DNA of 64,000 nucleotides from Bradyrhizobium diazoefficiens (lineage in GTDB: Bacteria > Pseudomonadota > Alphaproteobacteria > Rhizobiales > Xanthobacteraceae): the NCBI RefSeq assembly GCF_016599855.1, contig NZ_CP067041.1, positions 3,906,001-3,970,000 of the forward strand. Reading direction: 5' to 3'. Numbering within the stretch: the stretch's first letter is position 1; every line of letters starts with the position of its first letter. The notes under the pieces are model-generated. The model searched no databases and was not told where the DNA came from. It worked only from the letters and a program-made list of their open reading frames with translations. Shown one piece after another: positions 1 through 64,000 of this stretch. Position numbers and translations under genes: made by a program.

Positions 1-734
1 CCGACGATATTGCCGAGCGTCACCGGGATCTGATTCCACAGCCACCAGTCGGAGAGACTTACCTTGGCGCCGAGCAGCATGCCGGTCGGGATGACGAACA
101 TGTTGACGACGGCGTGCTCGAAGCCGAGCGCGAAGAACAGGAAGATCGGCAGCCAGGTCGCCGCGATCTTGCCGACCGTGGAGGTCGAGGTCATCGCCAT
201 GACGACGCCGAGGCAGACCAGCCAGTTGCAGAGGATGGCCTTGACGAACACAGAGACCATGCCGGCAGTGCCGATCGCGGCATTGGCGATGGTCTTGGCT
301 TCGGCGACCGCAACGATGCGGGCGGCGACGCCGGCGACTTCGACCCTGCCCATGTTGGTGAGCGAGATCGCGATCAGCGCGCCGAAGGCGAGGCTGCCGA
401 GCAGATTGGCGACGAAGACCCAGGACCAGTTCGCGATCACCGCATTCCAGCTCGCCTTGCCTTCAAGGCGTGCAAGCGGAACGATCGCGAAGCTGCCGGT
501 GACGAGTTCAAGCCCGAGCAGCACGATCATCACGAGGCTGACCGGGAAGATCAGCGCGCCGACGAGGGGCTGACCGGTCGTGATGGCGGCGCCGAAGGCG
601 AGCGTCGTGGCGGCGCCCAGCAGCGCTCCGGACATTGCGCCGCGGATCATGATGTCGCGCGGGGCGAGCGCCAGCTTCTTGAGGCTGGCATCGACCATCG
701 AGGCCACGACGTCAGAGGGTTTCGCGTAATCCAT
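1..734 (-). CDS. Formate/nitrite transporter (FNT/NirC-like), 3' end outside window
   Basis: An inner-membrane channel of the FNT family, which moves formate or nitrite. About 244 residues are visible from the ATG at 734 (MDYAKPSDVVASM) and the frame runs off the window edge with no stop, so the C-terminus is missing. Several hydrophobic helices and FNT-like stretches (LGLELVTGSF; the half-helix region FFALGFEHAVVNM) are visible. It lies on the same strand, 350 bp downstream of nasT-nasS, behind a long leader with a sigma-54-like promoter and ANTAR-type hairpins. This favours nitrite transport in nitrate assimilation over formate. Substrate is inferred from this context. Confidence 0.85.
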   Translation of the reverse strand, partial: MDYAKPSDVVASMVDASLKKLALAPRDIMIRGAMSGALLGAATTLAFGAAITTGQPLVGALIFPVSLVMIVLLGLELVTGSFAIVPLARLEGKASWNAVIANWSWVFVANLLGSLAFGALIAISLTNMGRVEVAGVAARIVAVAEAKTIANAAIGTAGMVSVFVKAILCNWLVCLGVVMAMTSTSTVGKIAATWLPIFLFFALGFEHAVVNMFVIPTGMLLGAKVSLSDWWLWNQIPVTLGNIV

Positions 735-942
735 ATCGAAGCTCCAGCTTGCCGCGCGAAGGGCGGCGCCAACGGGTTGAACGGACGTTGATCGCGAGGG
801 AGCCGATTGCAGGGGCGAGAAGCACCCAGCCGGAGCCCGGAGCGATCCGATCAGCCTCGTTGCTGCGGAAATCCACGATGGACTTGCAGGCGCCGGCGCC
901 GATGCCGGACTGCTCGGGATCTCCCATTCAAGAGGTGTGCCA
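735..942 (-). promoter_or_regulatory. Nitrogen-regulated leader: sigma-54-like promoter plus ANTAR-type hairpins
   Basis: On the minus strand TGGCACACCTCTTGAA (942-927) matches the sigma-54 -24/-12 pattern with correct GG-to-G spacing, but the -12 element is GA instead of GC. About 190 nt of leader follow. It contains a 7-bp hairpin (885-869, arms AAGTCCA/TGGATTT) and then CAGC-AACGAG-GCTG (865-852), whose hexaloop has A at position 1 and G at position 4, as in RNA bound by ANTAR proteins. A further GC-rich hairpin (GCCGC/GCGGC) sits just before the start codon. nasT, an ANTAR antiterminator, lies immediately upstream. An inverted repeat CATGAA-N11-TTCATG (999-1021) could be an activator site. 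Confidence 0.4.
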
Positions 943-1087
943 ACGCAGCATAAATTACGAAACCCCACGGAATCAGTGAGTTAGATCTATGTGCAGTGCA
1001 TGAAGTGGATCATGGTTCATGCTGCTTCGGGCAGCAATGGCCCAAAGAATAAGCGTTGAATCGGATTGATTACTTTTTAGGCAATCG

Positions 1088-2251
1088 CTAAAGCGCTCGC
1101 CGTCCGACCTCGAAAGAGGCGAGATAACCGCCGACGTCCCGCGGGTCGAAGGCCGGTCCGGCGAAGGCCCCAAACGTGGTGGCGGCCTGACCGCCTCCCT
1201 CTCGCCCGAGAGCGGCATCGTAGAGGTCCGGCCGGAACACCGCCATCGCGGTCTTGAGCGCCTCACCACTCAACGCTGTCTGTCCCCAGCGCACCATCTG
1301 GGCATAGAGCCAGGCGGCCTGGACCGGATCCGGGCGCCCTGCCCCTTCGCGTCCGACCAGGAGATAGCGGCCGCTCTCGCGCACTGCGCCCTCGGGCGAT
1401 ATCTTCAGACGTCCCGTCAGCGAGCGCTGGATCATCTCGGCATCGACGCCGATCCGCTCGGGCTGCGCCAGGATCTGCGCCGTCTCGGCCAGGTTCGCAG
1501 CCTGCTCGATGAACTCTGCGGCCTTCACCGCCGCGCGCACCAGGCTGGCGACCACGTCCGGCTGCTTGTCGGCCCAGACCTTTCGAACCGCCAGCACCTT
1601 CTCAGCAGCGTGCGCCAGGATATCGGAGCCGAAATGCAGGATGTGGCCGATGCCGAGATCGACGGCGATCGAATTCCAGGGCGCACCGACACAGAACCCA
1701 TCGACGTGGCCGTTCTTGATGCTGTCCACCATGTAAGGCGGCGGCAGCACGACGAGGCGCACGTCCTCGTCAGGATCGACGCCGGCGGCCGCCATCCAAA
1801 ACCGTAGCTGGTAATTGTGGGTCGAGAACGGGAAGGTCATGCCGAAGGTCAGTGGATCGGCCCCCGCCTTGTGCCTTTTGGCAACAACCTTCGCCAGCGC
1901 CTTTGCGGTCGCGAGCGGATCGAAACGGTCGCCGTCGATCTCCTCCATCAGCGCGGCATGGAGCGCAGGCGCGACCGTGATCGCGTTGCCGTTGATGCCG
2001 AGATTGAAGGGGGCTGCGATCGGCACCTTGACGTGGCCGAGCCCGAGCGAGGACGCAATCGCCACGGGCGCCAGAAGATGCGCGGCATCGAACAGGCCGA
2101 TGTTTAGCTTGTCGCGCACGTTGGACCAGGACACCTCGCGCACCAGCTCGACCTCGAGACCTTCGGCTGCGGCAAATCCCTTGTCGACGGCAACGATCAG
2201 GGCGGCGGCGTCGACCAGCGGGATGAAACCGATGCGAAGCGGAGCGGTCAT
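1088..2251 (-). CDS. nasS: NasS-type nitrate/nitrite sensor (CmpA/NrtA family)
   Basis: A 387-residue protein of the NrtA/CmpA ligand-binding family (start MTAPLRIGFIPLVDAAALI; motifs HNYQLRFW and DGFCVGAPWN). It has no signal peptide or lipobox, so it is cytoplasmic. This separates NasS sensors from the periplasmic binding proteins of nitrate ABC transporters. It overlaps nasT by the four bases ATGA (2248-2251), so the two are translationally coupled. In the known NasST system NasS sequesters NasT until nitrate or nitrite binds. No transporter permease or ATPase lies nearby, which also argues for a sensor. Confidence 0.85.
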   Translation of the reverse strand: MTAPLRIGFIPLVDAAALIVAVDKGFAAAEGLEVELVREVSWSNVRDKLNIGLFDAAHLLAPVAIASSLGLGHVKVPIAAPFNLGINGNAITVAPALHAALMEEIDGDRFDPLATAKALAKVVAKRHKAGADPLTFGMTFPFSTHNYQLRFWMAAAGVDPDEDVRLVVLPPPYMVDSIKNGHVDGFCVGAPWNSIAVDLGIGHILHFGSDILAHAAEKVLAVRKVWADKQPDVVASLVRAAVKAAEFIEQAANLAETAQILAQPERIGVDAEMIQRSLTGRLKISPEGAVRESGRYLLVGREGAGRPDPVQAAWLYAQMVRWGQTALSGEALKTAMAVFRPDLYDAALGREGGGQAATTFGAFAGPAFDPRDVGGYLASFEVGRRAL

Positions 2252-2838
2252 TTCAGCATCTCCGACGCCGTGATGATCGACTGAGCGATCTCACCGATCT
2301 TCTTCTTCTCGCGCATGGCGGTGGAGCGCAGCAGCACATAGGCCTCGTCCTCGCTGAGACCCTTGACCTTCATCAGGATGCCCTTGGCCTTCTCGATGAT
2401 CTTGCGGTCCTCGAGCTGCGACTTGGTGCGCTCGAGCTCCTCCTGGAGCTTTGCGAAAGCGTTGAAGCGTGACACGCAGAGGTCGAGGATCGGCTTGATG
2501 CGCTCCTTCTTCAGCCCGTCGACGATGTACGCGGACACACCCGCTTCGACCGAGGCCTGGATCGAGGCAGAATCGCTCTGATCGACGAACATGGCGATCG
2601 GCCGCTTCACGGCACGGCTGACCTGGAACATCGCCTCCAGCACGTCGCGGCTGGGGTTTTCCAGATCGATCACGATGATGTCGGGGTCCACCGCATAAAT
2701 ACGGGCGAGCAGGCTCTGCATCTCGCGGATATGGACGACTTGCGTGAATCCGGCCTCTCGCAACCCCTCCTCGAGGATCGCGGCCCGGACCGGGCTTTCG
2801 TCGACGATCACGATTTTGGGCGACTGTTCGGCGCTCAT
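2248..2838 (-). CDS. nasT: NasT ANTAR-domain antitermination regulator
   Basis: A 196-residue response-regulator-like protein. An N-terminal receiver domain (IVIVDESPVRAAIL, with a phospho-acceptor-like Asp in IIVIDLENP) is followed by a coiled linker and a C-terminal ANTAR RNA-binding domain (KAKGILMKVKGLSEDEAYVLL). NasT relieves transcription termination in leaders of nitrate-assimilation operons when released by NasS. In Bradyrhizobium NasST has also been linked to nosZ expression. It is divergent from rimO, with a shared ~110-bp upstream region. The probable local target is the leader in front of the FNT gene. Confidence 0.88.
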   Translation of the reverse strand: MSAEQSPKIVIVDESPVRAAILEEGLREAGFTQVVHIREMQSLLARIYAVDPDIIVIDLENPSRDVLEAMFQVSRAVKRPIAMFVDQSDSASIQASVEAGVSAYIVDGLKKERIKPILDLCVSRFNAFAKLQEELERTKSQLEDRKIIEKAKGILMKVKGLSEDEAYVLLRSTAMREKKKIGEIAQSIITASEMLK

Positions 2839-2948
2839 AGCTCACTCACGGCAGGTGATTCATCCATAGCACGCCGGAACGCGCTGCAAAGGCTTGTAAT
2901 TATGGGCAATTGGGACTAGCTCAGGCCCGTCAATCAGGCAGATCAGAT

Positions 2949-4274
2949 ATGGATCAGACGGCTGCGCCCAAGGTCAGCTTCGTGTCGCTCGGGTGTCCCA
3001 AGGCATTGGTGGATTCCGAGCGCATCATCACGCACCTGCGCGCCGAAGGCTATGAGCTCGCCCGCAAGCATGACGGGGCCGACATCGTCATCGTCAACAC
3101 CTGCGGCTTTCTCGACAGCGCCAAGCAGGAATCGCTCTCGGCGATCGGCGAAGCCATGGCGGAGAACGGCAAGGTGATCGTAACCGGCTGCATGGGTGCC
3201 GAGCCCGAGCAGATCGAACAGGCCTATCCCGGCGTGCTCTCCATCACCGGCCCGCAGCAATATGAGAGCGTGCTCGACGCCGTGCATCGCGCGCTGCCGC
3301 CGGCGCACAATCCGCATCTCGACCTGGTGCCGCCGCAGGGCATCAAGCTGACGCCACGGCACTACGCATACTTGAAGATTTCCGAAGGCTGCAACAATCG
3401 CTGCACCTTCTGCATCATCCCGAAGCTGCGCGGCGACCTGGTTTCGCGTCCGGCCGATGACGTGCTGCGCGAGGCCGAGCGTCTCGTGGCTGCCGGCGTC
3501 AAGGAGCTGCTGGTGATCTCGCAGGACACCTCGGCCTACGGCGTCGATCTGAAATATGCCGAGAGCCCGTGGAAGGACCGCCAGGTCCGCGCCAAATTCC
3601 TCGACCTCGCGCGCGAGCTCGGCGAACTCGGAGCGTGGGTCCGGCTGCAATATGTCTACCCCTACCCGCATGTCGACGAGGTCATCGCGCTGATGAACGA
3701 GGGCAAGGTGCTGCCCTATCTCGACATCCCGTTCCAGCATGCGAGCCCCGAGGTGCTGAAGGCCATGAAGCGCCCGGCGGCGCAGGACAAGACTCTGATC
3801 CGGATCAAGCGCTGGCGCGAGCAATGTCCTGATCTCGCACTTCGCTCGACTTTCATCGTCGGCTTCCCCGGCGAGACCGATGCCGATTTCGCCTATCTGC
3901 TCGATTGGCTGGATGAGGCCGAGATTGATCGCGTCGGCTGCTTCAAATACGAGCCGGTTGCGGGCGCGACGTCGAATGCGATCGCAGGTGCCGTGCCCGC
4001 CGAGGTCAAGCAGGAGCGCTACAATGCCCTGATGGCGCGACAGCAGAAGATCTCGGCGCGCCGGCTGAAGCGCAAGGTCGGCACGCGGCAGCAGATTATC
4101 ATCGAGGAGGTCGGCCCGACGGTGGCCAAAGGCCGGTCCAAGGCCGATGCCCCAGAGATCGACGGCGCTGTGTATCTTTCGAGCCGCCGCCCGTTGCGTG
4201 TCGGCGAGATCGTCACCGCGAAGATCGAGCGCGCCGACCAGTACGACCTGCACGGCAGCGTCGCGGGATTCTGA
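2949..4274 (+). CDS. rimO: Ribosomal protein S12 methylthiotransferase RimO
   Basis: A radical-SAM enzyme that methylthiolates an Asp of ribosomal protein S12. The start at 2949 ([16 protein letters not shown]) gives 441 residues, the usual RimO length; an upstream in-frame ATG at 2910 would add 13 atypical residues. The N-terminal domain has cluster-binding cysteines in [17 protein letters not shown] and TGCMGAEP. The radical-SAM motif CNNRCTFC has Cys148, 152 and 155. The C-terminus is TRAM-like. The gene stands alone, divergent from nasT and followed by a REP-like palindrome. Confidence 0.95.
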
Positions 4275-4281
4275 GGCGCTC

Positions 4282-4360
4282 CGTCATTGCGAGCGGAGCG
4301 AAGCAATCCAGACTGTCTCCGCGGAGGGATTCTGGATTGCTTCACTACGCTCGCAATGAC
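4282..4360. repeat. REP-like palindrome, Bradyrhizobium type (copy 1)
   Basis: A long imperfect inverted repeat with arms CGTCATTGCGAGCG.GCGAAGCAATCCAGA and their complement, between the 3' ends of rimO and the next gene. Two further copies in this window (53055-53134 and 53699-53778) have nearly identical arms. It is an intergenic element that can fold into a hairpin. Confidence 0.9.
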
Positions 4361-4373
4361 CGCGTGGATGCAG

Positions 4374-5363
4374 TCACGCCAACCATTTCGGCACCCAGCG
4401 CTCCGGGCGCGGGGCGCGGGCGAGATCGGCCTGAGCCTCGGATAATTTTGCCGGCTCGCCGCCGATGGTCGGGCGTATATCGTATTCGAAATCCGGCATG
4501 ACGCGGCCGTCGGCATAGAGACCAAATTTCATCCCGTACCACAGCCCGAGCTCGGGCTGCGCGCGGCGCATCTCCTCGCGCAAGTCGCGCAGCAGGGATT
4601 CGATCGAGGCGGCCTCCTCGAACGGCTGCGGCCCGCGCGACAGGACACGCGCCTCGTATTGCTTGCCGACAATCGCGACTTCGAAATGCGTCTTGTCCCA
4701 GGGGTTTTTGCCCTTCGGCAGATGCGCGGCGAGCCGCCAGCCGAGCTCGGCCATCAGGCGGTGATTGGCCCAGTATTCCTCGCGATCCCGGCTCCACTTC
4801 TCAACGAAGCTGCGGAAGTCGGGCAGCTCCGATGCGCTATCCTCGCATGACGCCGGCTCACCGGTCGGCCGTCGGGCGAGCCACTGCGCAAGCTCGACCG
4901 TCTGTGGCTCGACCTCATCGTGCGGCCGCAGATCGTGCCAGGCCTTGTCGAATTGCAGCGAGGTCAGTTTCGCGAGCAGCGCGTCGAGGGACGGTGCGAG
5001 CAGCTCATGATCGCCCTCCGAGCCCAGCCCCACCATCGGGGGATCGTCGCGGTCGAGGCCGGCGCCGTACCAGCCGCCGACGGCCGAGCCATCCGGCAAG
5101 CGCATGAACAATGCGAAGCGATCGCGTAAGGGACTGCCATCGAAGATCGGGGCTTGGTCGGAGAACTGGCCTTGCAGCGAGAAGCAGCCGACACTGCCCC
5201 AGGGGCGCCCGTCCAGCCAGCCCGCAAAATCCAGCAGCAAAGGCGGCGCGTCGATGCCCGGCGGAAACGCTGCGCGAATGCTGTCAAGGTCGATCGGGTA
5301 TGGCGTGTCGGACAAGGCTGAAAACTGTCTGGTGGTCCCGCCCCTCTTGGTCTGGACCGACAT
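4374..5363 (-). CDS. Hypothetical protein, soluble, Trp-rich
   Basis: A 329-residue protein of unknown function. I place the start at 5363 (MSVQTKRGGTTRQFSAL). The frame is open to 5621, but the extension would run antisense to the promoter and arginine-rich leader of argD and is Arg/Cys-rich, unlike the rest. No signal peptide or membrane segment is visible. The body is acidic with many Trp (LDFAGWLDGRPWGSVGCF, VGGWYGAGLDRDDPP, ELGLWYGMKFGLYADG). I do not recognise a catalytic motif. The 3' end is convergent with rimO. Confidence 0.7.
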   Translation of the reverse strand: MSVQTKRGGTTRQFSALSDTPYPIDLDSIRAAFPPGIDAPPLLLDFAGWLDGRPWGSVGCFSLQGQFSDQAPIFDGSPLRDRFALFMRLPDGSAVGGWYGAGLDRDDPPMVGLGSEGDHELLAPSLDALLAKLTSLQFDKAWHDLRPHDEVEPQTVELAQWLARRPTGEPASCEDSASELPDFRSFVEKWSRDREEYWANHRLMAELGWRLAAHLPKGKNPWDKTHFEVAIVGKQYEARVLSRGPQPFEEAASIESLLRDLREEMRRAQPELGLWYGMKFGLYADGRVMPDFEYDIRPTIGGEPAKLSEAQADLARAPRPERWVPKWLA

Positions 5364-5511
5364 GCATCCGGTTCGAACCAATTCGCGTCCCTCGATCACA
5401 AACGCGCCAGAGGGGCGATGGTTTCTAACTGAACGATCATCAACTGCAGTGACATCCGCCTCGTCGCCGCACAGTATGGCACACGCGGGCGGGCATTTGC
5501 GGAACGTGCGC

Positions 5512-5539
5512 TTGACAAGCCCTGCCGTTCGGCTGTACG
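5512..5539 (+). promoter_or_regulatory. Candidate sigma-70 promoter of the argD leader
   Basis: TTGACA at 5512-5517 is a perfect -35 hexamer. A weak -10 (TGTACG, 5534-5539) follows after 16 bp. Transcription would begin about 5545-5548, just upstream of the leader ATG at 5550, giving a leaderless or nearly leaderless short ORF. Confidence 0.45.
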
Positions 5540-5549
5540 GACGCGCCCC

Positions 5550-5639
5550 ATGATCAATTCTCGGACCCATCTGCGCCAAGCCATGCGTCGTCGCTCCCGC
5601 GACGATGATGGGTTGCGCCATGTCCGACGACGCCGCTGA
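5550..5639 (+). CDS. Arginine-rich leader peptide (29 residues) upstream of argD
   Basis: ATG at 5550 to TGA at 5637-5639 encodes 29 residues, 11 of them Arg: RRR plus RSR near the middle (codons 13-17) and RRRR as the last four codons. The Arg codons include CGT, CGC, CGA and CGG. It lies between a TTGACA promoter and a strong hairpin with a T-rich tail, followed by argD, an arginine-biosynthesis gene. This is the arrangement of an amino-acid attenuation leader. The run CGTCGTCGC (5586-5594) forms one arm of a 9-bp hairpin. Translation and function are inferred. Confidence 0.6.
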   Translation: MINSRTHLRQAMRRRSRDDDGLRHVRRRR

Positions 5640-5702
5640 ACCAGCAAACTCAGCACAGTTTTCGAGAAGGCCGCACCCGCAAAGTGCGGCCTTCTTGCTT
5701 TT
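5586..5702 (+). promoter_or_regulatory. Candidate arginine attenuator: pause hairpin, antiterminator, terminator
   Basis: Three competing structures are visible. Hairpin A pairs 5586-5594 with 5599-5607 (9 bp, one G-U) inside the Arg codons. A possible antiterminator pairs GGGTTGCGCC (5610-5619) with GGCCGCACCC (5669-5678), with two bulges. The terminator is 12 bp, AGAAGGCCGCAC (5665-5676) with GTGCGGCCTTCT (5684-5695), followed by TGCTTTT. A ribosome stalled at the central Arg codons would block hairpin A and free 5610-5619 to disrupt the terminator. The terminator hairpin is clear; the switching is inferred. Confidence 0.5.
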
Positions 5703-5756
5703 CGCGTCCCTTTTTCACCCGCCCCCAAGTCTTCCCTACCCCAAGAGGAGTTCGAC

Positions 5757-6953
5757 ATGACCACCGCCACCCATCCGTATGACGCGCTGATGGACATCAC
5801 CGCACGGCCCAAGGCCGTGTTCGTCCGTGGCGCCGGCTCATACCTCTGGGACGACAGCCGCAAGCGCTATCTCGATTTCGTACAGGGTTGGGCCGTGAAC
5901 TGCCTCGGTCACTCGCCGCCGGCGGTTGCGGAGGCGCTTAGCGCGCAAGCCAAGCGGCTGCTGACGCCGAGCCCGGCGTTCTACAACGAGCCGAGCCTCA
6001 AGCTCGCGCAGCGGCTCGTCGAGAACAGTGCGTTCGGCCAGGTGTTCTTTGCCAATTCGGGTGCAGAGGCCAATGAGGGCGCGATCAAGCTCGCACGCAA
6101 ATATGGCAGCCTGCACAAGAGCGGCGCGTTCGAGATGATCAGCTTCGAAGGCGGCTTCCACGGAAGGACGCTGGCGACGATGTCGGCCTCCGGCAAGAAG
6201 GCGTTCGAGCCGCTGTTCGAGCCGAAAGTCGCCGGCTTCATGAAGGCGAAGCTCAACGATATCGCTTCGGTTGAAAAGCTGATCGGCACGAATACCGTCG
6301 CGGTGATGCTCGAGCCGATCCAGGGCGAGTCCGGCGTCTGGCCGGCGACCGATCAGTTCTTGCGGGAGCTGCGCGCGCTCACCGAGGCGCACGACCTGCT
6401 GCTCATTTTCGACGAGATCCAGACCGGCATGGGCCGGACCGGAAAACTCTTCCACTACGAGCACACCGGCATCGCGCCCGACATCATGACGCTCGGCAAG
6501 GGCATCGGCGGCGGCGTGCCGCTCGCAGCCCTGCTTGCGACCGAGCGCGCCTCCTGCTTCGAGCACGGCGACCAGGGCGGCACGTTCAACGGCAACCCGA
6601 TCATGTGCGCGGCAGGTCTTGCGGTGCTCGAAGAGGTCAGCAAGCCCGATTTCCTGAAGTCGGTCACCGAGACCGGGCTGCTGCTCGAAAGCGAATTGCA
6701 GAAGGTCTCTGCCCGGCACGGCCTCGGCGGCGTGCGCGGCCGCGGCCTGCTGCTCGCGCTCGACCTCAAGCTGCCGATCGCGCCCGGCATCGTCGCGCAA
6801 GCGTTCGAGCAAGGCGTGCTGCTAAACGCACCGCAGGTCGACAGCTTGCGCTTCATGCCGGCGCTGAACGTCACGAGGGCCGAGATCGCCGAGATGATCG
6901 ATTGTCTCGACGGAATCCTGACCAAGGCCGGCGCGGCACGGCGGGTGGCGTAA
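5757..6953 (+). CDS. argD: Acetylornithine / ornithine-type aminotransferase (class III)
   Basis: A 398-residue PLP-dependent class III aminotransferase that most likely converts N-acetylglutamate semialdehyde to N-acetylornithine in arginine biosynthesis. Diagnostic features are [17 protein letters not shown], the [12 protein letters not shown] motif, and the PLP-binding lysine (about K248) in [13 protein letters not shown]. The ribosome site AAGAGGAG lies 8-9 nt before ATG 5757. It is preceded by an Arg-rich leader and attenuator-like terminator, which supports an arginine role. argF does not follow, so this may be a stand-alone or second argD copy. Other class III substrates cannot be excluded. 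Confidence 0.88.
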
Positions 6954-7026
6954 CACTGGTCTGATCACGTCGCCGTCGCGCACAAGGCGCGGCGGCCGTC
7001 GTCGTTTCGAGCCCTGACGAGCCGTG

Positions 7027-7794
7027 TCAAATGACACGATGATGGTGATGCGGCATGTCGCGAAAGACGCGAAAGCGATCCTTCAGGATTTTTTCGCATT
7101 CGCAGGCTTCCTGGCGCAGCCCGGCCATGTCCCGGATCCGAATGGCGCCACGCGAGCCCTCGATGATGCCTTGCGCCTCGAAGTCCGACAGCGCCTTCGA
7201 CACCCCCGGCCGCCTTACGCCGAGAGCCGACGCAATCATTCCATGCGTCACCGGAACGCGATCGCTTCCGATCCGCTCCTGGGCGAGCAGTATCCATCGG
7301 GCCGCGCGCTCGGAGATCTCGTGCCTGGCATTGCACAAGGCGATCTGCGCATTGAGCGCGATCAACAACTGCACGTATCTGAGTAGATGCTCGCGTGTCG
7401 CGGGGCTTTGCTGCAGGATGTCGCGAAACGCGCTGGCTTCGATGCGCAGCGCACTTCCAGGTACACGGACCACGCTTCGCTGAATCGTCTGCATCGTACC
7501 GAGCACCAGCGACACGCCGACGAAGCCGAACTTGCCGACGACAGCCACTTCGACCAGTCCGTCCCTGGCGGTTCGGACCAAGCGCGAGACCACGCCGGAC
7601 TCGATGAAGTAGGCCGCGTCCGGATAGCGCAATGCATCCTGAAGAATCTCGTTTCGCTTCAGCGGGACGGCCTTCAGGTGCGGCCGCAGCAATGCGAACT
7701 CCTCCTCGGGCAGGGTCGCCAGAACCGTGTTCTGAACCGTAAACGGCGCCGCACCGGCACCGCGGACGGGTTTCGATATCACTGAATCGACCAT
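7027..7794 (-). CDS. Crp/Fnr-family transcriptional regulator
   Basis: A ~255-residue regulator. An N-terminal cyclic-nucleotide-like beta barrel (LLRPHLKAVPLKRNEILQ, YFIESGVVSRLV) is followed by a dimerisation helix and a C-terminal winged helix (VPVTHGMIASALGVRRPGVSKALSDFEAQGII). It lacks the Fnr N-terminal cysteines, so it is not an oxygen sensor of that kind. The start at 7794 (MVDSVISKP) is the most family-like, although GGAG directly abuts it. Upstream in-frame codons extend to 7962 and would overlap the 3' end of the trehalose gene. The C-terminus carries four His (DMPHHHH). Confidence 0.85.
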   Translation of the reverse strand: MVDSVISKPVRGAGAAPFTVQNTVLATLPEEEFALLRPHLKAVPLKRNEILQDALRYPDAAYFIESGVVSRLVRTARDGLVEVAVVGKFGFVGVSLVLGTMQTIQRSVVRVPGSALRIEASAFRDILQQSPATREHLLRYVQLLIALNAQIALCNARHEISERAARWILLAQERIGSDRVPVTHGMIASALGVRRPGVSKALSDFEAQGIIEGSRGAIRIRDMAGLRQEACECEKILKDRFRVFRDMPHHHHRVI

Positions 7795-7867
7795 CTCCTG
7801 GACAGGCCTTCGAGCTGCAATCGGCACGACGGTCGCCTCCAAGGTCGAAGCAACTCGCGGCGCGAAA

Positions 7868-10252
7868 CTAGCCTTCGATCCCAGAGCTGCATTGTGACAT
7901 AGTAGCGCAGGCACCCAGAAATGGAACTGCGACGGGCGAATTGCCCGTCGTCCCGGGATCACGCATCAAACCGCCGGTCTGCTTCTTTCTCGGCGACGGA
8001 GACCAAACTGTCCGCGCCCCCGCTCCCATCGAATGCGGGTTCTCCCCGGATTCGGTTAGGGCGACAATCCGCGCGTGCGTGCGACTTCGCGCAGCATCGA
8101 CCAGCATGGTGCCGGCCCAACGATAGACGTTGTTCTCCTTGACCTGTTGTCGCATCAGCTTCATGCGTTCGATCTGCTCCTCCAGAGGCATGGTCATCGC
8201 ACGCTTGATGGCGGCGGCGAGCTCCTCGGTGTCGTAAGGATTGACGATCAAGGCTTCCGACATTTCGCGCGAAGCCCCGGTAAAGCTCGAGAGAACCAGC
8301 ACGCCGGCGTTGTCGTCGCGGGAGCTGACGAATTCCTTGGCGACGAGATTCATGCCGTCGTGCAGGCTGCTGACGACGCAGACGTCGGCAGCGCGAAACA
8401 GCTTGAACACATCCGTCGTTTCATAGTGGCGTGCGACCAGCCGAATGGGCGCCTGTTTCTCACCGTGGCGGGCATTGATTGCATCCGCGAGGCTTTCAGC
8501 TTCGGACTGCAGCCGGGAATAGGCGTCGAGCTTGCTCCGTGTCGGGGCCGCGACCTGAATGAAGGCGATTCGCCCTTCCCATGACCGATCACGCATTAGA
8601 AGCGAGTCGATCGCCTTCATGCGATCGGGGATGCCCTTGGTATAATCGAAGCGCTCGATCCCGACGATCAGCTTCGTATTGGCGGCGAGATCGAACTTTC
8701 TGAGAACATCCGCCCGGCACTCATTTTGCGTGGGCACGCCCGCTAGCGCGCTGGGCGGCCATTCGATCGAGATCGGATAGGCGCGAATCTTCGTCTCGTG
8801 GCCGCCAAGGCTGACGGCCTGCACCTCACGGTCGATCCGGCTCTCCACGAAACGGTCAACGCACTCGACGAAGTTGTTGCAGTGGAACTGGGTATGAAAC
8901 CCTAGGATGGTGCTCCCCAGCATTCCTTCGATGATCTCCCTCCGCCACGGGCAGATGCTGAACGTCTCGGCATTGGGCCATGGAATGTGCCAGAACGAGA
9001 TGATCGTCGCCTTCGGCAGCCGCAGGCGGATCATCTTCGGAACGAGTGCGAAGTGATAATCCTGCACCAGGACGACCGGGTCCTCGGTTCTTGCCTCGGC
9101 AATGACTGCGTCCGCGAAGCGCTGATTGATCTGCTGATATGTCCGCCAATCGTCAATCCGGAACGACGGCCGAACGAACACGATATGACACAGCGGCCAT
9201 AGCCCGTCGTTGGCAAAGCCGTAATAGTAGCCGTCCTGCTCGGCCTCGGAGATCCAGACGCGGCGCAGCGTATAGGCCGGCGCGCCTTCCGGCACTCTGA
9301 TCCTGTCGTTCGCATCAACAGTGTCCCGGTCCGCGCTGCCGCTGCCATGCGCGATCCAGGTGCCGCCGCAGGCGCGCATGATAGGCTCCAGCGCCGAAAC
9401 GAGTCCGCTCGCCGGCCGCTGCACGACAACTCCGTCATCCGTTCGGTTATGGATGTACGGCTCTCGATTCGAGACGACCAGCACCTCGGCGCCCGGCAAT
9501 ACGCCGTGAAGCAGTTCCTGAAGTGCCCTCGGGGTCCAGTCGATCTGGTGCGTCAGGGTGAAGTCTTCAGCCCGCCGGAGCAACTTGTGGATCTCACGGT
9601 CAACGGCAGATCCGCTCGCCGGAATCCGGTCGCCCGACGTGCCCAGGCGCACCTCGTCGACCGCGCGTCTGAGCGAATTCATCCAGCTGCGCAGCATGAA
9701 GATGGCCAAGATGATGGTGCCGACCGTCAGCACCAACACAACACCGGCCAGAGAGGCGAGCAGGTAGGCCACCACCTGGCTCGAGCGCGCGCTCGCAAAG
9801 CTCAAGTCGGTCAGGATCACGAGATAGGATCGGCCTTTGCTGCTAGCGACGGGGAACGCAGCCAGGAGAATCCGCCGGCCCCCGCTGGCGATATCAGAGA
9901 AGCTTTCGGTCTCGAATTTTGCGATCTTGTCGCAGTCGAAGGTCGCCGGCATTTCCGGAGTCGGCGCGACCAGCGTTCCCGCCTGACTGCAAAAGCCGAC
10001 CGCCAGGATCTTCTTGTCCAGCGCCACACGCCGGAACAGATCGCTCAGGCGATCCCAGGACTGATCCTCGACGTCACGGTCGAGAAACGGCTGAATCGCA
10101 TTGAAAACAAGCCTAGACCGCGCCTCGACGTCGCTTCGCGACCATTGCTGAACGATCCCTCCCGTGAACGGAGAGATGCCGAACGCAACGATCAGTGCGA
10201 CGGCGACGCCGAATACGCCGAAGCGGAGCAAGTCCCTGAACCGCATCGGCAT
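7868..10252 (-). CDS. Membrane-anchored trehalose-6-phosphate synthase (GT20) with extracytoplasmic sensor-like domain
   Basis: A 794-residue fusion. Residues ~10-30 and ~163-187 are transmembrane helices bracketing a ~130-residue periplasmic, Cache-like domain. A HAMP-like linker follows, then a GT20 domain (~258-735) with family motifs [52 protein letters not shown] and [14 protein letters not shown]20 makes trehalose-6-phosphate from UDP-glucose and glucose-6-phosphate; free OtsA is ~460-480 residues and soluble. The last ~50 residues are low-complexity. It is the last gene of a four-gene operon. No OtsB phosphatase is adjacent. Confidence 0.88.
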
Positions 10253-10255
10253 AAC

Positions 10256-10522
10256 TCAGCGCAATCGGTTCTTGAGCGTGATCGCGATGATAATCAGCGC
10301 GAACATCGCAAGCCTCAGCAGATAGAACACCGGTTCGAGCTCGTTGGAAGTCTCGGTGAGCCCGAGCGCGGCACGCGAGACCGTATCGATCGCGAACGCC
10401 AGAGCGAACAGCAGAAAGAAGACATCAGAGGTCTGACGCCAGAACTTCACGAAAAACAACGTCGTCGCGAACGAGGCCATCGCCACCGCACCGGACAACA
10501 CCGCTGACAGGTTGTTCATCAT
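10256..10522 (-). CDS. Small membrane protein, DUF5985-like (second of pair)
   Basis: An 88-residue protein with three predicted hydrophobic helices (LSGAVAMASFATTLFFVKFW, FFLLFALAFAIDTVSRAAL, LRLAMFALIIIAITL). It resembles its upstream neighbour in size and topology, suggesting a duplicated family. Its start overlaps the upstream stop (10519-10522, ATGA) and its stop lies 3 bp from the trehalose synthase start, so it is translationally coupled within the operon. Function unknown; the context suggests a membrane partner of the anchored synthase. Confidence 0.75.
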   Translation of the reverse strand: MMNNLSAVLSGAVAMASFATTLFFVKFWRQTSDVFFLLFALAFAIDTVSRAALGLTETSNELEPVFYLLRLAMFALIIIAITLKNRLR

Positions 10523-10785
10523 GATTCAGTGTCCCAGATCAATCCGTAGAGAAGTACGGTCATCGCGATCAGTGCGACGAACAGGCGCAACGCGGACAGA
10601 TCGACATCGGGCAGCACGATCTTGTCGAGCAACAGGATCACGTTGTTCACGGTCAGGCCGACGAAGCACAAGCCGCTCCAGAGCAAGAGCCGGTATCGTT
10701 CCAGACGGTATGCGGCAAGCAGCATCCCCGCGCAAACTGCCGACGTCGCGGCGCAGAGTCCGTAGATGAACGAAGACACCATCAC
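10519..10785 (-). CDS. Small membrane protein, DUF5985-like (first of pair)
   Basis: An 88-residue, three-helix membrane protein (IYGLCAATSAVCAGMLLAAY, LLLWSGLCFVGLTVNNVILLL, LRLFVALIAMTVLLYGLIW). It overlaps both neighbours by ATGA (10782-10785 upstream, 10519-10522 downstream). It probably pairs with the similar following protein. No catalytic residues are evident. The role is inferred only from the operon with the GT20 fusion. Confidence 0.75.
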   Translation of the reverse strand: MMVSSFIYGLCAATSAVCAGMLLAAYRLERYRLLLWSGLCFVGLTVNNVILLLDKIVLPDVDLSALRLFVALIAMTVLLYGLIWDTES

Positions 10786-11159
10786 GACCCCTTCCGGAAC
10801 TTGAAGGCGTCGGCAAATGAGCCGATGCGGCGAGGTTTCGAGTGAACGAGGTTCGTGATGGGGATGAGATGTTGCGAATAGACTTGCAGAAGCTGCTCGA
10901 TCAGCGCGAGATTCTGCTCAGGCACGCCTTCGAGACCGTAGATCTCGTCGGCGCAAGTCAACAATTCGGAGGCGCAAAGTCGGCTCAATGCCTCGGCGGC
11001 CTCCGCCTCGCTGATGTACAAGCGCTTCGCGAGCCGTGCTGCGTTCCACTGCGATCGTGGATCGGATCGAATGAGAAGAAGTGCCTCGATCTGAGCCACG
11101 GAATCGATTCGCTTCAAAATGAAGCTGCGCAGTTCGTCTGAAACGTACTGATCTGCCAT
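10782..11159 (-). CDS. Helical winged-helix-like protein, first gene of the trehalose operon
   Basis: A 125-residue soluble protein starting MADQYVSDELRSFILKRI at 11159. The N-terminal half reads like a helix-turn-helix (AQIEALLLIRSDP, WNAARLAKRLYISEAEAAEALSRLCASELL). The C-terminal half is helical (LIEQLLQVYSQHLIPITNLVHSK). A longer frame to 11291 is Arg/Pro-rich and unlikely. It overlaps the next gene by 4 bp. It may be a regulator or adaptor for the DUF5985 and trehalose synthase genes; DNA binding is inferred from the fold pattern only. Confidence 0.7.
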   Translation of the reverse strand: MADQYVSDELRSFILKRIDSVAQIEALLLIRSDPRSQWNAARLAKRLYISEAEAAEALSRLCASELLTCADEIYGLEGVPEQNLALIEQLLQVYSQHLIPITNLVHSKPRRIGSFADAFKFRKGS

Positions 11160-11214
11160 AGTGAGCGCGCAAGCATTGCAATTCGGCAAGCCATGCCTGC
11201 CGGCGGTCGCGACC

Positions 11215-11385
11215 CTAATTGTCGCTGACGTCCTTGGGTCTTTCGGTGGTGCACCTAAGGCAGACAGACCGGACCACGATGCGCCCCGCAACGGCCCGCC
11301 GTTCGTGCAGATGTGGCGTCCTCGTCCCGCAGGACGCGCAATGCGCTTCCGGATATCTCAACTCCGTCTTCGCGGTTTTGGCCAT
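11215..11385 (-). CDS. Small zinc-ribbon protein
   Basis: A 56-residue protein (MAKTAKTELRYPEAHCASC) with two CxxC pairs, CASC and CLRC, about 26 residues apart, typical of a zinc ribbon. GAGGGGCAACAAG precedes ATG 11385, a good ribosome site. A longer frame to 11484 starts in Pro/Arg-rich sequence and is less likely. Function unknown. Confidence 0.6.
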   Translation of the reverse strand: MAKTAKTELRYPEAHCASCGTRTPHLHERRAVAGRIVVRSVCLRCTTERPKDVSDN

Positions 11386-11561
11386 CTTGTTGCCCCTCGC
11401 GCCAAACATCAGCCGCCCAATGCCGTAACCACGATGGACTCGTGGCGGCTTCGGGAACGTGATGTGCTGGAAGCGTGGATGCAATCAGGCGTTAGGCGCG
11501 ATCGGTCCGATACCGTACCGAGAATTCGGCCGGTTCGCGCGCCGTGTTCCACACCTGCGCC

Positions 11562-12536
11562 TCAAGGTTTTAAGATCGATGCCCCTGTGGTCTTGCGGCT
11601 TTCGAGATCGATATGCGCTTTCGCGGCGTCCTTGAGCGCATAGGCGTGGTTGATCGGCACGTGCAGCTTGCCGTTGATGACGGCAGAGAACAGCGTATCG
11701 GCGCCTTCCAGCAGCTCGTTGCGCGTGCCGATATAGTCGTTGAGCTTCGGCCGCGTCGCAAACAACGAGCCGTGCGTGTTCAGCTCGGCGATCGAGAACG
11801 GCGGCACGGGACCAGAGGCGTTGCCGAAAGACACAAACATGCCGCGCGGCTTCAGGCAGGACAGCGAGCCCGGGAAGGTCGCCTTGCCGACCCCATCGTA
11901 GACGACGTCACAGCCCTCGTTGCGGCTGATCTGCTTCACGCGCGCGACGAAGTCCTCCTCGTTGTAGAGAATGACGTGGTCGCAGCCATTGGCCTCCGCA
12001 AGCTCGGCCTTCTCGCGCGAGCCGACCGTGCCAATAACGTGGGCCCCGAGTGCCCTCGCCCATTGACAGGCAAGCAGGCCGATGCCGCCGGCCGCGGCAT
12101 GGATCAGCACGCGATGATGCGGCTCGACCTTGAAGGTCTTGTGCAGGAGATACCAGACGGTCAGCCCCTTGAGCATCAGCACGGCACCCTGCTCGTGGGT
12201 GATGTGGTCGGGCAGCTTGACCAGCCTCTCCCAGGGGATGTTGCGCTCGCCGGTATAGGCGCCGAGATTGTGATAGTAGGCGACGCGGTCGCCAGGATGA
12301 AAATTCGTCACCCCGGGGCCAGCGGCTATGACCTCGCCTGACGCCTCGTTGCCCGCAATGAAGGGCAAGCCAGGCGCCTTGTAGAGGCCGGTGCGGTAAT
12401 AGACGTCGATGAAGTTCAGGCCGACCGCATGCTGGCGGATGCGCACCTCGCCAGCAGCAGGTGCCGGAACCTCGATGCTCTCATAGACCAGGGTTTCGGG
12501 GCCTCCGACCTGATGCACACGGACGGCTTTGGTCAT
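11562..12536 (-). CDS. NADPH:quinone oxidoreductase (zeta-crystallin/Qor-like MDR)
   Basis: A 324-residue medium-chain dehydrogenase/reductase. The N-terminal GroES-like domain (FIDVYYRTGLYKAPGLPFIAGNEASGEV) lacks the zinc ligands of alcohol dehydrogenases. The Rossmann domain has HAAAGGIGLLACQWARALG. This is the Qor group, reducing quinones with NADPH. GGGAGGT lies 6 nt before ATG 12536; a GTG one codon earlier is possible. It is the first of three minus-strand genes but is separated from the TerC-like gene by 86 bp of unclear polarity. Confidence 0.9.
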   Translation of the reverse strand: MTKAVRVHQVGGPETLVYESIEVPAPAAGEVRIRQHAVGLNFIDVYYRTGLYKAPGLPFIAGNEASGEVIAAGPGVTNFHPGDRVAYYHNLGAYTGERNIPWERLVKLPDHITHEQGAVLMLKGLTVWYLLHKTFKVEPHHRVLIHAAAGGIGLLACQWARALGAHVIGTVGSREKAELAEANGCDHVILYNEEDFVARVKQISRNEGCDVVYDGVGKATFPGSLSCLKPRGMFVSFGNASGPVPPFSIAELNTHGSLFATRPKLNDYIGTRNELLEGADTLFSAVINGKLHVPINHAYALKDAAKAHIDLESRKTTGASILKP

Positions 12537-12622
12537 CACCTGACCTCCCTTTCTCGCCCCTCAAGCGAAAGACATCGCGCCTGCCTTGTCAACTCGGCGC
12601 AGCTCCGAGGCTGAACCTGCGG

Positions 12623-13348
12623 CTAGCCGGGCTTCCTCTTGCGGTTGCGCTTCGCCAGCACATTGAAGAATTCGACCGCCGCCGAGAACGCAATTGCGAA
12701 ATAGATGTAGCCGCGCGGGATGTGGAATTGGAATCCGTCCGCCACCAACGCGACGCCGATCAGCACCAGGAACGCCAGTGCCAGCATTTTGGTGGTCGGA
12801 TGCTCCGCGACGAATCGCGCCACGGGTCCCGACGAAATGTACATGATCAGGCAGGCGATCACGACAGCGGCAATCATGATCTCGAGGTCCTGCGCCATGC
12901 CGATCGCGGTGACGATCGAATCCAGCGAAAACACGATATCGATGACGACGATCTGGGCGATCACCCAGAACAAGGCGTTGCGACCGGACTTGCCATCGCC
13001 CTCCTCGTCGTCGGCGTCGACCTCGGCGTGGATCTCGTGCGTCGCCTTCGCGATCAGGAACAGGCCGCCGCCGATCAGGATGAGGTCGCGCCAGGAGAAG
13101 TCGTAGCCTGCGAGCGAGAACACCGGCGCGGTCAGGCCGATCAGCCAGACCAGCACACTGAGCAGGATGATGCGGAAGATCAGCGCCAGCGCCAGCCCGA
13201 TCTGGCGCGCGCGATGCGCCTGCTTCTCCGGGATGCGCGAGACGATCACCGACAAGAAAATGACGTTGTCAATGCCGAGCACGATCTCGAGCGAGGTCAA
13301 GGTGAGCAACGCGGCCCAGGCCTCGGGGCTGGTCAACAGATGCATCAT
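12623..13348 (-). CDS. TerC/YkoY-family integral membrane protein
   Basis: A 241-residue TerC-family protein with several transmembrane helices. The N-terminal motif LEIVLGIDNVIFLSVI and the mirrored VIDIVFSLDSIVTAIG carry the paired membrane Asp residues characteristic of the family. TerC-like proteins are linked to metal (manganese/tellurite) export. The start at 13348 (MMHLLTSPEAW) overlaps the pcs stop as ATGA, so the two genes are translationally coupled. The open frame continues to 13642 only as an antisense-like shadow of pcs. Confidence 0.88.
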   Translation of the reverse strand: MMHLLTSPEAWAALLTLTSLEIVLGIDNVIFLSVIVSRIPEKQAHRARQIGLALALIFRIILLSVLVWLIGLTAPVFSLAGYDFSWRDLILIGGGLFLIAKATHEIHAEVDADDEEGDGKSGRNALFWVIAQIVVIDIVFSLDSIVTAIGMAQDLEIMIAAVVIACLIMYISSGPVARFVAEHPTTKMLALAFLVLIGVALVADGFQFHIPRGYIYFAIAFSAAVEFFNVLAKRNRKRKPG

Positions 13349-14070
13349 CCGAAAGACCTCGCCAGGCGGATCAATGCGTCGCTGAAGACGATCCAGAGCG
13401 CGATCGCGCAGAGCGCAACCGTCACGCCGGTGCCGACGCGAAAATCCATCTCCAGCGCATAGAAGCCGAGCACAGCCCACAGCACGATCAGCGACATCGT
13501 CAGCCAGCGCAGCCGCACGACGCGGACCGGATGCAGAACATGAAACGGCACGAAGGTCAGCACCACGAGCGCTGCGACCAGCAGCGTCGACGACAGCGGC
13601 GGCCAGTGCAGCAGGAACAGGTAGAAGGCCGCCGCGTTCCACAGCGCCGGAAAGCCGCGGAAATGATTGTCATCCGCCTTCATGCGCAGATCGGCGAAGT
13701 ATAATGCGCTGGTGACGATGATGGCGATGCCGAGCAAAGGCGCCGCCACCGGCAGCAACATGCCGCTCGCCACGATCGCATAAGCGGGCACGAAGACATA
13801 GGTGACAAAGTCGACGACGAGATCGAGCACGTCGCCCGACCAGTTCGGCTGCACGTTCTTGACGTCGAGCCTGCGCGCGATCGGCCCATCGATCGCATCG
13901 ATGATGAGGGCGACGCCCAGCCATCCGAACATCGTCGCCCAGTGTTCGCGCACGGCCTCCAGCATCGCCAGCAGCGCGACCGCCGCGCCGAAGGCGGTGA
14001 AGATGTGCACCGAGAACGCCGCGGCACGGATCGCGGGCGTCGGCTTGAGGGAGTCCTCTTGGCTATCCAT
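13345..14070 (-). CDS. pcs: Phosphatidylcholine synthase
   Basis: A 241-residue CDP-alcohol phosphotransferase, multi-spanning in the inner membrane. The family signature is visible as DAIDGPIARRLDVKN followed by GDVLDLVVDF (DG-x2-AR-x8/9-G-x3-D-x3-D). Pcs condenses CDP-diacylglycerol with choline, a route typical of rhizobia. The start MDSQEDSLKPTP (14070) is chosen over one 33 bp upstream because it gives the usual length. It is coupled to the downstream TerC-like gene by an ATGA overlap and is divergent from the monooxygenase. Confidence 0.9.
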   Translation of the reverse strand: MDSQEDSLKPTPAIRAAAFSVHIFTAFGAAVALLAMLEAVREHWATMFGWLGVALIIDAIDGPIARRLDVKNVQPNWSGDVLDLVVDFVTYVFVPAYAIVASGMLLPVAAPLLGIAIIVTSALYFADLRMKADDNHFRGFPALWNAAAFYLFLLHWPPLSSTLLVAALVVLTFVPFHVLHPVRVVRLRWLTMSLIVLWAVLGFYALEMDFRVGTGVTVALCAIALWIVFSDALIRLARSFG

Positions 14071-14198
14071 GCCTTCTGCTACCAGAATGGGACCGATTTG
14101 CACATCCGCCGTCGCGGCATCGCGCCGCGCAATTCGTCATAAAATCAGGCAAAATCGGTGGGCTTGAATTTGCCGTGGGGCGTGTCAAATGTCATTCC

Positions 14199-15383
14199 AT
14201 GACAGACGCATCAACACTCTTTGACGTAAGCGTTATCGGCGGCGGACCGGCCGGCCTTGCGGCGGGAATTGCGTTGGCGCAGGCCGGCGCGCGGACTGCG
14301 CTGGTGGCGCGGCGCCTGCCCTATGCCGACATTCGGACCACCGCGCTGTTAGGTGCCTCCGTCGACCTGCTGGAGAGCCTCGACGTCTGGAATTGCTGCA
14401 AGGACAAGGCGGCGGCGCTCGAGATCATGCGGCTCGTCGACGACACCGGGCGGCTGTTCCGCGCGCCGGAGGTCCGGTTCTCCTGTCACGAAATCGGACT
14501 GGACGCCTTCGGCTACAACATCGACAACCGCTCGCTGATGCTGGCGCTGGAAGCACGCGCGGCCGAGTTGCCCAACCTCGTCCGTTTCGATGACGAGGCC
14601 GAGAGCGTCGTCATCGAAGCCGATGATGTCGCGATCCGCACGGCCTCCGCGCAATTCCTCTCGGCTCGGCTCGTGGTTGGCGCCGACGGCCGGCACTCGC
14701 TGTGCCGGGAGGCCGCCGGCATTGCGGTGACGCGGCGCGAACTGACGCAGACGGCTCTGACGTTCAATGTCGGCCATGCCCGCCCGCACCGCAACGTGTC
14801 GACCGAGTTCCACACGCCGCACGGCCCTTGCGTGTTCGTCCCCCTGCCCGGCAATCGCTCCAGCGTCGTCTGGGTCTCGGCCCCGGCCGAGGCCGAACGG
14901 CTTCGCGCAATGAACGACGAAGAACTGTCCGCTGCGATCGAAAAGCAGTCGCATTCCGTTCTGGGACGCATGGCAGTCGAGCCCGGTCGCAACCTGTTCC
15001 CGTTGGCGATCGAGCGGCCCCACACCTTCGCCCGCGATCGCATCGCGCTGGTCGGCGAAGCCGCCCACGTCGTCCCCCCGATCGGCGCCCAGGGCCTCAA
15101 CCTCGGTCTGCGGGATGCCGCCGATATCGCCAGGCTTGCGGGCGAAGCGATTGCGGCCGGCGACGATCCCGGCGCGCCCGAGATGCTCAAGCGCTACGAC
15201 CGGGCGCGCCGGCCGGACATCCTGAGCCGGACCTTTGCGATCGACATCGCCAACCGCTCACTGCTCAACGACTTCCTGCCGCTCCAGCCGGTCCGCGCCC
15301 TCGGCATGCACCTGCTCGGCGCCATCGGGCCGCTCCGGCGTTTTGCGATGCGCGAGGGGCTGACGCCGACGTGGCGCAGGTAG
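14199..15383 (+). CDS. UbiH/COQ6-family FAD-dependent monooxygenase
   Basis: A 394-residue flavoprotein hydroxylase. The N-terminal FAD motif is VIGGGPAGLAAGIALAQAG. A middle stretch, ARLVVGADGRHSLCREAAGI, matches the DG motif. A late RIALVGEAAHVVPPIGAQGLNLGLRD matches the second FAD-binding motif (usual GD replaced by GE). This family hydroxylates ubiquinone precursors; a UbiH/UbiF-type or related aromatic ring hydroxylase is likely. The start MTDASTLFDVSVIG fits the family. It converges with the AEC transporter, 4 bp between stops. Confidence 0.88.
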   Translation: MTDASTLFDVSVIGGGPAGLAAGIALAQAGARTALVARRLPYADIRTTALLGASVDLLESLDVWNCCKDKAAALEIMRLVDDTGRLFRAPEVRFSCHEIGLDAFGYNIDNRSLMLALEARAAELPNLVRFDDEAESVVIEADDVAIRTASAQFLSARLVVGADGRHSLCREAAGIAVTRRELTQTALTFNVGHARPHRNVSTEFHTPHGPCVFVPLPGNRSSVVWVSAPAEAERLRAMNDEELSAAIEKQSHSVLGRMAVEPGRNLFPLAIERPHTFARDRIALVGEAAHVVPPIGAQGLNLGLRDAADIARLAGEAIAAGDDPGAPEMLKRYDRARRPDILSRTFAIDIANRSLLNDFLPLQPVRALGMHLLGAIGPLRRFAMREGLTPTWRR

Positions 15384-15387
15384 CGCT

Positions 15388-16341
15388 CTACGGGAACGCC
15401 AGCCGCCCGGTCTGGAGCAACCACATCACGCTGGTCAGCGTGACCACCGATGCAAACGTGCCGAGCAGGACGGCAACGGAGGCGGATTCGATCCAGGCAT
15501 CGTTCTGCCGCGCGATCACGAACACATTCAGCGCCGGCGGCAGCGAGGCCATCAGGATGGCGGTGGCAGCCCAGGGCTGCGCGAACGGACCGAACGCCAG
15601 CATCAGGCCAAACGCGGCGAGCGGACGGATCAAGAGCTTCACCGCTATCACGCCCGGCACTTCCCACGGCACACGGTCGAACGGGCGCAGCGCCACCGTC
15701 ACGCCGAGCACGAACAGCGCTGTTGGCGCGGCCGCGTTCTGGAGAAAGGTGATGGTGCGGTCGAGCGCGACCGGCGGCTCGATGTGCAGCGCCGCGACAG
15801 CCGCACCGAAACAGGTCGACATGATCAGCGGATTGAGCACGATCTGCTTCAGTACGACGCCAAAGGCATGCACGAGCGAGGGATGGTCGCGGTCGGAGAG
15901 TTCGACCAGCAGCGGCACGATCGTGAACAGGAAGATGCTGTCGCAGCAGAAGATCAGCGCAGTCGGCGCCGACGCCTTCGCCCCGAGCACGGCCAGCGCC
16001 AGCCCTGGTCCCATATAGCCGATATTGCCATAGCCGCCGGAGAGGCCCGCGAGTGTCGCCTCACGCAGCGTGAGCCCGCCGAGTACCTTGCCGACGACCA
16101 GCGCCAAAGTGAACGCCGCGACCGTCGACAGCGTGGTCGCGACCAGGAATGGCGGGTTGTTCAATTGCGAAAACGGCGTCTTCGACATGATCGCGAACAG
16201 CAGCGCCGGCAGCGATACGTAGAGCAGGAAGAAGTTCATCCAGGCGAGGCCCGATTCCGGCAGCGACTTGGCCTTGCCACAAGTGAAACCGACGAAGATC
16301 AAGCCAAAATAAGGAAGTGCCAGATTGAGGATATCGACCAT
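15388..16341 (-). CDS. AEC-family (auxin efflux carrier-like) transporter
   Basis: A 317-residue integral membrane protein with about ten hydrophobic helices (MVDILNLALPYFGLIFVGF, LPALLFAIMSKTPF, GGYGNIGYMGPGLALAVLG, NPLIMSTCFG, ASLPPALNVFVIARQ). This matches the AEC family of secondary carriers, often for dicarboxylates or malonate in bacteria. Substrate unknown. It is convergent with the UbiH-like gene and divergent from hspQ. Confidence 0.85.
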   Translation of the reverse strand: MVDILNLALPYFGLIFVGFTCGKAKSLPESGLAWMNFFLLYVSLPALLFAIMSKTPFSQLNNPPFLVATTLSTVAAFTLALVVGKVLGGLTLREATLAGLSGGYGNIGYMGPGLALAVLGAKASAPTALIFCCDSIFLFTIVPLLVELSDRDHPSLVHAFGVVLKQIVLNPLIMSTCFGAAVAALHIEPPVALDRTITFLQNAAAPTALFVLGVTVALRPFDRVPWEVPGVIAVKLLIRPLAAFGLMLAFGPFAQPWAATAILMASLPPALNVFVIARQNDAWIESASVAVLLGTFASVVTLTSVMWLLQTGRLAFP

Positions 16342-16447
16342 TGATGAAGTGTTTTCTGAAGTCTTGGGGGCTATCTGCCCCTTAAGCAGACGTTAATTCC
16401 AAATGAGGGCACTAGCATCGGCCACAATCCTGGTTTATCGACGGGGA

Positions 16448-16780
16448 ATGATTAAAGCGCGGACCGCCAAATTCCAGATCGGACAGGTCGTTCGCCACCG
16501 GATCTTCTCGTTCCGGGGGGTGATTTTCGACATCGATCCGGAATTCAACAACACCGAGGAGTGGTGGTTGTCGATTCCCGAGGAGGTGCGGCCGCACAAG
16601 GACCAGCCGTTCTACCACTTGCTCGCGGAGAACGCGGAGTCCGAGTACGTCGCCTATGTCTCCGAGCAGAACCTGTTGCCCGACGAGTCCGGCGAGCCGG
16701 TCCGGCATTCCCAGGTCGCCGAGATCTTCATCAAGAACAAGGATGGCGGCTACCGCCCCCGCAATCCCTCGCTGAACTAA
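16448..16780 (+). CDS. hspQ: Heat-shock protein HspQ (YccV-like)
   Basis: A 110-residue protein with the HspQ/YccV hemimethylated-DNA-binding fold (KFQIGQVVRHRIFSFRGVIFDIDPEF, QPFYHLLAENAESEYVAYVSEQNL). HspQ modulates protein quality control and proteolysis. The start MIKARTAKFQIGQ is the usual N-terminus; an earlier in-frame start adds 15 atypical residues. It is monocistronic, ending at a strong bidirectional hairpin shared with the convergent IalB-like gene. Confidence 0.9.
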   Translation: MIKARTAKFQIGQVVRHRIFSFRGVIFDIDPEFNNTEEWWLSIPEEVRPHKDQPFYHLLAENAESEYVAYVSEQNLLPDESGEPVRHSQVAEIFIKNKDGGYRPRNPSLN

Positions 16781-16807
16781 AGCTTCGGCCCGCCACAAGG
16801 GGCCAGC

Positions 16808-16838
16808 AAAAAAGGCGCTCGAACCGAGCGCCTTTTTC
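16808..16838. terminator. Bidirectional intrinsic terminator
   Basis: AAAAAGGCGCTC-GAACC-GAGCGCCTTTTT lies between the convergent 3' ends of hspQ (+) and the IalB-like gene (-). It has T-runs on both strands. Confidence 0.9.
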
Positions 16839-16859
16839 ATGTCCGGGATTGGGCCCCGA

Positions 16860-17663
16860 TTACTTCTGAGCGGTCGGAGGTGTGCCGGGCGCGCCACCCT
16901 GCTGCTCGAGCTTCTTGCGCTGCTCCTCGGCCTTCTTCTGAAGCTCTTCCTGCAGCTTCTTCTGGGTTTCCTCGAACACCTTCGGATCGGTCGGCGGACC
17001 GTCATAGGCTTTCTGGAATTCGCCGGCGAGCGGCAGCGGCAGTGTGAGCGGTGCGCCGTTGGCATTGATCGCCTGAACCACGAGGTTCTGGCCCTTCTTC
17101 ATGTTATTGATGAGCTCGGGCGTCGCTTCATAGTCGGACATGCAGCCGTTCTGGAAGCAGATCACGTAGGGGCTTTGCAGCGGCGGATTGTTGTCGACGA
17201 TGATGCGCGTGCCGTGCACGAGCTGCATGCCGAGCGGCAGCGTCACGCGCAGGATCTTCTTGGGCTCACCTTCCGGCTCGATGATCACGGCCGCGATGAC
17301 AGGCTGGCCCGATTCGATGCGGCCGTCCTTGCCGGTGAAGCAGACCTGCTTGGCATTGGCGTCCTGGCCCTTGAGGCAGAACTTGGTCCAGGGGGCGTAG
17401 ATCAGCTGGATCTGCTGGTCCGCGGGCTGGCCGCCCTGCGCTGCCGGAGCGCCCTGCTGGGCCGGGGCCGGCTGGGCCTGGGGAGCCGGCGCAGGAGCCG
17501 GTGCCTTGGGGGCAGCCTTGGGGCCGGCTTTCGGAGCTGCCTTTGGCGTCGGCGCGGGAGCCTGAGCCTCAGCGGCGAACGGAACGACCAATGCCGTCGC
17601 CGTCAACAGGGCGAGAAGTCGCCCGCGCGGCCGGACGGACGCGGCCAAATAACGGAAATTCAT
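16860..17663 (-). CDS. Invasion-associated locus B (IalB)-family secreted protein
   Basis: A 267-residue secreted protein. A signal peptide (MNFRYLAASVRPRGRLLALL, cleavage near AEAQA) is followed by a ~50-residue Ala/Pro/Lys linker, then an IalB-like domain (IQLIYAPWTKFCLKG, KQVCFTGKDGR, GTRIIVDNNPPLQSPYVICF, GCMSDYEATPELI) with conserved cysteines. The C-terminal ~45 residues form a Lys/Glu/Gln-rich coiled coil. Alphaproteobacterial IalB homologues are periplasmic with poorly defined roles. The start is set at 17663; the frame extends 57 bp further without signal-peptide character. Confidence 0.85.
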   Translation of the reverse strand: MNFRYLAASVRPRGRLLALLTATALVVPFAAEAQAPAPTPKAAPKAGPKAAPKAPAPAPAPQAQPAPAQQGAPAAQGGQPADQQIQLIYAPWTKFCLKGQDANAKQVCFTGKDGRIESGQPVIAAVIIEPEGEPKKILRVTLPLGMQLVHGTRIIVDNNPPLQSPYVICFQNGCMSDYEATPELINNMKKGQNLVVQAINANGAPLTLPLPLAGEFQKAYDGPPTDPKVFEETQKKLQEELQKKAEEQRKKLEQQGGAPGTPPTAQK

Positions 17664-17923
17664 TGCAGAAAACCCTTTCTGAACGGGAAGTGCCCGAACC
17701 GCTCCGAAGCGCCGAACCAAGCCGCCTTGGGCGCGGCTCTCTCCCCGTCAATTGAGGCGGATACGTGACGGGCTCGGCGCTCTTGCGCGATTGCGTGCCT
17801 TCTTAACGTGGTCGACGAAAAGATCAATGCCGACAAGCGTCTTTGGCCCAATCCTGGGGGGCGCCCAGTGAAATCCCTGTGATAGGATTCAAGGCCTGCC
17901 GCCCCTCGAATCAACGTGTCCGA

Positions 17924-19765
17924 ATGTTCATGTTCCAGCGCCTGCTCGAGGGCTCCGGTCTCCGCCTTTGGCGCCTCGCCTTGCTCCTCGCACTCTTCCT
18001 CTCGGCAGGCGCGCGGGCCGAGGAGGCGCACGCGATCGCCATGCACGGCAAGCCGGCGCTGCCGGCCGATTTCACCCACATGCCCTATGCCAATCCCGAT
18101 GCCCCCAAGGGCGGTCGGCTGACCTGGGGCATTCTCGGCACCTTCGACAGCCTCAATCCGTTCATCGTGAAGGGATTGGCGGTGCAGCCGATCCGCAGCT
18201 ACGTGGTCGAGAGTCTGCTGGCGCGCGGCCAGGACGAGCCGTTCACGCTCTACGGCCTGCTCGCCAAGACCATCGAGACCAACGACGAGCGGAGCTACGT
18301 CACTTTCCGTCTCGATCCTCGCGCCCGCTTCTCCGACGGCAAGCCGGTGCTGGCCGAGGACGTCCTGTTCTCCTGGCGGCTGCTGCGCGACCACGGCCGT
18401 CCCAATCTCCGGCAATATTACAGCAAGGTGGCCAAGGCCTGGGCACCCGATCCCCTCACCGTCCGATTCGACCTCACGGGCGCTAACGACCGCGAGCTGC
18501 CGCTGATCCTCGGCTTGATGCCGATCCTGCCGAAGCACGCGGTCGACGTTGCGACCTTCGAGGAGACGACGCTGACCGAGCCGATCGCCTCGGGCCCGTA
18601 CCGCGTCAAGGCGGTCAAGCCAGGTGCCAGCGTGACCCTGACGCGCAATCCCGATTATTGGGGTCGCGATCTCCCGATCAATCGCGGCCTGTTCAATTTC
18701 GACGAGATCCGGCTCGACTATTATCGCGAGGCCAATGGCCAGTTCGAAGCCTTCAAGCGCGGCCTCTATGATTTCCGCGTCGAGAACGAGCCGCTACGCT
18801 GGCACGATGGCTACGATTTTCCAGCCGCCAGAAACGGCGACGTGATCCGCGACACCATCAAGCCCGGCGTGCCGCAGCCCTCGGAATTCCTGGTGTTCAA
18901 CACCCGCCGTCCGATCTTCGCCGACATCCGCGTGCGCCAGGCGCTGACGCTGCTGTTCGATTTCGAGCTGGTCAACCGCAACTATTTCTTCTCGCTCTAT
19001 TCGCGCGTCGGCGGCTATTTCGCGGGCTCCGACCTGTCGGCCTATGCCCGGCCGGCGGATGCACGCGAGCGCGAGCTGTTAAAACCCTTTGCCGCGCAGA
19101 TTCCGCTCGACATTATGGATGGCAGCTACCGCCTGCCGGTGACCGACGGCTCGGGGCGCGACCGCACCACGCTGCGTGCGGCGCTCAAGCTGTTGTCGGA
19201 GGCCGGTTACGATCTCGACGGCACCGTGTTGCGCAACCGTGCGACCAGGGCGCCCTTCACCTTCGAGATGCTGGTGACGACCCGAGACCAGGAGCGCATC
19301 GCGCTCGCGTTCCAGCGCGACCTCAAGCGCGCCGGCATCGAGGCAAGCGTGCGTGCGGTCGATCCTGTGCAGTTCGACCAGCGCCGGCTGGCTTACGAGT
19401 TCGACATGATCCAGAACCGCTGGGACCAATCGCTGTCACCCGGAAACGAGCAATATTTCTACTGGGGCAGCGCGGGCGCGGACAATCCGGGCACCCGCAA
19501 CTACATGGGCGCCAGGGATCCCGCCGTCGACGCCATGATCAAAGCGCTGCTCGAGGCCCGTGATCATACGGATTTTGTCGACGCGGTGCGGGCGCTCGAC
19601 CGCGCTTTGATGGCCGGCTTCTACACAATCCCCCTGTTTAATGTATCCGAGCAATGGATCGCGCGCTGGAATCGGATAGAACGACCATCGACCACCGCGC
19701 TCTCAGGCTATGTGCCGGAGACCTGGTGGGCCAAGGGTGAGCCTCAAGCCAGTCCAGCGAAGTGA
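17924..19765 (+). CDS. ABC transporter substrate-binding protein, family 5 (YejA-like)
   Basis: A 613-residue periplasmic binding protein with a signal peptide (LRLWRLALLLALFLSAGARA). A YejA-type opening (AIAMHGKPALPADFTHMPYANPDAPKGG) and family-5 oligopeptide-binding motifs (LAEDVLFSWRLLRDHG, EPIASGPYRVK, TRNPDYWGRDLP) follow. It likely delivers peptides to a YejBEF-type importer, but no permease genes are adjacent, so this is an orphan subunit here. The downstream gene starts 4 bp after its stop, implying co-transcription. Confidence 0.9.
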   Translation: MFMFQRLLEGSGLRLWRLALLLALFLSAGARAEEAHAIAMHGKPALPADFTHMPYANPDAPKGGRLTWGILGTFDSLNPFIVKGLAVQPIRSYVVESLLARGQDEPFTLYGLLAKTIETNDERSYVTFRLDPRARFSDGKPVLAEDVLFSWRLLRDHGRPNLRQYYSKVAKAWAPDPLTVRFDLTGANDRELPLILGLMPILPKHAVDVATFEETTLTEPIASGPYRVKAVKPGASVTLTRNPDYWGRDLPINRGLFNFDEIRLDYYREANGQFEAFKRGLYDFRVENEPLRWHDGYDFPAARNGDVIRDTIKPGVPQPSEFLVFNTRRPIFADIRVRQALTLLFDFELVNRNYFFSLYSRVGGYFAGSDLSAYARPADARERELLKPFAAQIPLDIMDGSYRLPVTDGSGRDRTTLRAALKLLSEAGYDLDGTVLRNRATRAPFTFEMLVTTRDQERIALAFQRDLKRAGIEASVRAVDPVQFDQRRLAYEFDMIQNRWDQSLSPGNEQYFYWGSAGADNPGTRNYMGARDPAVDAMIKALLEARDHTDFVDAVRALDRALMAGFYTIPLFNVSEQWIARWNRIERPSTTALSGYVPETWWAKGEPQASPAK

Positions 19766-19769
19766 CGCC

Positions 19770-21272
19770 GTGAACCAGCCAGCCGTATCGCCGACGCTCG
19801 ACACGCTGTTCCAACGGACGCTGTCGCGGCAGCCGCACGCGCCCGCGCTGCTCGATCCCCTCAACAAATCACGTATCACCGGACACCAGCCGCGCCGGCT
19901 GACCTACGCCGAGGCCGACACGGCCATCGAGGCGCTGTCGGCGCATTTCGTCGAATCGGGCCTGCCGGCCAATTCGGTGATCGCGATCCAGTTGCCTTCT
20001 ACGGTCGAGTTCGTGCTGACGGTGCTCGCCGCCCATCGCGCCGGCCTCGTGGTCGCGGTGCTGCCGCTGCTGTGGCGGCAGGCAGAGCTGGCGGCCGCGC
20101 TCAACCGCACTGCGGCGCGCGCCATCGTCAGCATGAGCAAGGTCGACGGCGTCAGCTATTCCGACCTCGCGATGCACGCAGCCGCCGAAGCCTTTTCGAT
20201 CCGCCACGTCTTCGGCTTCGGTGCCGATCTGCCCGAAGGCATGTCCTCGCTCGACGAGGTGCTGGCGCGCCCACCCGGCACCACGCGCGCCGTCATCCAG
20301 GACGGCCGCAAGGCGGCGATGATCTCCTTCGATGTCACGGCGGAAGGCTTTCGCCCTGTGCCGCGACCACATTTCAGCCTGATCGCGGGCGGGCTTGCGA
20401 TGTCGCTGGAAGCCGATATCCAGCAGGGCGCGACCGTGATGGCGGCATTCACGCCGATGTCATTCGCGGGCCTCGCCTCCTCGCTCGCGGTGTGGCTGCT
20501 CTGCGGCGGCACGCTGGCGCTGCATCATCCGTTCGAGAGCGAGGTGCTGGAGCAGCAGATCAACGAGCACGGATGCGACGTGTTGATTGCGCCGGCCCAG
20601 CTCGTCTTGCGCCTCGGCGATTCCGGTCTCGCAGCGCGGATGCCAACCTTGCGCAACGTCATCGGGCTCTGGCGCGCGCCGGAGCAGGTGGCTGCGAGCG
20701 AGGCCTGGATCGCGCCGCATGCGCCGCTCACGGACGTCTATCTGTTTGGCGAGGCCGGGCTGTTCGGCGCCCGGCGCGGCGAGGACGGCATGCCCGTAGC
20801 GGTAATGCCCGGGCCGCATGGGGCCCCGCGCGAGCAATCGGGCTCCTCGATCGCGGGCGACATCCTGCTGACCCCGAAGGGCACGCTCGGCCTGCGCGGT
20901 CCGATGGTGCCGATCGCGGCCTACGCGCCGCCGCAACCGGTCGGCGAGACACTGACGGCGCAGCAGCCGCGCGACTATGTCGACACCGGCTATGCCGCGC
21001 GGATCGACCGGGCCAGCGGCGCGATCTGCATCACCGCGCCTCCATCAGGCATCATGGCCGTCGGCGGCTATCGCTTCCTGTCCAACGACCTCCAGGAATG
21101 GGCCCGCCGGCTCGGCCAGGGCGCGCTGCTGACGGCCTTGCCCGACCGGCTCTCCGGGCACCGGCTGGCGGGCCGCGCGCAGGACAATGCCCGCGCCCGC
21201 GAGGCGCTCAGCGAACTTGGGCTTAACCCTTTGATGGTCGAAGCCTTTCGCGACCGCTCCGGGCCGATCTAA
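19770..21272 (+). CDS. Adenylate-forming (ANL/AMP-binding) family protein with degenerate P-loop
   Basis: A 500-residue protein with the overall architecture of acyl-CoA synthetases: N-terminal ALSAHFVESGLPANSVIAIQLPSTVEFVLTVLAAHRAG and late DTGYAARID...GGYRF. The ATP/phosphate loop, normally SGTTGxPK, is replaced by FDVTAEGFRPVPR, and the YGxTE motif by LFGEAGLFG. No C-terminal catalytic lysine motif is evident. It is therefore probably unable to adenylate. GTG 19770 is chosen because an upstream ATG (19710) lies inside the preceding gene. It is co-transcribed with the YejA-like gene. Confidence 0.75.
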   Translation: MNQPAVSPTLDTLFQRTLSRQPHAPALLDPLNKSRITGHQPRRLTYAEADTAIEALSAHFVESGLPANSVIAIQLPSTVEFVLTVLAAHRAGLVVAVLPLLWRQAELAAALNRTAARAIVSMSKVDGVSYSDLAMHAAAEAFSIRHVFGFGADLPEGMSSLDEVLARPPGTTRAVIQDGRKAAMISFDVTAEGFRPVPRPHFSLIAGGLAMSLEADIQQGATVMAAFTPMSFAGLASSLAVWLLCGGTLALHHPFESEVLEQQINEHGCDVLIAPAQLVLRLGDSGLAARMPTLRNVIGLWRAPEQVAASEAWIAPHAPLTDVYLFGEAGLFGARRGEDGMPVAVMPGPHGAPREQSGSSIAGDILLTPKGTLGLRGPMVPIAAYAPPQPVGETLTAQQPRDYVDTGYAARIDRASGAICITAPPSGIMAVGGYRFLSNDLQEWARRLGQGALLTALPDRLSGHRLAGRAQDNARAREALSELGLNPLMVEAFRDRSGPI

Positions 21273-21357
21273 GCGCAGTTTCGACTGAAACATTGACGCT
21301 GCATTAAGGCGGCCGGACTAGATTGCGCAGCATCGATTGCGTGATCAGAGTCTCCGA

Positions 21358-22581
21358 ATGTCTCAGTCGGGCCCGATCCTGTTTGTGTCCAATGCCGAGC
21401 GCCCCGCCTTCATTGCGGCGCTAGATGAGGCCCGTCTCTTTCCGGTCGTCGACAGCGATTGGGCGAGCGCCGCGCGCGCCGTCGCGCAGGTGCAGCCGGC
21501 CGCCGTTCTCGCCGCGATGTCCGGCGGCCACGAAGCGCATATGGCCCTGCTCGCGAAGACGGTCGCCGATCAGCCGCTTTATGTGCCGCTGGTCGCGCTG
21601 GATCCGCAAGGTTCGCTGCCGCACAACACGCTGCCTTTCGCCACACGCGGCGACGCTGCCGAACGCCTGATCGCACGTGTGCGCGCCGCGATCCGCGTCC
21701 GCACATTGCACGCCACGGTGCTGCGCCGTCTCCCGGAAGCGAAGGTCGCGCTGCCGGAGACCGATCCGGTGCGCGATGCCATCGTGCTGCTGATCGGCCG
21801 CGGCGCGGCTTACCCCGCGCTCTCCGTTGCGCTCGGCGAGCGTACCGGCGTCGTCGGCGCGCTCTCGATCGAGGCCGCGGCAAAGCATCTCAACACCCGC
21901 GACATCGATGGTGTCGTGCTCTCCGACGGCTTCACTCCGCGCGTCACCGACGCCTTCCTCACCGTGCTCGCGGAGGATACGCGCTTCCGCAACCTGCCCG
22001 TGGTCGTCACCGCGCACCAGCTCACTCAGAGCTACGACTTGCCCAATCTCGAGCTGATTGCGGGCGAGCCCGCCAAGGTCGCCGCCAACGCGCTGCCGCT
22101 CGTTCGCCAGCACGCGATGGAAGCGCAATTGAGCCGTACGCTGCGCTCGATGGACGCCGGCGGCTGGCTCGATCCGCGCAGCGGCCTACTCACGGTGGAA
22201 GCCTTCGCTCGCGATTTCGCCAAGGCGGTCGAAGAGACGCTCGCCCGCGGCGGCGGCCTGTCGGTGGCGCGTTTCGCTTTCGACCCCGGCAATCCCCGGG
22301 CGCAGCTCGATGCCGCACGCATCCTCAGCCGCCTGATGCGGCAGATGGACTTCGGCGCGGCGCAGAAGGACGGCTCGGTGATCGTGGTGTTCGCCGAGAC
22401 CGACTTCCGCACGGCGCATATGATCGCGCGTCGGCTCTCGGCGGTGATGAAGCATACCTCCAACGGCAAGCACGAGATGCGCAGCGATCCCGTGGTCAGC
22501 GTGGACTCGCTGTCGCCGTCGGATACGGCACGGTCGCTGCTGGGGCGCCTGTCGGCGGACGCGTCAAGGGCGGCGTCGTAG
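21358..22581 (+). CDS. Degenerate GGDEF protein with receiver-like N-terminal repeats
   Basis: A 407-residue cytoplasmic protein. Two receiver-like segments (ILFVSNAERPAFIAALDEAR; AIVLLIGRGAAYPALSVALGE with IDGVVLSDGFTP) precede a GGDEF-like C-terminal domain (LDPRSGLLTVEAFARDFAKAVEETLARGGGLSVARFAFD). The GGDEF signature itself is absent; the corresponding region reads KDGSVIVVFAETD. It cannot be an ordinary diguanylate cyclase. The start at 21358 (MSQSGPILFVSN) is chosen over an in-frame ATG seven codons upstream. Confidence 0.75.
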   Translation: MSQSGPILFVSNAERPAFIAALDEARLFPVVDSDWASAARAVAQVQPAAVLAAMSGGHEAHMALLAKTVADQPLYVPLVALDPQGSLPHNTLPFATRGDAAERLIARVRAAIRVRTLHATVLRRLPEAKVALPETDPVRDAIVLLIGRGAAYPALSVALGERTGVVGALSIEAAAKHLNTRDIDGVVLSDGFTPRVTDAFLTVLAEDTRFRNLPVVVTAHQLTQSYDLPNLELIAGEPAKVAANALPLVRQHAMEAQLSRTLRSMDAGGWLDPRSGLLTVEAFARDFAKAVEETLARGGGLSVARFAFDPGNPRAQLDAARILSRLMRQMDFGAAQKDGSVIVVFAETDFRTAHMIARRLSAVMKHTSNGKHEMRSDPVVSVDSLSPSDTARSLLGRLSADASRAAS

Positions 22582-22597
22582 CCACAACCTCGCTACT

Positions 22598-22685
22598 GTA
22601 GCGTGGGCAAAGCGAAGCGTGCCCACCACATCGGTCGTCAGAAAAATGGTGGGCACGGCGCAAGGGCGCCTTTGCCCACCCTACG
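22598..22685. repeat. Intergenic palindromic repeat (GTGGGCAAAG family)
   Basis: An imperfect inverted repeat with outer arms GTAGCGTGGGCAAAG and CTTTGCCCACCCTAC and an inner GTGCCCACCA/TGGTGGGCAC pair. It lies between the GGDEF-like gene and the 3' end of mfd. This second REP family differs from the CGTCATTGCGAGCG one. Confidence 0.8.
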
Positions 22686-22694
22686 GTACCTCGC

Positions 22695-25600
22695 CTACGC
22701 CGCCTTCTTTTTCTGCGCGAGCTGCGCCAGCTGGCGCATGATCTCCGTCGTGCCAGCGAGACGCTCTTCCGGCGTCTCCCAGTCCTGCAGGAACACGACC
22801 TTCATGTCAGGTCGCACCTTGGCGGCCTGACCGTGGCTGCGGATGAAGCTCACCAGGCGGTCCGGATAGGCGAAGGAATTGTCGCGGAAGGTGATGACGG
22901 CACCCTTCGGACCGGCGTCGATCTTCTCGACATTGGCCTGGCGGCAAAACGCCTTGATCGCGGCGACCTTGAAGAGATAGCGCACCTCGTCCGGCAGCAC
23001 GCCGAAACGATCGCGCATCTCCGCGCCAAAATTCTCGATCTCCTCCTCGCTATCGAGATCGGCGAGGCGCCGGTACAGCGACAGCCGTACGGAGAGATCG
23101 CCGACATAGTCCTCGGGAATGAGCACGGGCATGCCGATGGTAATGGTCGGCGACCAGCGGTCGGCAGCGGGCTCGGAGACGCCGGCCTTGAGGTTGACGA
23201 TCGCCTCCTCCAACATCGACTGATAGAGCTCGAAGCCGACTTCCTTGATGTGCCCGGACTGCTCCTCGCCGAGCAGATTGCCGGCACCGCGGATGTCGAG
23301 ATCGTGCGAGGCGAGCTGGAAGCCGGCGCCCAGCGTCTCCAGCGATTGCAGCACGGTGAGCCGGCGCTCGGCCTGTACCGTGATCTTATGCTGCGCCGGC
23401 AACGTGAATAGCGCATAGGCCCGCAGCTTGGAGCGACCGACACGGCCGCGGAGCTGGTAGAGCTGGGCAAGGCCGAACATGTCGGCGCGATGCACGATCA
23501 GCGTGTTGGCGTTGGGGATGTCGAGGCCGGATTCGACGATCGTGGTCGACAGCAGGATGTCGAACTTGCCGTCGTAGAACGCCGTCATGATGTCCTCGAT
23601 CACCGCCGGCGGCATCTGGCCATGCGCGACGGCGACCTTCATCTCCGGCACGTTCTTGTCGAGGAAGTCCTTGACCTCGGCGAGATCGTCGATGCGCGGC
23701 ACCACGTAGAACGCCTGGCCGCCGCGATAGCGCTCGCGCAGCAGCGCCTCGCGGATCATCAGGGGATCATGCGGGGCCACGAAGGTGCGCACCGCGAGGC
23801 GGTCGACCGGGGGCGAAGCGATGATCGAGAGCTCGCGTACGCCGGTCAGCGCCAATTGCAGCGTGCGCGGGATCGGCGTTGCCGACAGCGTCAGCACGTG
23901 CACCTCGGCGCGGAGCGCCTTCAGCCGCTCCTTGTGGGTGACGCCGAAATGCTGCTCCTCATCGACGATGACCAGGCCGAGATCGCGGAATTTGATGGCC
24001 TTACCGAGCAGCGCATGGGTGCCGACGACTATATCGACCGAGCCGTCGGTAATGCCCTTCTTGACCTCGTTGAGCTGCTTGGTCGGGACCAGGCGCGAGG
24101 CCTGCGCCACGTTCACGGGAAAGCCCTTGAAGCGCTCGGTGAAGGTCCTGTAGTGCTGGCGCGCCAAGAGCGTGGTCGGCACCACGACCGCGACCTGCCT
24201 GCCGTCGAGCGCGACAGCAAAGGCCGCGCGCAGCGCCACTTCCGTCTTGCCAAAACCGACGTCACCGCAGATCAGCCGATCCATCGGACGGCCGAGCTCG
24301 AGATCCTTCAAGGTGGATTCGATGGCCCCTAACTGGTCCTCGGTTTCGTCATAAGGGAAGCGTGCGCAGAATTCGTCGTAGACACCCGGCTGCACCACCA
24401 GCTTTGGCGCCTCGTGCAAATGACGCGCGGCGGCGATCTTGATCAGCTCGCCCGCGATCTCGCGGATACGGTTCTTGAGCTTCGCCTTACGGGTCTGCCA
24501 GCCAGAGCCGCCGAGACGATCCAGCTCGACGGTGGTCTGGTCGGAGCCGTAGCGCGACAACAGCTCGATGTTTTCGACCGGGAGAAACAGTTTCGTTTCG
24601 GCCGCATAATGTAGCTCGAGACAGTCATGCGGCGCGCCGGCGACGTCGAGGGTCTGCAGGCCGATGAAGCGGCCGATGCCGTGGTCGACGTGGACGACGA
24701 TGTCGCCCGCAGCGAGGCTCGTCACCTCCGAAATGAAATTGTCGAGCTTGCGGCTCACTTTGCGCGGCCGCACCAGGCGGTCGCCCAGAATGTCCTGCTC
24801 GCTGATAAGCGCGATCTCATCGGTCTCGAAACCGCTCTCGAGGCCGAGCACCGCGAGCATTGTCTCGTTGCGCGGGGTCGCCTGCACCGTTCGCCAGGAG
24901 TTGACGCTGGTGGTGTGGGTCAGCTTGTGGTCGCGCAGCATCGAACTCATGCGGTCGCGCGAGCCCTCGCTCCAAAGTGCGATCACGACCTTTTTGCGGC
25001 TCGCCTGCAGCGCCATGACATGGCCGACCACGGCCTCGAACACGTTGACGGTCGTGTCGTTGCGTTCCGGCGCAAAGTCACGCCCTTTTCGCGCGCCGGC
25101 GTCGACGACACCAATGTCATCGGTCGGAACGGAAAACGGCGTCAGCCGCGCCAGCGGGATGTCGCCCAGACGCTTACCCCACTCGTCCTCGGGCAGATAG
25201 AGCCGATCAGGCGGCAGCGGCTTGTAGATGGCGCCGCCGCCGGGATGCTCCATCGCATCGCGGCGGGCCTCGTAATAGTCCTGGATCTGCTTGAAGCGCT
25301 CGCGGACGGCGTCCTCGGCCTGCGGCTCGATCGCGACGGCCGCCCCTTGCAGATAGTCGAACAACGTGTCCATCCGGTCCTGGAACAGCGGCAGCCAGTG
25401 CTCCATGCCGGGATGGCGGCGGCCTTCGCTGACGGATTCGTATAGGGCATCATCACGCTCGGGCGCGCCGAACTCGGCGACATAGCCCATGCGAAAGCGG
25501 CGGATGGTGTCGGTGACAAGCTGGAACTCCGAGATCGGCACGAGATCGAGCGAACGCATGTCGAGCAGCGTGCGTTGGGTCTCGGCGTCGAATGAGCGGA

Positions 25601-26213
25601 TCGATTCCAGGCTGTCGCCGAAGAAATCGAAGCGCACCGGTTGCTCGAGACCGGCCGGAAACAGGTCGAGGATACCGCCGCGCACGGCGTATTCGCCGGG
25701 CTCGCGCACGGTCGAGGAGCGGTTGTAGCCGTTGTGCTCCAGCCAGGCGACGATCGTGTCCATCGGCACGACATTGCCGGGCGCGACCGACAGCGCCTGC
25801 GCCGCGACGAGCTCGCGCGCGGGCACGCGCTGCACCACCGCGTTCACCGTGGTCAGCACGATCAGCGGCTTGTCGCTGCCGGTCAGGGACGCAAGCCGCG
25901 CCAGCGTGGTCAGGCGTTGCGCGAGAATCCCGCCATGCGGCGAGACGCGGTCATAGGGCTGGCAGTCCCAGGCCGGAAACGTCAGCAACGGCAGATCGGG
26001 CGCGAAGAATTGCAGCGCGCGTTCGAGCTGCTGCATCCGCGGCCCGTCGCGACAGACCACCGCAAGGCTGACAGCCGGCTTCTTCGGCCGCGCCGCGATG
26101 GCGCGCGCGAGATCGGAGATGACGAGGCCCTCGGCGCCTTCCGCGACATTGGCAAGCGTCAGCGCGCGGCCGGGCGTGAGCAGCTCGGCCGGAGATTTCA
26201 TCCCCTGCTTCAT
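22695..26213 (-). CDS. mfd: Transcription-repair coupling factor Mfd
   Basis: A 1172-residue SF2 translocase that removes RNA polymerase stalled at lesions and recruits UvrA. It shows the UvrB-like N-terminal modules (GGILDLFPAG, RFDFFGDSLESIRSFD), the RNAP-interaction domain (DIVVHVDHGIGRFIGLQTL), the helicase core (GDVGFGKTEVALRAAF; VDEEQHFGV; TLSATPIPRTLQLAL), and the TRG/C-terminal region (GAGNLLGEEQSGHIKEVGFELY). Full length. The start ATG (26213) overlaps the sdhE stop by ATGA, so the two are coupled. Confidence 0.97.
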   Translation of the reverse strand: MKQGMKSPAELLTPGRALTLANVAEGAEGLVISDLARAIAARPKKPAVSLAVVCRDGPRMQQLERALQFFAPDLPLLTFPAWDCQPYDRVSPHGGILAQRLTTLARLASLTGSDKPLIVLTTVNAVVQRVPARELVAAQALSVAPGNVVPMDTIVAWLEHNGYNRSSTVREPGEYAVRGGILDLFPAGLEQPVRFDFFGDSLESIRSFDAETQRTLLDMRSLDLVPISEFQLVTDTIRRFRMGYVAEFGAPERDDALYESVSEGRRHPGMEHWLPLFQDRMDTLFDYLQGAAVAIEPQAEDAVRERFKQIQDYYEARRDAMEHPGGGAIYKPLPPDRLYLPEDEWGKRLGDIPLARLTPFSVPTDDIGVVDAGARKGRDFAPERNDTTVNVFEAVVGHVMALQASRKKVVIALWSEGSRDRMSSMLRDHKLTHTTSVNSWRTVQATPRNETMLAVLGLESGFETDEIALISEQDILGDRLVRPRKVSRKLDNFISEVTSLAAGDIVVHVDHGIGRFIGLQTLDVAGAPHDCLELHYAAETKLFLPVENIELLSRYGSDQTTVELDRLGGSGWQTRKAKLKNRIREIAGELIKIAAARHLHEAPKLVVQPGVYDEFCARFPYDETEDQLGAIESTLKDLELGRPMDRLICGDVGFGKTEVALRAAFAVALDGRQVAVVVPTTLLARQHYRTFTERFKGFPVNVAQASRLVPTKQLNEVKKGITDGSVDIVVGTHALLGKAIKFRDLGLVIVDEEQHFGVTHKERLKALRAEVHVLTLSATPIPRTLQLALTGVRELSIIASPPVDRLAVRTFVAPHDPLMIREALLRERYRGGQAFYVVPRIDDLAEVKDFLDKNVPEMKVAVAHGQMPPAVIEDIMTAFYDGKFDILLSTTIVESGLDIPNANTLIVHRADMFGLAQLYQLRGRVGRSKLRAYALFTLPAQHKITVQAERRLTVLQSLETLGAGFQLASHDLDIRGAGNLLGEEQSGHIKEVGFELYQSMLEEAIVNLKAGVSEPAADRWSPTITIGMPVLIPEDYVGDLSVRLSLYRRLADLDSEEEIENFGAEMRDRFGVLPDEVRYLFKVAAIKAFCRQANVEKIDAGPKGAVITFRDNSFAYPDRLVSFIRSHGQAAKVRPDMKVVFLQDWETPEERLAGTTEIMRQLAQLAQKKKAA

Positions 26214-26500
26214 GCGTCGCGGCTCGCGATCGGATAGGCCTTGATGCGAAGAAACAGCGTGCCGGTGACGTCAGCCGGCAGCACCTTGTCGCCGGTGACG
26301 GCGGCATAGAGATCGGGATCGTTGACCTCGAGCAGATTTTCGAGCTCGTTGAGCTCGGCGTCAGACAAATTGCCGATCTCGGCATCGGCGAAGCGGCCGA
26401 GGATCAGGTCCATCTCGCGCGTGCCGCGGTGCCAGCAGCGGAACAGAAGCCGCTTGCGGCGGTCGTCCAGTCCCTTGCTCGATCGTGTCGTTCCCGTCAT
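26210..26500 (-). CDS. sdhE: FAD assembly factor SdhE (succinate dehydrogenase assembly factor 2)
   Basis: A 96-residue SdhE/YgfY/Sdh5 protein that helps attach FAD to succinate dehydrogenase SdhA. The conserved RGxxE motif is RGTREMD, in KRLLFRCWHRGTREMDLILGRF. It overlaps mfd by 4 bp, a gene order common in alphaproteobacteria. It is divergent from recG across a 180-bp gap that contains a short palindrome (26630-26652). Confidence 0.92.
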   Translation of the reverse strand: MTGTTRSSKGLDDRRKRLLFRCWHRGTREMDLILGRFADAEIGNLSDAELNELENLLEVNDPDLYAAVTGDKVLPADVTGTLFLRIKAYPIASRDA

Positions 26501-26629
26501 GTCTCAGATCCAGTCAAACGCCGAAAGCCCGGACGTGCCGGGCCGGGGTGATATAGCCACTGGAACCTGCCGTGTCAGCCCTCGATTTGGCATGGCTTGG
26601 TACCTGCGTGCCGCACGAAAAAGACGTGG

Positions 26630-26652
26630 ATGCCCGGCATAAAGCCGGGCAT
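26630..26652. repeat. Short palindrome upstream of recG
   Basis: ATGCCCGGC-ATAAA-GCCGGGCAT, a perfect 9-bp inverted repeat in the sdhE/recG divergent intergenic region, 31 bp before recG. It resembles short intergenic hairpin repeats of Bradyrhizobium; a regulatory role is possible but unsupported. Confidence 0.5.
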
Positions 26653-26682
26653 GACGAGCCGAAACGATCCTAGACTCGCCTG

Positions 26683-28791
26683 ATGCGCCCCAGCCTGCTC
26701 AATCCGCTGTTTGCTCCCGTGACCAGCCTTCCCGGCTTCGGTCCGAAGCAGGACAAGCTGTTACGATATCTGCTCAGCCGCGATGAGACGCCGCGGCTGA
26801 TCGACCTGCTGCTGCATCTGCCGAGCCAGGTGATCGACCGCCGGGCGCGGCCGAAGATCCGCGACGCCGTTCAGGGAACCATGGTGACGCTCGAGGTCAC
26901 CGTCGATCGCCACCGCCCGCCTCCACCGCGCAATCCCCGCGCGCCGTATCTGGTCTACGCCAGCGACGATACCGGCGACGTCGTGCTGACCTTCTTCCGC
27001 GCAAAACCCGGCTATGTCGAAAAGCTGCTGCCGATGGGCGAGAAGCGTTTCGTCTCCGGCACGCTGCAGATGTATGACGGCATCCCGCAGATCGTGCATC
27101 CCGACCGCGTGCTGGACGAGGAGGCGATCTCGAAGCTCTCGGGCATCGATCCCGTCTATCCCCTGACCGAGGGCTTGGCGCTCGGCTCGCTCCGCCGCGC
27201 GATCGCGCAGGCGCTGCTCAAGCTGCCGGCCCTGCCCGAATGGATCAGCCCGGAAGTACTGCGCCGCTGCAATTTTCCATCGGTTGCAGAAGCGCTCAAT
27301 CGCGTGCACCAGCCGGTCGAGCTCACGGACATTTTGCCGGATCAGCGCTACTGGTCCCGTCTCGCCTTCGACGAGCTTTTGGCCGGCCAGCTCGCCCTCG
27401 CCCTGATCCGCGCGCAGCTGCGACGGCCGGCCGGCGTGCGTAATGCCGGCGACGGGCATCTGCGCAACAAGATCATCGACGCTCTGCCCTACGCACTCAC
27501 GCCCTCCCAGCGCAGCGCCGCGGCCGCCATCGCCGACGACTTGCAGCAACCGGTGCGCATGCTCCGTCTGCTCCAGGGCGACGTCGGTTCCGGCAAGACC
27601 GTAGTCGCGCTGCTCGCCGCTGCGGCCGTGGCTGAAGTCGGCAAGCAGGCCGCGCTGATGGCCCCGACCGAAATTCTGGCGCGGCAGCACATCAAGACCA
27701 TCGCGCCACTCGCCGAACGCGCAGGCATGCGCGTGGCAATTCTGACTGGCCGCGAAAAGGGCAAGGAGCGCCGCGAGCTGCTAGCGCAACTCGAAGCCGG
27801 CGAGATCGACCTGCTGGTCGGCACCCACGCGCTGATCCAGGACGAGGTGATCTTCCATGATCTCGCGCTCGCGATCGTCGACGAGCAGCATCGCTTTGGC
27901 GTCCGCGAGCGCCTTGCGCTCACGTCCAAGGGCGAAGCTGTCGACGTGCTGGTGCTGAGCGCGACGCCGATCCCGCGCACGCTGGTGCTGACCTATTTTG
28001 GCGATATGGATATATCCGAGCTGCGCGAGAAACCGGCCGGCCGCCAGCCGATCGATACCCGCGCGGTGGCGATGAGCCGCCTCGGAGAGGTCATGGACGG
28101 CGTCGGCCGCGCGCTCGAATCCGGCAAGCTGGTTTACTGGATCTGTCCGCTGGTCGAGGAATCCGAGGCCGAGGGCACCGAGCATCTCACCAACGCGACC
28201 AAGCGCTTCGAGAGCCTGCAGAAGCGTTTCGGCGATCGCGTCGGCCTCGTGCATGGGCAGATGAAAGGCACCGAGAAGGATCGCGTGATGGGCCAGTTCG
28301 CCGCCCACGAGATCGGGCTCCTAGTGGCGACCACCGTGGTCGAGGTCGGCGTCGATGTCCCCAGCGCTACCATCATGGTGATCGAGAACGCCGAGCGCTT
28401 CGGCCTTGCCCAGCTGCACCAACTCCGCGGCCGTATCGGGCGCGGCTCTGAGGCTTCGACCTGCATTCTGCTCTACAGCGAGCCGCTCGGCGAAATGTCG
28501 AAGGCACGGCTGAAAGTGATCCGCGAGACCACCGACGGCTTTCGCATCGCCGAGGAAGACCTGAAGCTCCGCGGCGAAGGCGACGTGTTAGGGGTGCGCC
28601 AGAGCGGCCTGCCCGGCTACCGCATCGCGCGCCCGGAGGTGCACGGCCAGCTCATCACCCAGGCCCGCGACGAGGCGCTGCGGATCATGAAGGACGATCC
28701 GAAGCTGAAGGGCGAGCGAGGCGAGGCGCTGCGGTGCCTGCTGTATCTCTATGAGCGGGATGAGGCCATCCCGCTGATCGGGGCGGGTTGA
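26683..28791 (+). CDS. recG: ATP-dependent DNA helicase RecG
   Basis: A 702-residue SF2 helicase that remodels stalled forks and Holliday junctions. The N-terminal wedge domain (PGFGPKQDKLLRYLLSR; LLHLPSQVIDRR) precedes the helicase motifs: I LLQGDVGSGKTVVALLA, II IVDEQHRFGV, III LSATPIPRTLVLTYFG, and VI QLHQLRGRIGRG. Full length. It is divergent from sdhE-mfd, placing three DNA-repair or assembly genes together, as in related rhizobia. Confidence 0.96.
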   Translation: MRPSLLNPLFAPVTSLPGFGPKQDKLLRYLLSRDETPRLIDLLLHLPSQVIDRRARPKIRDAVQGTMVTLEVTVDRHRPPPPRNPRAPYLVYASDDTGDVVLTFFRAKPGYVEKLLPMGEKRFVSGTLQMYDGIPQIVHPDRVLDEEAISKLSGIDPVYPLTEGLALGSLRRAIAQALLKLPALPEWISPEVLRRCNFPSVAEALNRVHQPVELTDILPDQRYWSRLAFDELLAGQLALALIRAQLRRPAGVRNAGDGHLRNKIIDALPYALTPSQRSAAAAIADDLQQPVRMLRLLQGDVGSGKTVVALLAAAAVAEVGKQAALMAPTEILARQHIKTIAPLAERAGMRVAILTGREKGKERRELLAQLEAGEIDLLVGTHALIQDEVIFHDLALAIVDEQHRFGVRERLALTSKGEAVDVLVLSATPIPRTLVLTYFGDMDISELREKPAGRQPIDTRAVAMSRLGEVMDGVGRALESGKLVYWICPLVEESEAEGTEHLTNATKRFESLQKRFGDRVGLVHGQMKGTEKDRVMGQFAAHEIGLLVATTVVEVGVDVPSATIMVIENAERFGLAQLHQLRGRIGRGSEASTCILLYSEPLGEMSKARLKVIRETTDGFRIAEEDLKLRGEGDVLGVRQSGLPGYRIARPEVHGQLITQARDEALRIMKDDPKLKGERGEALRCLLYLYERDEAIPLIGAG

Positions 28792-28857
28792 GCTATCACC
28801 GCGGCGACGATGTGCCCCCTCGCCCCGGTTGCGGGGAGAGGCGAAGACCACTCCGTC

Positions 28858-29721
28858 TCACCCCTTCTTGCTCTTCTCCGCGAACGCCTTCAGCAGCGCC
28901 GCGTCCACCTTATCGCCTTTCGCATCGTCGGCGAGATGCTCGAACCAACGCGCAAAGCCTTCGTAGATCTGGCTCGCCGGATGATCCGGCCCGAGGAAGC
29001 CGGAAATCTCCCGCATCTCCGCGACCCAGCGGTAGGCTTTCGGGATCATGTCCGGCAGTGCGACCTCGAGTCGCGCCAGGATCGCGGGCTGGCTCAGTGC
29101 GAGCTCGTCGCGGAGCGCGTCCGCTGCCCCCGCTTTGGTCGCCGCGATCACCATGGCCGAACCGATTCCGGCGAGACCTTTGACGATGCCGGCATAGGAC
29201 ATCTTGAGCGCAGAGGCCGCACCCACCGGACCTTCGACGATGCGGATGTCGAGCCCGAAATCCTTGAGCACGGCGACATCCTTGGCGTGCTCACCCGACA
29301 TGTAGAATGCCGGGCTCTTGCCGCCCGGCTGCGGCGGGAAGCCGATGATGCCGCCGTCGACGAAGGGCGCCTGCGCCGAGCCGATGATCTCCTCGATCCG
29401 CTTCACCGTGTCGACATTGACGGCGTTGCAGTCGACCACGACCGGCTTGTTCGCACGCCTCACGATCAGCGCGGCCAGCCGCTCGGCCAGAGCTACCGCC
29501 TCGCCCGGCGGCACGATCGAGAGGATGATGTCGGCGCCCGCGATCGCATCGTCCTCGGCGCCGACGATGCCGGCATCCGCCGCCCGCTTCAGCGTCGCCT
29601 CGCTGCGTCCCTTCAGCGACGTCAGCACGCGCGCGCCATTCTCGGTCAGGCGTCGCGCCACCGCGCTGCCCATGGCACCGGGCGCGAGGATCGCAATGAT
29701 TTTGGACGTCGACTTGGACAT
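28858..29721 (-). CDS. NAD(P)-binding beta-hydroxyacid dehydrogenase-like protein (DUF1932 type)
   Basis: A 287-residue dehydrogenase-like protein. The N-terminal Rossmann fold (KIIAILAPGAMGSAVARRLTENGARV) is of the 6-phosphogluconate/3-hydroxyisobutyrate dehydrogenase type. The conserved FVDGGIIGFPPQPGG and a lysine-containing helix (ALKMSYAGIVKGLAGIGSAM) precede a DUF1932-like C-terminus. Substrate unknown. The start MSKSTSK (29721) is preferred over MSPMSK three codons earlier. It follows recG convergently. Confidence 0.82.
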   Translation of the reverse strand: MSKSTSKIIAILAPGAMGSAVARRLTENGARVLTSLKGRSEATLKRAADAGIVGAEDDAIAGADIILSIVPPGEAVALAERLAALIVRRANKPVVVDCNAVNVDTVKRIEEIIGSAQAPFVDGGIIGFPPQPGGKSPAFYMSGEHAKDVAVLKDFGLDIRIVEGPVGAASALKMSYAGIVKGLAGIGSAMVIAATKAGAADALRDELALSQPAILARLEVALPDMIPKAYRWVAEMREISGFLGPDHPASQIYEGFARWFEHLADDAKGDKVDAALLKAFAEKSKKG

Positions 29722-29829
29722 CGGGGACACTCCAGTTCGAATTCCGAGCGCTACGCTCGGTTCGACCGGAACAATAGCAGAGGATGCGATCGCCTGCGTG
29801 ACCGGCTGCCATCCCGCCGCGGAATGGCC

Positions 29830-30600
29830 CTACTGCACCTTCGCAGGCTCGGGCTGGACCGCGGAGGCGTTGGCAATGCGCGCGGCATTTGCCATGCCGG
29901 CAAGCGCGGCCGCCTTCTTCGGATCCGGTGCTGCGCCCGGCTGCACCACACCGGCGGACATGATCAGCGTTGCGGCATCCTCGGCGCTGAGGTCGACCTC
30001 GACGATCTTGCTCTTGGGCACATAGAAGAAGAAACCGGTGGTCGGGTTTGGCGAGCACGGCAGAAACACCGAGACATGTTCCTCCTGCCCCGGCAGGCTG
30101 CGTGCGACCTCCTCGTTCGGCGACTGCGAGATCAGCACGATCGACCACATGCCGGGCGATGGAAATTCGACGAGGCCGACTTTGCGGAAGCTCGAGCCCT
30201 TGCCCGAGAACAGCGTCTCGAACACCTGCTTGAGCCCGCGATAGATCGCGCGCACCGCCGGGATTCGGCCGAGAAAGGTCTCGCCGACATCGACCAGGGT
30301 GCGGCCGATCAGGTTCGCCGCGAGGAAGCCGACCAAGGTCAGCGTGAAGAATGCGACAATCAGTCCCCAGCCGGGAACGCCGTAGGGCAGATAGGTCTCG
30401 GGCCGATAGGCCAGCGGCACGAATGGCCGCACCACGCCGTCGACCCAGGTGACGAACCACCAGACGAGGTAGAGCGTGATCGCAATCGGACCGGTCACGA
30501 CAAGCCCGGTCAGGAAATAATTGCGGAAACGGCCGATCAGGCCGGTATGCGGTTCCGGGGCGGGATCAAGAGGCGCAGGCGCGTCATCGCGGGCGGTCAT
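29830..30600 (-). CDS. DUF502 family inner-membrane protein
   Basis: A 256-residue protein with two transmembrane helices (YFLTGLVVTGPIAITLYLVWWFV and GWGLIVAFFTLTLVGFLAANLIG). The DUF502 signature follows: PAVRAIYRGLKQVFETLF, then FRKVGLVEFPSPGMWSIV. The C-terminus is Pro/Ala-rich. DUF502 proteins are widespread and of unknown function. It lies upstream of the dehydrogenase-like gene on the same strand (108 bp gap) and downstream of glmS (79 bp). Confidence 0.85.
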   Translation of the reverse strand: MTARDDAPAPLDPAPEPHTGLIGRFRNYFLTGLVVTGPIAITLYLVWWFVTWVDGVVRPFVPLAYRPETYLPYGVPGWGLIVAFFTLTLVGFLAANLIGRTLVDVGETFLGRIPAVRAIYRGLKQVFETLFSGKGSSFRKVGLVEFPSPGMWSIVLISQSPNEEVARSLPGQEEHVSVFLPCSPNPTTGFFFYVPKSKIVEVDLSAEDAATLIMSAGVVQPGAAPDPKKAAALAGMANAARIANASAVQPEPAKVQ

Positions 30601-30679
30601 TCGGGTTCCAGGTCGGTCGCTTCGGTCAAGCTAGGGGCTTCTAGCAGGTTTTGGAAGAGCGCGACCTGATCCCTTATGC

Positions 30680-32506
30680 CTATTCCACTGTCACGGATTT
30701 TGCGAGATTGCGCGGCTGGTCGACGTCGGTGCCCATCACCACCGCCGTATGATAGGCGAGCAGCTGCACGGGGACGGCATAGACCATCGGCGTGAAGGCC
30801 GCGGCCATGTCAGGCATAACGATGGTGACGAGCGAATCCACCGTCGCCTCGGCCGCTCCCTTGGCGTCGGTCATCAGGATGATGTTGCCGCCGCGGGCGG
30901 CGACCTCCTGCATGTTGGAGACGGTCTTCTCGAACACGCGGTCGTAAGGCGCGATCACGACGACCGGCATGGTTTCGTCGATCAGCGCGATCGGACCGTG
31001 CTTGAGCTCGCCGGCGGCATAGCCCTCTGCGTGGATGTAGGAGATTTCCTTCAGCTTCAGCGCGCCTTCGAGCGCCAGCGGGAAGCTGGTGCCGCGGCCG
31101 AGATAGAGCACGTCGCGGGATTTTGCGATCCTGTGCGCGAGCTTCTCGATCTGAAGCTCGGTGGTGAGCGCATCCGCCATCAGGCGCGGGATCTCGACCA
31201 GGCCGTGGACGAGCTTGGTCTCGTCCTCGGCGGATAATTCGCCTCTAGCCTTGCCGGCCGCGATCGCCAGGTTCGCCAGCACCATGAGCTGGCAGGTAAA
31301 GGCCTTGGTCGAGGCAACACCGATCTCGGGACCGGCGAGCGTTTGCAGCACGGTCTCGCTCTCGCGCGCGATCGTCGAGGTCGGGACGTTAACGACGGCA
31401 ATGGTGTGCGCGCCTTCGGCCTTGGCGTAGCGCAGTGCGGCCAGCGTGTCGGCGGTCTCGCCGGATTGCGAGATGAAGATCGCAAGATCGCCCTTGCGCA
31501 GCGGCGCTTCGCGGTAGCGGAATTCGGAGGCGACATCGACTTCGACCGGCACGCGCGCAAAGCGCTCGAACCAGTATTTTGCGACGATACCGGCGTAGCT
31601 CGCGGTGCCGCAGGCCGTGATGTTGATGCGCTGGATGTCCTTGAAGTCGAACGGCAGCTTGACTGGCAGCGAGACCCGCTCGGTCGCCATGTCGACGTAG
31701 CGCGCCAGCGTGTGGCCGACCACCTCCGGCTGCTCGTGGATCTCCTTCGCCATGAAGTGGCGATAGTTCGCCTTATCGACCAGCGAGGTCGAAGCGGCGT
31801 GCCTGATCTTGTCGCGCTCGACGGCCTCTCCATCCTTGTCGAAGATCGTCGCACCCTTGTGAGTCAGCACGACCCAGTCGCCGTCTTCGAGATAGCTGAT
31901 CGTGTCGGTGAAGGGGCCGAGCGCGATCGCGTCGGAGCCGAGATACATCTCGCCGTCGCCATATCCGATCGCGAGCGGCGGTCCGTTCCGGGCCCCGATC
32001 ATGAGATCGTCCTCGCCGGCGAAGATGAAGCCGAGCGCGAAAGCGCCGCGCAAGCGCGCCAGCGTCAGCTTCACCGCTTCCACCGGCTTGGTGCCGCGCG
32101 TCAAGAGATCGTCGACGAGATGCAGCACGATCTCGGTGTCGGTCTCGGTGTGGAACACCGTGCCCTTCTTCTTGAGCTCCTCGCGCAGCTCGCGGAAATT
32201 CTCGATGATGCCGTTGTGGACGACAGCAAGGCGCTCGGTTGCGTGCGGATGGGCGTTGGTCATCGTGGGCTTGCCGTGCGTGGCCCAGCGGGTGTGGCCG
32301 ATTCCGGTCGTGCCCTTCAGCGGCTCGGCTTCCAGCCGCTTCTCCAGATTCTTCAGCTTGCCCTCGGCGCGACGGCGCTCGAGATGCTTGCCTTCGAGCG
32401 TGGCGACGCCCGCGGAATCGTAGCCGCGATATTCAAGACGTTTGAGCGAATCCACCAATTGCTCTGCAACCGGCGCGCGCCCGAGAATGCCGACAATCCC
32501 GCACAT
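30680..32506 (-). CDS. glmS: Glutamine-fructose-6-phosphate aminotransferase (isomerizing)
   Basis: A 608-residue enzyme making glucosamine-6-phosphate, the first step toward UDP-GlcNAc. The catalytic Cys2 follows the initiator Met (MCGIVGILGRAP), which fixes the start at 32506; the frame extends upstream but would bury the nucleophile. The GATase-II domain (GHTRWATHGKPTMTNAHPH) is followed by two SIS domains (CGTASYAGIVAKYW; YLGRGTSFPLALEGALKLKEISY) and the C-terminal motif PRNLAKSVTVE. glmU, a later enzyme of the same pathway, lies 446 bp upstream on the same strand. Confidence 0.97.
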   Translation of the reverse strand: MCGIVGILGRAPVAEQLVDSLKRLEYRGYDSAGVATLEGKHLERRRAEGKLKNLEKRLEAEPLKGTTGIGHTRWATHGKPTMTNAHPHATERLAVVHNGIIENFRELREELKKKGTVFHTETDTEIVLHLVDDLLTRGTKPVEAVKLTLARLRGAFALGFIFAGEDDLMIGARNGPPLAIGYGDGEMYLGSDAIALGPFTDTISYLEDGDWVVLTHKGATIFDKDGEAVERDKIRHAASTSLVDKANYRHFMAKEIHEQPEVVGHTLARYVDMATERVSLPVKLPFDFKDIQRINITACGTASYAGIVAKYWFERFARVPVEVDVASEFRYREAPLRKGDLAIFISQSGETADTLAALRYAKAEGAHTIAVVNVPTSTIARESETVLQTLAGPEIGVASTKAFTCQLMVLANLAIAAGKARGELSAEDETKLVHGLVEIPRLMADALTTELQIEKLAHRIAKSRDVLYLGRGTSFPLALEGALKLKEISYIHAEGYAAGELKHGPIALIDETMPVVVIAPYDRVFEKTVSNMQEVAARGGNIILMTDAKGAAEATVDSLVTIVMPDMAAAFTPMVYAVPVQLLAYHTAVVMGTDVDQPRNLAKSVTVE

Positions 32507-32726
32507 GCGGATCAATATCCCCCAAATCGTCGAAAAATCGCCTAAACGACCCGCTCGGTTTTTAGCGAAGTTCCCAACTAACCAGATACTCAATAATTAT
32601 GACGGATTGCGACAGCGTCCGATGACGACGAGTCCCGACCTGGTCGATGTGGCCGGCCTTTAACCGCGCGAATTAACTCGTTGTCAATGAGTTTGGCCGA
32701 CGATTCGAACCTGGGAGATCAAGGCC

Positions 32727-32945
32727 ATGAAAGCCGCGTCCGACCGCAAAGGTCCGTCATCGCTGTATCTGCGCGCCAGTGAGACCTCCGGCACGCACCT
32801 TGCGCATTGGCCGCCGCCCCAGCGCGGCAAGGAAAGCAAACCCGTCTTCATCAAGCATGCAGCCGATGAACCTGCAAAGCGGGCCAAGCCGCGTGGCTGG
32901 CGCCTGACGCGCGCGATTTTCTCTGAATTCGCAGACGACGAATAG
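32727..32945 (+). CDS. Small basic hypothetical protein between glmS and glmU
   Basis: A 72-residue protein (MKAASDRKGPSSLYLRASET), Lys/Arg-rich, ending in ...GWRLTRAIFSEFADDE. It lies on the strand opposite to the flanking glmS and glmU. GGGAGA lies 11 nt before the ATG. No domain is recognised. The reading frame fills most of the gap and has coding-like composition. Confidence 0.5.
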   Translation: MKAASDRKGPSSLYLRASETSGTHLAHWPPPQRGKESKPVFIKHAADEPAKRAKPRGWRLTRAIFSEFADDE

Positions 32946-32951
32946 CGCGGC

Positions 32952-34319
32952 TTACTTCTCCGGCACCTTTTCAGTTTTCTTGCCGCTGGTCTTCATCTCG
33001 CGGTAACGCGCAGCGCCGCCTTCGCGGATAGTCTGCTGGTTGCGCTCCAACGCCATCGCGTCGTCGGGCACGTCGCGAGTAATCACCGAGCCTGAACCGA
33101 TATAGGCGCCGTTGCCGATCTTCACCGGCGCGACGAGCGAGGAGTTGGTGCCGATGAATGCGCCTTGCCCAATGACCGTCTTGTGCTTCTTGAATCCGTC
33201 GTAGTTGCAGGTGATGGCGCCGGCGCCGATGTTGGAATTGGCGCCGACGGTGGCGTCGCCAATGTAGGAGAGATGGTTGACCTTGACGCCTGCTTCCAGC
33301 GTCGCGGCCTTGGTCTCCACAAAATTACCGATCCGCGCGCCGTCGCCGAGCGAGGTGCCGGGACGCAGGCGCGCATAGGGACCGACCGAGACGTTCTTGC
33401 CGAGCGTGGTCTGGACGATGTGCGAGAAAGAATGGATCACGGTGCCATCGGCGATCGACACGCCCGGACCGATCACCACGAACGGCTCGATGGTGACGTC
33501 CCTGCCGAACAGGGTGTCGGCGGCGAGATAGACGGTTTCGGGGGCGATCAGCGTGACGCCGGCCTCCATTGCAGCCTTGCGCAGGCGCGACTGCATGACA
33601 CCCTCCGCATCTGCAAGCTGCGCCTTGGTGTTGATGCCACGCACTTCGTCCTCGCTGGTCTCGACCACCACGGACTCCCATCCATTGTCGCTGACAATGC
33701 CGATCGCATCGGTCAGATAATATTCGCCCTTGGAATTCGCATTGCCGATCTTGTCGAGGATCGCGAGCGCGCGGCGCCCGTCGATCGCCATCACGCCGGC
33801 ATTGCACAGGTCGATCTTGCGCTCGTCCGCGCTGGCGTCGGCATGCTCGCGGATAGCAACCAGCCGGTCGCCCTCGACGATGAAGCGGCCATAGCCGGTG
33901 GGATCCGCCGCACGGAAGCCGAGCGCGGCGATCGCGGCGCCCTTCGCGAGCCGCGCACGCAGCCGTCCAAAAGTCTCGGCCCAGATCAGTGGCGTGTCGC
34001 CGAAGGCGATCAAAACATCATCCACGCCTCGCGCAATGGCCTCCCGCGCCGCCAGCACCGCATGCGCGGTGCCGAGCCGCTCGGCCTGCACGAAGATCAG
34101 CGCATCGGGACGGATGCGCTTCGCCTCGTCCGCGACGGCCTGGTGATCGGGACCGATCACGACCGCGAGCGCGGTGTCGGTTCCCTGCGGTGCGGCGCCG
34201 AGCACATGAGCAAGCAAGGTCTGGGATGCTACGGGATGCAGCACCTTCGGCACGCTCGATCGCATGCGCGTACCCTCGCCGGCGGCGAGAACGATCGTGA
34301 GGCTTGAGCGGGCGGTCAT
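32952..34319 (-). CDS. glmU: Bifunctional UDP-GlcNAc pyrophosphorylase / GlcN-1-P acetyltransferase
   Basis: A 455-residue enzyme completing UDP-N-acetylglucosamine synthesis for peptidoglycan and LPS. The N-terminal uridyltransferase has [19 protein letters not shown]. The C-terminal left-handed beta-helix acetyltransferase has hexapeptide repeats ([55 protein letters not shown]). The start [14 protein letters not shown] (34319) matches the family; an upstream in-frame start adds 17 residues. It is convergent with the 72-residue gene. Confidence 0.96.
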
Positions 34320-34498
34320 CGCAATCCTGTCAAATACGGCCGAATCGATCGTTACATGAATGGGCGACAAGCCGACGTCGCCGAGGTTGCCGCCTTGCTA
34401 CCCCCGCAAACGCCCGGAATTCAAGTGCGAGTGGGTTTTCCTGTTAATGTTCCCTGGTTGATTCGGGGAAGCCAGACAGGGCTGGGCACTAAATATTC

Positions 34499-35875
34499 AT
34501 GGCAAAGGATTCCGACCCTCTGGCGGATGCCTTCGGCGACAAGGACACGGGCGGGCTGTTCTCCGGAGTTTTGGCCGAGGAAAGCGCGTTCGATCGCCGC
34601 GTGCTGTGGCGGCTGGGCTCGTGGGGTGCGACCGCTATCGGCGCTGTCGTAATTGCCGTGATGGCCAACCAGGCCCAGCTCGGCTGGCGGCGCGACCAGA
34701 TGGCCTCCGCCGATCTCGCCCGCCAGTCAGACCGGCTCCAGGTGCTGACCAGGGAAAGCCAGAACGAGGTCCACCGCCTCACCTCCGCCATCGAGACGCT
34801 GAACACCGATCGCGACCGGCTCTATGCGCGCGTCACCGTGCTCGAGCAAGGACTCGATTCCGTCACCGGCGCCATCGCCAAGCAGAACGCGACATCGCCC
34901 CAGACGCCTGCATCGAAGCCGCAGGACACGCCCGTCGCCGCCGCGCAGCCCTCGGCCCCGGCACCGGATATCGCACCGGTCGCCTCGACCGCGGCCTCGT
35001 TGGTCGACAAGTCGCGCGCGAGTGCCGCCAAGGAGCCCAAGGAAACCTCGAAGGACAATTCGAAAGAGGTTGCAAAGGACCAGCCGAGCCCGCCGCAGAC
35101 GGCGGCTGCTGCTTCGCTCGTTCCGCAGTCGCCGGTGACGAAGCCGGCGCTGCCGATCCTGCCGCTGGTGCCATCGAAGTCGATGATGGCGCTACCCGAT
35201 CCCGCCGCATCGAAACTGATCCAGCCCGAGCCGGCCGAGAAAGCCACCGAGAACAAGCCCGAGCCTGCGCCCGCCCCGGCCGAAATCGCCGCCGTGCCGG
35301 CCAAGCCGGTGGACACCCCTGAGAGCGTGGCGCCCGCAATTCCCGTCCAGCAGACGCGCTTTGCCATCGACCTCGGCGGCGCGAATTCGATCGATGGCCT
35401 GCGCGCGCTCTGGCGCGGCCTGACCAAGTCGAATCCGGAGATCGGCGCACTACGGCCGATCATCATGATCAAGGAAAGCAGCACCGGCCTCGGCATGCAA
35501 CTTCGGTTGGGCGCGGGTCCCCTGATCAACGCGGCCGCCGCCGCAAAGCTCTGTGCGGGCCTCGCCGAGAGCGACCGCCATTGCGAGACCACCGTGTTCG
35601 ATGGTCAGCGCCTGTCGATGCGCGGCGGCTCGGACAAGCCGGACAAGGGATCGGCGAAGAACTCCGAGAAGAGCCAGGACTCCGTGCCGCAAGCCGAGAC
35701 CGCGCCGGCGCCCGCCCCCACCGCCAAGCCCGAAAAGCACCGCCGCAGCTACTCCTCCAAGCGCTCGTCAAAGCGCGAGGAACCGGCGCCGGCACCAGCG
35801 CCTCAGCCGGCTGCTCAGGCCAAGCCTGAGACCGCCTCGGCGAGTTCGACGATATCGTCGTTCTTCAGGCGGTAG
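34499..35875 (+). CDS. Single-TM, Pro/Ala-rich protein with SPOR-like C-terminal domain
   Basis: A 458-residue protein. A cytoplasmic N-terminus precedes one transmembrane helix (LGSWGATAIGAVVIAVMAN, ~38-58), then a coiled coil (ASADLARQSDRLQVLTRESQNEVHRL). A ~190-residue Ala/Pro/Lys-rich low-complexity span follows. A folded domain (~285-375; TRFAIDLGGANSIDGLRALWRGL, PIIMIKESSTGLGMQLRLGAG, AAKLCAGL) has the pattern of a SPOR peptidoglycan-binding module. A basic tail ends it. It probably acts in the periplasm at the cell wall or septum; the SPOR call is inferred from pattern. Confidence 0.7.
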   Translation: MAKDSDPLADAFGDKDTGGLFSGVLAEESAFDRRVLWRLGSWGATAIGAVVIAVMANQAQLGWRRDQMASADLARQSDRLQVLTRESQNEVHRLTSAIETLNTDRDRLYARVTVLEQGLDSVTGAIAKQNATSPQTPASKPQDTPVAAAQPSAPAPDIAPVASTAASLVDKSRASAAKEPKETSKDNSKEVAKDQPSPPQTAAAASLVPQSPVTKPALPILPLVPSKSMMALPDPAASKLIQPEPAEKATENKPEPAPAPAEIAAVPAKPVDTPESVAPAIPVQQTRFAIDLGGANSIDGLRALWRGLTKSNPEIGALRPIIMIKESSTGLGMQLRLGAGPLINAAAAAKLCAGLAESDRHCETTVFDGQRLSMRGGSDKPDKGSAKNSEKSQDSVPQAETAPAPAPTAKPEKHRRSYSSKRSSKREEPAPAPAPQPAAQAKPETASASSTISSFFRR

Positions 35876-36268
35876 GACGATCAGGGCTCTTGATTGAATC
35901 GCCGTCGGCGCATCTCATTTGAGACTGCGCCATCAAAGAGCTGCCGCCAACTGGCTGATCTTGATTGCAGCGCAGATGATCATACCCCAAAGCGCAAAAT
36001 TGATCTGCAACGCCTCTACCATTGCCAACCTCGCTCGCATCCTCGCAGTCGCGCTTTTGAACGGCGTGATCTGCTCCTGATCGGATCAGCGATCACCCCG
36101 CGCTTCGAGCTGAATGCTAGGCGATGTCGACAATCCCGCAAATCCGTATCGCTACGGTTCCGATCCGCGCGCGGGCTGCCGTAAAAGGGCGCAACGGGCC
36201 TGGCGAAGCCGGTGTAAAAATGCGCCGCCCCTGTTGCTCCCTCCCGCCATCGCGACCATATTGCCCGC
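35876..36268. other. Intergenic region, no supported gene
   Basis: A 393-bp gap. One open frame on + (35894-36184) is Arg/Ser-rich and not coding-like. I see no tRNA and no terminator with a clear T-run. The last ~100 bp should carry the promoter of the following membrane protein. Confidence 0.6.
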
Positions 36269-36649
36269 ATGACAAAAAAGCCGTTCCGCCTCACGCCCTA
36301 TCAGGTGCAATTCCTCATCGTCGTCGGTTTCGTCACCGTCGGCTGGGCGCTCTACGTGCGCTATCTCGCGATCGAGTTCTCGCAAGTGGCGCTCGCCTGC
36401 GACGCCGGCTTGCAGACCATGATCTGCAAGGCCCGCTCGGTGTCGACGTCGCTGTTCAAGAATTCGGTGTTCGGCATCGTCGCGCTGGTGATTGCGACGC
36501 TGAACCTGCTGCGGCCTTCGATCGTGCTGCTCACGCTCGGCGTGGTCGCGGCCGGCCTCGGCATTGTGCTCTACAACATCGTGCTGTCGGGCCTGGCGAT
36601 CGGCCTGCTCATCCTTGGCTTTGCTCGGCCCGCGCCCGCCACAGCGTGA
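36269..36649 (+). CDS. Small inner-membrane protein, 3-4 TM
   Basis: A 126-residue hydrophobic protein (MTKKPFRLTPYQVQFLIVVG) with helices at ~14-33, ~68-90 and ~92-122 and two cysteines (ALACDAGLQTMICKA) in the first external loop. Its 3' end overlaps the convergent 3' end of ndvC by 41 bp. No family name is recognised. Position beside the glucan locus may be coincidental. Confidence 0.7.
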   Translation: MTKKPFRLTPYQVQFLIVVGFVTVGWALYVRYLAIEFSQVALACDAGLQTMICKARSVSTSLFKNSVFGIVALVIATLNLLRPSIVLLTLGVVAAGLGIVLYNIVLSGLAIGLLILGFARPAPATA

Positions 36650-38225
36650 GCGCGAACAACAGATAGATCGCGCAGGTCCACATCGCCTGCCAATTGTCGC
36701 GGCCTTCGTTCAGGATCACGTAGACCGCCGACAGGGCCAGCAGCCCCGCGAACAGCGCTTCCGCGATCGGACGCGCGCCGATCTGGGGCCGGTTCAGCAT
36801 CAACAGCGCGAACGGCACCACGGCCATCGTCAGGGAGGCATAGGGGAAGTCACGGTAGCGCGGATCGAACACGAAGCCGAGCGCGGTCTCGGCCGCGATC
36901 ACCGCCGTCACCGCCAGGGTCAAGCAAAGCACGGCGGAGAGTTTTGACCATTTCCGTCCTTCGCGCGGGCCAAGCAGGTCGAGGAAGGTCGGCAAATTGC
37001 GGCCGATAACGAGCGACTGCGCGCAGAGGATCGGCGAGAGGATGCCGGCGAGCAGCAGCGCACCCCATTGCAGCCAGCCGCCCCAGCCGTAGCTCTCGTA
37101 ATACATTTTGTCGGCGGCGATCCCGAGGAGGATGCCCGCCGATGTCGCGGAGATGCCGACGCCGAGCCAGGCCGAGAAGCGCGGCGTCCAGGGTCGGCGG
37201 CGCAGCGTGAGGCCGGCCACCGCGAACACCAGCACGCTGAGGCCCATGCCCGCGCCCATGTACCATTTCCAGAACGGGAAATTGCTGATCGGCTCGCCCG
37301 GCGGATATTTCAGCTGGCGCCACACGGAATCCATCAGGCCCCAATAGCCGCCGACGGTGCCTTCAAGCCGCCGCTTCCACGGCTGGTCATAGGCCTCGAT
37401 CAGGTTGACGCGAAATTTCTGCGCTTTCGCCAGCCCCAGGATTTCCGAGACGACGCGCGCCTGGTTGGTGCGCGACGGCAACGCTCCTTCGCGCATGCGG
37501 CCTTCGCTCGGCCAGCCGGTCTCGCCGATCAGGATCTCCTTGCCGGGGAACGCCACCGCCATGCGTTCGCGGATCGCCTCGACATGGCTCGCCGCGAATT
37601 TCGCCTTCACCGGCATATCCTCCCAATATGGCAGGATGTGAATGGTGACGAAATCGACGGCGTCATAGACATCGCGGTTCTTCAGCCAGTACTCCCAGAC
37701 GTCGGCATAGGTCACGGGCACGGTGACCTGCGCCTTCACCGAACGGATGATCGCGATGAGGTCCGACGTCGTCATCTCTCCGCGCAGCAGCACTTCGTTG
37801 CCGACGACGAGGGTGGAGATGGTGTCGGGGAATTCCTTGGTGAGGCGGACCGCGGTCGCAACTTGCGCAAAATTTTTGGCGCGGTTGCTGCTGAGCCAGA
37901 TGCCTTGGATCACCTTCAACCCGCCGACCTTGGTCGCGACCGCCGGCACCTGGTCGAGCCCGTTCTCGATCGAGTAGGTGCGGACGCAGTCGGTGATCTG
38001 CTTGAGCTGGCGCAGATCCTGCTCGATCTGGTCGGCCTCGATGTGGGTCCATGGGTTCAGCGGCGTCTGCTCGCCGCGGAACGGCGCATAGGAGACGCAT
38101 TGAACCTTGTCATTGGGGTCGATCGGAGCGCGCGCGAGCGTGATCGGCGTGGCCAGCCACCACCACACGGCAGCAATCGCACCCAGGGAAACGAGCAGGA
38201 GCGCCAGTGGCGTACGAAGTGAAAT
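36609..38225 (-). CDS. ndvC: GH17-like beta-glucan synthesis protein NdvC (beta-1,6 linkage)
   Basis: A membrane protein of ~520-538 residues. An N-terminal anchor precedes a GH17-type (beta/alpha)8 domain (VQCVSYAPFRG; acid/base region LVVGNEVLLRGE; nucleophile region LIGETGWPSEG). About seven C-terminal TM helices follow. In Bradyrhizobium, NdvC (reported ~62 kDa) is needed for beta-(1,6) linkages of periplasmic cyclic glucans. The first GTG in frame (38168) would truncate the signal anchor. An in-frame ATT at 38225 with GGAGGA 8 nt upstream (38234-38239) gives a better N-terminus, and a stop precedes it. I use 38225; the start is uncertain. Confidence 0.82.
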   Translation of the reverse strand: MSLRTPLALLLVSLGAIAAVWWWLATPITLARAPIDPNDKVQCVSYAPFRGEQTPLNPWTHIEADQIEQDLRQLKQITDCVRTYSIENGLDQVPAVATKVGGLKVIQGIWLSSNRAKNFAQVATAVRLTKEFPDTISTLVVGNEVLLRGEMTTSDLIAIIRSVKAQVTVPVTYADVWEYWLKNRDVYDAVDFVTIHILPYWEDMPVKAKFAASHVEAIRERMAVAFPGKEILIGETGWPSEGRMREGALPSRTNQARVVSEILGLAKAQKFRVNLIEAYDQPWKRRLEGTVGGYWGLMDSVWRQLKYPPGEPISNFPFWKWYMGAGMGLSVLVFAVAGLTLRRRPWTPRFSAWLGVGISATSAGILLGIAADKMYYESYGWGGWLQWGALLLAGILSPILCAQSLVIGRNLPTFLDLLGPREGRKWSKLSAVLCLTLAVTAVIAAETALGFVFDPRYRDFPYASLTMAVVPFALLMLNRPQIGARPIAEALFAGLLALSAVYVILNEGRDNWQAMWTCAIYLLFALTLWRARAEQSQG

Positions 38226-38497
38226 CGGTTCCGTCCTCCGCGAAGGGCCCGTCGATTACCTGCTCGCACGCCGTCTGCCAAGGGGGGATGCGCCTTGGCT
38301 GCAGCCTCTCCCCGACGAATTGGACTGCGGCCGTTCGACCGGGCCTTAGGATCGTGACTTTGCTGGACAAAAATCCAAATACAGGCCATGGGATTCCGTG
38401 GGATTTTTCCGCCGCATTGGAGACCCATTTGGACGCCATCACGTCGGCGTCCGCGAGCTCCTCCCATGCGGACGGACGATGAGATATTGGGGAATTC

Positions 38498-39091
38498 ATG
38501 CGGCGACGGGTGTTCGGGTTACGAAATGCGGTCCTGCGGCAGTTCGCCGCCTCGTTGGCCGTCTCCTCCCTTGTCCTCCTGGCCGGCCTCGGTGCCGCCG
38601 CCGCCCAGAGCGGAGCTCCCGCCCCGGATCAGAACAAGGCGGCGGCCCAGCCCGCCGACGCCGCGAAGGATGCAGCCCAGAACCAGCGCCGCACCGACGA
38701 GTTCGCCGAAGCCGCCCAGGTGATTAGCGGTCCCGCCGGCAATCCCGAATGCGTCTGGCTCGGCCGGCGGGTGGTGCGGCTGATGTGGCGGGATGACCTT
38801 GATACCGCGTTCCGCCATCTCGACCTCTACGACCGCTTCGGTTGCCCCGGCGGCCACATCCAGGCCGCGTTCCGCTGCCTGACCCGCTTCGGCGCCCAGA
38901 TCGATCCCAAGGTTGCGGAGACCCTGGACAGCCGTGTGCACGCCTGCTGGATCAATCCGGCCGCCCAGCCGCAGCAGGCGGCGGCCGCGGCGTCCCAGCC
39001 TCCGGCGCAAGCCGCCGGCAATCCGCAAGCGGCGCAGCCGGCCGCAAGCCCCTCACCCGCGGCAAGCCCCTCGCCCACGTCCCCGAAATAG
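38498..39091 (+). CDS. Secreted Ala/Pro-rich protein between ndvC and ndvB; possible NdvD
   Basis: A 197-residue protein with a signal peptide (residues ~1-36, ending AAAAQSG) and a small central domain containing three to four cysteines (GNPECVWLGRRVVRLMWRDD, RFGCPGGHIQAAFRCLTRFG, VHACWIN). A Pro/Ala/Gln C-terminal tail follows. It lies between the divergent ndvC and ndvB, where Bradyrhizobium ndvD has been described. Identity with NdvD rests on position and approximate size, so no symbol is assigned. It probably acts in the periplasm in glucan assembly. Confidence 0.7.
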   Translation: MRRRVFGLRNAVLRQFAASLAVSSLVLLAGLGAAAAQSGAPAPDQNKAAAQPADAAKDAAQNQRRTDEFAEAAQVISGPAGNPECVWLGRRVVRLMWRDDLDTAFRHLDLYDRFGCPGGHIQAAFRCLTRFGAQIDPKVAETLDSRVHACWINPAAQPQQAAAAASQPPAQAAGNPQAAQPAASPSPAASPSPTSPK

Positions 39092-39304
39092 CCGCGATCG
39101 TTTCAGCCTCTGTTCAGGAACGATCGGCGATAGAGGCGGTTGGCACTGCCGCACTCCCAAAAAGGCCATGCCCTCATAAGGACATGAGGCCATGACAGTT
39201 GAGAAACCGCGCGGCAGAGATATGCTCCCTTTGCCGCGGACTTGGTCGGATCTTGGGGTCGGATCCGCTTCCCTGCCTCCTCAGCCCCTTTTGGTTTAGC
39301 CGCG

Positions 39305-41971
39305 ATGCGCGTTGTCGCCGCCGTTCTGTTGCTTGTGTCCGTGCTCCACGCCGGCATCTGGGGAGTCTTGCGCGACAAGGAGCCCGCGCCGGACTTCAAA
39401 GGCCTGTTGCCCAGCGTCTCCTACGCGCCATTCGAAGGCTCGGCCCATCCGGATGTCGACAACATTCCGACCGTCGAGAAAATTCGCGCCGACCTGAAGA
39501 CGCTCTCGACGATGACGCGCGCGATCCGCCTCTATTCGTCGACGGGCGGCGTGGAACTGGTACCGCCAATTGCGGCCGAGTTCGGCCTCAAGGTCACCGT
39601 CGGCGCCTGGATCGACAAGGACCCGGATCGCAACGAGCGCGAGATCAAGGCTGCGATCGAACTCGCGCGCAAGAACAGCAACGTCAACGGCGTCGTGGTC
39701 GGAAACGAGGTGATCTATCGCGGCGAACAGAAGGTCGAAGATCTCATCGAGATGATCAAGAAGGTGAAGAGCGCGGTGCGCGTGCCCGTCACCACCGGTG
39801 AGATATGGAACATCTGGCGCGACAACCCCGATCTCGCCTCCAACGTCGACTTCATCGCTGCCCACGTCCTGCCCTATTGGGAGAACTTCCGCTCGGACCA
39901 GGCGGTCGACCAGGCCGTCGATCGCTACAATCTGCTGCGCAATCTGTTCCCCGGCAAGCGCATCGTGATCGCCGAGTTCGGCTGGCCGAGCGCGGGATAC
40001 AATCTGCGCAACGCCGACCCCGGTCCGTTCCAGCAGGCGCTGACGCTGCGCAACTTCGTCAGCCGCGCCGAAGCCCTCGGCATGGAATACAATATCGTCG
40101 AAGCGATCGATCAGCCCTGGAAATATTTCGAAGGCGGCGTCGGCCCGTATTGGGGCATCCTCAACGCCAACCGTGAGCCGAAATTCGCCTGGACCGGGCC
40201 GGTCGAGAATCCCGATTACTGGAAGCTGATGGGAATCGCGCTTCTGGTCGGCATCCTGCTGTCCTTACCGATTCTGCGGCTGGAGCAGCCGACCGCGCGG
40301 CAGGTCTTTCTGCTGTCGGCCACCGCCAACGGCGTCGGCGCCTGGGCCGCGACCGTGTTCGCGTTCTGGAACGGGCACTACTTCATCTTCGGCTCGGCGT
40401 TCGCGCTGACGCTCGGCATGATCCTGCTGGTGCCGCTGGTGCTGATCGCGATGGCGCGCGTCGACGAGATCGCGGCTGTCGCGTTCGGTCGGCCGCCGCA
40501 GCGGCTGCTCGCCAAGGGCAAGCCGGTCGAGAACGTGCCCGAGGATTACTACCCGAAGGTCTCGATCCACATTCCTGCTTATTTCGAGCCGGTCGAGATG
40601 CTCAAGCAGACGCTCGATGCGTTGTCGCGGCTGAACTATCCGAACTACGAATGCGTGGTCATCATCAACAACACGCCCGATCCAGCCTTCTGGCAGCCGA
40701 TCCAGGACCATTGCCGCGCGCTCGGTGAACGCTTCAAGTTCATCAACGCCGAGAAGGTGCAGGGTTTTAAAGCGGGCGCGCTGCGGATCGCGATGGACCG
40801 CACTGCCGTCGACGCCGAGATCATCGGCATTCTCGATGCCGACTATGTCGTCGACCCTGATTGGCTCAGGGATCTCGTGCCAGCTTTCGCCGATCCGCGC
40901 GTCGGCCTGGTGCAGGCGCCGCAGGAGCATCGCGACGGCGATCTGTCGATCATGCATTACATCATGAACGGCGAATATGCCGGCTTCTTCGACATCGGCA
41001 TGGTTCAGCGCAACGAGCTCAACGCCGTCATCGTGCACGGCACGATGTGCCTGATCCGCCGCGCCGCGATGGACATGGCCGGCGGCTGGTCATCCGACAC
41101 GATCTGCGAAGACTCGGACCTCGGCCTTGCGATCCAGGAGCTCGGCTGGACCACGCATTACACGAACCACCGCTACGGCAAGGGACTGCTGCCCGACACC
41201 TACGAGGCCTTCAAGAAGCAGCGTCACCGCTGGGCCTATGGCGGCCTGCAGATCGTGAAGAAGCACTGGCGGCAGTTCCTGCCTGGCAGGAGCCGGCTGA
41301 CGCCCGACCAGAAGCGCGAATATGGTCTGGGCTGGCTCAACTGGCTCGGGGCCGAAAGCCTCGGCGTGGTCGTGGCGCTGCTCAACCTCGTCTGGGTGCC
41401 GATCGTCGCCTTTGCCGACATCGCCATCCCCGACAAGATCCTGACGCTGCCGATCATCGGCGCCTTCATCGTCTCGTTGGTCCACTTCCTGTCGATGTAC
41501 CGCGCGCGTGTCGCGATCAAGCCCGGCCAGATGCTGGGCGCGATGATCGCCGCGATGAGCGTGCAATGGACGGTGTCGCGCGCGGTCGCGCAGGGCCTGA
41601 TCACCGAGCATATCGCCTTCGCGCGCACCTCCAAGGGGGGCCTGTCCAGAATGTCCATCGAGTTCCAGGCGTTCTGGGAGGCCGTGATCGGTGCCCTGCT
41701 CCTGATCGGCTCTGGCGTGCTGATCGCCTCCAACAGTTTTCGGCAGATCACCGAGATCTACATCTTCGCCGGCGTCCTGGTGCTGCAAAGTCTGCCGTTC
41801 CTGGCCGCGGTCGCGATTGCCATCCTCGAGCTCAGCCGCATCAACTCGTTCCAGTTCTGGCGCGACAGCGCGATCCGCACCGCCGAGCTGATCGGCCTGC
41901 GCCCGGTCGCGCTGCCGACATCAGGCAACCCGCAACCGGTACCGAGCGAGGTGCGGCGGGAGGCGAACTGA
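39305..41971 (+). CDS. ndvB: Cyclic beta-glucan synthase NdvB (GH17 domain fused to GT2)
   Basis: An 888-residue membrane enzyme. An N-terminal signal anchor (MRVVAAVLLLVSVLHAG) precedes a GH17-like domain (VSYAPFEG, VVVGNEVIYRGE, IVIAEFGWPSAG). Two TM helices follow, then a GT2 domain (IHIPAYFEPVEML, GILDADYVVDPDWL, VHGTMCLIRRAAM, KKQRHRWAYGG = QxxRW), then about five TM helices. It polymerises UDP-glucose into beta-(1,3) glucan; the GH17 part may transglycosylate and cyclise. B. japonicum NdvB is ~102 kDa, consistent with this length. The start is chosen at the signal anchor rather than 63 bp upstream. Confidence 0.88.
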   Translation: MRVVAAVLLLVSVLHAGIWGVLRDKEPAPDFKGLLPSVSYAPFEGSAHPDVDNIPTVEKIRADLKTLSTMTRAIRLYSSTGGVELVPPIAAEFGLKVTVGAWIDKDPDRNEREIKAAIELARKNSNVNGVVVGNEVIYRGEQKVEDLIEMIKKVKSAVRVPVTTGEIWNIWRDNPDLASNVDFIAAHVLPYWENFRSDQAVDQAVDRYNLLRNLFPGKRIVIAEFGWPSAGYNLRNADPGPFQQALTLRNFVSRAEALGMEYNIVEAIDQPWKYFEGGVGPYWGILNANREPKFAWTGPVENPDYWKLMGIALLVGILLSLPILRLEQPTARQVFLLSATANGVGAWAATVFAFWNGHYFIFGSAFALTLGMILLVPLVLIAMARVDEIAAVAFGRPPQRLLAKGKPVENVPEDYYPKVSIHIPAYFEPVEMLKQTLDALSRLNYPNYECVVIINNTPDPAFWQPIQDHCRALGERFKFINAEKVQGFKAGALRIAMDRTAVDAEIIGILDADYVVDPDWLRDLVPAFADPRVGLVQAPQEHRDGDLSIMHYIMNGEYAGFFDIGMVQRNELNAVIVHGTMCLIRRAAMDMAGGWSSDTICEDSDLGLAIQELGWTTHYTNHRYGKGLLPDTYEAFKKQRHRWAYGGLQIVKKHWRQFLPGRSRLTPDQKREYGLGWLNWLGAESLGVVVALLNLVWVPIVAFADIAIPDKILTLPIIGAFIVSLVHFLSMYRARVAIKPGQMLGAMIAAMSVQWTVSRAVAQGLITEHIAFARTSKGGLSRMSIEFQAFWEAVIGALLLIGSGVLIASNSFRQITEIYIFAGVLVLQSLPFLAAVAIAILELSRINSFQFWRDSAIRTAELIGLRPVALPTSGNPQPVPSEVRREAN

Positions 41972-42243
41972 CTTCGACGTGGATGACGGGTCACCAATCG
42001 GCTTGAAAATCCCCGGCTAAGCAGCGGAAACTTCGGACGAATTCGGACCTCCGGCACGATCTTCGGCAACCGCACTCGCTATTGACCTCAGCGCCCCATC
42101 CCCCTACACAGCGCGAGCCGACAGCATGGTCCGGAAACAGCCGGTTTTCCCCGCAGCGCTTCAGTCAAACGCCGCGGCAAGACATGCTTCTCGAATGTCC
42201 GAAGACGATGGCGATCGATCTCTAAAGCCATCAGCGGCCATGG

Positions 42244-42319
42244 GAGCGCGTAGCTCAGCCGGTAGAGCACGTGACTTTTAATCACGGGGTCCTGGGTTCG
42301 AGCCCCAGCGCGCTCACCA
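42244..42319 (+). tRNA. tRNA-Lys (anticodon TTT), CCA encoded
   Basis: A cloverleaf is readable: acceptor GAGCGCG (42244-42250) with CGCGCTC, the D-loop stretch AGCTCAGCCGGTAGAGC, the anticodon arm GTGACTTTTAATCAC with anticodon TTT, the T-arm CTGGGTTCGAGCCCCAG, and terminal ACCA. The 3' end marks the start of an accessory region, as expected for an integration site. No exact copy of the tRNA 3' end was noticed elsewhere in the window. Confidence 0.95.
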
Positions 42320-42549
42320 AGCAAAATCAATAGCTTACGGCAAATTTTCCAGAGGCTGAAAAAGCGCTGTGTGGGCGCTGTGTTGGCAAATCGATTGCCA
42401 ATCTCGCGGTCAGAAATCTCTGCCCGATAGTTGTTCGCCATGACGAGCAAGCGGGCGCGCTCCTCTGGCATAGCCGCCTGCCCTGCCAAATCCAGACAGA
42501 TGCGCTCGAAGCGCGCGAGCTCGTCGATGTCGTGCTGATGTCGTCCCAT
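42320..42549 (-). pseudogene. Truncated small helical protein gene abutting tRNA-Lys
   Basis: From the ATG at 42549 (MGRHQHDIDELARFERICLD) about 45 residues read like a conserved small helical Bradyrhizobium protein (EERARLLVMANNYRAEI). No stop follows: the frame continues through unrelated sequence and then antisense through the tRNA. The natural 3' end therefore appears to have been lost, probably by insertion at the tRNA. It is related in style to the 61-residue gene at 44786-44971. Confidence 0.5.
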
Positions 42550-42666
42550 GCGGCGGATCAGACTCCCGCGGGCAGCCACTCGTCAAGGCTGTTGATCCGT
42601 AAGTTTCCCGCCTGGCGAAGTCCCCGCCGAGTCGTTCACGTCTACCCAGCCCGTGATATCGTTGCC

Positions 42667-43020
42667 ATGCAAAGGTTGATCGGCGAGCAGCACAAGCGGT
42701 TGTTTGTGATCGCCGGTACGGAATACTTCCCTGAGGAGTCAGTGGTGCCAGTCCAGAACGACACCGAAGTTTTCTATGCGGTTCGTGTCGATCCCCGAAC
42801 CCGAGAACAGGACAGAACCGATCCGCGGATGGGCACTCGCGAAGCGATCCACAAGCGTGGCCTGCAAGCCGACCCAGTGTCCCGATCCTTTTGCCCTCAT
42901 CAGTGGCTTGACGCCGATGGGTTCGTCAATCAGGAGCTAGCGAGACTGCATCCATATTCGCATCAACTACCGGATGGCCCGACGGGGTTTGCCACGGCGA
43001 TGGGGGCGACGCCACCATAG
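42667..43020 (+). CDS. Hypothetical protein, possibly a remnant
   Basis: An open frame with two possible starts (42667 MQRLIGEQHKRLF; 42829 MGTREAIHKRGLQ). The segment TREAIHKRGLQADPVSRSFCPHQWLDADGFVN looks like a folded small protein, while flanking parts do not. No strong ribosome site. I do not recognise a family; it may be two fragments joined by chance. The following 300 bp to 43317 hold no convincing gene. Confidence 0.3.
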   Translation: MQRLIGEQHKRLFVIAGTEYFPEESVVPVQNDTEVFYAVRVDPRTREQDRTDPRMGTREAIHKRGLQADPVSRSFCPHQWLDADGFVNQELARLHPYSHQLPDGPTGFATAMGATPP

Positions 43021-43244
43021 CTGAGGCCGTCCAGGCCGAGCTCGTCGAGCTGGATCGTTTCCGCAGATACTCGGCCACACGCGCCCTTGATCGACGCGGT
43101 AGACGGGTATGCGGAGCAGATCACCGGCGACCGAACTGCGCTACATGCGAAGTCATCGAGCATTGGCCCCCAGCGCTGATGACCCGGTGCCGCGAGTTCG
43201 ACGAGCCCATACTGCTGCCCGGCCACGGCTCGATCTCCGTCCAT

Positions 43245-43266
43245 TTTTCCCGGATTGATTCACATA
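43245..43266 (+). promoter_or_regulatory. Upstream element shared by a duplicated small gene (copy 1)
   Basis: TTTTCCCGGATTGATTCACAT (last 21 nt of the interval) lies 52 nt before the TTG start at 43318. A 19/21 copy occurs at 45270-45290 before the paralogous gene, and a partial copy (TTTTCCCGAATAATTC) at 44995-45010. It may be a promoter, an operator, or duplicated flanking sequence. Confidence 0.4.
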
Positions 43267-43317
43267 ACCGTAGGAATAGGCGTGGCCTACTTGCGCAGGG
43301 GCACTAGGAGGACGTTC

Positions 43318-43506
43318 TTGACCGACAGTGCCGCGCCTCAGAACAGATTTCTCATTCGGATGGGAGGCCTCGGTTGGATGGTCTACGATCGAGAGCGCAA
43401 AGGCCCGGCGATGGTCGGGACCGAGTTCGCAGCCAATCTGACGAAGGAGCAGGCAGAGCGAGCCTACGAAATCCTCACAGGGGCAGCACGCGAACCTGAA
43501 CACTAG
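43318..43506 (+). CDS. Small conserved protein, paralogue 1 (TTG start)
   Basis: A 62-residue protein with core RMGGLGWMVYDRERKGPAMV and helix LTKEQAERAYEILTGAA. A near-identical paralogue is encoded at 45358-45540. Both start at TTG: here AGGAGG lies 6 nt before TTG 43318, and the alignment of the two N-termini (TDSAAPQNRFLIR / SDRAPAQSRFVVR) supports this. Function unknown; soluble, no motif. Confidence 0.65.
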   Translation: MTDSAAPQNRFLIRMGGLGWMVYDRERKGPAMVGTEFAANLTKEQAERAYEILTGAAREPEH

Positions 43507-44194
43507 ACCACGGAAGAGGCCCGCCAGCGTGAACCGGCGGGCTCTCTCTCGAGACAAGCCGCGCCTAGTCCGGTGGGTGTCCCAAATTTAATCCGGGCTC
43601 CGTATCATTTGAGACATTCAGCGCGAGTCGGTCGGCAGACGATATCAACCGGCGTACTACCGCTGGTGGTGCGTCGGGCGGCCCTGGTGCGTCCATAGCC
43701 AGCCCCGGGACGCCCGGGGTCGTTCCGTGTGATTCATAAATGTTAGTGCAGGAACATCGTTCACGATGAACCTTGTGGATACCGGGGCTGGCGCCTTTCA
43801 TCCCGGATTTATTGAGACCCGGTAGGGCCGCTGTTGTAGAGCAGCGGCCCTTGTTCTTGAGGCGCCCCGCGGGTACCGGCGCCCAGGCTCGTTACCTCCT
43901 CGGCCGCCGGCGGTGCGTCATCAGCCGTTGCCGGTCGCGCTTCCTGTGCATTCGGCGCCGGCGCTTCATTGGTCGCGCTCCGCTAGAAGCGACTGATCTG
44001 GATCGTGAACTTACGGTGACAATGCACTGAACTCATCTTGCTAGTGGCCTCGCCAAACAGCTCCTGTAAGGCAATTTCATGCACCGTCACCGTAATTGCC
44101 GTAATTGATCACGCTCGCCGCAGGCATAGGAACGTTTCCATGCGCGGGGACTCTTACAGCCGCAATCGATCCTGAGTGGCTCGTGGATCGAACG
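43507..44194. other. Long stretch without a supported gene
   Basis: A 688-bp region. It contains a 10-bp inverted repeat TGTCCCAAAT / ATTTGAGACA (43578-43587 and 43607-43616) and a strong hairpin (43824-43851). Several Arg-rich open frames on both strands lack ribosome sites and are not supported. Confidence 0.6.
43824..43857 (+). terminator. Hairpin, possible terminator
   Basis: AGGGCCGCTG (43824-43833) pairs perfectly with CAGCGGCCCT (43842-43851) around an 8-nt loop; TGTTCTT follows. It is >300 bp from the nearest upstream gene on +, so it may end an unrecognised transcript. Confidence 0.5.
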
Positions 44195-44353
44195 ATGGAA
44201 AAAGCCGTTGCCTATGCCATCTCAGCGCTCCTTGTGGGCTTCGGTGCCTGGATACTCGTCGTTGGCCTTTCCTCTAGCTCGCCGGCCCTTTGGACCCTCG
44301 TCGCGCTGGTCCCGATCACAATTGGAATCGTGAGCGCTTTTGGCCCGATGTGA
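44195..44353 (+). CDS. Two-TM small membrane peptide
   Basis: A 52-residue protein starting MEKAVAYAISALLVGFGAWI at 44195 with two hydrophobic helices (~8-25 and ~31-50). A longer frame from 44105 is possible but less hydrophobic and has no better start. Small membrane peptides of this type recur in Bradyrhizobium accessory DNA. Function unknown. Confidence 0.55.
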   Translation: MEKAVAYAISALLVGFGAWILVVGLSSSSPALWTLVALVPITIGIVSAFGPM

Positions 44354-44451
44354 CTTGATGGGGACAATTGGGGATGGGTCAGCGCGTCTGCATTTTCCGA
44401 ATCGAGATTCTGTGGTCGCTCCGCTGATGCGTCGCATTCGGGGGTGTAGGC

Positions 44452-44610
44452 GTGAGCCAGTTTCTATCGATGCTGCTGCTAGTTGCCGCCGTCTTTCTGA
44501 CTGTCTGCTTCGGAGTGGCGGCCTGGCGCCTCTCTGACGAGAAGGGTCTCGACGTCACTGGCCAAATCACGCGTCAGTCCTATGGATGGAGGGCGCCTCC
44601 GACCCGGTAA
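44452..44610 (+). CDS. One-TM small peptide (GTG start)
   Basis: GTG 44452 to TAA 44608-44610 encodes 52 residues: an N-terminal transmembrane helix (LSMLLLVAAVFLTVCFGVAAW) and a polar tail (RLSDEKGLDVTGQ, ending APPTR). GGGGGTGTAG precedes the GTG. It follows the two-TM peptide by 98 bp on the same strand. The helix and ribosome site support it; no homology is claimed. Confidence 0.45.
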   Translation: MSQFLSMLLLVAAVFLTVCFGVAAWRLSDEKGLDVTGQITRQSYGWRAPPTR

Positions 44611-44785
44611 CCCCTGGCACTCGCCCTGCGCCGCCGCCCGGCGACCATCTTCGTAGACACGGTTGTAAGTCGACGGCGCATCGGTATCGACGCCATGCAT
44701 CTCCCTCGGCCCTTGCCGCTCATCCGATGGAGCAGGAATCCGTGCAGAGCATCTTGCCCACACAGAGGTCACCACCGACGGAGCC

Positions 44786-44971
44786 TTACGGTCCAGCGCC
44801 TTTGTGCCGCTCCAGTATCGCCAGTTCGACGTGTTCCGCGAGTACGGTCAGATGATTGGCCAGCCGATCAAACAGCTCGCGCTTGGCTTTGTCGGTCGCA
44901 AGATCGCGGATCAGTGCGCACTCAGCTGCGTCCGTGCGCAACTTCTCTAGGTGAGCCTGGTAGTCTTTCAT
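44786..44971 (-). CDS. Small helical hypothetical protein
   Basis: A 61-residue, charged, mostly helical protein (MKDYQAHLEKLRTDAAECAL, then DLATDKAKRELFDRLANHLTVLAEHVELAI). It resembles small proteins common in Bradyrhizobium. It starts at 44971; a frame extension adds five residues. No signal peptide. Function unknown. Confidence 0.6.
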   Translation of the reverse strand: MKDYQAHLEKLRTDAAECALIRDLATDKAKRELFDRLANHLTVLAEHVELAILERHKGAGP

Positions 44972-45357
44972 GGCTCGTCGCCCCAATTGCCATTTTTTCC
45001 CGAATAATTCGCCCGAGAAATTGCAGAGTCAATCTGGCTCGCGGAGGAGACCCGGGAAGGCTCTCGCCGTTCTCGCCTCTCGACAGAGTCGCAAGATGGC
45101 CCCGGCCGTGGGGGCTTTTGGGGTGTAAGGGCCGGGGCCACTGGAGGTGCTCGGCCTTTGGGGAAGGCCCAAGCAGGTGCGAGCTTACACCTAGATTGAA
45201 GCGCTGCTCTGTTCGTTTCAGCACATTCGGCGATGTTTTCCGGGCAGGAACACGCCGAATATTGCCTGGTTTTCCCGATTTGATTCACATGGGCAAATGT
45301 GTTCGATGAAGTGGCGTGGCTTACTCCGCCAATCGCAGCAAGTAACGGGGGCCATCC
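44972..45357. other. Intergenic region with repeated element
   Basis: A 386-bp gap between divergently transcribed small genes. It carries the partial (44995-45010) and second (45270-45290) copies of the TTTTCCCG...ATTC element also found at 43245-43266. No other gene is supported. Confidence 0.5.
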
Positions 45358-45540
45358 TTGAGTGACAGAGCGCCGGCGCAGAGCAGGTTTGTGGTTCGGA
45401 TGGGAGGCCTCGGCTGGATGGTTTACGATCGAGAGCGCAAGGGTCCGGCGCTGATTGGAATCGACGTGGCGGCCAATTTGACGAGGGAACAAGCAGAACG
45501 AGCGTATCGCATCCTCTCTGGCTCAGCGGAGGAAAATTGA
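45358..45540 (+). CDS. Small conserved protein, paralogue 2 (TTG start)
   Basis: A 60-residue paralogue of the 43318 gene: core RMGGLGWMVYDRERKGPALIG and helix LTREQAERAYRILSGSAEEN. It starts at TTG 45358 with CGGGGG about 7 nt upstream. Conservation of the protein core with divergence in both ends suggests both copies are or were functional. Function unknown. Confidence 0.65.
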   Translation: MSDRAPAQSRFVVRMGGLGWMVYDRERKGPALIGIDVAANLTREQAERAYRILSGSAEEN

Positions 45541-45628
45541 AGATTGATCTCTGAATAGGCGCGCCAGCGCAGACCTGCGACCCAGCTGAGCGCGGACCTC
45601 GTCCCAAGCGCTTTGCCCTGCCGTGCCT

Positions 45629-46303
45629 TCAGCTTTCCGGTGCTGCGACCGCTGCCGGCACACTCAGCGGAGCTCCTCCCACCGAAACGGGCCCGATAGA
45701 TTTCGACTGCCGATCCATTCGTTTGCGGATCGCTGCGGACACTCCATAGCGGGCATGCGCCCTTCGGATGGAGGACGTGACGTCCGACACCATTGTATTT
45801 TGCAGCGAGTCGATCTTCGCGATCAGCGTGGACAGCTGCGAAGATATTTTCCTCACATCGACCCGGTCGTCCGTGATGCTCTGCCGCAGGGACAGCAGCA
45901 CCAATGAATCCTGCTGCAGCAGGGCTGTATTCTGTTGCAATACCTGGCTGCTCTCCTGCAGCGAAGCCGTGTGTTGCTGCTGGGCCGATTGAATATCCTT
46001 CAAGGCAGCAACCACCGGGTCCGTTTTCGGCGCGGACGTTTCCCAGCGCGGAAGCAGCTCGGCCAAACTGCCGACATTCAGCGACCGAAAATCAGACGGT
46101 GAAGTGTAAATGGCCGCCGCGCCATTGATGGCCAGGGCACACACCGACAAGGCCAGCACCGATGTCCGGCTGGAACGCTTGGTCGGTGCCGGCGGTTCGG
46201 GCGCTTCGAGTTCGGGTTGGGATTCGGGTGGCGCGGCTGCAAATGCGAGCGCTGCGGGGTCGAGGTGTTCGATGAAGCCCGGCATTTCGGATGTCGTGGT
46301 CAT
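45629..46303 (-). CDS. Single-TM coiled-coil protein
   Basis: A 224-residue protein starting MTTTSEMPGFIEHLDPAALA. An acidic/Pro-rich N-terminus (~1-45) precedes one hydrophobic segment (RTSVLALSVCALAINGAAAI, ~46-66). A Gln/Ser-rich coiled coil follows (IQSAQQQHTASLQESSQVLQ and SLRQSITDDRVDVRKISSQL). The Ala-rich tail ends ...VPAAVAAPES. It probably anchors a periplasmic coiled coil. I recognise the architecture from Bradyrhizobium but know no function. Confidence 0.65.
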   Translation of the reverse strand: MTTTSEMPGFIEHLDPAALAFAAAPPESQPELEAPEPPAPTKRSSRTSVLALSVCALAINGAAAIYTSPSDFRSLNVGSLAELLPRWETSAPKTDPVVAALKDIQSAQQQHTASLQESSQVLQQNTALLQQDSLVLLSLRQSITDDRVDVRKISSQLSTLIAKIDSLQNTMVSDVTSSIRRAHARYGVSAAIRKRMDRQSKSIGPVSVGGAPLSVPAAVAAPES

Positions 46304-46590
46304 GTGCATTGACCTCATGAGCGAGCAAAAGGAGGCCGTCGCCGGAACGTCCTCGCGACGCCTCCTTTACGCAGCACCCACTTACAACTGCCTAAAATTG
46401 TGGGCTTTTCGGATTAATTCCACGTTAGCGAGATGGGCCGCCAGGGATGTCCACCCGCCCCGGCCGACTACGGGGCTATGCGATGGACTTGCGATGCAGG
46501 CCTTCCATTCTGTTCCACGAGGCAAGCCCAAAAAAGCCAGGAGACAACCGGCTCGAAAGGTGTAGGATTCGACCAAACGGGAGGACCGGC

Positions 46591-46761
46591 ATGTTTGAGA
46601 TCAGCGGTTTCGACACGGCAGGCGTCGTCAACCTCAAGCGCGAGTCGCTCGCCGCCGCCCTCAAGAAGGCCAGGGAGCTGATCGAGGACGGGTGCCGCGA
46701 CGTTCAGATCGTCGATCCCAACGGTCGGGTCTACACCTCTTTTGAGGAGCAGGCCGCTTAG
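46591..46761 (+). CDS. Small hypothetical protein (56 residues)
   Basis: A 56-residue protein MFEISGFDTAGVVNLKRESL, with a helix LAAALKKARELIEDG and a beta-like CRDVQIVDPNGRVYTSFEE. GGGAGG lies 6 nt before ATG 46591. It resembles small regulatory or DUF proteins that occur in multiple copies in rhizobia. Soluble; function unknown. Confidence 0.6.
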   Translation: MFEISGFDTAGVVNLKRESLAAALKKARELIEDGCRDVQIVDPNGRVYTSFEEQAA

Positions 46762-46816
46762 CCACCATGCCTTCGGCGCTCTTCGGATAGCACCCGGCTT
46801 CGGGAAAGGACTTGGC

Positions 46817-46972
46817 GTGCGATCGCGCTATTGGCTTGCCATGCTGATCTGCTCAACGGTCGGCGGCCTTGTCCCAGCGTTGTGGGGTCGCGAGCTATTG
46901 TCCTACTCCGGGGTCCTGTTCAGCTGCGTCGGCGGAGCTGTCGGATTGTGGATCGCCGACCGAACCAGATAG
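46817..46972 (+). CDS. Two-TM small membrane peptide (GTG start)
   Basis: A 51-residue peptide from GTG 46817 (VRSRYWLAMLICSTVGGLVP) with two hydrophobic helices. GGGAAAGGA lies 7 nt upstream. An ATG at 46742 in frame lies inside the preceding gene and is less likely. Function unknown. Confidence 0.45.
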   Translation: MRSRYWLAMLICSTVGGLVPALWGRELLSYSGVLFSCVGGAVGLWIADRTR

Positions 46973-47094
46973 AACCGGACAGGCGACAATGATGACCCGC
47001 GCTGATTTTCGCTAGCCGAGCCCATCGTTGCCAATCAATGCGTTTGGGCGCACGCTCCCTCCAGGCGCGCAAGACGCCGCACGGGGAGAGACAC

Positions 47095-47334
47095 ATGAAG
47101 GAACCGGCCCTGGATGGTCGCCATCGGGACAAGGATGGCGAGATTATCAAGAAACACGGCAACACCCTCCTCGGCACATTGCGCAAAATCTACGGCAAGG
47201 GTTTTGCGGCAGGCTATCCGGATACGACCCAATTGAGTGAAGTGCTGCATCAGCTCAACGAGACCTCGCTGAGTCAATTGCGTCGCGATCACGGCACCGG
47301 GCATTTGGCGCACAAAATCGATCACGCGAAGTGA
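47095..47334 (+). CDS. Small conserved Bradyrhizobium protein (79 residues)
   Basis: A basic, mostly helical protein MKEPALDGRHRDKDGEIIKK, with GNTLLGTLRKIYGKGFAAGY and LHQLNETSLSQLRRDHGTGH. GGGGAGAG lies 4-5 nt before ATG 47095. I recognise the opening (KEPALDGRHRDK.GEI.KKHGNT) as a small protein family of Bradyrhizobium and relatives, without known function. Confidence 0.65.
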   Translation: MKEPALDGRHRDKDGEIIKKHGNTLLGTLRKIYGKGFAAGYPDTTQLSEVLHQLNETSLSQLRRDHGTGHLAHKIDHAK

Positions 47335-47483
47335 CGGATGTCACTCGGCCGACCTGATGTCGTCGAGACGACCTGCGCCAATAGCCTCCAGCGAAGTGCG
47401 TCGGGCCGGCTGCGCGACTGGTCACACTTGCCGTTGAGCCTTCCGAAACCGCGCGCTAGGATAGGCCTTTTCCGGAGGCTCAT

Positions 47484-47723
47484 TTGAAACAGGTCATTAT
47501 TGCCGCAGCCCTCGCGCTGCTTGCCACGACGCCAGCCCGATCCCAGACCCTCGTCGATCCCAGCAAGGTAGCGCCCGAATACCGCGAAGCAGCCGAGAAG
47601 CGCCGCGCCGAGCAGATCCGTCAGCGCGAATGCGCCCTAAAGGCGGATCTGGAGAAGGTGCTGCCGCGAGATCGGACCGTGTATCTCAACCACTGCCTGG
47701 ACACGATGGCCGCGAAGCAGTAG
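47484..47723 (+). CDS. Small secreted protein (TTG start)
   Basis: A 79-residue protein with a clear signal peptide (KQVIIAAALALLATTPARSQ). The mature part is a charged helix with two cysteines (RQRECALKADLEKVLPRDR; LNHCLDTMAAKQ) that could form a disulfide. It starts at TTG 47484 with CCGGAGG 5 nt upstream. Function unknown; periplasmic. Confidence 0.6.
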   Translation: MKQVIIAAALALLATTPARSQTLVDPSKVAPEYREAAEKRRAEQIRQRECALKADLEKVLPRDRTVYLNHCLDTMAAKQ

Positions 47724-47823
47724 CGGTCCGCCTGCGATCGGGTCACAACGGGCCTTCAGGCTTTCTTCAGACATTCGGCCCACCGTAGCCGCCGGCTTCC
47801 AACCATCATTGTTTGTCGGCGCA

Positions 47824-48114
47824 ATGAGTTCGGTCCAAATCCAGTGCACGCGTTGCAAGACGATGTTTCGCGATCTCGCGGGGCGGTTGCAGGACGGCTA
47901 TTCCAGGCAATGTCCCTGTTGCGAGGTGGTGCTGTTCTTCGCCGAGGATTCGCAACATCCTTTCATCAAGCGTGCGATGCGCAGCGCGCGGCAAGTCCGG
48001 AAAGAACTGCGCGAAGCCGAAGCAACCAGGCTCGCTGCGCCGCAGGAGCCGCGCGCGGTCCCACGCTCGCGATCGTCCACGGGACGGGCGCGGCTGCAGG
48101 AGCGATCGGAGTAG
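47824..48114 (+). CDS. Zinc-ribbon protein (MJ0042-like)
   Basis: A 96-residue protein starting MSSVQIQCTRCKTMFRDLAG. It has two CxxC pairs (CTRC, CPCC) spaced as in short zinc ribbons, followed by a basic, low-complexity tail. Ribosome site weak; start 47824 chosen over 47809 by fit to the ribbon N-terminus. It is one of four small CxxC proteins in the window. Confidence 0.55.
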   Translation: MSSVQIQCTRCKTMFRDLAGRLQDGYSRQCPCCEVVLFFAEDSQHPFIKRAMRSARQVRKELREAEATRLAAPQEPRAVPRSRSSTGRARLQERSE

Positions 48115-48129
48115 CACCCCGTCGGCCGC

Positions 48130-49049
48130 TTACGTCGCTTCGATCCAGATCCCGGCATCCGAATGCGCACGGATGTGGTCGACCAGAAAATCCGAGAACA
48201 CCCTGATCTTCGCCGGCAGCCGCACGCGGTTCTGATAGGCCACGTTCATCGTCAGCAGCGGCAGCTCCCAGTCCCTCAGCACCGGCACGAGCTTGCCGGC
48301 GGCGATGTCGCTCTGCACGATGTAAAGCGGCTGGATCAGGATGCCGAGCCCTGCGCGCGCGGCACCGCAGATGATCTGGCCATCATTGCTGTCGAGCGTC
48401 GCGCGATCCGGACGGTCTGCGTCGTGCTGGCCTTGCTCAGGCGCAGCGAATAGGGATCGTTGGCGAGGTTGTAGACCAGCATATCATGGCGTGCGAGATC
48501 GGTGGGATGCTCGGGGGCGCCGTGCGTCGCGAGATAGGATGGTGCGGCCGCCAGCACGCGGCGCATCTGTCCGATGCGGCGGATGATGATGTTGGAATCC
48601 GGCTCCTGCTCCCTTGTGCGGATCGCGACATCGATGCCGGCTTCGATGAAATCAGGATAGCGGTTGGCGGCAATGATCTGGACGTCGAGCTTCGGATAGA
48701 GCTTGCGAAACGCCGGCAGCATCGGCGCCATATAGATCATCGCAAAGGACAGCGAGCTCGTGACGCGCAGCATGCCCTTGGGCGAGAGCGCGCGGTCACT
48801 GACGGCATCTTCGGCCTCGGCGAGCTCGTTCAGCAGCGTGCTACAGCGCTGCAACAGCTCCTGCCCGGCTTCGGTCAGCCACTGCCGGCGCGTGTTGCGC
48901 TCGATCAGCCGGACCGCGAGCCGCTCCTCCAGCGCGCTCAGGTGCCGGCTCGCCGCGGCGTTCGACATCCGCAAGGTCTCGGCGGCCTTGGAGAGACTGC
49001 CGAGCTCGGCCGTCCTGGAGAACACCTCGAGCTGCAGGAGCCGGTCCAT
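48130..49049 (-). pseudogene. LysR-family regulator, frameshifted
   Basis: The winged helix is intact (MDRLLQLEVFSRTAELGSLS, then AAASRHLSALEERLAVRLIE), as is the effector domain up to QTVRIAR. A single-base frameshift near 48398-48408 then diverts the frame to a stop at 48336. The other frame continues the LysR sequence (TLDSNDGQIICGAARAGLGI, ILIQPLYIVQSDIAAGKLVP) to 48130. It is divergent from the Dabb/maleylacetate reductase operon, with TGGAAA-N25-TTTCCA (49062-49098) between them. A sequencing error cannot be excluded. Confidence 0.8.
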
Positions 49050-49156
49050 TCTTCCTCATAGTGGAAAAGAGACTTACGATTCTTGGTCTTTATTTCCATT
49101 TTCTGCAAGGCAAAATAGCCCCAACAAACAAGTTTGCAGGCGAGGAATTCTGGGAA

Positions 49157-49480
49157 ATGTCCGGTCCGATCAAGCACATCGTGATGTGGCGGCTGCGTGG
49201 GGAGACCCAGGCGGAGCGCTCGGCGGCGCGCACCAAGGTCAAAACCCTGTTCGAAGGCCTCAAGGGTCGGATCGACGGCCTCACCCATATTGAGGTCGGC
49301 GTCGACGTCAGTGAGGTCGATTATGCTTGCGACGTCGTCCTGGTCTCCGAATTCACCGACAGCGCCGCCCTGAAAGCCTACGCCACCCATCCGGAGCACT
49401 TGCGGGTGCGGGAGGAGCTCGGCGACTTGCGGATCGGGCGCTTCCAGGTTGATTATCCCCTCAAGGAGACCGGCGCATGA
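49157..49480 (+). CDS. Dabb (stress-responsive A/B barrel) domain protein
   Basis: A 107-residue protein (MSGPIKHIVMWRLRGETQAE) with the ferredoxin-like Dabb fold: an N-terminal IKHIVMWRL strand, a helix AARTKVKTLFEGLKGRIDGL, and HIEVGVDVS...DVVLVSEFTDSAALKAYATHPEH. Such proteins occur as small enzymes or partners in aromatic catabolic operons. It overlaps the next gene by 4 bp (49477-49480), so it is translationally coupled to maleylacetate reductase. Confidence 0.82.
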   Translation: MSGPIKHIVMWRLRGETQAERSAARTKVKTLFEGLKGRIDGLTHIEVGVDVSEVDYACDVVLVSEFTDSAALKAYATHPEHLRVREELGDLRIGRFQVDYPLKETGA

Positions 49481-50556
49481 TCGGTTCGTTCACCTTTGAA
49501 AATCTGCCCTGCCGCGTTGTATTCGGCAGCGGAACGCTTGCCACCGCCAAGGCCGAAATCGAGCGCCTCGGCGGCAAGCGCGCACTGGTGCTGACGACGC
49601 CGCAGCAGGAAGCGCAAGGCGCCGCACTCGGTAAAGCGCTGGGCCCGCTCTATGGCGGCATCTTCGCCGGCGCCACGATGCACACGCCGGTCGAGGTGAC
49701 CGAGCGGGCGGCTGCAGCGATGAAGGCCAGCGACGCCGATTGCGTGGTCGCGCTCGGCGGCGGCTCGACGACCGGACTCGGCAAGGCGCTGGCCTTGCGC
49801 ACCGGAATCAACCAGCTCTGCATTCCCACCACCTATGCGGGCTCGGAGATGACGCCCATCCTCGGCCAGACCGAGAACGGCCTGAAAACCACGGTACGCG
49901 ACACCGCCGTGCTGCCGGAGACCGTGATCTACGACGTCGATCTGACGCTGACGCTGCCAGTCGGCCTCGCCGCGACCTCCGGCATCAACGCCATCGCGCA
50001 CGCAGCGGAAGCGCTGTACGCGCGCGACACCAATCCCGTGACCTCGCTGATGGCGGAAGAAGGCATCCGCGCATTGGCGAGTGCCCTGCCCGCGATTGCC
50101 GCCAGGCCCGACGATCGCGCCGCGCGAACCGACGCACTTTACGGCGCCTGGCTGTGCGGCGTGTGTCTCGGCACCGTCGGCATGGCGCTGCATCACAAGC
50201 TCTGCCACACGCTCGGTGGCACTTTTGATCTGCCGCATGCGGAGACGCACACGATCGTGCTGCCGCATGCGCTGGCCTACAACGCGCCGGCCGTCCCCGA
50301 GGCGATGGCGCGGATCGCGCGCGCGATTGGCGCCGCTGATGCAGCGCAGGGGCTCTACGGTCTTGCGAAGCGGATGGGCGCCAAGGTCGCACTGCGCGAC
50401 ATTGGCATGCCCGAGAGCGGCATCGACAAGGCGGCGGATCTCGCCGTGACCAATGCCTACTGGAATCCGCGCCCGCTCGATCGCAATGCCATCCGTGATC
50501 TCATTGCTCGTGCCTGGGCGGGCGAGCCTCCGGTCACAACCAAAGCGGCGGCCTGA
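49477..50556 (+). CDS. Maleylacetate reductase (iron-containing alcohol dehydrogenase family)
   Basis: A 359-residue type III alcohol-dehydrogenase-like enzyme. The opening FENLPCRVVFGSGTL is characteristic of maleylacetate reductases. The nucleotide motif is ALGGGSTTGLGKALALRTG. Metal-site regions include GLAATSGINAIAHAAEALYA and HHKLCHTLGGTFDLPHAETHT. It reduces maleylacetate to 3-oxoadipate in resorcinol/hydroxyquinol degradation. Hydroxyquinol dioxygenase genes do not follow. A truncated amidohydrolase does, so the cluster looks broken. Confidence 0.88.
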   Translation: MIGSFTFENLPCRVVFGSGTLATAKAEIERLGGKRALVLTTPQQEAQGAALGKALGPLYGGIFAGATMHTPVEVTERAAAAMKASDADCVVALGGGSTTGLGKALALRTGINQLCIPTTYAGSEMTPILGQTENGLKTTVRDTAVLPETVIYDVDLTLTLPVGLAATSGINAIAHAAEALYARDTNPVTSLMAEEGIRALASALPAIAARPDDRAARTDALYGAWLCGVCLGTVGMALHHKLCHTLGGTFDLPHAETHTIVLPHALAYNAPAVPEAMARIARAIGAADAAQGLYGLAKRMGAKVALRDIGMPESGIDKAADLAVTNAYWNPRPLDRNAIRDLIARAWAGEPPVTTKAAA

Positions 50557-50561
50557 TCGAG

Positions 50562-50690
50562 ATGCAGCGCACCCTGATTCGGTCAGCGACGATCATCAGC
50601 ATGGACGATCGCATCGGCAATCTCCGTGCCGGAGACGCGCTGGTGGAGAACGGGCGGATCGCCGACATCCGTCCCTACGGCGGCAGGGCT
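50562..50690 (+). pseudogene. 5' fragment of an amidohydrolase gene
   Basis: The first ~40 residues (MQRTLIRSATIISMDDRIGN, then DALVENGRIADIRPYGG) match the N-terminal strand region of metal-dependent amidohydrolases of the cytosine-deaminase/atrazine-chlorohydrolase type. The sequence then changes to an unrelated stretch and a terminator. The metal-binding domain is missing. This marks a deletion or insertion boundary near 50690, downstream of maleylacetate reductase (5 bp gap). Confidence 0.75.
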
Positions 50691-50716
50691 GACTCAGAGG
50701 CGGCTCGTCGCAAAAA

Positions 50717-50742
50717 GCCCCAGTGCTTGAAGGCACTGGGGC
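50717..50742 (+). terminator. Intrinsic-type hairpin
   Basis: GCCCCAGTGC-TTGAAG-GCACTGGGGC, a perfect 10-bp stem preceded by AAAAA. On + the tail is GTTTC, on - it is TTTTTG, so it could also work on the minus strand. Confidence 0.65.
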
Positions 50743-50805
50743 GTTTCAACAAGAATAAATTAGTAAGGCAATGACGCCTCTATAGCAGCGAACCCAGCGA
50801 CAGCT

Positions 50806-50821
50806 TGTGAACTGGTTCACA
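50806..50821. promoter_or_regulatory. Perfect CRP-type palindrome
   Basis: TGTGAACTGGTTCACA, matching TGTGA-N6-TCACA exactly. It lies between two convergent gene ends, 42 bp beyond the Nudix stop, so it has no obvious target promoter. It may be chance, a relic of deleted DNA, or a site for an unannotated transcript. Confidence 0.35.
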
Positions 50822-50863
50822 TGCGCCGCGCGGGTGGTCCGAAGATTTGTCACAGCCGAGCGG

Positions 50864-51256
50864 CTAGCTCCGCCGGTGCTTCCTCGGAAACAAGCGATCG
50901 CGGATATAGCGCGAGGTCGCGGTCAGGCGGATCCCACGCGGCTTCTGCCAGGCGGCGCGGTCGATCTCGTTCTTGTCGCCGATCTCGAGCCTGCCCTTGG
51001 CGCTCTTGGCGATGAAGATGGCATCGCTCATCTTGCGCCCGGAGCGCTTGTTTTTGGCCGTCACTTCCTTCCAGAGGCTGATCCGGCCGAGCTTCAGCTT
51101 CGGCAGCTCCTCCTTGATCTCCCGCCGCAGGCAGTCCTTGTCGGACTCGCGCGCGCGCTTGCGGCCCCCGGGGAACATCCAGAGACCGTCCGACCGTCGC
51201 CTGACCAACAAAACCTTGCCGCGCTTGGCGGCTACCAGCTTGGAAGACTTCGCCAT
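50864..51256 (-). CDS. Nudix hydrolase
   Basis: A 130-residue Nudix enzyme. The Nudix box fits GRKRARESDKDCLRREIKEEL (G-x5-E-x7-REUxEE), except that the residue pair following is not G-U. The start MAKSSKLVAAKRGKVLLV (51256) gives the usual N-terminal strand; an upstream start adds 11 residues. Substrate unknown; these proteins hydrolyse nucleoside diphosphate-linked compounds. It is rich in Lys/Arg, with a basic C-terminus. Single gene, convergent with the decayed catabolic cluster. Confidence 0.85.
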   Translation of the reverse strand: MAKSSKLVAAKRGKVLLVRRRSDGLWMFPGGRKRARESDKDCLRREIKEELPKLKLGRISLWKEVTAKNKRSGRKMSDAIFIAKSAKGRLEIGDKNEIDRAAWQKPRGIRLTATSRYIRDRLFPRKHRRS

Positions 51257-51410
51257 ACCTGTCGCAAACCGAGAACAGAATCGGGCCATGGTAACTTGTC
51301 TATTTCATTAGACAAGTTCGGCAACCGCCCTGGTTGCCGGCGGTGCCCGCAATTATCCACACGTGCGAAGCGCGGCAAATGTCGCGCTTTTCCCCAAAGG
51401 GCGTGCCGCG

Positions 51411-52511
51411 CTATTGCACCTCGTCGGCCGGCGGCGAGGTGGCGGTCCGCTTCCCCGTCTCGCCCCCGATCCACGCCGCCGTCAATTCCCACGCCACCGA
51501 CAGGATGATCGGCCCGATGAACAGGCCGACGATGCCGTGGGCGAGCGTGCCGCCGATCACGCCGACGAAGATCACGATGGTCGGCGTATTGAGACCGCGT
51601 CCCATGACGAGCGGTTTCAACATGGTGTCGATGAAGCCGACGACGACGAAGAACACAGTGAGCACCAGCGCCGTGGTGAGGTCCTTGGCGGTCCAGATCC
51701 AGATGATGACGGGCAGCAGCACGAGGAAGGCGCCGATCTGCACGATCGACAGCAGCAGCACGATGAAGGCCAGCAGGCCCGCGCTCGGCACGGCCGCGAG
51801 CTTGAAGCCGATGCCGGCAAGCAGCGCCTGCACGATAGCGACGCCGATCACGCCTTGCGCCACGGCGCGGATGGTGGCGCCGCCAAGCTCGAGGAAATGC
51901 TCGCCCTGCTCCGGCACGATCCGCGACAGGAAGCTGCGCCCGGCCGCAACCAGCCGGGGTCCGTGAGGAAACAGGAAGCCGGCCACGAACACCGAGACCA
52001 GGAACTGGAGCGTTCCGAGGCTCGCATCGCCAGCGAGGATCAGGAGCGGTCCCGCCAGCGGCTGGAGATAGGGCGCGACTTCGCGCAGCACGGCACGAAT
52101 GTTGTTGTAGGCCTGGTCCCAGAGCTCGTAGAGCGTCGGGCCGATGACCGGCCACGACTTGATCGCATCCGGCGCCGTCTGAAGCGCGAGGTCACCGGTG
52201 CCGAGTTCGTGTGCGAGCTCCCTCGCCCCATCGACGGCACTGATGCCGAGCCAGGTTGCGGGGCCGAGGACGATGCCGAGCGTGATCAGGGTGAGGATCG
52301 CGGCTGCGGTCTTGGGCCGGCCGCCAAGGATCTTGGCGACCCAGCTGAACGCCGGATAAAACGCGACCGCAAGCACGGAGCTCCAGGCCAGGATCGGGAC
52401 GAACGGGCGGATGATCAGGAATGTCCAGATGATCAGCAGCGCCAACAGGCCGAGCCGGATCACGAGCTGGATGACGTCCTCGCCCGTCAGGAGCTGACGC
52501 AGACTTTTCAC
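51411..52511 (-). CDS. AI-2E/PerM-family transporter
   Basis: A 366-residue inner-membrane protein of the AI-2E family with about seven TM helices (LVIRLGLLALLIIWTFLII; VPILAWSSVLAVAFYPAFSW; the paired family signature near GGATIRAVAQGVIGVAIVQA; IVIFVGVIGGTLAHGIVGLF). Such proteins export small molecules; the substrate here is unknown. GTG 52511 (VKSLRQLLTGEDV) is preferred to an ATG at 52595 because the latter adds a non-homologous basic leader. Confidence 0.85.
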   Translation of the reverse strand: MKSLRQLLTGEDVIQLVIRLGLLALLIIWTFLIIRPFVPILAWSSVLAVAFYPAFSWVAKILGGRPKTAAAILTLITLGIVLGPATWLGISAVDGARELAHELGTGDLALQTAPDAIKSWPVIGPTLYELWDQAYNNIRAVLREVAPYLQPLAGPLLILAGDASLGTLQFLVSVFVAGFLFPHGPRLVAAGRSFLSRIVPEQGEHFLELGGATIRAVAQGVIGVAIVQALLAGIGFKLAAVPSAGLLAFIVLLLSIVQIGAFLVLLPVIIWIWTAKDLTTALVLTVFFVVVGFIDTMLKPLVMGRGLNTPTIVIFVGVIGGTLAHGIVGLFIGPIILSVAWELTAAWIGGETGKRTATSPPADEVQ

Positions 52512-52799
52512 AGGCACGGCTTTCCTTGCGGCATCTACCCGGGGTCCGGCACTTGCGCGGGCTTGGGTTATTGCCAGCCACGGGCCGGGCGTCAAGACGA
52601 GCGGGCGCGCCTGGATCGACCGGCGGCGCGATTTGGACTGACGGACGCCCCGAAAAAATCGGGAAAATCCTGCGAGATCGCCGACCTCGGCCGGGTTTGC
52701 CTAACGGCGATTAACCGGATTTGCGCGGGCCGGTTTACGCCGATGCAAAGGCTCGAACCTAGACTTTGTCGCGAGATCACAAAAACACTTGTCGGTGCA

Positions 52800-53027
52800 A
52801 TGGCCAACAGTCTCTGGACGATCGAAGAATTCACCTGCCCCGGTTGCAGCATGAACTACACCGCGACAAGGGAGGAGCATGCCGAGCCGCACGCCGGCAG
52901 CTTCAAATGCAGTATCTGCAGCAGCGTGGTGCACGAATGGTCCGGCACGCATCACTTCTTCGGCTGGTCGGCGGTGAAGACCAAGCCGCCGGTGTTCGGA
53001 CGGCGCTGGGCGGGTGCGGGGTGGTAG
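52800..53027 (+). CDS. Small zinc-ribbon protein
   Basis: A 75-residue protein (MANSLWTIEEFTCPGCSMNY) with two CxxC pairs (CPGC and CSIC) about 24 residues apart, then an aromatic C-terminus (VVHEWSGTHHFFGWSAVKTK). It resembles the 47824 zinc ribbon in layout. Function unknown. It is divergent from the AI-2E gene across ~290 bp. Confidence 0.7.
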   Translation: MANSLWTIEEFTCPGCSMNYTATREEHAEPHAGSFKCSICSSVVHEWSGTHHFFGWSAVKTKPPVFGRRWAGAGW

Positions 53028-53054
53028 GCTGAGGCGCCAACTACGAGATTCCGC

Positions 53055-53134
53055 AGTCAATGCGAGCGCAGCGAAGCAAATCCAGAATCCTACCGTGCGG
53101 ACAATCTGGATTGCTTCGCTGCGCTCGCAATGAC
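53055..53134. repeat. REP-like palindrome (copy 2)
   Basis: Imperfect inverted repeat: arms AATGCGAGCGCAGCGAAGCA and TGCTTCGCTGCGCTCGCAAT with CCAGA/TCTGG inside. Same family as 4282-4360. Confidence 0.9.
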
Positions 53135-53698
53135 GGTCAACCTTCTGCCGCAAAATAAATCCTGATTTACCGACATTCGGATTTGTCTACGAGCGAAACA
53201 CCCTGGCCCGAGACAAGTGGGATCGCGATCGTCACGAACCGCGGCCCGGGCAGCGATGGACCCGACGGCGTCGGGCGTGAGCACACGCCAGCACTCGAAG
53301 GCCCGGCGAGGACGTGCGCGGACGGCCAAGTCGTGTGGTCCTGACGCCCGGAGTCTGCGCGTCAAATCCCGTGGTGATGGATGCCGTTCAACCGGACGCA
53401 CGCGTCAGCCATCCGCAGGGCGACGGGGGCAATAGTGCATGCTCCCCGGGGAGAGCGCGAAGTACGCCGTAAACCATTGCGCAGGGAAGGCCGGGCGTTC
53501 GGCCAACCAGTGGTCCACCCCGTGTGCTCTTTTCCAGCGCACGGATCGCGGGTGCCGCCGGCGCCCGGCCTTCCCTGCGCCCTTGTCTCGTTGAGGGCGA
53601 CGCGATGGAGCAAAGCTCGCGCGGAACACGCCGCGAGAGTGCGAAGGTGTGTCTGTAATGGAAATACAAGATGATGATCTCTGCAAACTCCTCACGCT

Positions 53699-53778
53699 CC
53701 GTCATTGCGAGCGCAGCGAAGCAATCCAGAGTATTTCCGCGGAAGGATTCTGGATTGCTTCGCTGCGCTCGCAATGAC
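53699..53778. repeat. REP-like palindrome (copy 3)
   Basis: CGTCATTGCGAGCGCAGCG... and its complement end-to-end, with ATCCAGA/TCTGGAT and an inner TTTCCGCGGAA. Same family as copies 1 and 2; closest to copy 2 in the arms. Confidence 0.9.
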
Positions 53779-53889
53779 GACGTTGAAACAGCTGCCTACC
53801 ACCACGCCTAGCCTCGCCCAACGAACGTCGTGTGCGAAAACCGCGGCTTCTGCTACACTTCCCCTCCCCGCAACTCAAGTCGACACGCA

Positions 53890-55932
53890 ATGACCGCTCC
53901 TTTCGTCCCGCAGATCGCCCTCTATCGCAACTGGCTCGCCGAGCAGCGCGGCCTCACCTTCGCGGACTATGAGGAGATGCGGCAATGGTCGGTGCGCGAT
54001 CTCGACGCGTTCTGGCGCAGCATCTGGGATTATTACGGCCTACAATCGCCGACGCGGTTCGCGGCCGTGATCACCGAGCGCAAGATGCCGGGCGCGGTCT
54101 GGTTTCCCGGCGCGCAGGTGAACTATGCGCGGCAGGTGTTCCGGCACGTGGACGCGGCGCACGCCGCCGGCCTGCCCGCGATCGTCAGCAGCGGCGAGGA
54201 CGGCAGCCTCACCGAGACCAGCTGGCCAGAGCTCAAGCACAAGGCGGCCGCGCTCGCGCTGCACCTGAAGGACAAGGGCATTAAGCCCGGCGACCGCATC
54301 GCCGCCTATCTGCCCAACATCCCCGAAACCATCATCGCGTTTCTCGCGAGCGCCAGCATCGGAGCGATCTGGAGCGTCTGCGCGCCGGACATGGCTGCGC
54401 CTGCCGTGATCGACCGCTTCAAGCAGATCGACGCAAAAGTGCTGATCGCCTGCGACGCCGTCACCTATGCCGGACGCAGACATGACCGCAAAGACGTCGT
54501 CGCCGAGCTGAGGCGATCGCTGCCGAGCGTCGAGCATGTCATCCTGCACAGCGACGCGCCCGCCACGCCGGATGCCATGCTTTCCGACATCACCTCCAGG
54601 AGAGGCGCCGCGATCGACGCGTTCGAGCCGACGTGGCTGCCGTTCGATCATCCGCTCTGGATCGTCTATTCCAGCGGCACCACCGGCCTGCCGAAACCGA
54701 TCGTGCACGGCCATGGCGGCATCGTCATCGTGGTGCTGGCGCTGCTCGGCTTGCACAACGACCTCGGCTGCTCCTACCACGAGAATTCATTCGGCGAGCG
54801 CTATCACTGGTACTCTTCGACCGGCTGGATCATGTGGAACAGCCAGGTCGGCGGCCTGCTCAGCGGCACCACCTGCTGCATTTTCGACGGCAGCCCCGGC
54901 GGCACAAAGGACAAGCCGGACTGGTCCACGCTATGGCGCTTCGTGGCGCAATCGAAAGCGACCTTCTTCGGCGCCGGCGCGGCGTTCTTCGCCAACTGTG
55001 CCAAGGCGGAGATCGATCTCACCGCCGCCGGCGACCTCTCGGAGCTGCGCTGCCTCGGCTCGACCGGCTCGCCCCTCAGCGCCGACACGCAAGCCTGGTT
55101 CAACGCGCGCTTCGCGGCGCTGTCGAAGACCAACGGCAGCGAGGCACAGGCCGACATCTGGTGGGCGAACATCTCCGGCGGCACAGATTTCGCCGGCGCC
55201 TTCATCGGAGGCAATCGCGAATTGCCGCAAACGCCCGGTGCGATGCAGTGCCGTCTGCTGGGAGCAGCGGTCGAAGCCTTCGACGAACACGGCCGTCCCG
55301 TGATCGACGAGGTCGGCGAGCTCGTCTGCACCGAGCCGATGCCGTCGATGCCGCTCTATTTCTGGAACGACAAGGACGGTGCGCGCTATCGCGCCAGCTA
55401 TTTCGAGACCTATCCGGACAATTTCGACGGCAGCGGCCGCGGGCCGGTGTGGCGCCACGGCGATTGGCTCAAGGTCAATCCGGACGGCTCCTGCATCATC
55501 TATGGCCGCAGCGATGCCACCATCAACCGGCACGGCCTGCGCATGGGCACGAGCGAGCTCTATTCCGCGATCGAGGCGCTGCCGGAGGTGCTCGACAGCC
55601 TCGTCGTCGACCTCGAATATCTCGGCCGCGACAGCTACATGCCGCTGTTCGTGGTGCTGCGTGAAGGTGTTGCCTTCGACAGCGAGATGCAGGCCAAGAT
55701 CAACAGGGCGATCGAGGCCGGCCTCTCCCGGAGATTCCTGCCGAACGAGATCTTCGCAGTGGCCGAGATCCCGCGCACGCTCTCCGGCAAGAAGCAGGAG
55801 CTGCCGATCAAGAAGCTCTTGCTCGGCCAGCCCGTGGAGAAAGTCATCAACAAGGAGGCGATGGCCAATCCGGCCTGCCTCGATTGGTATCTTGCCTTTG
55901 CCCGCGACTATCTGGCGCGAACCGCGGCGTGA
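53890..55932 (+). CDS. Acetoacetyl-CoA synthetase (acetoacetate-CoA ligase)
   Basis: A 680-residue ANL enzyme activating acetoacetate for PHB/ketone metabolism. The ACAS N-terminus is WSVRDLDAFWRSIWDYYG. The P-loop is intact (IVYSSGTTGLPKPIVHGHGG). The region ISGGTDFAGAFIGGNRELP is typical of acetoacetyl-CoA synthetases. The C-terminal motif is SGKKQELPIKKLLLG, with a catalytic lysine candidate in SGKKQE. The start MTAPFVPQIALYRNWLAE (53890) is chosen over 60 bp upstream. It provides an in-window contrast to the degenerate ANL protein at 19770. Confidence 0.92.
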   Translation: MTAPFVPQIALYRNWLAEQRGLTFADYEEMRQWSVRDLDAFWRSIWDYYGLQSPTRFAAVITERKMPGAVWFPGAQVNYARQVFRHVDAAHAAGLPAIVSSGEDGSLTETSWPELKHKAAALALHLKDKGIKPGDRIAAYLPNIPETIIAFLASASIGAIWSVCAPDMAAPAVIDRFKQIDAKVLIACDAVTYAGRRHDRKDVVAELRRSLPSVEHVILHSDAPATPDAMLSDITSRRGAAIDAFEPTWLPFDHPLWIVYSSGTTGLPKPIVHGHGGIVIVVLALLGLHNDLGCSYHENSFGERYHWYSSTGWIMWNSQVGGLLSGTTCCIFDGSPGGTKDKPDWSTLWRFVAQSKATFFGAGAAFFANCAKAEIDLTAAGDLSELRCLGSTGSPLSADTQAWFNARFAALSKTNGSEAQADIWWANISGGTDFAGAFIGGNRELPQTPGAMQCRLLGAAVEAFDEHGRPVIDEVGELVCTEPMPSMPLYFWNDKDGARYRASYFETYPDNFDGSGRGPVWRHGDWLKVNPDGSCIIYGRSDATINRHGLRMGTSELYSAIEALPEVLDSLVVDLEYLGRDSYMPLFVVLREGVAFDSEMQAKINRAIEAGLSRRFLPNEIFAVAEIPRTLSGKKQELPIKKLLLGQPVEKVINKEAMANPACLDWYLAFARDYLARTAA

Positions 55933-56024
55933 GGGGAGATCGCCCCAATTGCGCCTGTTACGTTTGGAGTCCGTTCACCGATCGCCGCTAGATCAGGCTG
56001 GATCTTCCGCAACGAACGTGTGCC

Positions 56025-56327
56025 ATGGCCGACCTCAACGCCGTCCTCACCAGGCTCAACGACCGTCTGCTCCGCCTCGAGGGCGAGCTGTTCGTGCTGC
56101 GCTCGCTGGCACGCGCGACGCTGACGGCAGGCGACGACCATGCGGCGCGGATGCGCAAGCTGGTCGAAGCCGCCAAGGTCGCGCTTGACGACGAGGCGAA
56201 ACGCGAGCTCGACAAGCCGACGCGCAAATATGTCGATGCGGCAACCGCGCTGGTGGAGGAATTGCTGGTCGAGCCGACGCCGGCGCGCCCGCTGTTCACC
56301 GTCATCGACGGCGGCCGGCGCGACTGA
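56025..56327 (+). CDS. Small helical hypothetical protein (100 residues)
   Basis: A 100-residue, largely helical protein: MADLNAVLTRLNDRLLRLEG, then LARATLTAGDDHAARMRKLV and KPTRKYVDAATALVEELLVE. No signal or TM. Coding-like composition. It follows the synthetase by 92 bp on the same strand and is convergent with the next gene. Function unknown. Confidence 0.65.
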   Translation: MADLNAVLTRLNDRLLRLEGELFVLRSLARATLTAGDDHAARMRKLVEAAKVALDDEAKRELDKPTRKYVDAATALVEELLVEPTPARPLFTVIDGGRRD

Positions 56328-56332
56328 GCGGA

Positions 56333-56566
56333 TCAGGTCGGACGCGTCGTGCTGGAGTCCGTGGATTCCGCCTTCAGCCGGCTCAGTCCTTTCTCGATGA
56401 TCGCGATCTCCTCGTCGATCTTGCCGATCGGCAGGCTGAAATCATAACCGGACCTGCTCTTCAGATCGACCGCGAGCCGCTGCCTGTGCATCATCAGCTC
56501 GTCGAGGCCACGACGGTTCTTCAGCCGTACATAGGCATCCACGATCTGTTCAATTGCGCTCGGCAT
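56333..56566 (-). CDS. Small hypothetical protein (77 residues)
   Basis: A 77-residue soluble, helical protein (MPSAIEQIVDAYVRLKNRRG, then RLAVDLKSRSGYDFSLPIGK). It starts at 56566; a longer frame to 56641 begins in Pro/Arg-rich sequence. It is convergent with the 100-residue gene, 5 bp apart. Function unknown. Confidence 0.6.
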   Translation of the reverse strand: MPSAIEQIVDAYVRLKNRRGLDELMMHRQRLAVDLKSRSGYDFSLPIGKIDEEIAIIEKGLSRLKAESTDSSTTRPT

Positions 56567-56906
56567 GAAAATTGGTCCCGGCAAAAATGCCCGCGCGACG
56601 CACCCGCGCCGGTGGGACATTCCTGGTGTCGCGGTACGCAATACAAATCCGCGACGGATTCATCGATACGACACCGAGGTTGAGAACGCGTTACCGTTTG
56701 ATGATTTCCGCGACGCGCGGCATGAAAAGGCCGCTGGCATTTACGCCAGCGGCCGATGCCGGGTTCGAAAATGGATCCGGTATGAAATGTCGCCAGCCCC
56801 GGTATGTGCCATCCTAACCGCACGGGGCGGTGTCGGTATGTCGGAATTCAAACACAGGAACCGGCGCATCCACCACTTGCTGCCTGACCGTGGCCACACG
56901 GCAACG
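56567..56906. other. Intergenic region with a minus-strand terminator
   Basis: 340 bp without a supported gene. The only clear element is a hairpin (56729-56754) that ends the secreted-protein gene transcribed from the right. Confidence 0.6.
56725..56754 (-). terminator. Intrinsic terminator (minus strand)
   Basis: On the minus strand GGCCGCTGGC-GTAAAT-GCCAGCGGCC is followed by TTTTC. It lies 152 bp downstream of the Tyr-rich secreted-protein gene. Confidence 0.75.
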
Positions 56907-57188
56907 CTAGTCGGTGATGCAGAAATAGGTCCGCGGCCACCTGCGATAAGCGCTGTAACGGTAATACGGCCGGTAAGCGTAGCCGCGATAGAGCGCCGGT
57001 GGCTCCTCACCGTAATAGGCCCCGTGATAGAAATTGTAGACCGGCCCTTCGGCGCAACGATAGGCGTCCCAAGTCGGGCCGATGAACGGCGCCACACCGA
57101 TTTCGGGCGGCACCGCCGGATACGGCCCGCCGGCATAGGCCGGAGTTGCCGCGATCAGTGTGGCGAGAAGAAACCATGCGCTGCGCAT
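56907..57188 (-). CDS. Secreted Tyr/Pro-rich small protein
   Basis: A 93-residue protein with a signal peptide (MRSAWFLLATLIAATPAYAG). The mature part is rich in Tyr, Pro and Arg (YNFYHGAYYGEEPPALYRGY, ending WPRTYFCITD) with two cysteines. Low-complexity exported proteins of this type are common in rhizobia. Function unknown. It starts at 57188; the frame runs 114 bp further without signal character. Confidence 0.6.
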   Translation of the reverse strand: MRSAWFLLATLIAATPAYAGGPYPAVPPEIGVAPFIGPTWDAYRCAEGPVYNFYHGAYYGEEPPALYRGYAYRPYYRYSAYRRWPRTYFCITD

Positions 57189-57370
57189 TCGCTCGCTCCG
57201 AGCCTCGGGGATCTCCCCCATGGAAACACCGGAGTGGGCCGCTGTGCAATCGTGGAGTTCGTCGCAGCGCCGCAGCGGGCGCATTGTTGATAACCGGCGC
57301 AAACGCCGCGCGGGTGGCGGCCTGACGTGTTATCGGGGGATGACGCAGCTGCGAGACGGATCAGACACCC

Positions 57371-57958
57371 ATGCGCATTACCCTCGTCGGCTCCCGCCAT
57401 TTCGGCGTGACCACCCTGAACATGCTCCGCGAGCACGGCGTCGGGGTCGTACGGGTCGTGGTGGCCGACGCGGATGACCGCTTGGCCGTGACCGCCACGG
57501 CCGCGGGCATCGAAGTGGTGGTGCAGGCCAATCCAAAGCTCGTGGTCGCATCCGAGATCGCCCCCGACACCGACCTGATCATCACCGCTCACAGCCATGC
57601 CCGGATCGGCAAGGATGCGCTGGCCGCGGCCAAGCTCGGCGGCATCGGTTATCACCCCTCGCTGCTGCCGCGCCATCGCGGCAAGGCCGCGGTGGAATGG
57701 ACCATCAAGGAAGGCGATCCGATCGCCGGCGGTACGATCTATCATCTCGCCGACCGCATGGATGCCGGCGCCATCGCCGCCCAGGATTGGTGCTTCGTCA
57801 GGAAGGGCGAGACCGCCCGCGAACTCTGGGAGCGCGCGCTCGCCCCGCTCGGCCTCAAGTTGCTGGCCGACGTGATCGACTACGCCAACGTCCACAAGGC
57901 GCTGCCGGCCAAGACTCAGGACGAGCAGTTCGCGACGTCGGCCCCGAGTCTCTCCTGA
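57371..57958 (+). CDS. Formyltransferase-family protein (Fmt-like domain)
   Basis: A 195-residue single-domain formyltransferase. N-terminal MRITLVGSRHFGVTTLNMLR and the family motif YHPSLLPRHRGKAAVEWTI (HxSLLPxxRG) with the catalytic Asp context HLADRMDAGAI are present. The usual catalytic Asn of Fmt is not obvious (ITAHSHARIGKDAL). Shorter than Fmt and lacking its C-terminal domain, it is probably a stand-alone formyl transfer enzyme, for example on sugars or amino acids. Substrate unknown. Confidence 0.8.
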   Translation: MRITLVGSRHFGVTTLNMLREHGVGVVRVVVADADDRLAVTATAAGIEVVVQANPKLVVASEIAPDTDLIITAHSHARIGKDALAAAKLGGIGYHPSLLPRHRGKAAVEWTIKEGDPIAGGTIYHLADRMDAGAIAAQDWCFVRKGETARELWERALAPLGLKLLADVIDYANVHKALPAKTQDEQFATSAPSLS

Positions 57959-58042
57959 GCGACTCCTCTGCCGACGTTAACGATTAACGTGAAGCTGCAT
58001 TGATTCTGCTTCGAAAATCGCAGCCAAATATGCAAATAAACC

Positions 58043-58062
58043 ATTGTTCCCAAAGGAACAAT
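58043..58062. promoter_or_regulatory. Perfect palindrome upstream of secreted-protein genes
   Basis: ATTGTTCC-CAAA-GGAACAAT, 8-bp arms, in an unusually AT-rich intergenic stretch 85 bp before the gene at 58147. TTT follows, so it could also act as a short terminator for the formyltransferase. Either reading is inferred. Confidence 0.45.
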
Positions 58063-58146
58063 TTTCGATTTGGCATTGCACCAAATTTCCGTCACATTTC
58101 TTCCGAATAACAGTCAGCATATCAGACAGATTCAAGGACGGAATTC

Positions 58147-58488
58147 ATGCGTTTTGGTCGCATCGCGGCGTTCTGTGCCGCTTCAGTTATTACCGCCACC
58201 CCCGCGCTTGCCCAGACCCCGTTTGACGGCAATTGGCAGGTCACCATCGTGACCAAGACCGGCTCCTGTGAGCCGACCGCAAGCTCCATGCTGACAGTTG
58301 CCGACGGCAAGATCACCGCGCCCGGCGCTAACGTTTCCGGCACCATCGGTAGTGGGGGTCTTGTTAAAGTTTCGATCAATGGTGCATATGCCAACGGTCA
58401 ACTCAGCGGCAACGCCGGATCGGGGAAGTGGAATGGAGCATCTGCAGGTATACCGTGCAGCGGGCGGTGGGAAGCATCGCGCCAGTAA
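58147..58488 (+). CDS. Small secreted beta-rich protein
   Basis: A 113-residue protein with a signal peptide (MRFGRIAAFCAASVITATPA, then LAQ) and a glycine-rich beta-structure (GNWQVTIVTKTGSCEP, VSGTIGSGGLVKVSINGAYA, LSGNAGSGKWNG). Two cysteines remain after cleavage. The pattern resembles the following gene and extracellular beta-barrel-like domains of rhizobia. Function unknown. Confidence 0.6.
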   Translation: MRFGRIAAFCAASVITATPALAQTPFDGNWQVTIVTKTGSCEPTASSMLTVADGKITAPGANVSGTIGSGGLVKVSINGAYANGQLSGNAGSGKWNGASAGIPCSGRWEASRQ

Positions 58489-58978
58489 GCAATTCGGAAC
58501 GAACCTCCTTAATCGGCGGCTGCTCATGGCGGCCGCCGTTTTGTTGGTGACAGCTGTTGCCAGTTCGGAGACCAAGGCCCAGGTCAGCCCGTTCGCGCCG
58601 ATGGCGGGGAGCTGGAGCGGCGGCGGCACCGCCATTCTGGATGACGGCTCGACCGAGCGAATCCGATGCCGGGCCAAATACGCGCCGATCGGCCCCACCA
58701 TGGAGCTGGCGCTGACCTGCGCCAGCGACGCCTACAAGTTCAACCTCGCGGCCAACGTCCGGGCCGAAGGCAGCGCCATCACCGGCAGCTGGAGCGAGGC
58801 CAGCCGCAACATCAGCGGCTCCTTGCAGGGCCGCGGTGGCGGCGGAAATTTCGAGGTGGTCGCCTCGGCCGCCGGCTTCAACGCCAACATCGCGCTCAGG
58901 ACGAGCGGCAACAAGCAGACCATCACGATCCGCGCGGACAGCCAGTTCCGCGGTGCCAACATCGCTATGTCGAGATAA
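58433..58978 (+). CDS. Secreted beta-rich hypothetical protein
   Basis: The frame to 58978 ends in a beta-rich domain (MAGSWSGGGTAILDDGSTER, IRCRAKYAPIGPTMELALTC, SGSLQGRGGGGNFEVVA). The export signal is RRLLMAAAVLLVTAVASSETKAQ. The start is uncertain: ATG 58433 gives 181 residues and overlaps the previous gene by 56 bp; ATG 58526 gives 150 but loses the RR of the signal. It resembles its neighbour (GSWS/GNWQ start, IxGS repeats), suggesting a related pair. Confidence 0.55.
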   Translation: MEHLQVYRAAGGGKHRASKQFGTNLLNRRLLMAAAVLLVTAVASSETKAQVSPFAPMAGSWSGGGTAILDDGSTERIRCRAKYAPIGPTMELALTCASDAYKFNLAANVRAEGSAITGSWSEASRNISGSLQGRGGGGNFEVVASAAGFNANIALRTSGNKQTITIRADSQFRGANIAMSR

Positions 58979-59030
58979 GACAGTACGATGACACGACCAT
59001 CGATCCGGCGACCTCGCCGGATCGATTTTT

Positions 59031-59219
59031 TTATGCGGCCGGCACGAACGCGGTGACCTCGATCTCGACCTTGGCGCGATCGTCGACGAGGCCACGGATA
59101 TAAAGCAGCGTCGAAGGCGGAAAATTGCGCCCGAGCGTTTCCTTCCAGGCCGCACCGATGCCAGCGCCTGCGGCTTCATATTGCATCGGTGCATCCGCAG
59201 ATTTGGCCGTTGTAAACAT
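59031..59219 (-). pseudogene. C-terminal fragment of a RidA/YjgF family gene
   Basis: About 60 residues end in GRNFPPSTLLYIRGLVDDRAKVEIEVTAFV, the C-terminal half of the RidA imine deaminase family (the PPxTLxxV...L.....VEIE pattern). The N-terminal half and its start are missing; upstream sequence belongs to the DMT transporter region. It is probably a remnant. Confidence 0.65.
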
Positions 59220-59275
59220 CGGCGATGTCGCCGATACCGGCCTCCCCCTCAGCTGCAATCTCCTGCCCCGCACCG

Positions 59276-60151
59276 ATGAGCATAACACCGTCAAAAACGA
59301 TGGCCGCACTGTGGATGGCCGGCTGGCTGTCCTTGATGCTGGTCATGGCGGTCGCCGGACGCGAGACCACGCGCGAGCTCAATGTATTTCAAATTATGGA
59401 AGTGCGCTCGCTGATTGGATTCACGCTGCTTCTGCCGATCATCTACCGGGCCGGCGGCGTCAAAGCGGTCGCGACCAAACGCCTGCCCCAGCACCTCGCG
59501 CGCAACGGGGTCCATTATTTTGCACAGCTCGGCTGGTTCTACGCACTGACTCTGATCGGGATTGGCCAGGTCGTCGCGATCGAATTCACGATGCCGATCT
59601 GGACCGCGCTGTTGGCTGCAACGTTCCTGTCTGAGCGCATGACCAGCTGGAAGATCGCCGCGATCGTGCTCGGCATCGTCGGCGTCGTCATGATCGTGCG
59701 GCCCGCCACGGGTGAGATCAATCCGGGTCAGTTGATCGCGCTCGGAGCCGCGATCGGCTTCAGTATCTCCATGGCCTTGGCGAAATCGCTGACCCGGACC
59801 GAGAGTGCGTTGTCGATCCTGTTCTGGATGATCGTGGTGCAGATGGTCGTGGGACTGCTGCCGACGCTCTACGTTTGGACCTGGCCGTCAGCCACCCTCT
59901 GGGGTTGGCTCTTCGTCATCGGGGTCTGCGGCACTTTCTCGCACTACTGCCTCGCCAGCGCGCTGCGCTACGCAGACGCCACAATCGTCGTTCCAATGGA
60001 CTTCCTGCGGGTTCCCCTCACCGCAACCACCGGCTGGCTGCTGTATTCCGAGCGGCTCGACGCCTTGACCGTGCTCGGCGCGGCCCTGATCCTGTTCGGT
60101 AACCTCCTGAACTTGAAGCCGGCATCAGCAGTTCCCGTCCGCGCGCAGTGA
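59276..60151 (+). CDS. EamA/DMT-family transporter
   Basis: A 291-residue transporter with ten hydrophobic helices and two EamA repeats (ALTLIGIGQVVAIEFTMPIW; SALRYADATIVVPMDFLRVP). DMT proteins export or import metabolites; the substrate is unknown. The start is uncertain: ATG 59276 (MSITPSKTMAALW) or 59300. An earlier in-frame ATG at 59225 adds a non-hydrophobic leader and overlaps the RidA fragment. Confidence 0.85.
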   Translation: MSITPSKTMAALWMAGWLSLMLVMAVAGRETTRELNVFQIMEVRSLIGFTLLLPIIYRAGGVKAVATKRLPQHLARNGVHYFAQLGWFYALTLIGIGQVVAIEFTMPIWTALLAATFLSERMTSWKIAAIVLGIVGVVMIVRPATGEINPGQLIALGAAIGFSISMALAKSLTRTESALSILFWMIVVQMVVGLLPTLYVWTWPSATLWGWLFVIGVCGTFSHYCLASALRYADATIVVPMDFLRVPLTATTGWLLYSERLDALTVLGAALILFGNLLNLKPASAVPVRAQ

Positions 60152-60189
60152 ACCGGCGCGCCGCCTCGCGCGACAAAACGCAATGGCCA

Positions 60190-60205
60190 TGTGATTTGGA
60201 TCACG
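60190..60205. promoter_or_regulatory. CRP-like site upstream of the caspase-like gene
   Basis: TGTGATTTGGATCACG fits TGTGA-N6-TCACR with one end mismatch. It lies 150 bp before the start at 60357. A Crp/Fnr regulator gene is at 7027-7794 but need not be the cognate one. Confidence 0.35.
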
Positions 60206-60356
60206 TTGGAGAGGGCACTCCATCGTGCACATTCGACTGCACAGCAGCAGGTTGAACGCGACGTGCTGCCGTTTTGGTGGCGCGAAGTCGGGCACTTCGT
60301 GTAGCTTCGCTGGCAATTTGTTGCTGCCTGCAATTCGATTCTGTTGGGGATTTCAG

Positions 60357-61775
60357 ATGCGCACTCTCACCATCATCGTTTCGCTGATGTGCATGGCGCT
60401 GTCGGTCAGCGCCGCCAAGGCCGACCGCCGCGTCGCTTTCGTCGTCGGCAACGGCGCCTACAAGAACGTCGCGCAATTGCCGAACCCGCCGATCGACGCC
60501 AAGGCGATGGCATCGACGCTGCGCAATGTCGGCTTCGAGGTGATCGAAGGATCCAACCTCTCGCGCGACCAGATGACCGAGAAGCTCTTGGATTTCGGCC
60601 GCAAGGCGCAGGGCTCCGACATCGCAGTTTTCTATTACGCCGGTCACGGCATCGCCGTCGGCGGCACCAACTATCTCCTGCCTATCGATGCCGACATCAA
60701 GTCGGAGATGGACGTCAAGCTCGGGGCCGCCATCAACATCGACCTGACGCTCGACCAGACCATGGGCGATGCCAAGGTCAAGCTGGTGTTCCTCGACGCC
60801 TGCCGCGACAATCCCTTCGCCGCCAAGATCAAGTCGAACTCCGCCACTCGCAGCGTCAATGTCGGCAGCGGCCTCGCCGAGATGAAATCCGGCGAAGGCA
60901 CGCTGATCGCGTTCGCCACCGGCCCTGGCCAGACCGCGCTCGACGGCCAGGAGGGCAACAACAGTCCGTTCACCCGCGCGCTGATCGACAACATCACCAA
61001 GCCCGGCGTCGAGATCCAGCAGGCGATGACTTCGGTGCGCGCCCAGGTCAACGAAGAGACTCACAAGGGGCAGCTGCCCTGGGGTCACACCAACCTGATC
61101 GGCGCCGTCTACCTCAACCAGGCACCGACCACCCAGGTCGCCAACGCGGCGCCGATCGCCTCGATCAGCACGCCGGCCGGCGCGGCCAGCAGCAGCTCCG
61201 ACGGCGTCGAGCTCGAATACTGGCGCTCGGTAAAGGAAACCAACAAGCCCGAGGAGCTCAACGCTTACCTCTCCGCCTATCCGAACGGCCAGTTCAAGGC
61301 GCTGGCGCTGGCGCGGCTGGCCGCGATCCAGAACGGACCGTCGACCACGACCCGCAACCTCAATGCCGGCGTTGATCCCGCGACGTTCACCGACGACGCC
61401 AGCCAGCTCACCGAGGACCAGATCGGCCTCGACAAGGGTCAGCGCCGTGACGTGCAGCGCCGCCTCAATGGGCTCGGATTCGACACCAAGGTAACCGGCG
61501 TGTTCAACGACGACACCCGTTCGGTGCTAAAGCGCTGGCAGGCTGCCCGCGGCTATCCGTCGACGGGCTTCCTCAACAAGCTCCAGCACAAGGCGCTGCT
61601 CTCCGAGATCGTGGCGTCGACGACGACCGCGAGCGAGGACAACCCGAAGCCGGCCCGGCGCGCCGCACCTGCCCGGAGCGCACCCGCGCCCCGCCACAGT
61701 GGTGGCGGCGACGCCGGCGCGGCCTTCATGGGCGGCGTGGTCGGCGGCATGATGGGCGGCATGTTCCGCCGCTAA
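60357..61775 (+). CDS. Secreted caspase-like (peptidase C14) protein with peptidoglycan-binding domain
   Basis: A 472-residue exported protein. A signal peptide (~1-23, VSAAKA) precedes a caspase-like domain with the catalytic His97 (FYYAGHG) and Cys149 (FLDACRDNPF). A linker with WRSVKETNKPEELNAYLSAY (SEL1/TPR-like) follows, then a PG_binding_1 domain (DKGQRRDVQRRLNGLGFDTK and TRSVLKRWQAARGYPSTG). The tail is Gly/Met-rich (GGVVGGMMGGMFRR). Orthocaspase-type proteases of alphaproteobacteria often have this layout. The start MRTLTIIVSLMCMALS is chosen for the signal peptide. Confidence 0.88.
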   Translation: MRTLTIIVSLMCMALSVSAAKADRRVAFVVGNGAYKNVAQLPNPPIDAKAMASTLRNVGFEVIEGSNLSRDQMTEKLLDFGRKAQGSDIAVFYYAGHGIAVGGTNYLLPIDADIKSEMDVKLGAAINIDLTLDQTMGDAKVKLVFLDACRDNPFAAKIKSNSATRSVNVGSGLAEMKSGEGTLIAFATGPGQTALDGQEGNNSPFTRALIDNITKPGVEIQQAMTSVRAQVNEETHKGQLPWGHTNLIGAVYLNQAPTTQVANAAPIASISTPAGAASSSSDGVELEYWRSVKETNKPEELNAYLSAYPNGQFKALALARLAAIQNGPSTTTRNLNAGVDPATFTDDASQLTEDQIGLDKGQRRDVQRRLNGLGFDTKVTGVFNDDTRSVLKRWQAARGYPSTGFLNKLQHKALLSEIVASTTTASEDNPKPARRAAPARSAPAPRHSGGGDAGAAFMGGVVGGMMGGMFRR

Positions 61776-61798
61776 GGCGAGAGACTCCGACCGCAATC

Positions 61799-61828
61799 AC
61801 AAAAGCCCGGCTCACGCCGGGCTTTTTC
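61799..61828 (+). terminator. Intrinsic terminator after the caspase-like gene
   Basis: AAAAGCCCGGC-TCAC-GCCGGGCTTTTT, a strong stem with T-tail, 24 bp after the stop. It is also usable from the minus strand for the BrnA-like gene. Confidence 0.9.
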
Positions 61829-61850
61829 CGTTAGACGTCGCAGGAGAAGC

Positions 61851-62093
61851 CTACTTCCCCGCCGCCTTGCGCAACGCCTCGTTGATGCGGTCCTGCCAGC
61901 CGGGGCCGCCCTGCTGGAAGAACTCCAGCACGTCCTGATCGATGCGCAGCGTGACCTGCTCCTTGATCCCTGGCGCAACGTTCTGCTTCGGCGGCGCCGC
62001 GGCAACTTTGGCCGTCACCTTCTTGAACGCGGCCTCGGCCTCGGTCCTGGCGTCGCCAAGTGTGCGCGGCCGCCTCGGTGGTTGATCTGCCAT
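61851..62093 (-). CDS. BrnA-like antitoxin, no adjacent toxin
   Basis: An 80-residue protein. A basic/Ala-rich N-terminus precedes a BrnA-type DNA-binding helix-strand pattern (QVTLRIDQDVLEFFQQGGPG, then WQDRINEALRKAAG). BrnA is the ribbon-helix-helix antitoxin of BrnT, but no BrnT gene lies beside it. It follows cysK by 3 bp on the same strand, suggesting co-transcription. It may be an orphan antitoxin or a regulator of its own locus. Confidence 0.7.
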   Translation of the reverse strand: MADQPPRRPRTLGDARTEAEAAFKKVTAKVAAAPPKQNVAPGIKEQVTLRIDQDVLEFFQQGGPGWQDRINEALRKAAGK

Positions 62094-62096
62094 GTT

Positions 62097-63086
62097 CTAG
62101 ATCCCTTCAAACAGAACTGTCGAAAGATACCGCTCGGAGAAGGACGGCACGATAGCCAAGATGGTTTTTCCCGCAGCTTCCGGCCGCTTGCCGATCTGAA
62201 GCGCTGCGGCGATCGCAGCACCGGAGGAGATGCCGCCCGGGATGCCCTCATGCCGCGCCAACGCGCGCGATATCTCGATCGCGGCGGCGGAGTTGACCTT
62301 CACGATCTCGTCGATCACAGAGCGGTCGAGAATCTCGGGCACGAAGCCAGCACCAAGCCCCTGGATCTTGTGCGGCGTGTGCTGGCCACCTGAGAGCACT
62401 GCGCTTTCCTCCGGCTCGACCGCGACGACGCGTAAGGACGGCTTGCGAGGCTTCAGAACCTGCCCCACACCGGTGATCGTGCCGCCGGTGCCGACGCCGG
62501 CAACGAAAAAGTCGATATTGCCGGCGGTATCGTTCCAGATCTCCTCCGCCGTAGTGCGGCGATGCACCTCGGGATTGGCGAGGTTCTTGAACTGCTGCGG
62601 CATCACCGAGTTCGGTGTCGTCTTCAAGAGCTCTTCGGCCGCGGCGATCGCGCCCTTCATGCCTTGGACGGCCGGCGTCAGCACCAGCTCGGCGCCGAGG
62701 AAGGCGAGCATCTTGCGCCGCTCGATCGACATGGATTCTGGCATCACCAGCTTCAAGCGGTAACCCCGTGACGCCGCGACGAAGGCGAGCGCAATGCCTG
62801 TATTGCCGGAGGTCGGCTCGATCAGCACGGTGTCCGGCTTGACGATGCCCGCCTTCTCCATGGCAATGATCATGGCCGCGCCGATGCGGTCCTTCACGCT
62901 CGCGGCCGGATTGAAATATTCAAGCTTTGCCAGAATAGTCGCGTTGACGCCGTGCATGTCCGGCAGCCGGCGCAGGCGCACGACCGGCGTGTCGCCGAAA
63001 GCCTCGACGATCGAGTCATAGATTCGGCCGCGGCCGGGTTGGTGCGCTGCACCCGTGTTTGCACCCGTCTTGGACGATGCCTCCAT
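62097..63086 (-). CDS. cysK: Cysteine synthase A
   Basis: A 329-residue PLP enzyme making cysteine from O-acetylserine and sulfide. The PLP lysine is ~K65 in [11 protein letters not shown]. The substrate loop is [12 protein letters not shown]; the phosphate-binding loop is [18 protein letters not shown]-type [14 protein letters not shown] is near the end. The start at 63086 has AAGGAGTT 5 nt upstream; the frame extends to 63257 but the leader is Cys/Arg-rich and unlikely. It likely forms an operon with the BrnA-like gene. Confidence 0.95.
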
Positions 63087-63307
63087 GATGAACTCCTTGT
63101 GACAACAATTTGCTTCCAGCGCAGCGCTTGCGCAGTGACGGACAGCTTGTGACGACGCGCAAGCGACAATGCGGCACATGTTAAATACGCTGCATCGCAA
63201 AATCGCGTGAGCTCTAATTAGCAGAAAACCAACGCATTTGTGTTGCGACCTCGTCAACTGATTCGGCTTATGTTAGACTTAGGTCTGGAAGCAGGGAGGT
63301 CACCACG

Positions 63308-63526
63308 ATGTCAGCAATTGCTGAAGTGTTGTCGACCATCGCGCCGAGGCGTGATCCGCGTTGCAGCGAGTTGCCTACCTGTCCCGTGTGCGCCGACTCC
63401 ATGGTCGCCGCCGAAGCCTCTGCCTACGTCTCGGACCACGTGATCAGCTATCTCTGGACCTGCGACACTTGCGGCTACGGCTTCGTCACCAAGCACGCCG
63501 TCAAGCAACGGCTCATCCGTAATTGA
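63308..63526 (+). CDS. Small zinc-ribbon protein
   Basis: A 72-residue protein with two CxxC pairs (TCPVC, TCDTC) about 27 residues apart, flanking VAAEASAYVSDHVISYLW. GGGAGG lies ~7 nt before ATG 63308. It is oriented opposite to cysK and converges with tgt, whose stop is 1 bp away. Function unknown. Confidence 0.65.
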   Translation: MSAIAEVLSTIAPRRDPRCSELPTCPVCADSMVAAEASAYVSDHVISYLWTCDTCGYGFVTKHAVKQRLIRN

Positions 63527-63527
63527 T

Positions 63528-64000
63528 CTAGCGCGGGGCGATGTCGCCCCTCGCCCAGTGCTCGCGCGTACGCTGATAGAATTCGTCGAACCTTCCGTGT
63601 GCGATCGCATCCCTGATGCCCAGCATCAGAGACTGGTAGTAAGCGATATTGATTTCGGACAGCAGCATCGCCCCCAGCGTCTCGCCGGCCTTGACGAGAT
63701 GGTGGAGATAGGCGCGCGCGTAGTTGCGCGCCGACGGCCATGAGCTCTCCTCGTCGAGCGGACGCGAATCGTCGGCGTGACGTGCGTTGCGCAGATTGAC
63801 CTGGCCGAAACGCGTGAAGGCGACGCCGTGACGACCATTGCGTGTGGGCATCACGCAATCGAACATGTCAACGCCGCGCTTCACCGCCTCGAGAATGTCG
63901 TCGGGCGTGCCAACGCCCATCAGATAGCGCGGCCTGTCCGTCGGCAGCGCCGGCGCGGTCTCATCGATCATCGCCAGCATCACCGCCTGCGGCTCGCCGA
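63528..64000 (-). CDS. tgt: tRNA-guanine transglycosylase (C-terminal part, start outside window)
   Basis: The last ~157 residues of Tgt, which inserts queuosine precursors into tRNA anticodons. RPRYLMGVGTPDDILEAVKRGVD, MFDCVMPTRNGRHG (with the nucleophilic Asp) and NYARAYLHHLVKAGE are clear. Strikingly, the zinc site is absent: the usual CxCxxC is SSWPSA and the later His position is Ile (SEINIAYYQ). The N-terminal (upstream) part of the gene lies beyond base 64000. Confidence 0.9.
   Translation of the reverse strand, partial: GEPQAVMLAMIDETAPALPTDRPRYLMGVGTPDDILEAVKRGVDMFDCVMPTRNGRHGVAFTRFGQVNLRNARHADDSRPLDEESSWPSARNYARAYLHHLVKAGETLGAMLLSEINIAYYQSLMLGIRDAIAHGRFDEFYQRTREHWARGDIAPR

Follow-up and report, generated by a model that had tools for sequence, protein, structure and literature searches.

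The classical amino-acid attenuators are those of E. coli trp, his and leu, and to our knowledge arginine is absent from the usual list of amino acids under leader-peptide attenuation. In Pseudomonas, carA is a gene of the arginine and pyrimidine pathways. For that gene a leader peptide and attenuation are mentioned (PMC4997734); a survey of Actinobacteria covers trp, cys, ilv and leu leaders (PMC1262725); and argD, attenuator and leader peptide occur together in the text available from PMC4122931, which, however, concerns thrL and gene loss and holds no argD leader. An earlier note on this DNA had remarked that no arginine attenuator of this kind is well described, which needs a qualifier: Salmonella speF uses leader Arg codons, though by another mechanism, two Arg codons of orf34 sensing arginine and low arginine favouring expression (PMC6386406). 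A search of the literature, with most subscription papers and supplements lying outside it, returned no leader-peptide attenuator of an arginine-biosynthesis gene. The argD leader described here is a candidate for one.

The leader lies in the window, the whole 64,000-nucleotide stretch of Bradyrhizobium diazoefficiens DNA that was analysed, and all window features given below are on its + strand. It is preceded by the TTGACA box (-35; 5512-5517) already reported in the earlier note; a TTGAC stands 35-41 nt 5' of the leader ATG in all 80 parsed leaders and at 38 nt in 62 of them. A putative -10 element, TGTACG (5534-5539), is a weak match placed 16 nt 3' of TTGACA and falls in a CTGTA-like block conserved among relatives in the alignment. 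The leader ORF (5550-5639) has, as described before, 29 codons followed by TGA (5637-5639), and encodes MINSRTHLRQAMRRRSRDDDGLRHVRRRR, with 11 Arg in 29 residues (in order CGG, CGC, CGT CGT CGC, CGC, CGC, CGA CGA CGC CGC). It has no Shine-Dalgarno sequence in the window, an SD-like motif 5' of the ATG being found in 1 of 80 leaders, and is predicted to be leaderless or nearly so. The earlier placement of the transcript 5' end near the frame start draws no support from a promoter scan of the argD leader, which returned 0 promoters; the near-constant distance between TTGAC and ATG does point to such a start. The poor -10 counts against the attenuator reading.

Within the frame, the central Arg run CGT CGT CGC TCC CGC (5586-5600), the putative sensor codons, is kept in relatives; it is present in the Xanthobacteraceae-type leaders and, as RRR, in otherwise unlike ones. 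The same codons build the predicted 9-bp hairpin, CGTCGTCGC/GCGACGATG (5586-5594/5599-5607), which is found in the fold and in the RNAalifold consensus and sits within a longer stem closed by CGGAC/GTCCG (5562-5566/5622-5626). An intrinsic terminator follows, GAAGGCCGCAC-CCGCAAA-GTGCGGCCTTC with the tail TTGCTTTT (5666-5702), evident in sequence and fold and kept in relatives. Its T-tail is as first described, while its arms (5666-5676/5684-5694) form 11 contiguous pairs, or 14 in the computed fold, and not the 12 bp originally given; RNA beginning at 5632 forms this terminator at -31.3 kcal/mol. The exclusive partner structure is a composite hairpin (5608-5680), seen in the fold of 5602-5683 and in the ribosome-position profile. 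At its base GGGTTGCGCC (5610-5619) pairs, with bulges, with GGCCGCACCC (5669-5678), so that the pairing proposed in the earlier note turns out to be the foot of a longer antiterminator; in the middle TCCGACGAC (5623-5631) pairs with GTTTTCGAGA (5658-5667), and the tip, GCTGA/TCAGC (5635-5639/5650-5654), contains the leader stop codon. GGGTTGCG and CGCACCC are pairing partners in this structure, which folds at -26.6 kcal/mol (5602-5683; z -1.98, as good in 7 of 200 shuffles); the 221-nt leader region as a whole reaches -84.5 kcal/mol (z -6.06, 200 shuffles). Downstream stand a Shine-Dalgarno sequence, AGAGGAG (5744-5750), and argD itself (5757-6953), an acetylornithine transaminase by its match to the NCBIfam equivalog NF002985 (646.1 bits against a cut-off of 568). 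At gathering scores the only Rfam match within the window is a tRNA, and a described RNA family, riboswitch or T-box was rejected on the lack of any Rfam match of the leader. The upstream gene at 2946-4274 (+ strand), with radical SAM, UPF0004 and TRAM domains and of the RimO or MiaB type, is ordinary.

Of 80 ArgD loci fetched, 60 were aligned, one (L062) was viewed apart, and 19 distant ones (L069-L072, L076-L090) were only listed. The 60 aligned loci, 59 titled Bradyrhizobium and one Frankia, align over the promoter box, the Arg-rich frame and the terminator. The Frankia entry (L016, Frankia sp. RB7) has an argD of Bradyrhizobium type (93%) together with the leader, and is probably a mislabelled record or a contaminated assembly. 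In L039 one base of a terminator arm is changed, with frame and hairpins intact by eye. Loss of the Arg frame with the hairpin kept, which the earlier note had named as evidence against its proposal, was found only in L062, a metagenome assembly in which the leader is replaced up to the stop-codon hairpin by unrelated sequence, transposase-like by eye, upstream of position 478, while terminator and argD are kept; either the sensor was lost in nature or unrelated pieces were joined during assembly. Conservation of Arg codons and stems in the regions upstream of argD was thus borne out, covariation less so: the RNAalifold consensus holds two-sided changes in 5 of 27 pairs, the paired parts are nearly invariant in alignment A2, and covariation, whose limited extent counts against the attenuator, is modest since there is little variation in most paired columns.

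A covariance model (R1) built from 31 leaders gives a single strong match, at 194.5 bits, in the genome from which the window comes; the next, at 19.2 bits, is that terminator read on the opposite strand. Of the 295 family genomes, 128 have a match at E <=0.1, 35 of them at >=96 bits; the other 93 have matches of at most 32.2 bits, which we treated as noise. The strong match ends about 30-70 nt 5' of ArgD in all 35 genomes. A search for ArgD at E 1e-140 or better picks out 36 of the 295, namely the same 35 and G037, in which a different Arg-run leader, MQYASTNARRRRRARRFSAGAWDMRTR, stands with a T-tailed hairpin (locus L148). This co-occurrence of ArgD and leader, in 35 of 36 genomes and with another Arg-run leader in the 36th, is one of the grounds for the attenuator reading.

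A further ground is that the frame keeps its phase and the spacer behind it does not. In 80 distinct Xanthobacteraceae-type leaders, parsed with the requirement of an Arg-rich frame of 26-32 codons, the frame including its stop is 29, 30 or 31 codons long (6, 50 and 24 leaders) and no out-of-frame length occurs, whereas the spacer between stop and terminator varies from 23 to 33 nt in all three phases. A similar parser in the folding set missed six loci (L039, L062 and, from other phyla, L069-L072), none of which is a leader of the clade with a broken frame. Across the 80 leaders Arg is 99-100% conserved at columns 5, 9, 14, 15, 24 and 27, and columns 2-4, 7, 8 and 10-13 are variable. Single-base codon variants (n=62) fall on the three positions as 18/22/22, with 18 synonymous and 44 not; we counted this lack of a third-position or synonymous excess against the attenuator reading, and it is as expected if selection acts on the Arg codons and on RNA pairing, the peptide as such giving, on these sequence comparisons, no sign of selection. 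Over 70 frames, the codons of the central run are 125 CGT and 82 CGC of 207, with no other Arg codon, while CGT accounts for some 10% of the Arg codons when 32 long frames of the window are counted; pairing in the hairpin may explain the restriction to CGT and CGC as well as tRNA supply does. The Xanthobacteraceae frames close with another run of Arg codons (RRRR, RRQR or similar; 5625-5639 in the window). A stall there would favour termination, which also counts against the attenuator reading, but this run may be kept since its bases belong to the antiterminator, in which case its conservation is structural.

We folded the RNA downstream of the ribosome codon by codon, as it stands before the 3' arm of the terminator is made, and measured the capture of the 5' arm by upstream RNA. 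In the window, placing the A site on codons 13-15 gives a capture of 0.78, which drops to 0.09-0.15 for codons 20-22 and is 0.39 once the stop is reached; in eight other leaders it falls after the run to 0.00-0.32, L058 being back at 0.70 at the stop. Over 82 Xanthobacteraceae leaders, capture averages 0.79 while the ribosome sits on the Arg run, drops to 0.06 after six more codons and is 0.37 at the stop, against 0.51 on the run and 0.40 at the stop when the sequence after the run is shuffled (these values supersede an earlier pass over 15 leaders, 3 of them passing, that had used wrong arms or frames for several). The contrast between run and stop lies above the mean of a leader's own shuffles in 80 of 82 leaders and is reached by at most 1 of 10 shuffles in 60; it is absent in L058 and L122. 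We counted against the attenuator that the stop-codon value of 0.37 is close to the shuffles' 0.40, a partial recapture.

The same profile was computed for 33 frames of other groups (L184 twice). Capture is greater on the run than at the stop in 31 of these, and the switch is absent in L147 and L156, whose weak terminators count against the mechanism. By rule no clean hairpin was assigned to L148, L178, L188, L191, L203 and L204, although a T-tailed hairpin is visible on refolding L148, L178, L188 and L204. The 28 leaders of other groups with a clear terminator give 0.71 on the run and 0.20 at the stop (shuffles 0.50 and 0.40), a contrast of 0.51 where the shuffles give 0.10, and the observed contrast is reached by at most 10% of shuffles in 22 of them; L172, L176, L183, L186, L193 and L202 do not pass, and L176, L193 and L202 do not exceed their own shuffles. 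This set omits the spurious first frame of L184 and four leaders whose best hairpin, as chosen automatically, did not reach -10 kcal/mol (L142, L147, L156 and L192); in L142 and L192 the automatic choice overlooked an evident terminator.

Antiterminator segments also fit the terminator arms of their own leaders. Over 25 classes the native pairing averages -14.81 kcal/mol and the permuted one -14.16, with 0.5% of permutations, uncorrected for relatedness, as good as the native arrangement, and leaders with changed arms (L059, L061, L125, L129, L058, L122, L115) pair their antiterminator segment more favourably with its own partner than with swapped ones. The commonest arm class, slightly worse natively (-13.4 against -14.2 swapped), counts against the attenuator. 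In the complete leader at equilibrium, the terminator is preferred almost wherever the ribosome stands (0.86-1.00 for nine leaders with the ribosome on the Arg run, the exceptions being a few codons of L059, L061 and L137). This counts against the attenuator, and antitermination must therefore be kinetic, depending on the sequence in which events occur as the leader is transcribed. In ribosome-free folds, arm capture averages 0.59 and exceeds 0.6 in 44 of 81 leaders; many leaders therefore form the antiterminator unaided, and a strong protector hairpin is not general, a further point against. In the window this value is 0.30, the arm being mostly free, and the folds suggest that the default state without translation may differ between the window and its relatives. 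In these models antiterminator and terminator exclude one another, and ribosome position would decide between them. The conserved Arg run and this switch together uphold the attenuator-type layout that the earlier note had recognized, and its proposal that stalling on the Arg codons would favour argD agrees with the computed folds, the dependence on arginine or Arg-tRNA being our extrapolation from the codons.

Similar leaders precede argD in several other proteobacterial groups, well beyond the window's genus, as far as sequence can tell. A class-wide draw of 385 genomes held 8 with ArgD at 1e-110 (two in the window's genus), and two order searches found ArgD in 5 of 14 and 8 of 15 genomes. 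The resulting alphaproteobacterial set (L142-L147, L149-L158 and, from G037, L148) comprises 17 loci with ArgD identities of 60-71%; they are drawn from six families by tool labels and are thus not 17 independent cases. We scored a locus when an ATG frame of 8-60 codons with RRR and a hairpin with a T-rich tail lie upstream of argD, a loose rule that is satisfied at 17 of 17 alpha loci, although L147 and L156 have no convincing T-tailed hairpin. The peptides of different families are unlike (MLNLANRNRRRRSPAALARAR, MSPRTRIRVSRRRACV, MKKLNTLTNITSLRRRRS, MIRTATLRRRRHMHPLPGPRGRAHGHRIR and the leader of G037), and the Arg run and the layout are what the families share, pointing to codon sensing; this persistence of the Arg run outside the clade, while the rest of the peptide changes, is a third ground for attenuation.

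A draw of 299 genomes across the phylum, 26 with ArgD, added 19 loci outside the class, 5 of them with an RRR leader and hairpin; in L171, L173, L177 and L179, RR-type frames stand before a strong T-tailed hairpin. L171, L177 and L179, with L176, represent another leader type, MNFVQT... with RR, from a different proteobacterial family, and such leaders stand before a strong GGGTCACAGAC terminator and then argD. In the family of G922, taken for Burkholderiaceae because of the RF02884 match described below, 128 of 150 genomes have ArgD; among the 27 new loci within the best 30 of these 128, 16 have the leader, and L205 and L207, counted as misses, yet have an RR-type frame with a terminator. Jointly, the other classes have the RRR leader and hairpin at 21 of 46 ArgD loci, loci without a leader being scored as misses (for instance L164-L170, L175, L180, L182, L187 and L190). 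The rule is satisfied by 31 of 930 shuffles, 5 of 93 reverse strands and, elsewhere in these loci, 89 of 2440 windows (3-5%). In the Xanthobacteraceae group it is satisfied by 29 of 30 loci, which are non-independent since all except L001 were chosen by R1; the other three groups were chosen by ArgD. In a Myxococcales assembly (L069), a frame containing LRRRSR lies upstream of an ArgD of 54% identity.

Part of this family of leaders is already catalogued. RF02884 (BcKCsr7, 'Burkholderia sRNA 7'), met in 1 of 10 sources in an earlier scan, matches the argD leader, at 77.8-110.8 bits, in 4 of the 15 sources that were scanned (L181 1270-1423; L184 1292-1452; and, on the - strand, L192 2739-2891 and L201 2739-2893), and its model spans the end of the promoter, the ATG, the RRRR codons and the terminator; at gathering score it has no match in the window. 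The catalogued RNA, Bc_KC_sr7 (also RIT34 and nc5U30) of B. cenocepacia J2315, is listed as an expressed RNA of 147 nt, with no function given in the text available from that source (PMC10987360). In L184, which is not the J2315 genome, the stretch running from the first base of the leader ATG through the final T of the terminator likewise measures 147 nt, as expected of a leaderless start. In B. cenocepacia, 82 5' UTRs are reported to give short transcripts through processing or attenuation (PMC5688073), and nc5U30 is, judging by its name, probably among them. Leaderless frames are also common closer to the window, as 320 transcription starts in B. japonicum lie 0-10 nt 5' of start codons; the main text of that study does not name argD (PMC4842269).

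The leader-bearing argD is not the only copy. A second argD (L002 1501-2646; G000:C1:6866281-6867426), 43-44% identical, lies directly before argF, and this argD-argF unit has no RRR leader; the RRR frame is likewise absent before argC (best match below cut-off), argG and the second argD of the window's own genome. The leader-bearing gene may be the demand-responsive copy, but a second copy without a leader makes its weight uncertain, and we counted this against the attenuator. No argF match was found downstream of the leader-bearing argD on the stretches available for related loci, which extend from 2 nt to 2.5 kb (14 loci were read further downstream), and a leader serving an arg operon was rejected on that absence. 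A search with one ArgR model was negative for this genome and positive for 9 of the 14 controls; PMC5343134 reports ArgR to be missing outside the Gammaproteobacteria among the proteobacteria that it covers.

We propose that argD is controlled by ribosome-mediated transcription attenuation that senses the charging of Arg-tRNA, with a probability of roughly 0.87. Transcription would start at the leader ATG or a few bases 5' of it, and a ribosome coupled to RNA polymerase would trail it along the Arg-rich frame. With charged Arg-tRNA at hand, the ribosome would pass the central Arg run towards the stop and cover positions 5608-5634, the antiterminator's left side; the terminator at 5666-5694 would form, and transcription would stop before argD. 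When charged Arg-tRNA is scarce, the ribosome would wait at CGT CGT CGC (5586-5594), leaving GGGTTGCGCC unoccupied along with the other antiterminator segments; these would capture the terminator's 5' arm, and the polymerase would read on into argD. In addition to the three grounds given above, we favour this reading because ribosome-position folding yields a computed switch and the arms fit their own partners best, and because an ArgR match is absent and the RF02884 counterpart is a reported short transcript. A bolder extension, that argD attenuation is older than the divergence of Alpha- and Betaproteobacteria and does duty in lineages lacking ArgR, with the terminated leaderless Arg-peptide mRNA acting also in trans as a signal of arginine status, we regard as unlikely.

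Other explanations take the same parts differently. The hairpin could be an ordinary terminator of an independent transcript and the Arg-rich frame a chance product of GC-rich sequence, an account to which we give almost no credence. Arg richness by itself is weak evidence in such sequence: of the window's 125 short ATG frames (25-35 aa), 4 reach 11 Arg or more, so that such frames are not rare here, and in the alpha group the rule of RRR and hairpin is also satisfied by 3 of 17 reverse strands. What lifts the leader above chance is its conservation in relatives, with lengths that change only in frame, and the presence of RRR leaders at all 17 alpha ArgD loci against 4-6% of shuffles (7/170) and other windows (29/464); on frame constraint, conservation and these controls a chance frame was rejected. 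Alternatively, the leader could be mainly an sRNA gene or a dual-function leaderless mRNA, stopped by its own terminator and acting in trans, with argD receiving read-through. The cataloguing of the Burkholderia counterpart as an sRNA (RF02884; PMC10987360) and the trans-acting RNA and peptide of the S. meliloti trp attenuator (PMC7298713) lend this some appeal, but all 35 strong leader matches in the searched family stand directly before ArgD, unlike leaders elsewhere keep both the Arg run and the position before argD, and a pure sRNA would not need the Arg codons; we consider it improbable.

Arrest by the nascent peptide has precedents in ornithine and SpeFL, and a leader of that kind, in which an Arg-rich peptide or ribosome-bound arginine stalls translation, would suit a very basic peptide whose C-terminal part (RHVRRRR-like) is conserved in the Xanthobacteraceae set. 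Those conserved C-terminal codons, however, overlap antiterminator bases, the codon variants lack a synonymous excess, and between families the peptide beyond the Arg run is not kept; we judge arrest highly improbable, and sensing that is specific to peptide sequence was rejected because the peptides outside the Arg run are unlike between families.

If attenuation through the Arg codons is the true mechanism, it would explain how bacteria without ArgR tie arginine synthesis to demand, and RF02884, an orphan sRNA family, probably gains a cis function. As its leaders share little beyond sensor codons and layout, the family would form a natural series for attenuator evolution.

Compared with known systems, the argD leader has most in common with the classical attenuators and with S. 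meliloti trpL-trpE(G): a short leader frame with end-product codons in a row, an antiterminator and an intrinsic terminator that exclude each other, and a biosynthetic gene downstream. Its frame is predicted to be leaderless, as that of trpL is (PMC7298713, PMC10117765). It differs from both in its amino acid, arginine, in preceding argD alone, in its long composite antiterminator hairpin and in that a protector stem is not general. With speF it shares consecutive Arg codons in a leader frame, but orf34 works through Rho, masking of the RBS and RNase G, with no intrinsic terminator found there, controls an ornithine decarboxylase and encodes a conserved domain (PMC6386406); a leader of the speF/orf34 type was rejected since the argD leader has a strong intrinsic terminator. 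The uORFC-8-2 frame before cysS in Rhodobacterales is likewise an alphaproteobacterial tandem-codon leader with predicted ribosome-mediated attenuation, but with Cys codons and a tRNA synthetase gene (PMC8632094). Pseudomonas carA, likened here by description, has another gene and another signal, and RF02884, whose model leaves the window's leader unmatched, is listed as an sRNA. Set beside these systems, the argD leader is very probably a ribosome-mediated amino-acid attenuator, new for arginine and for argD, with a response to arginine that its codons lead us to expect.
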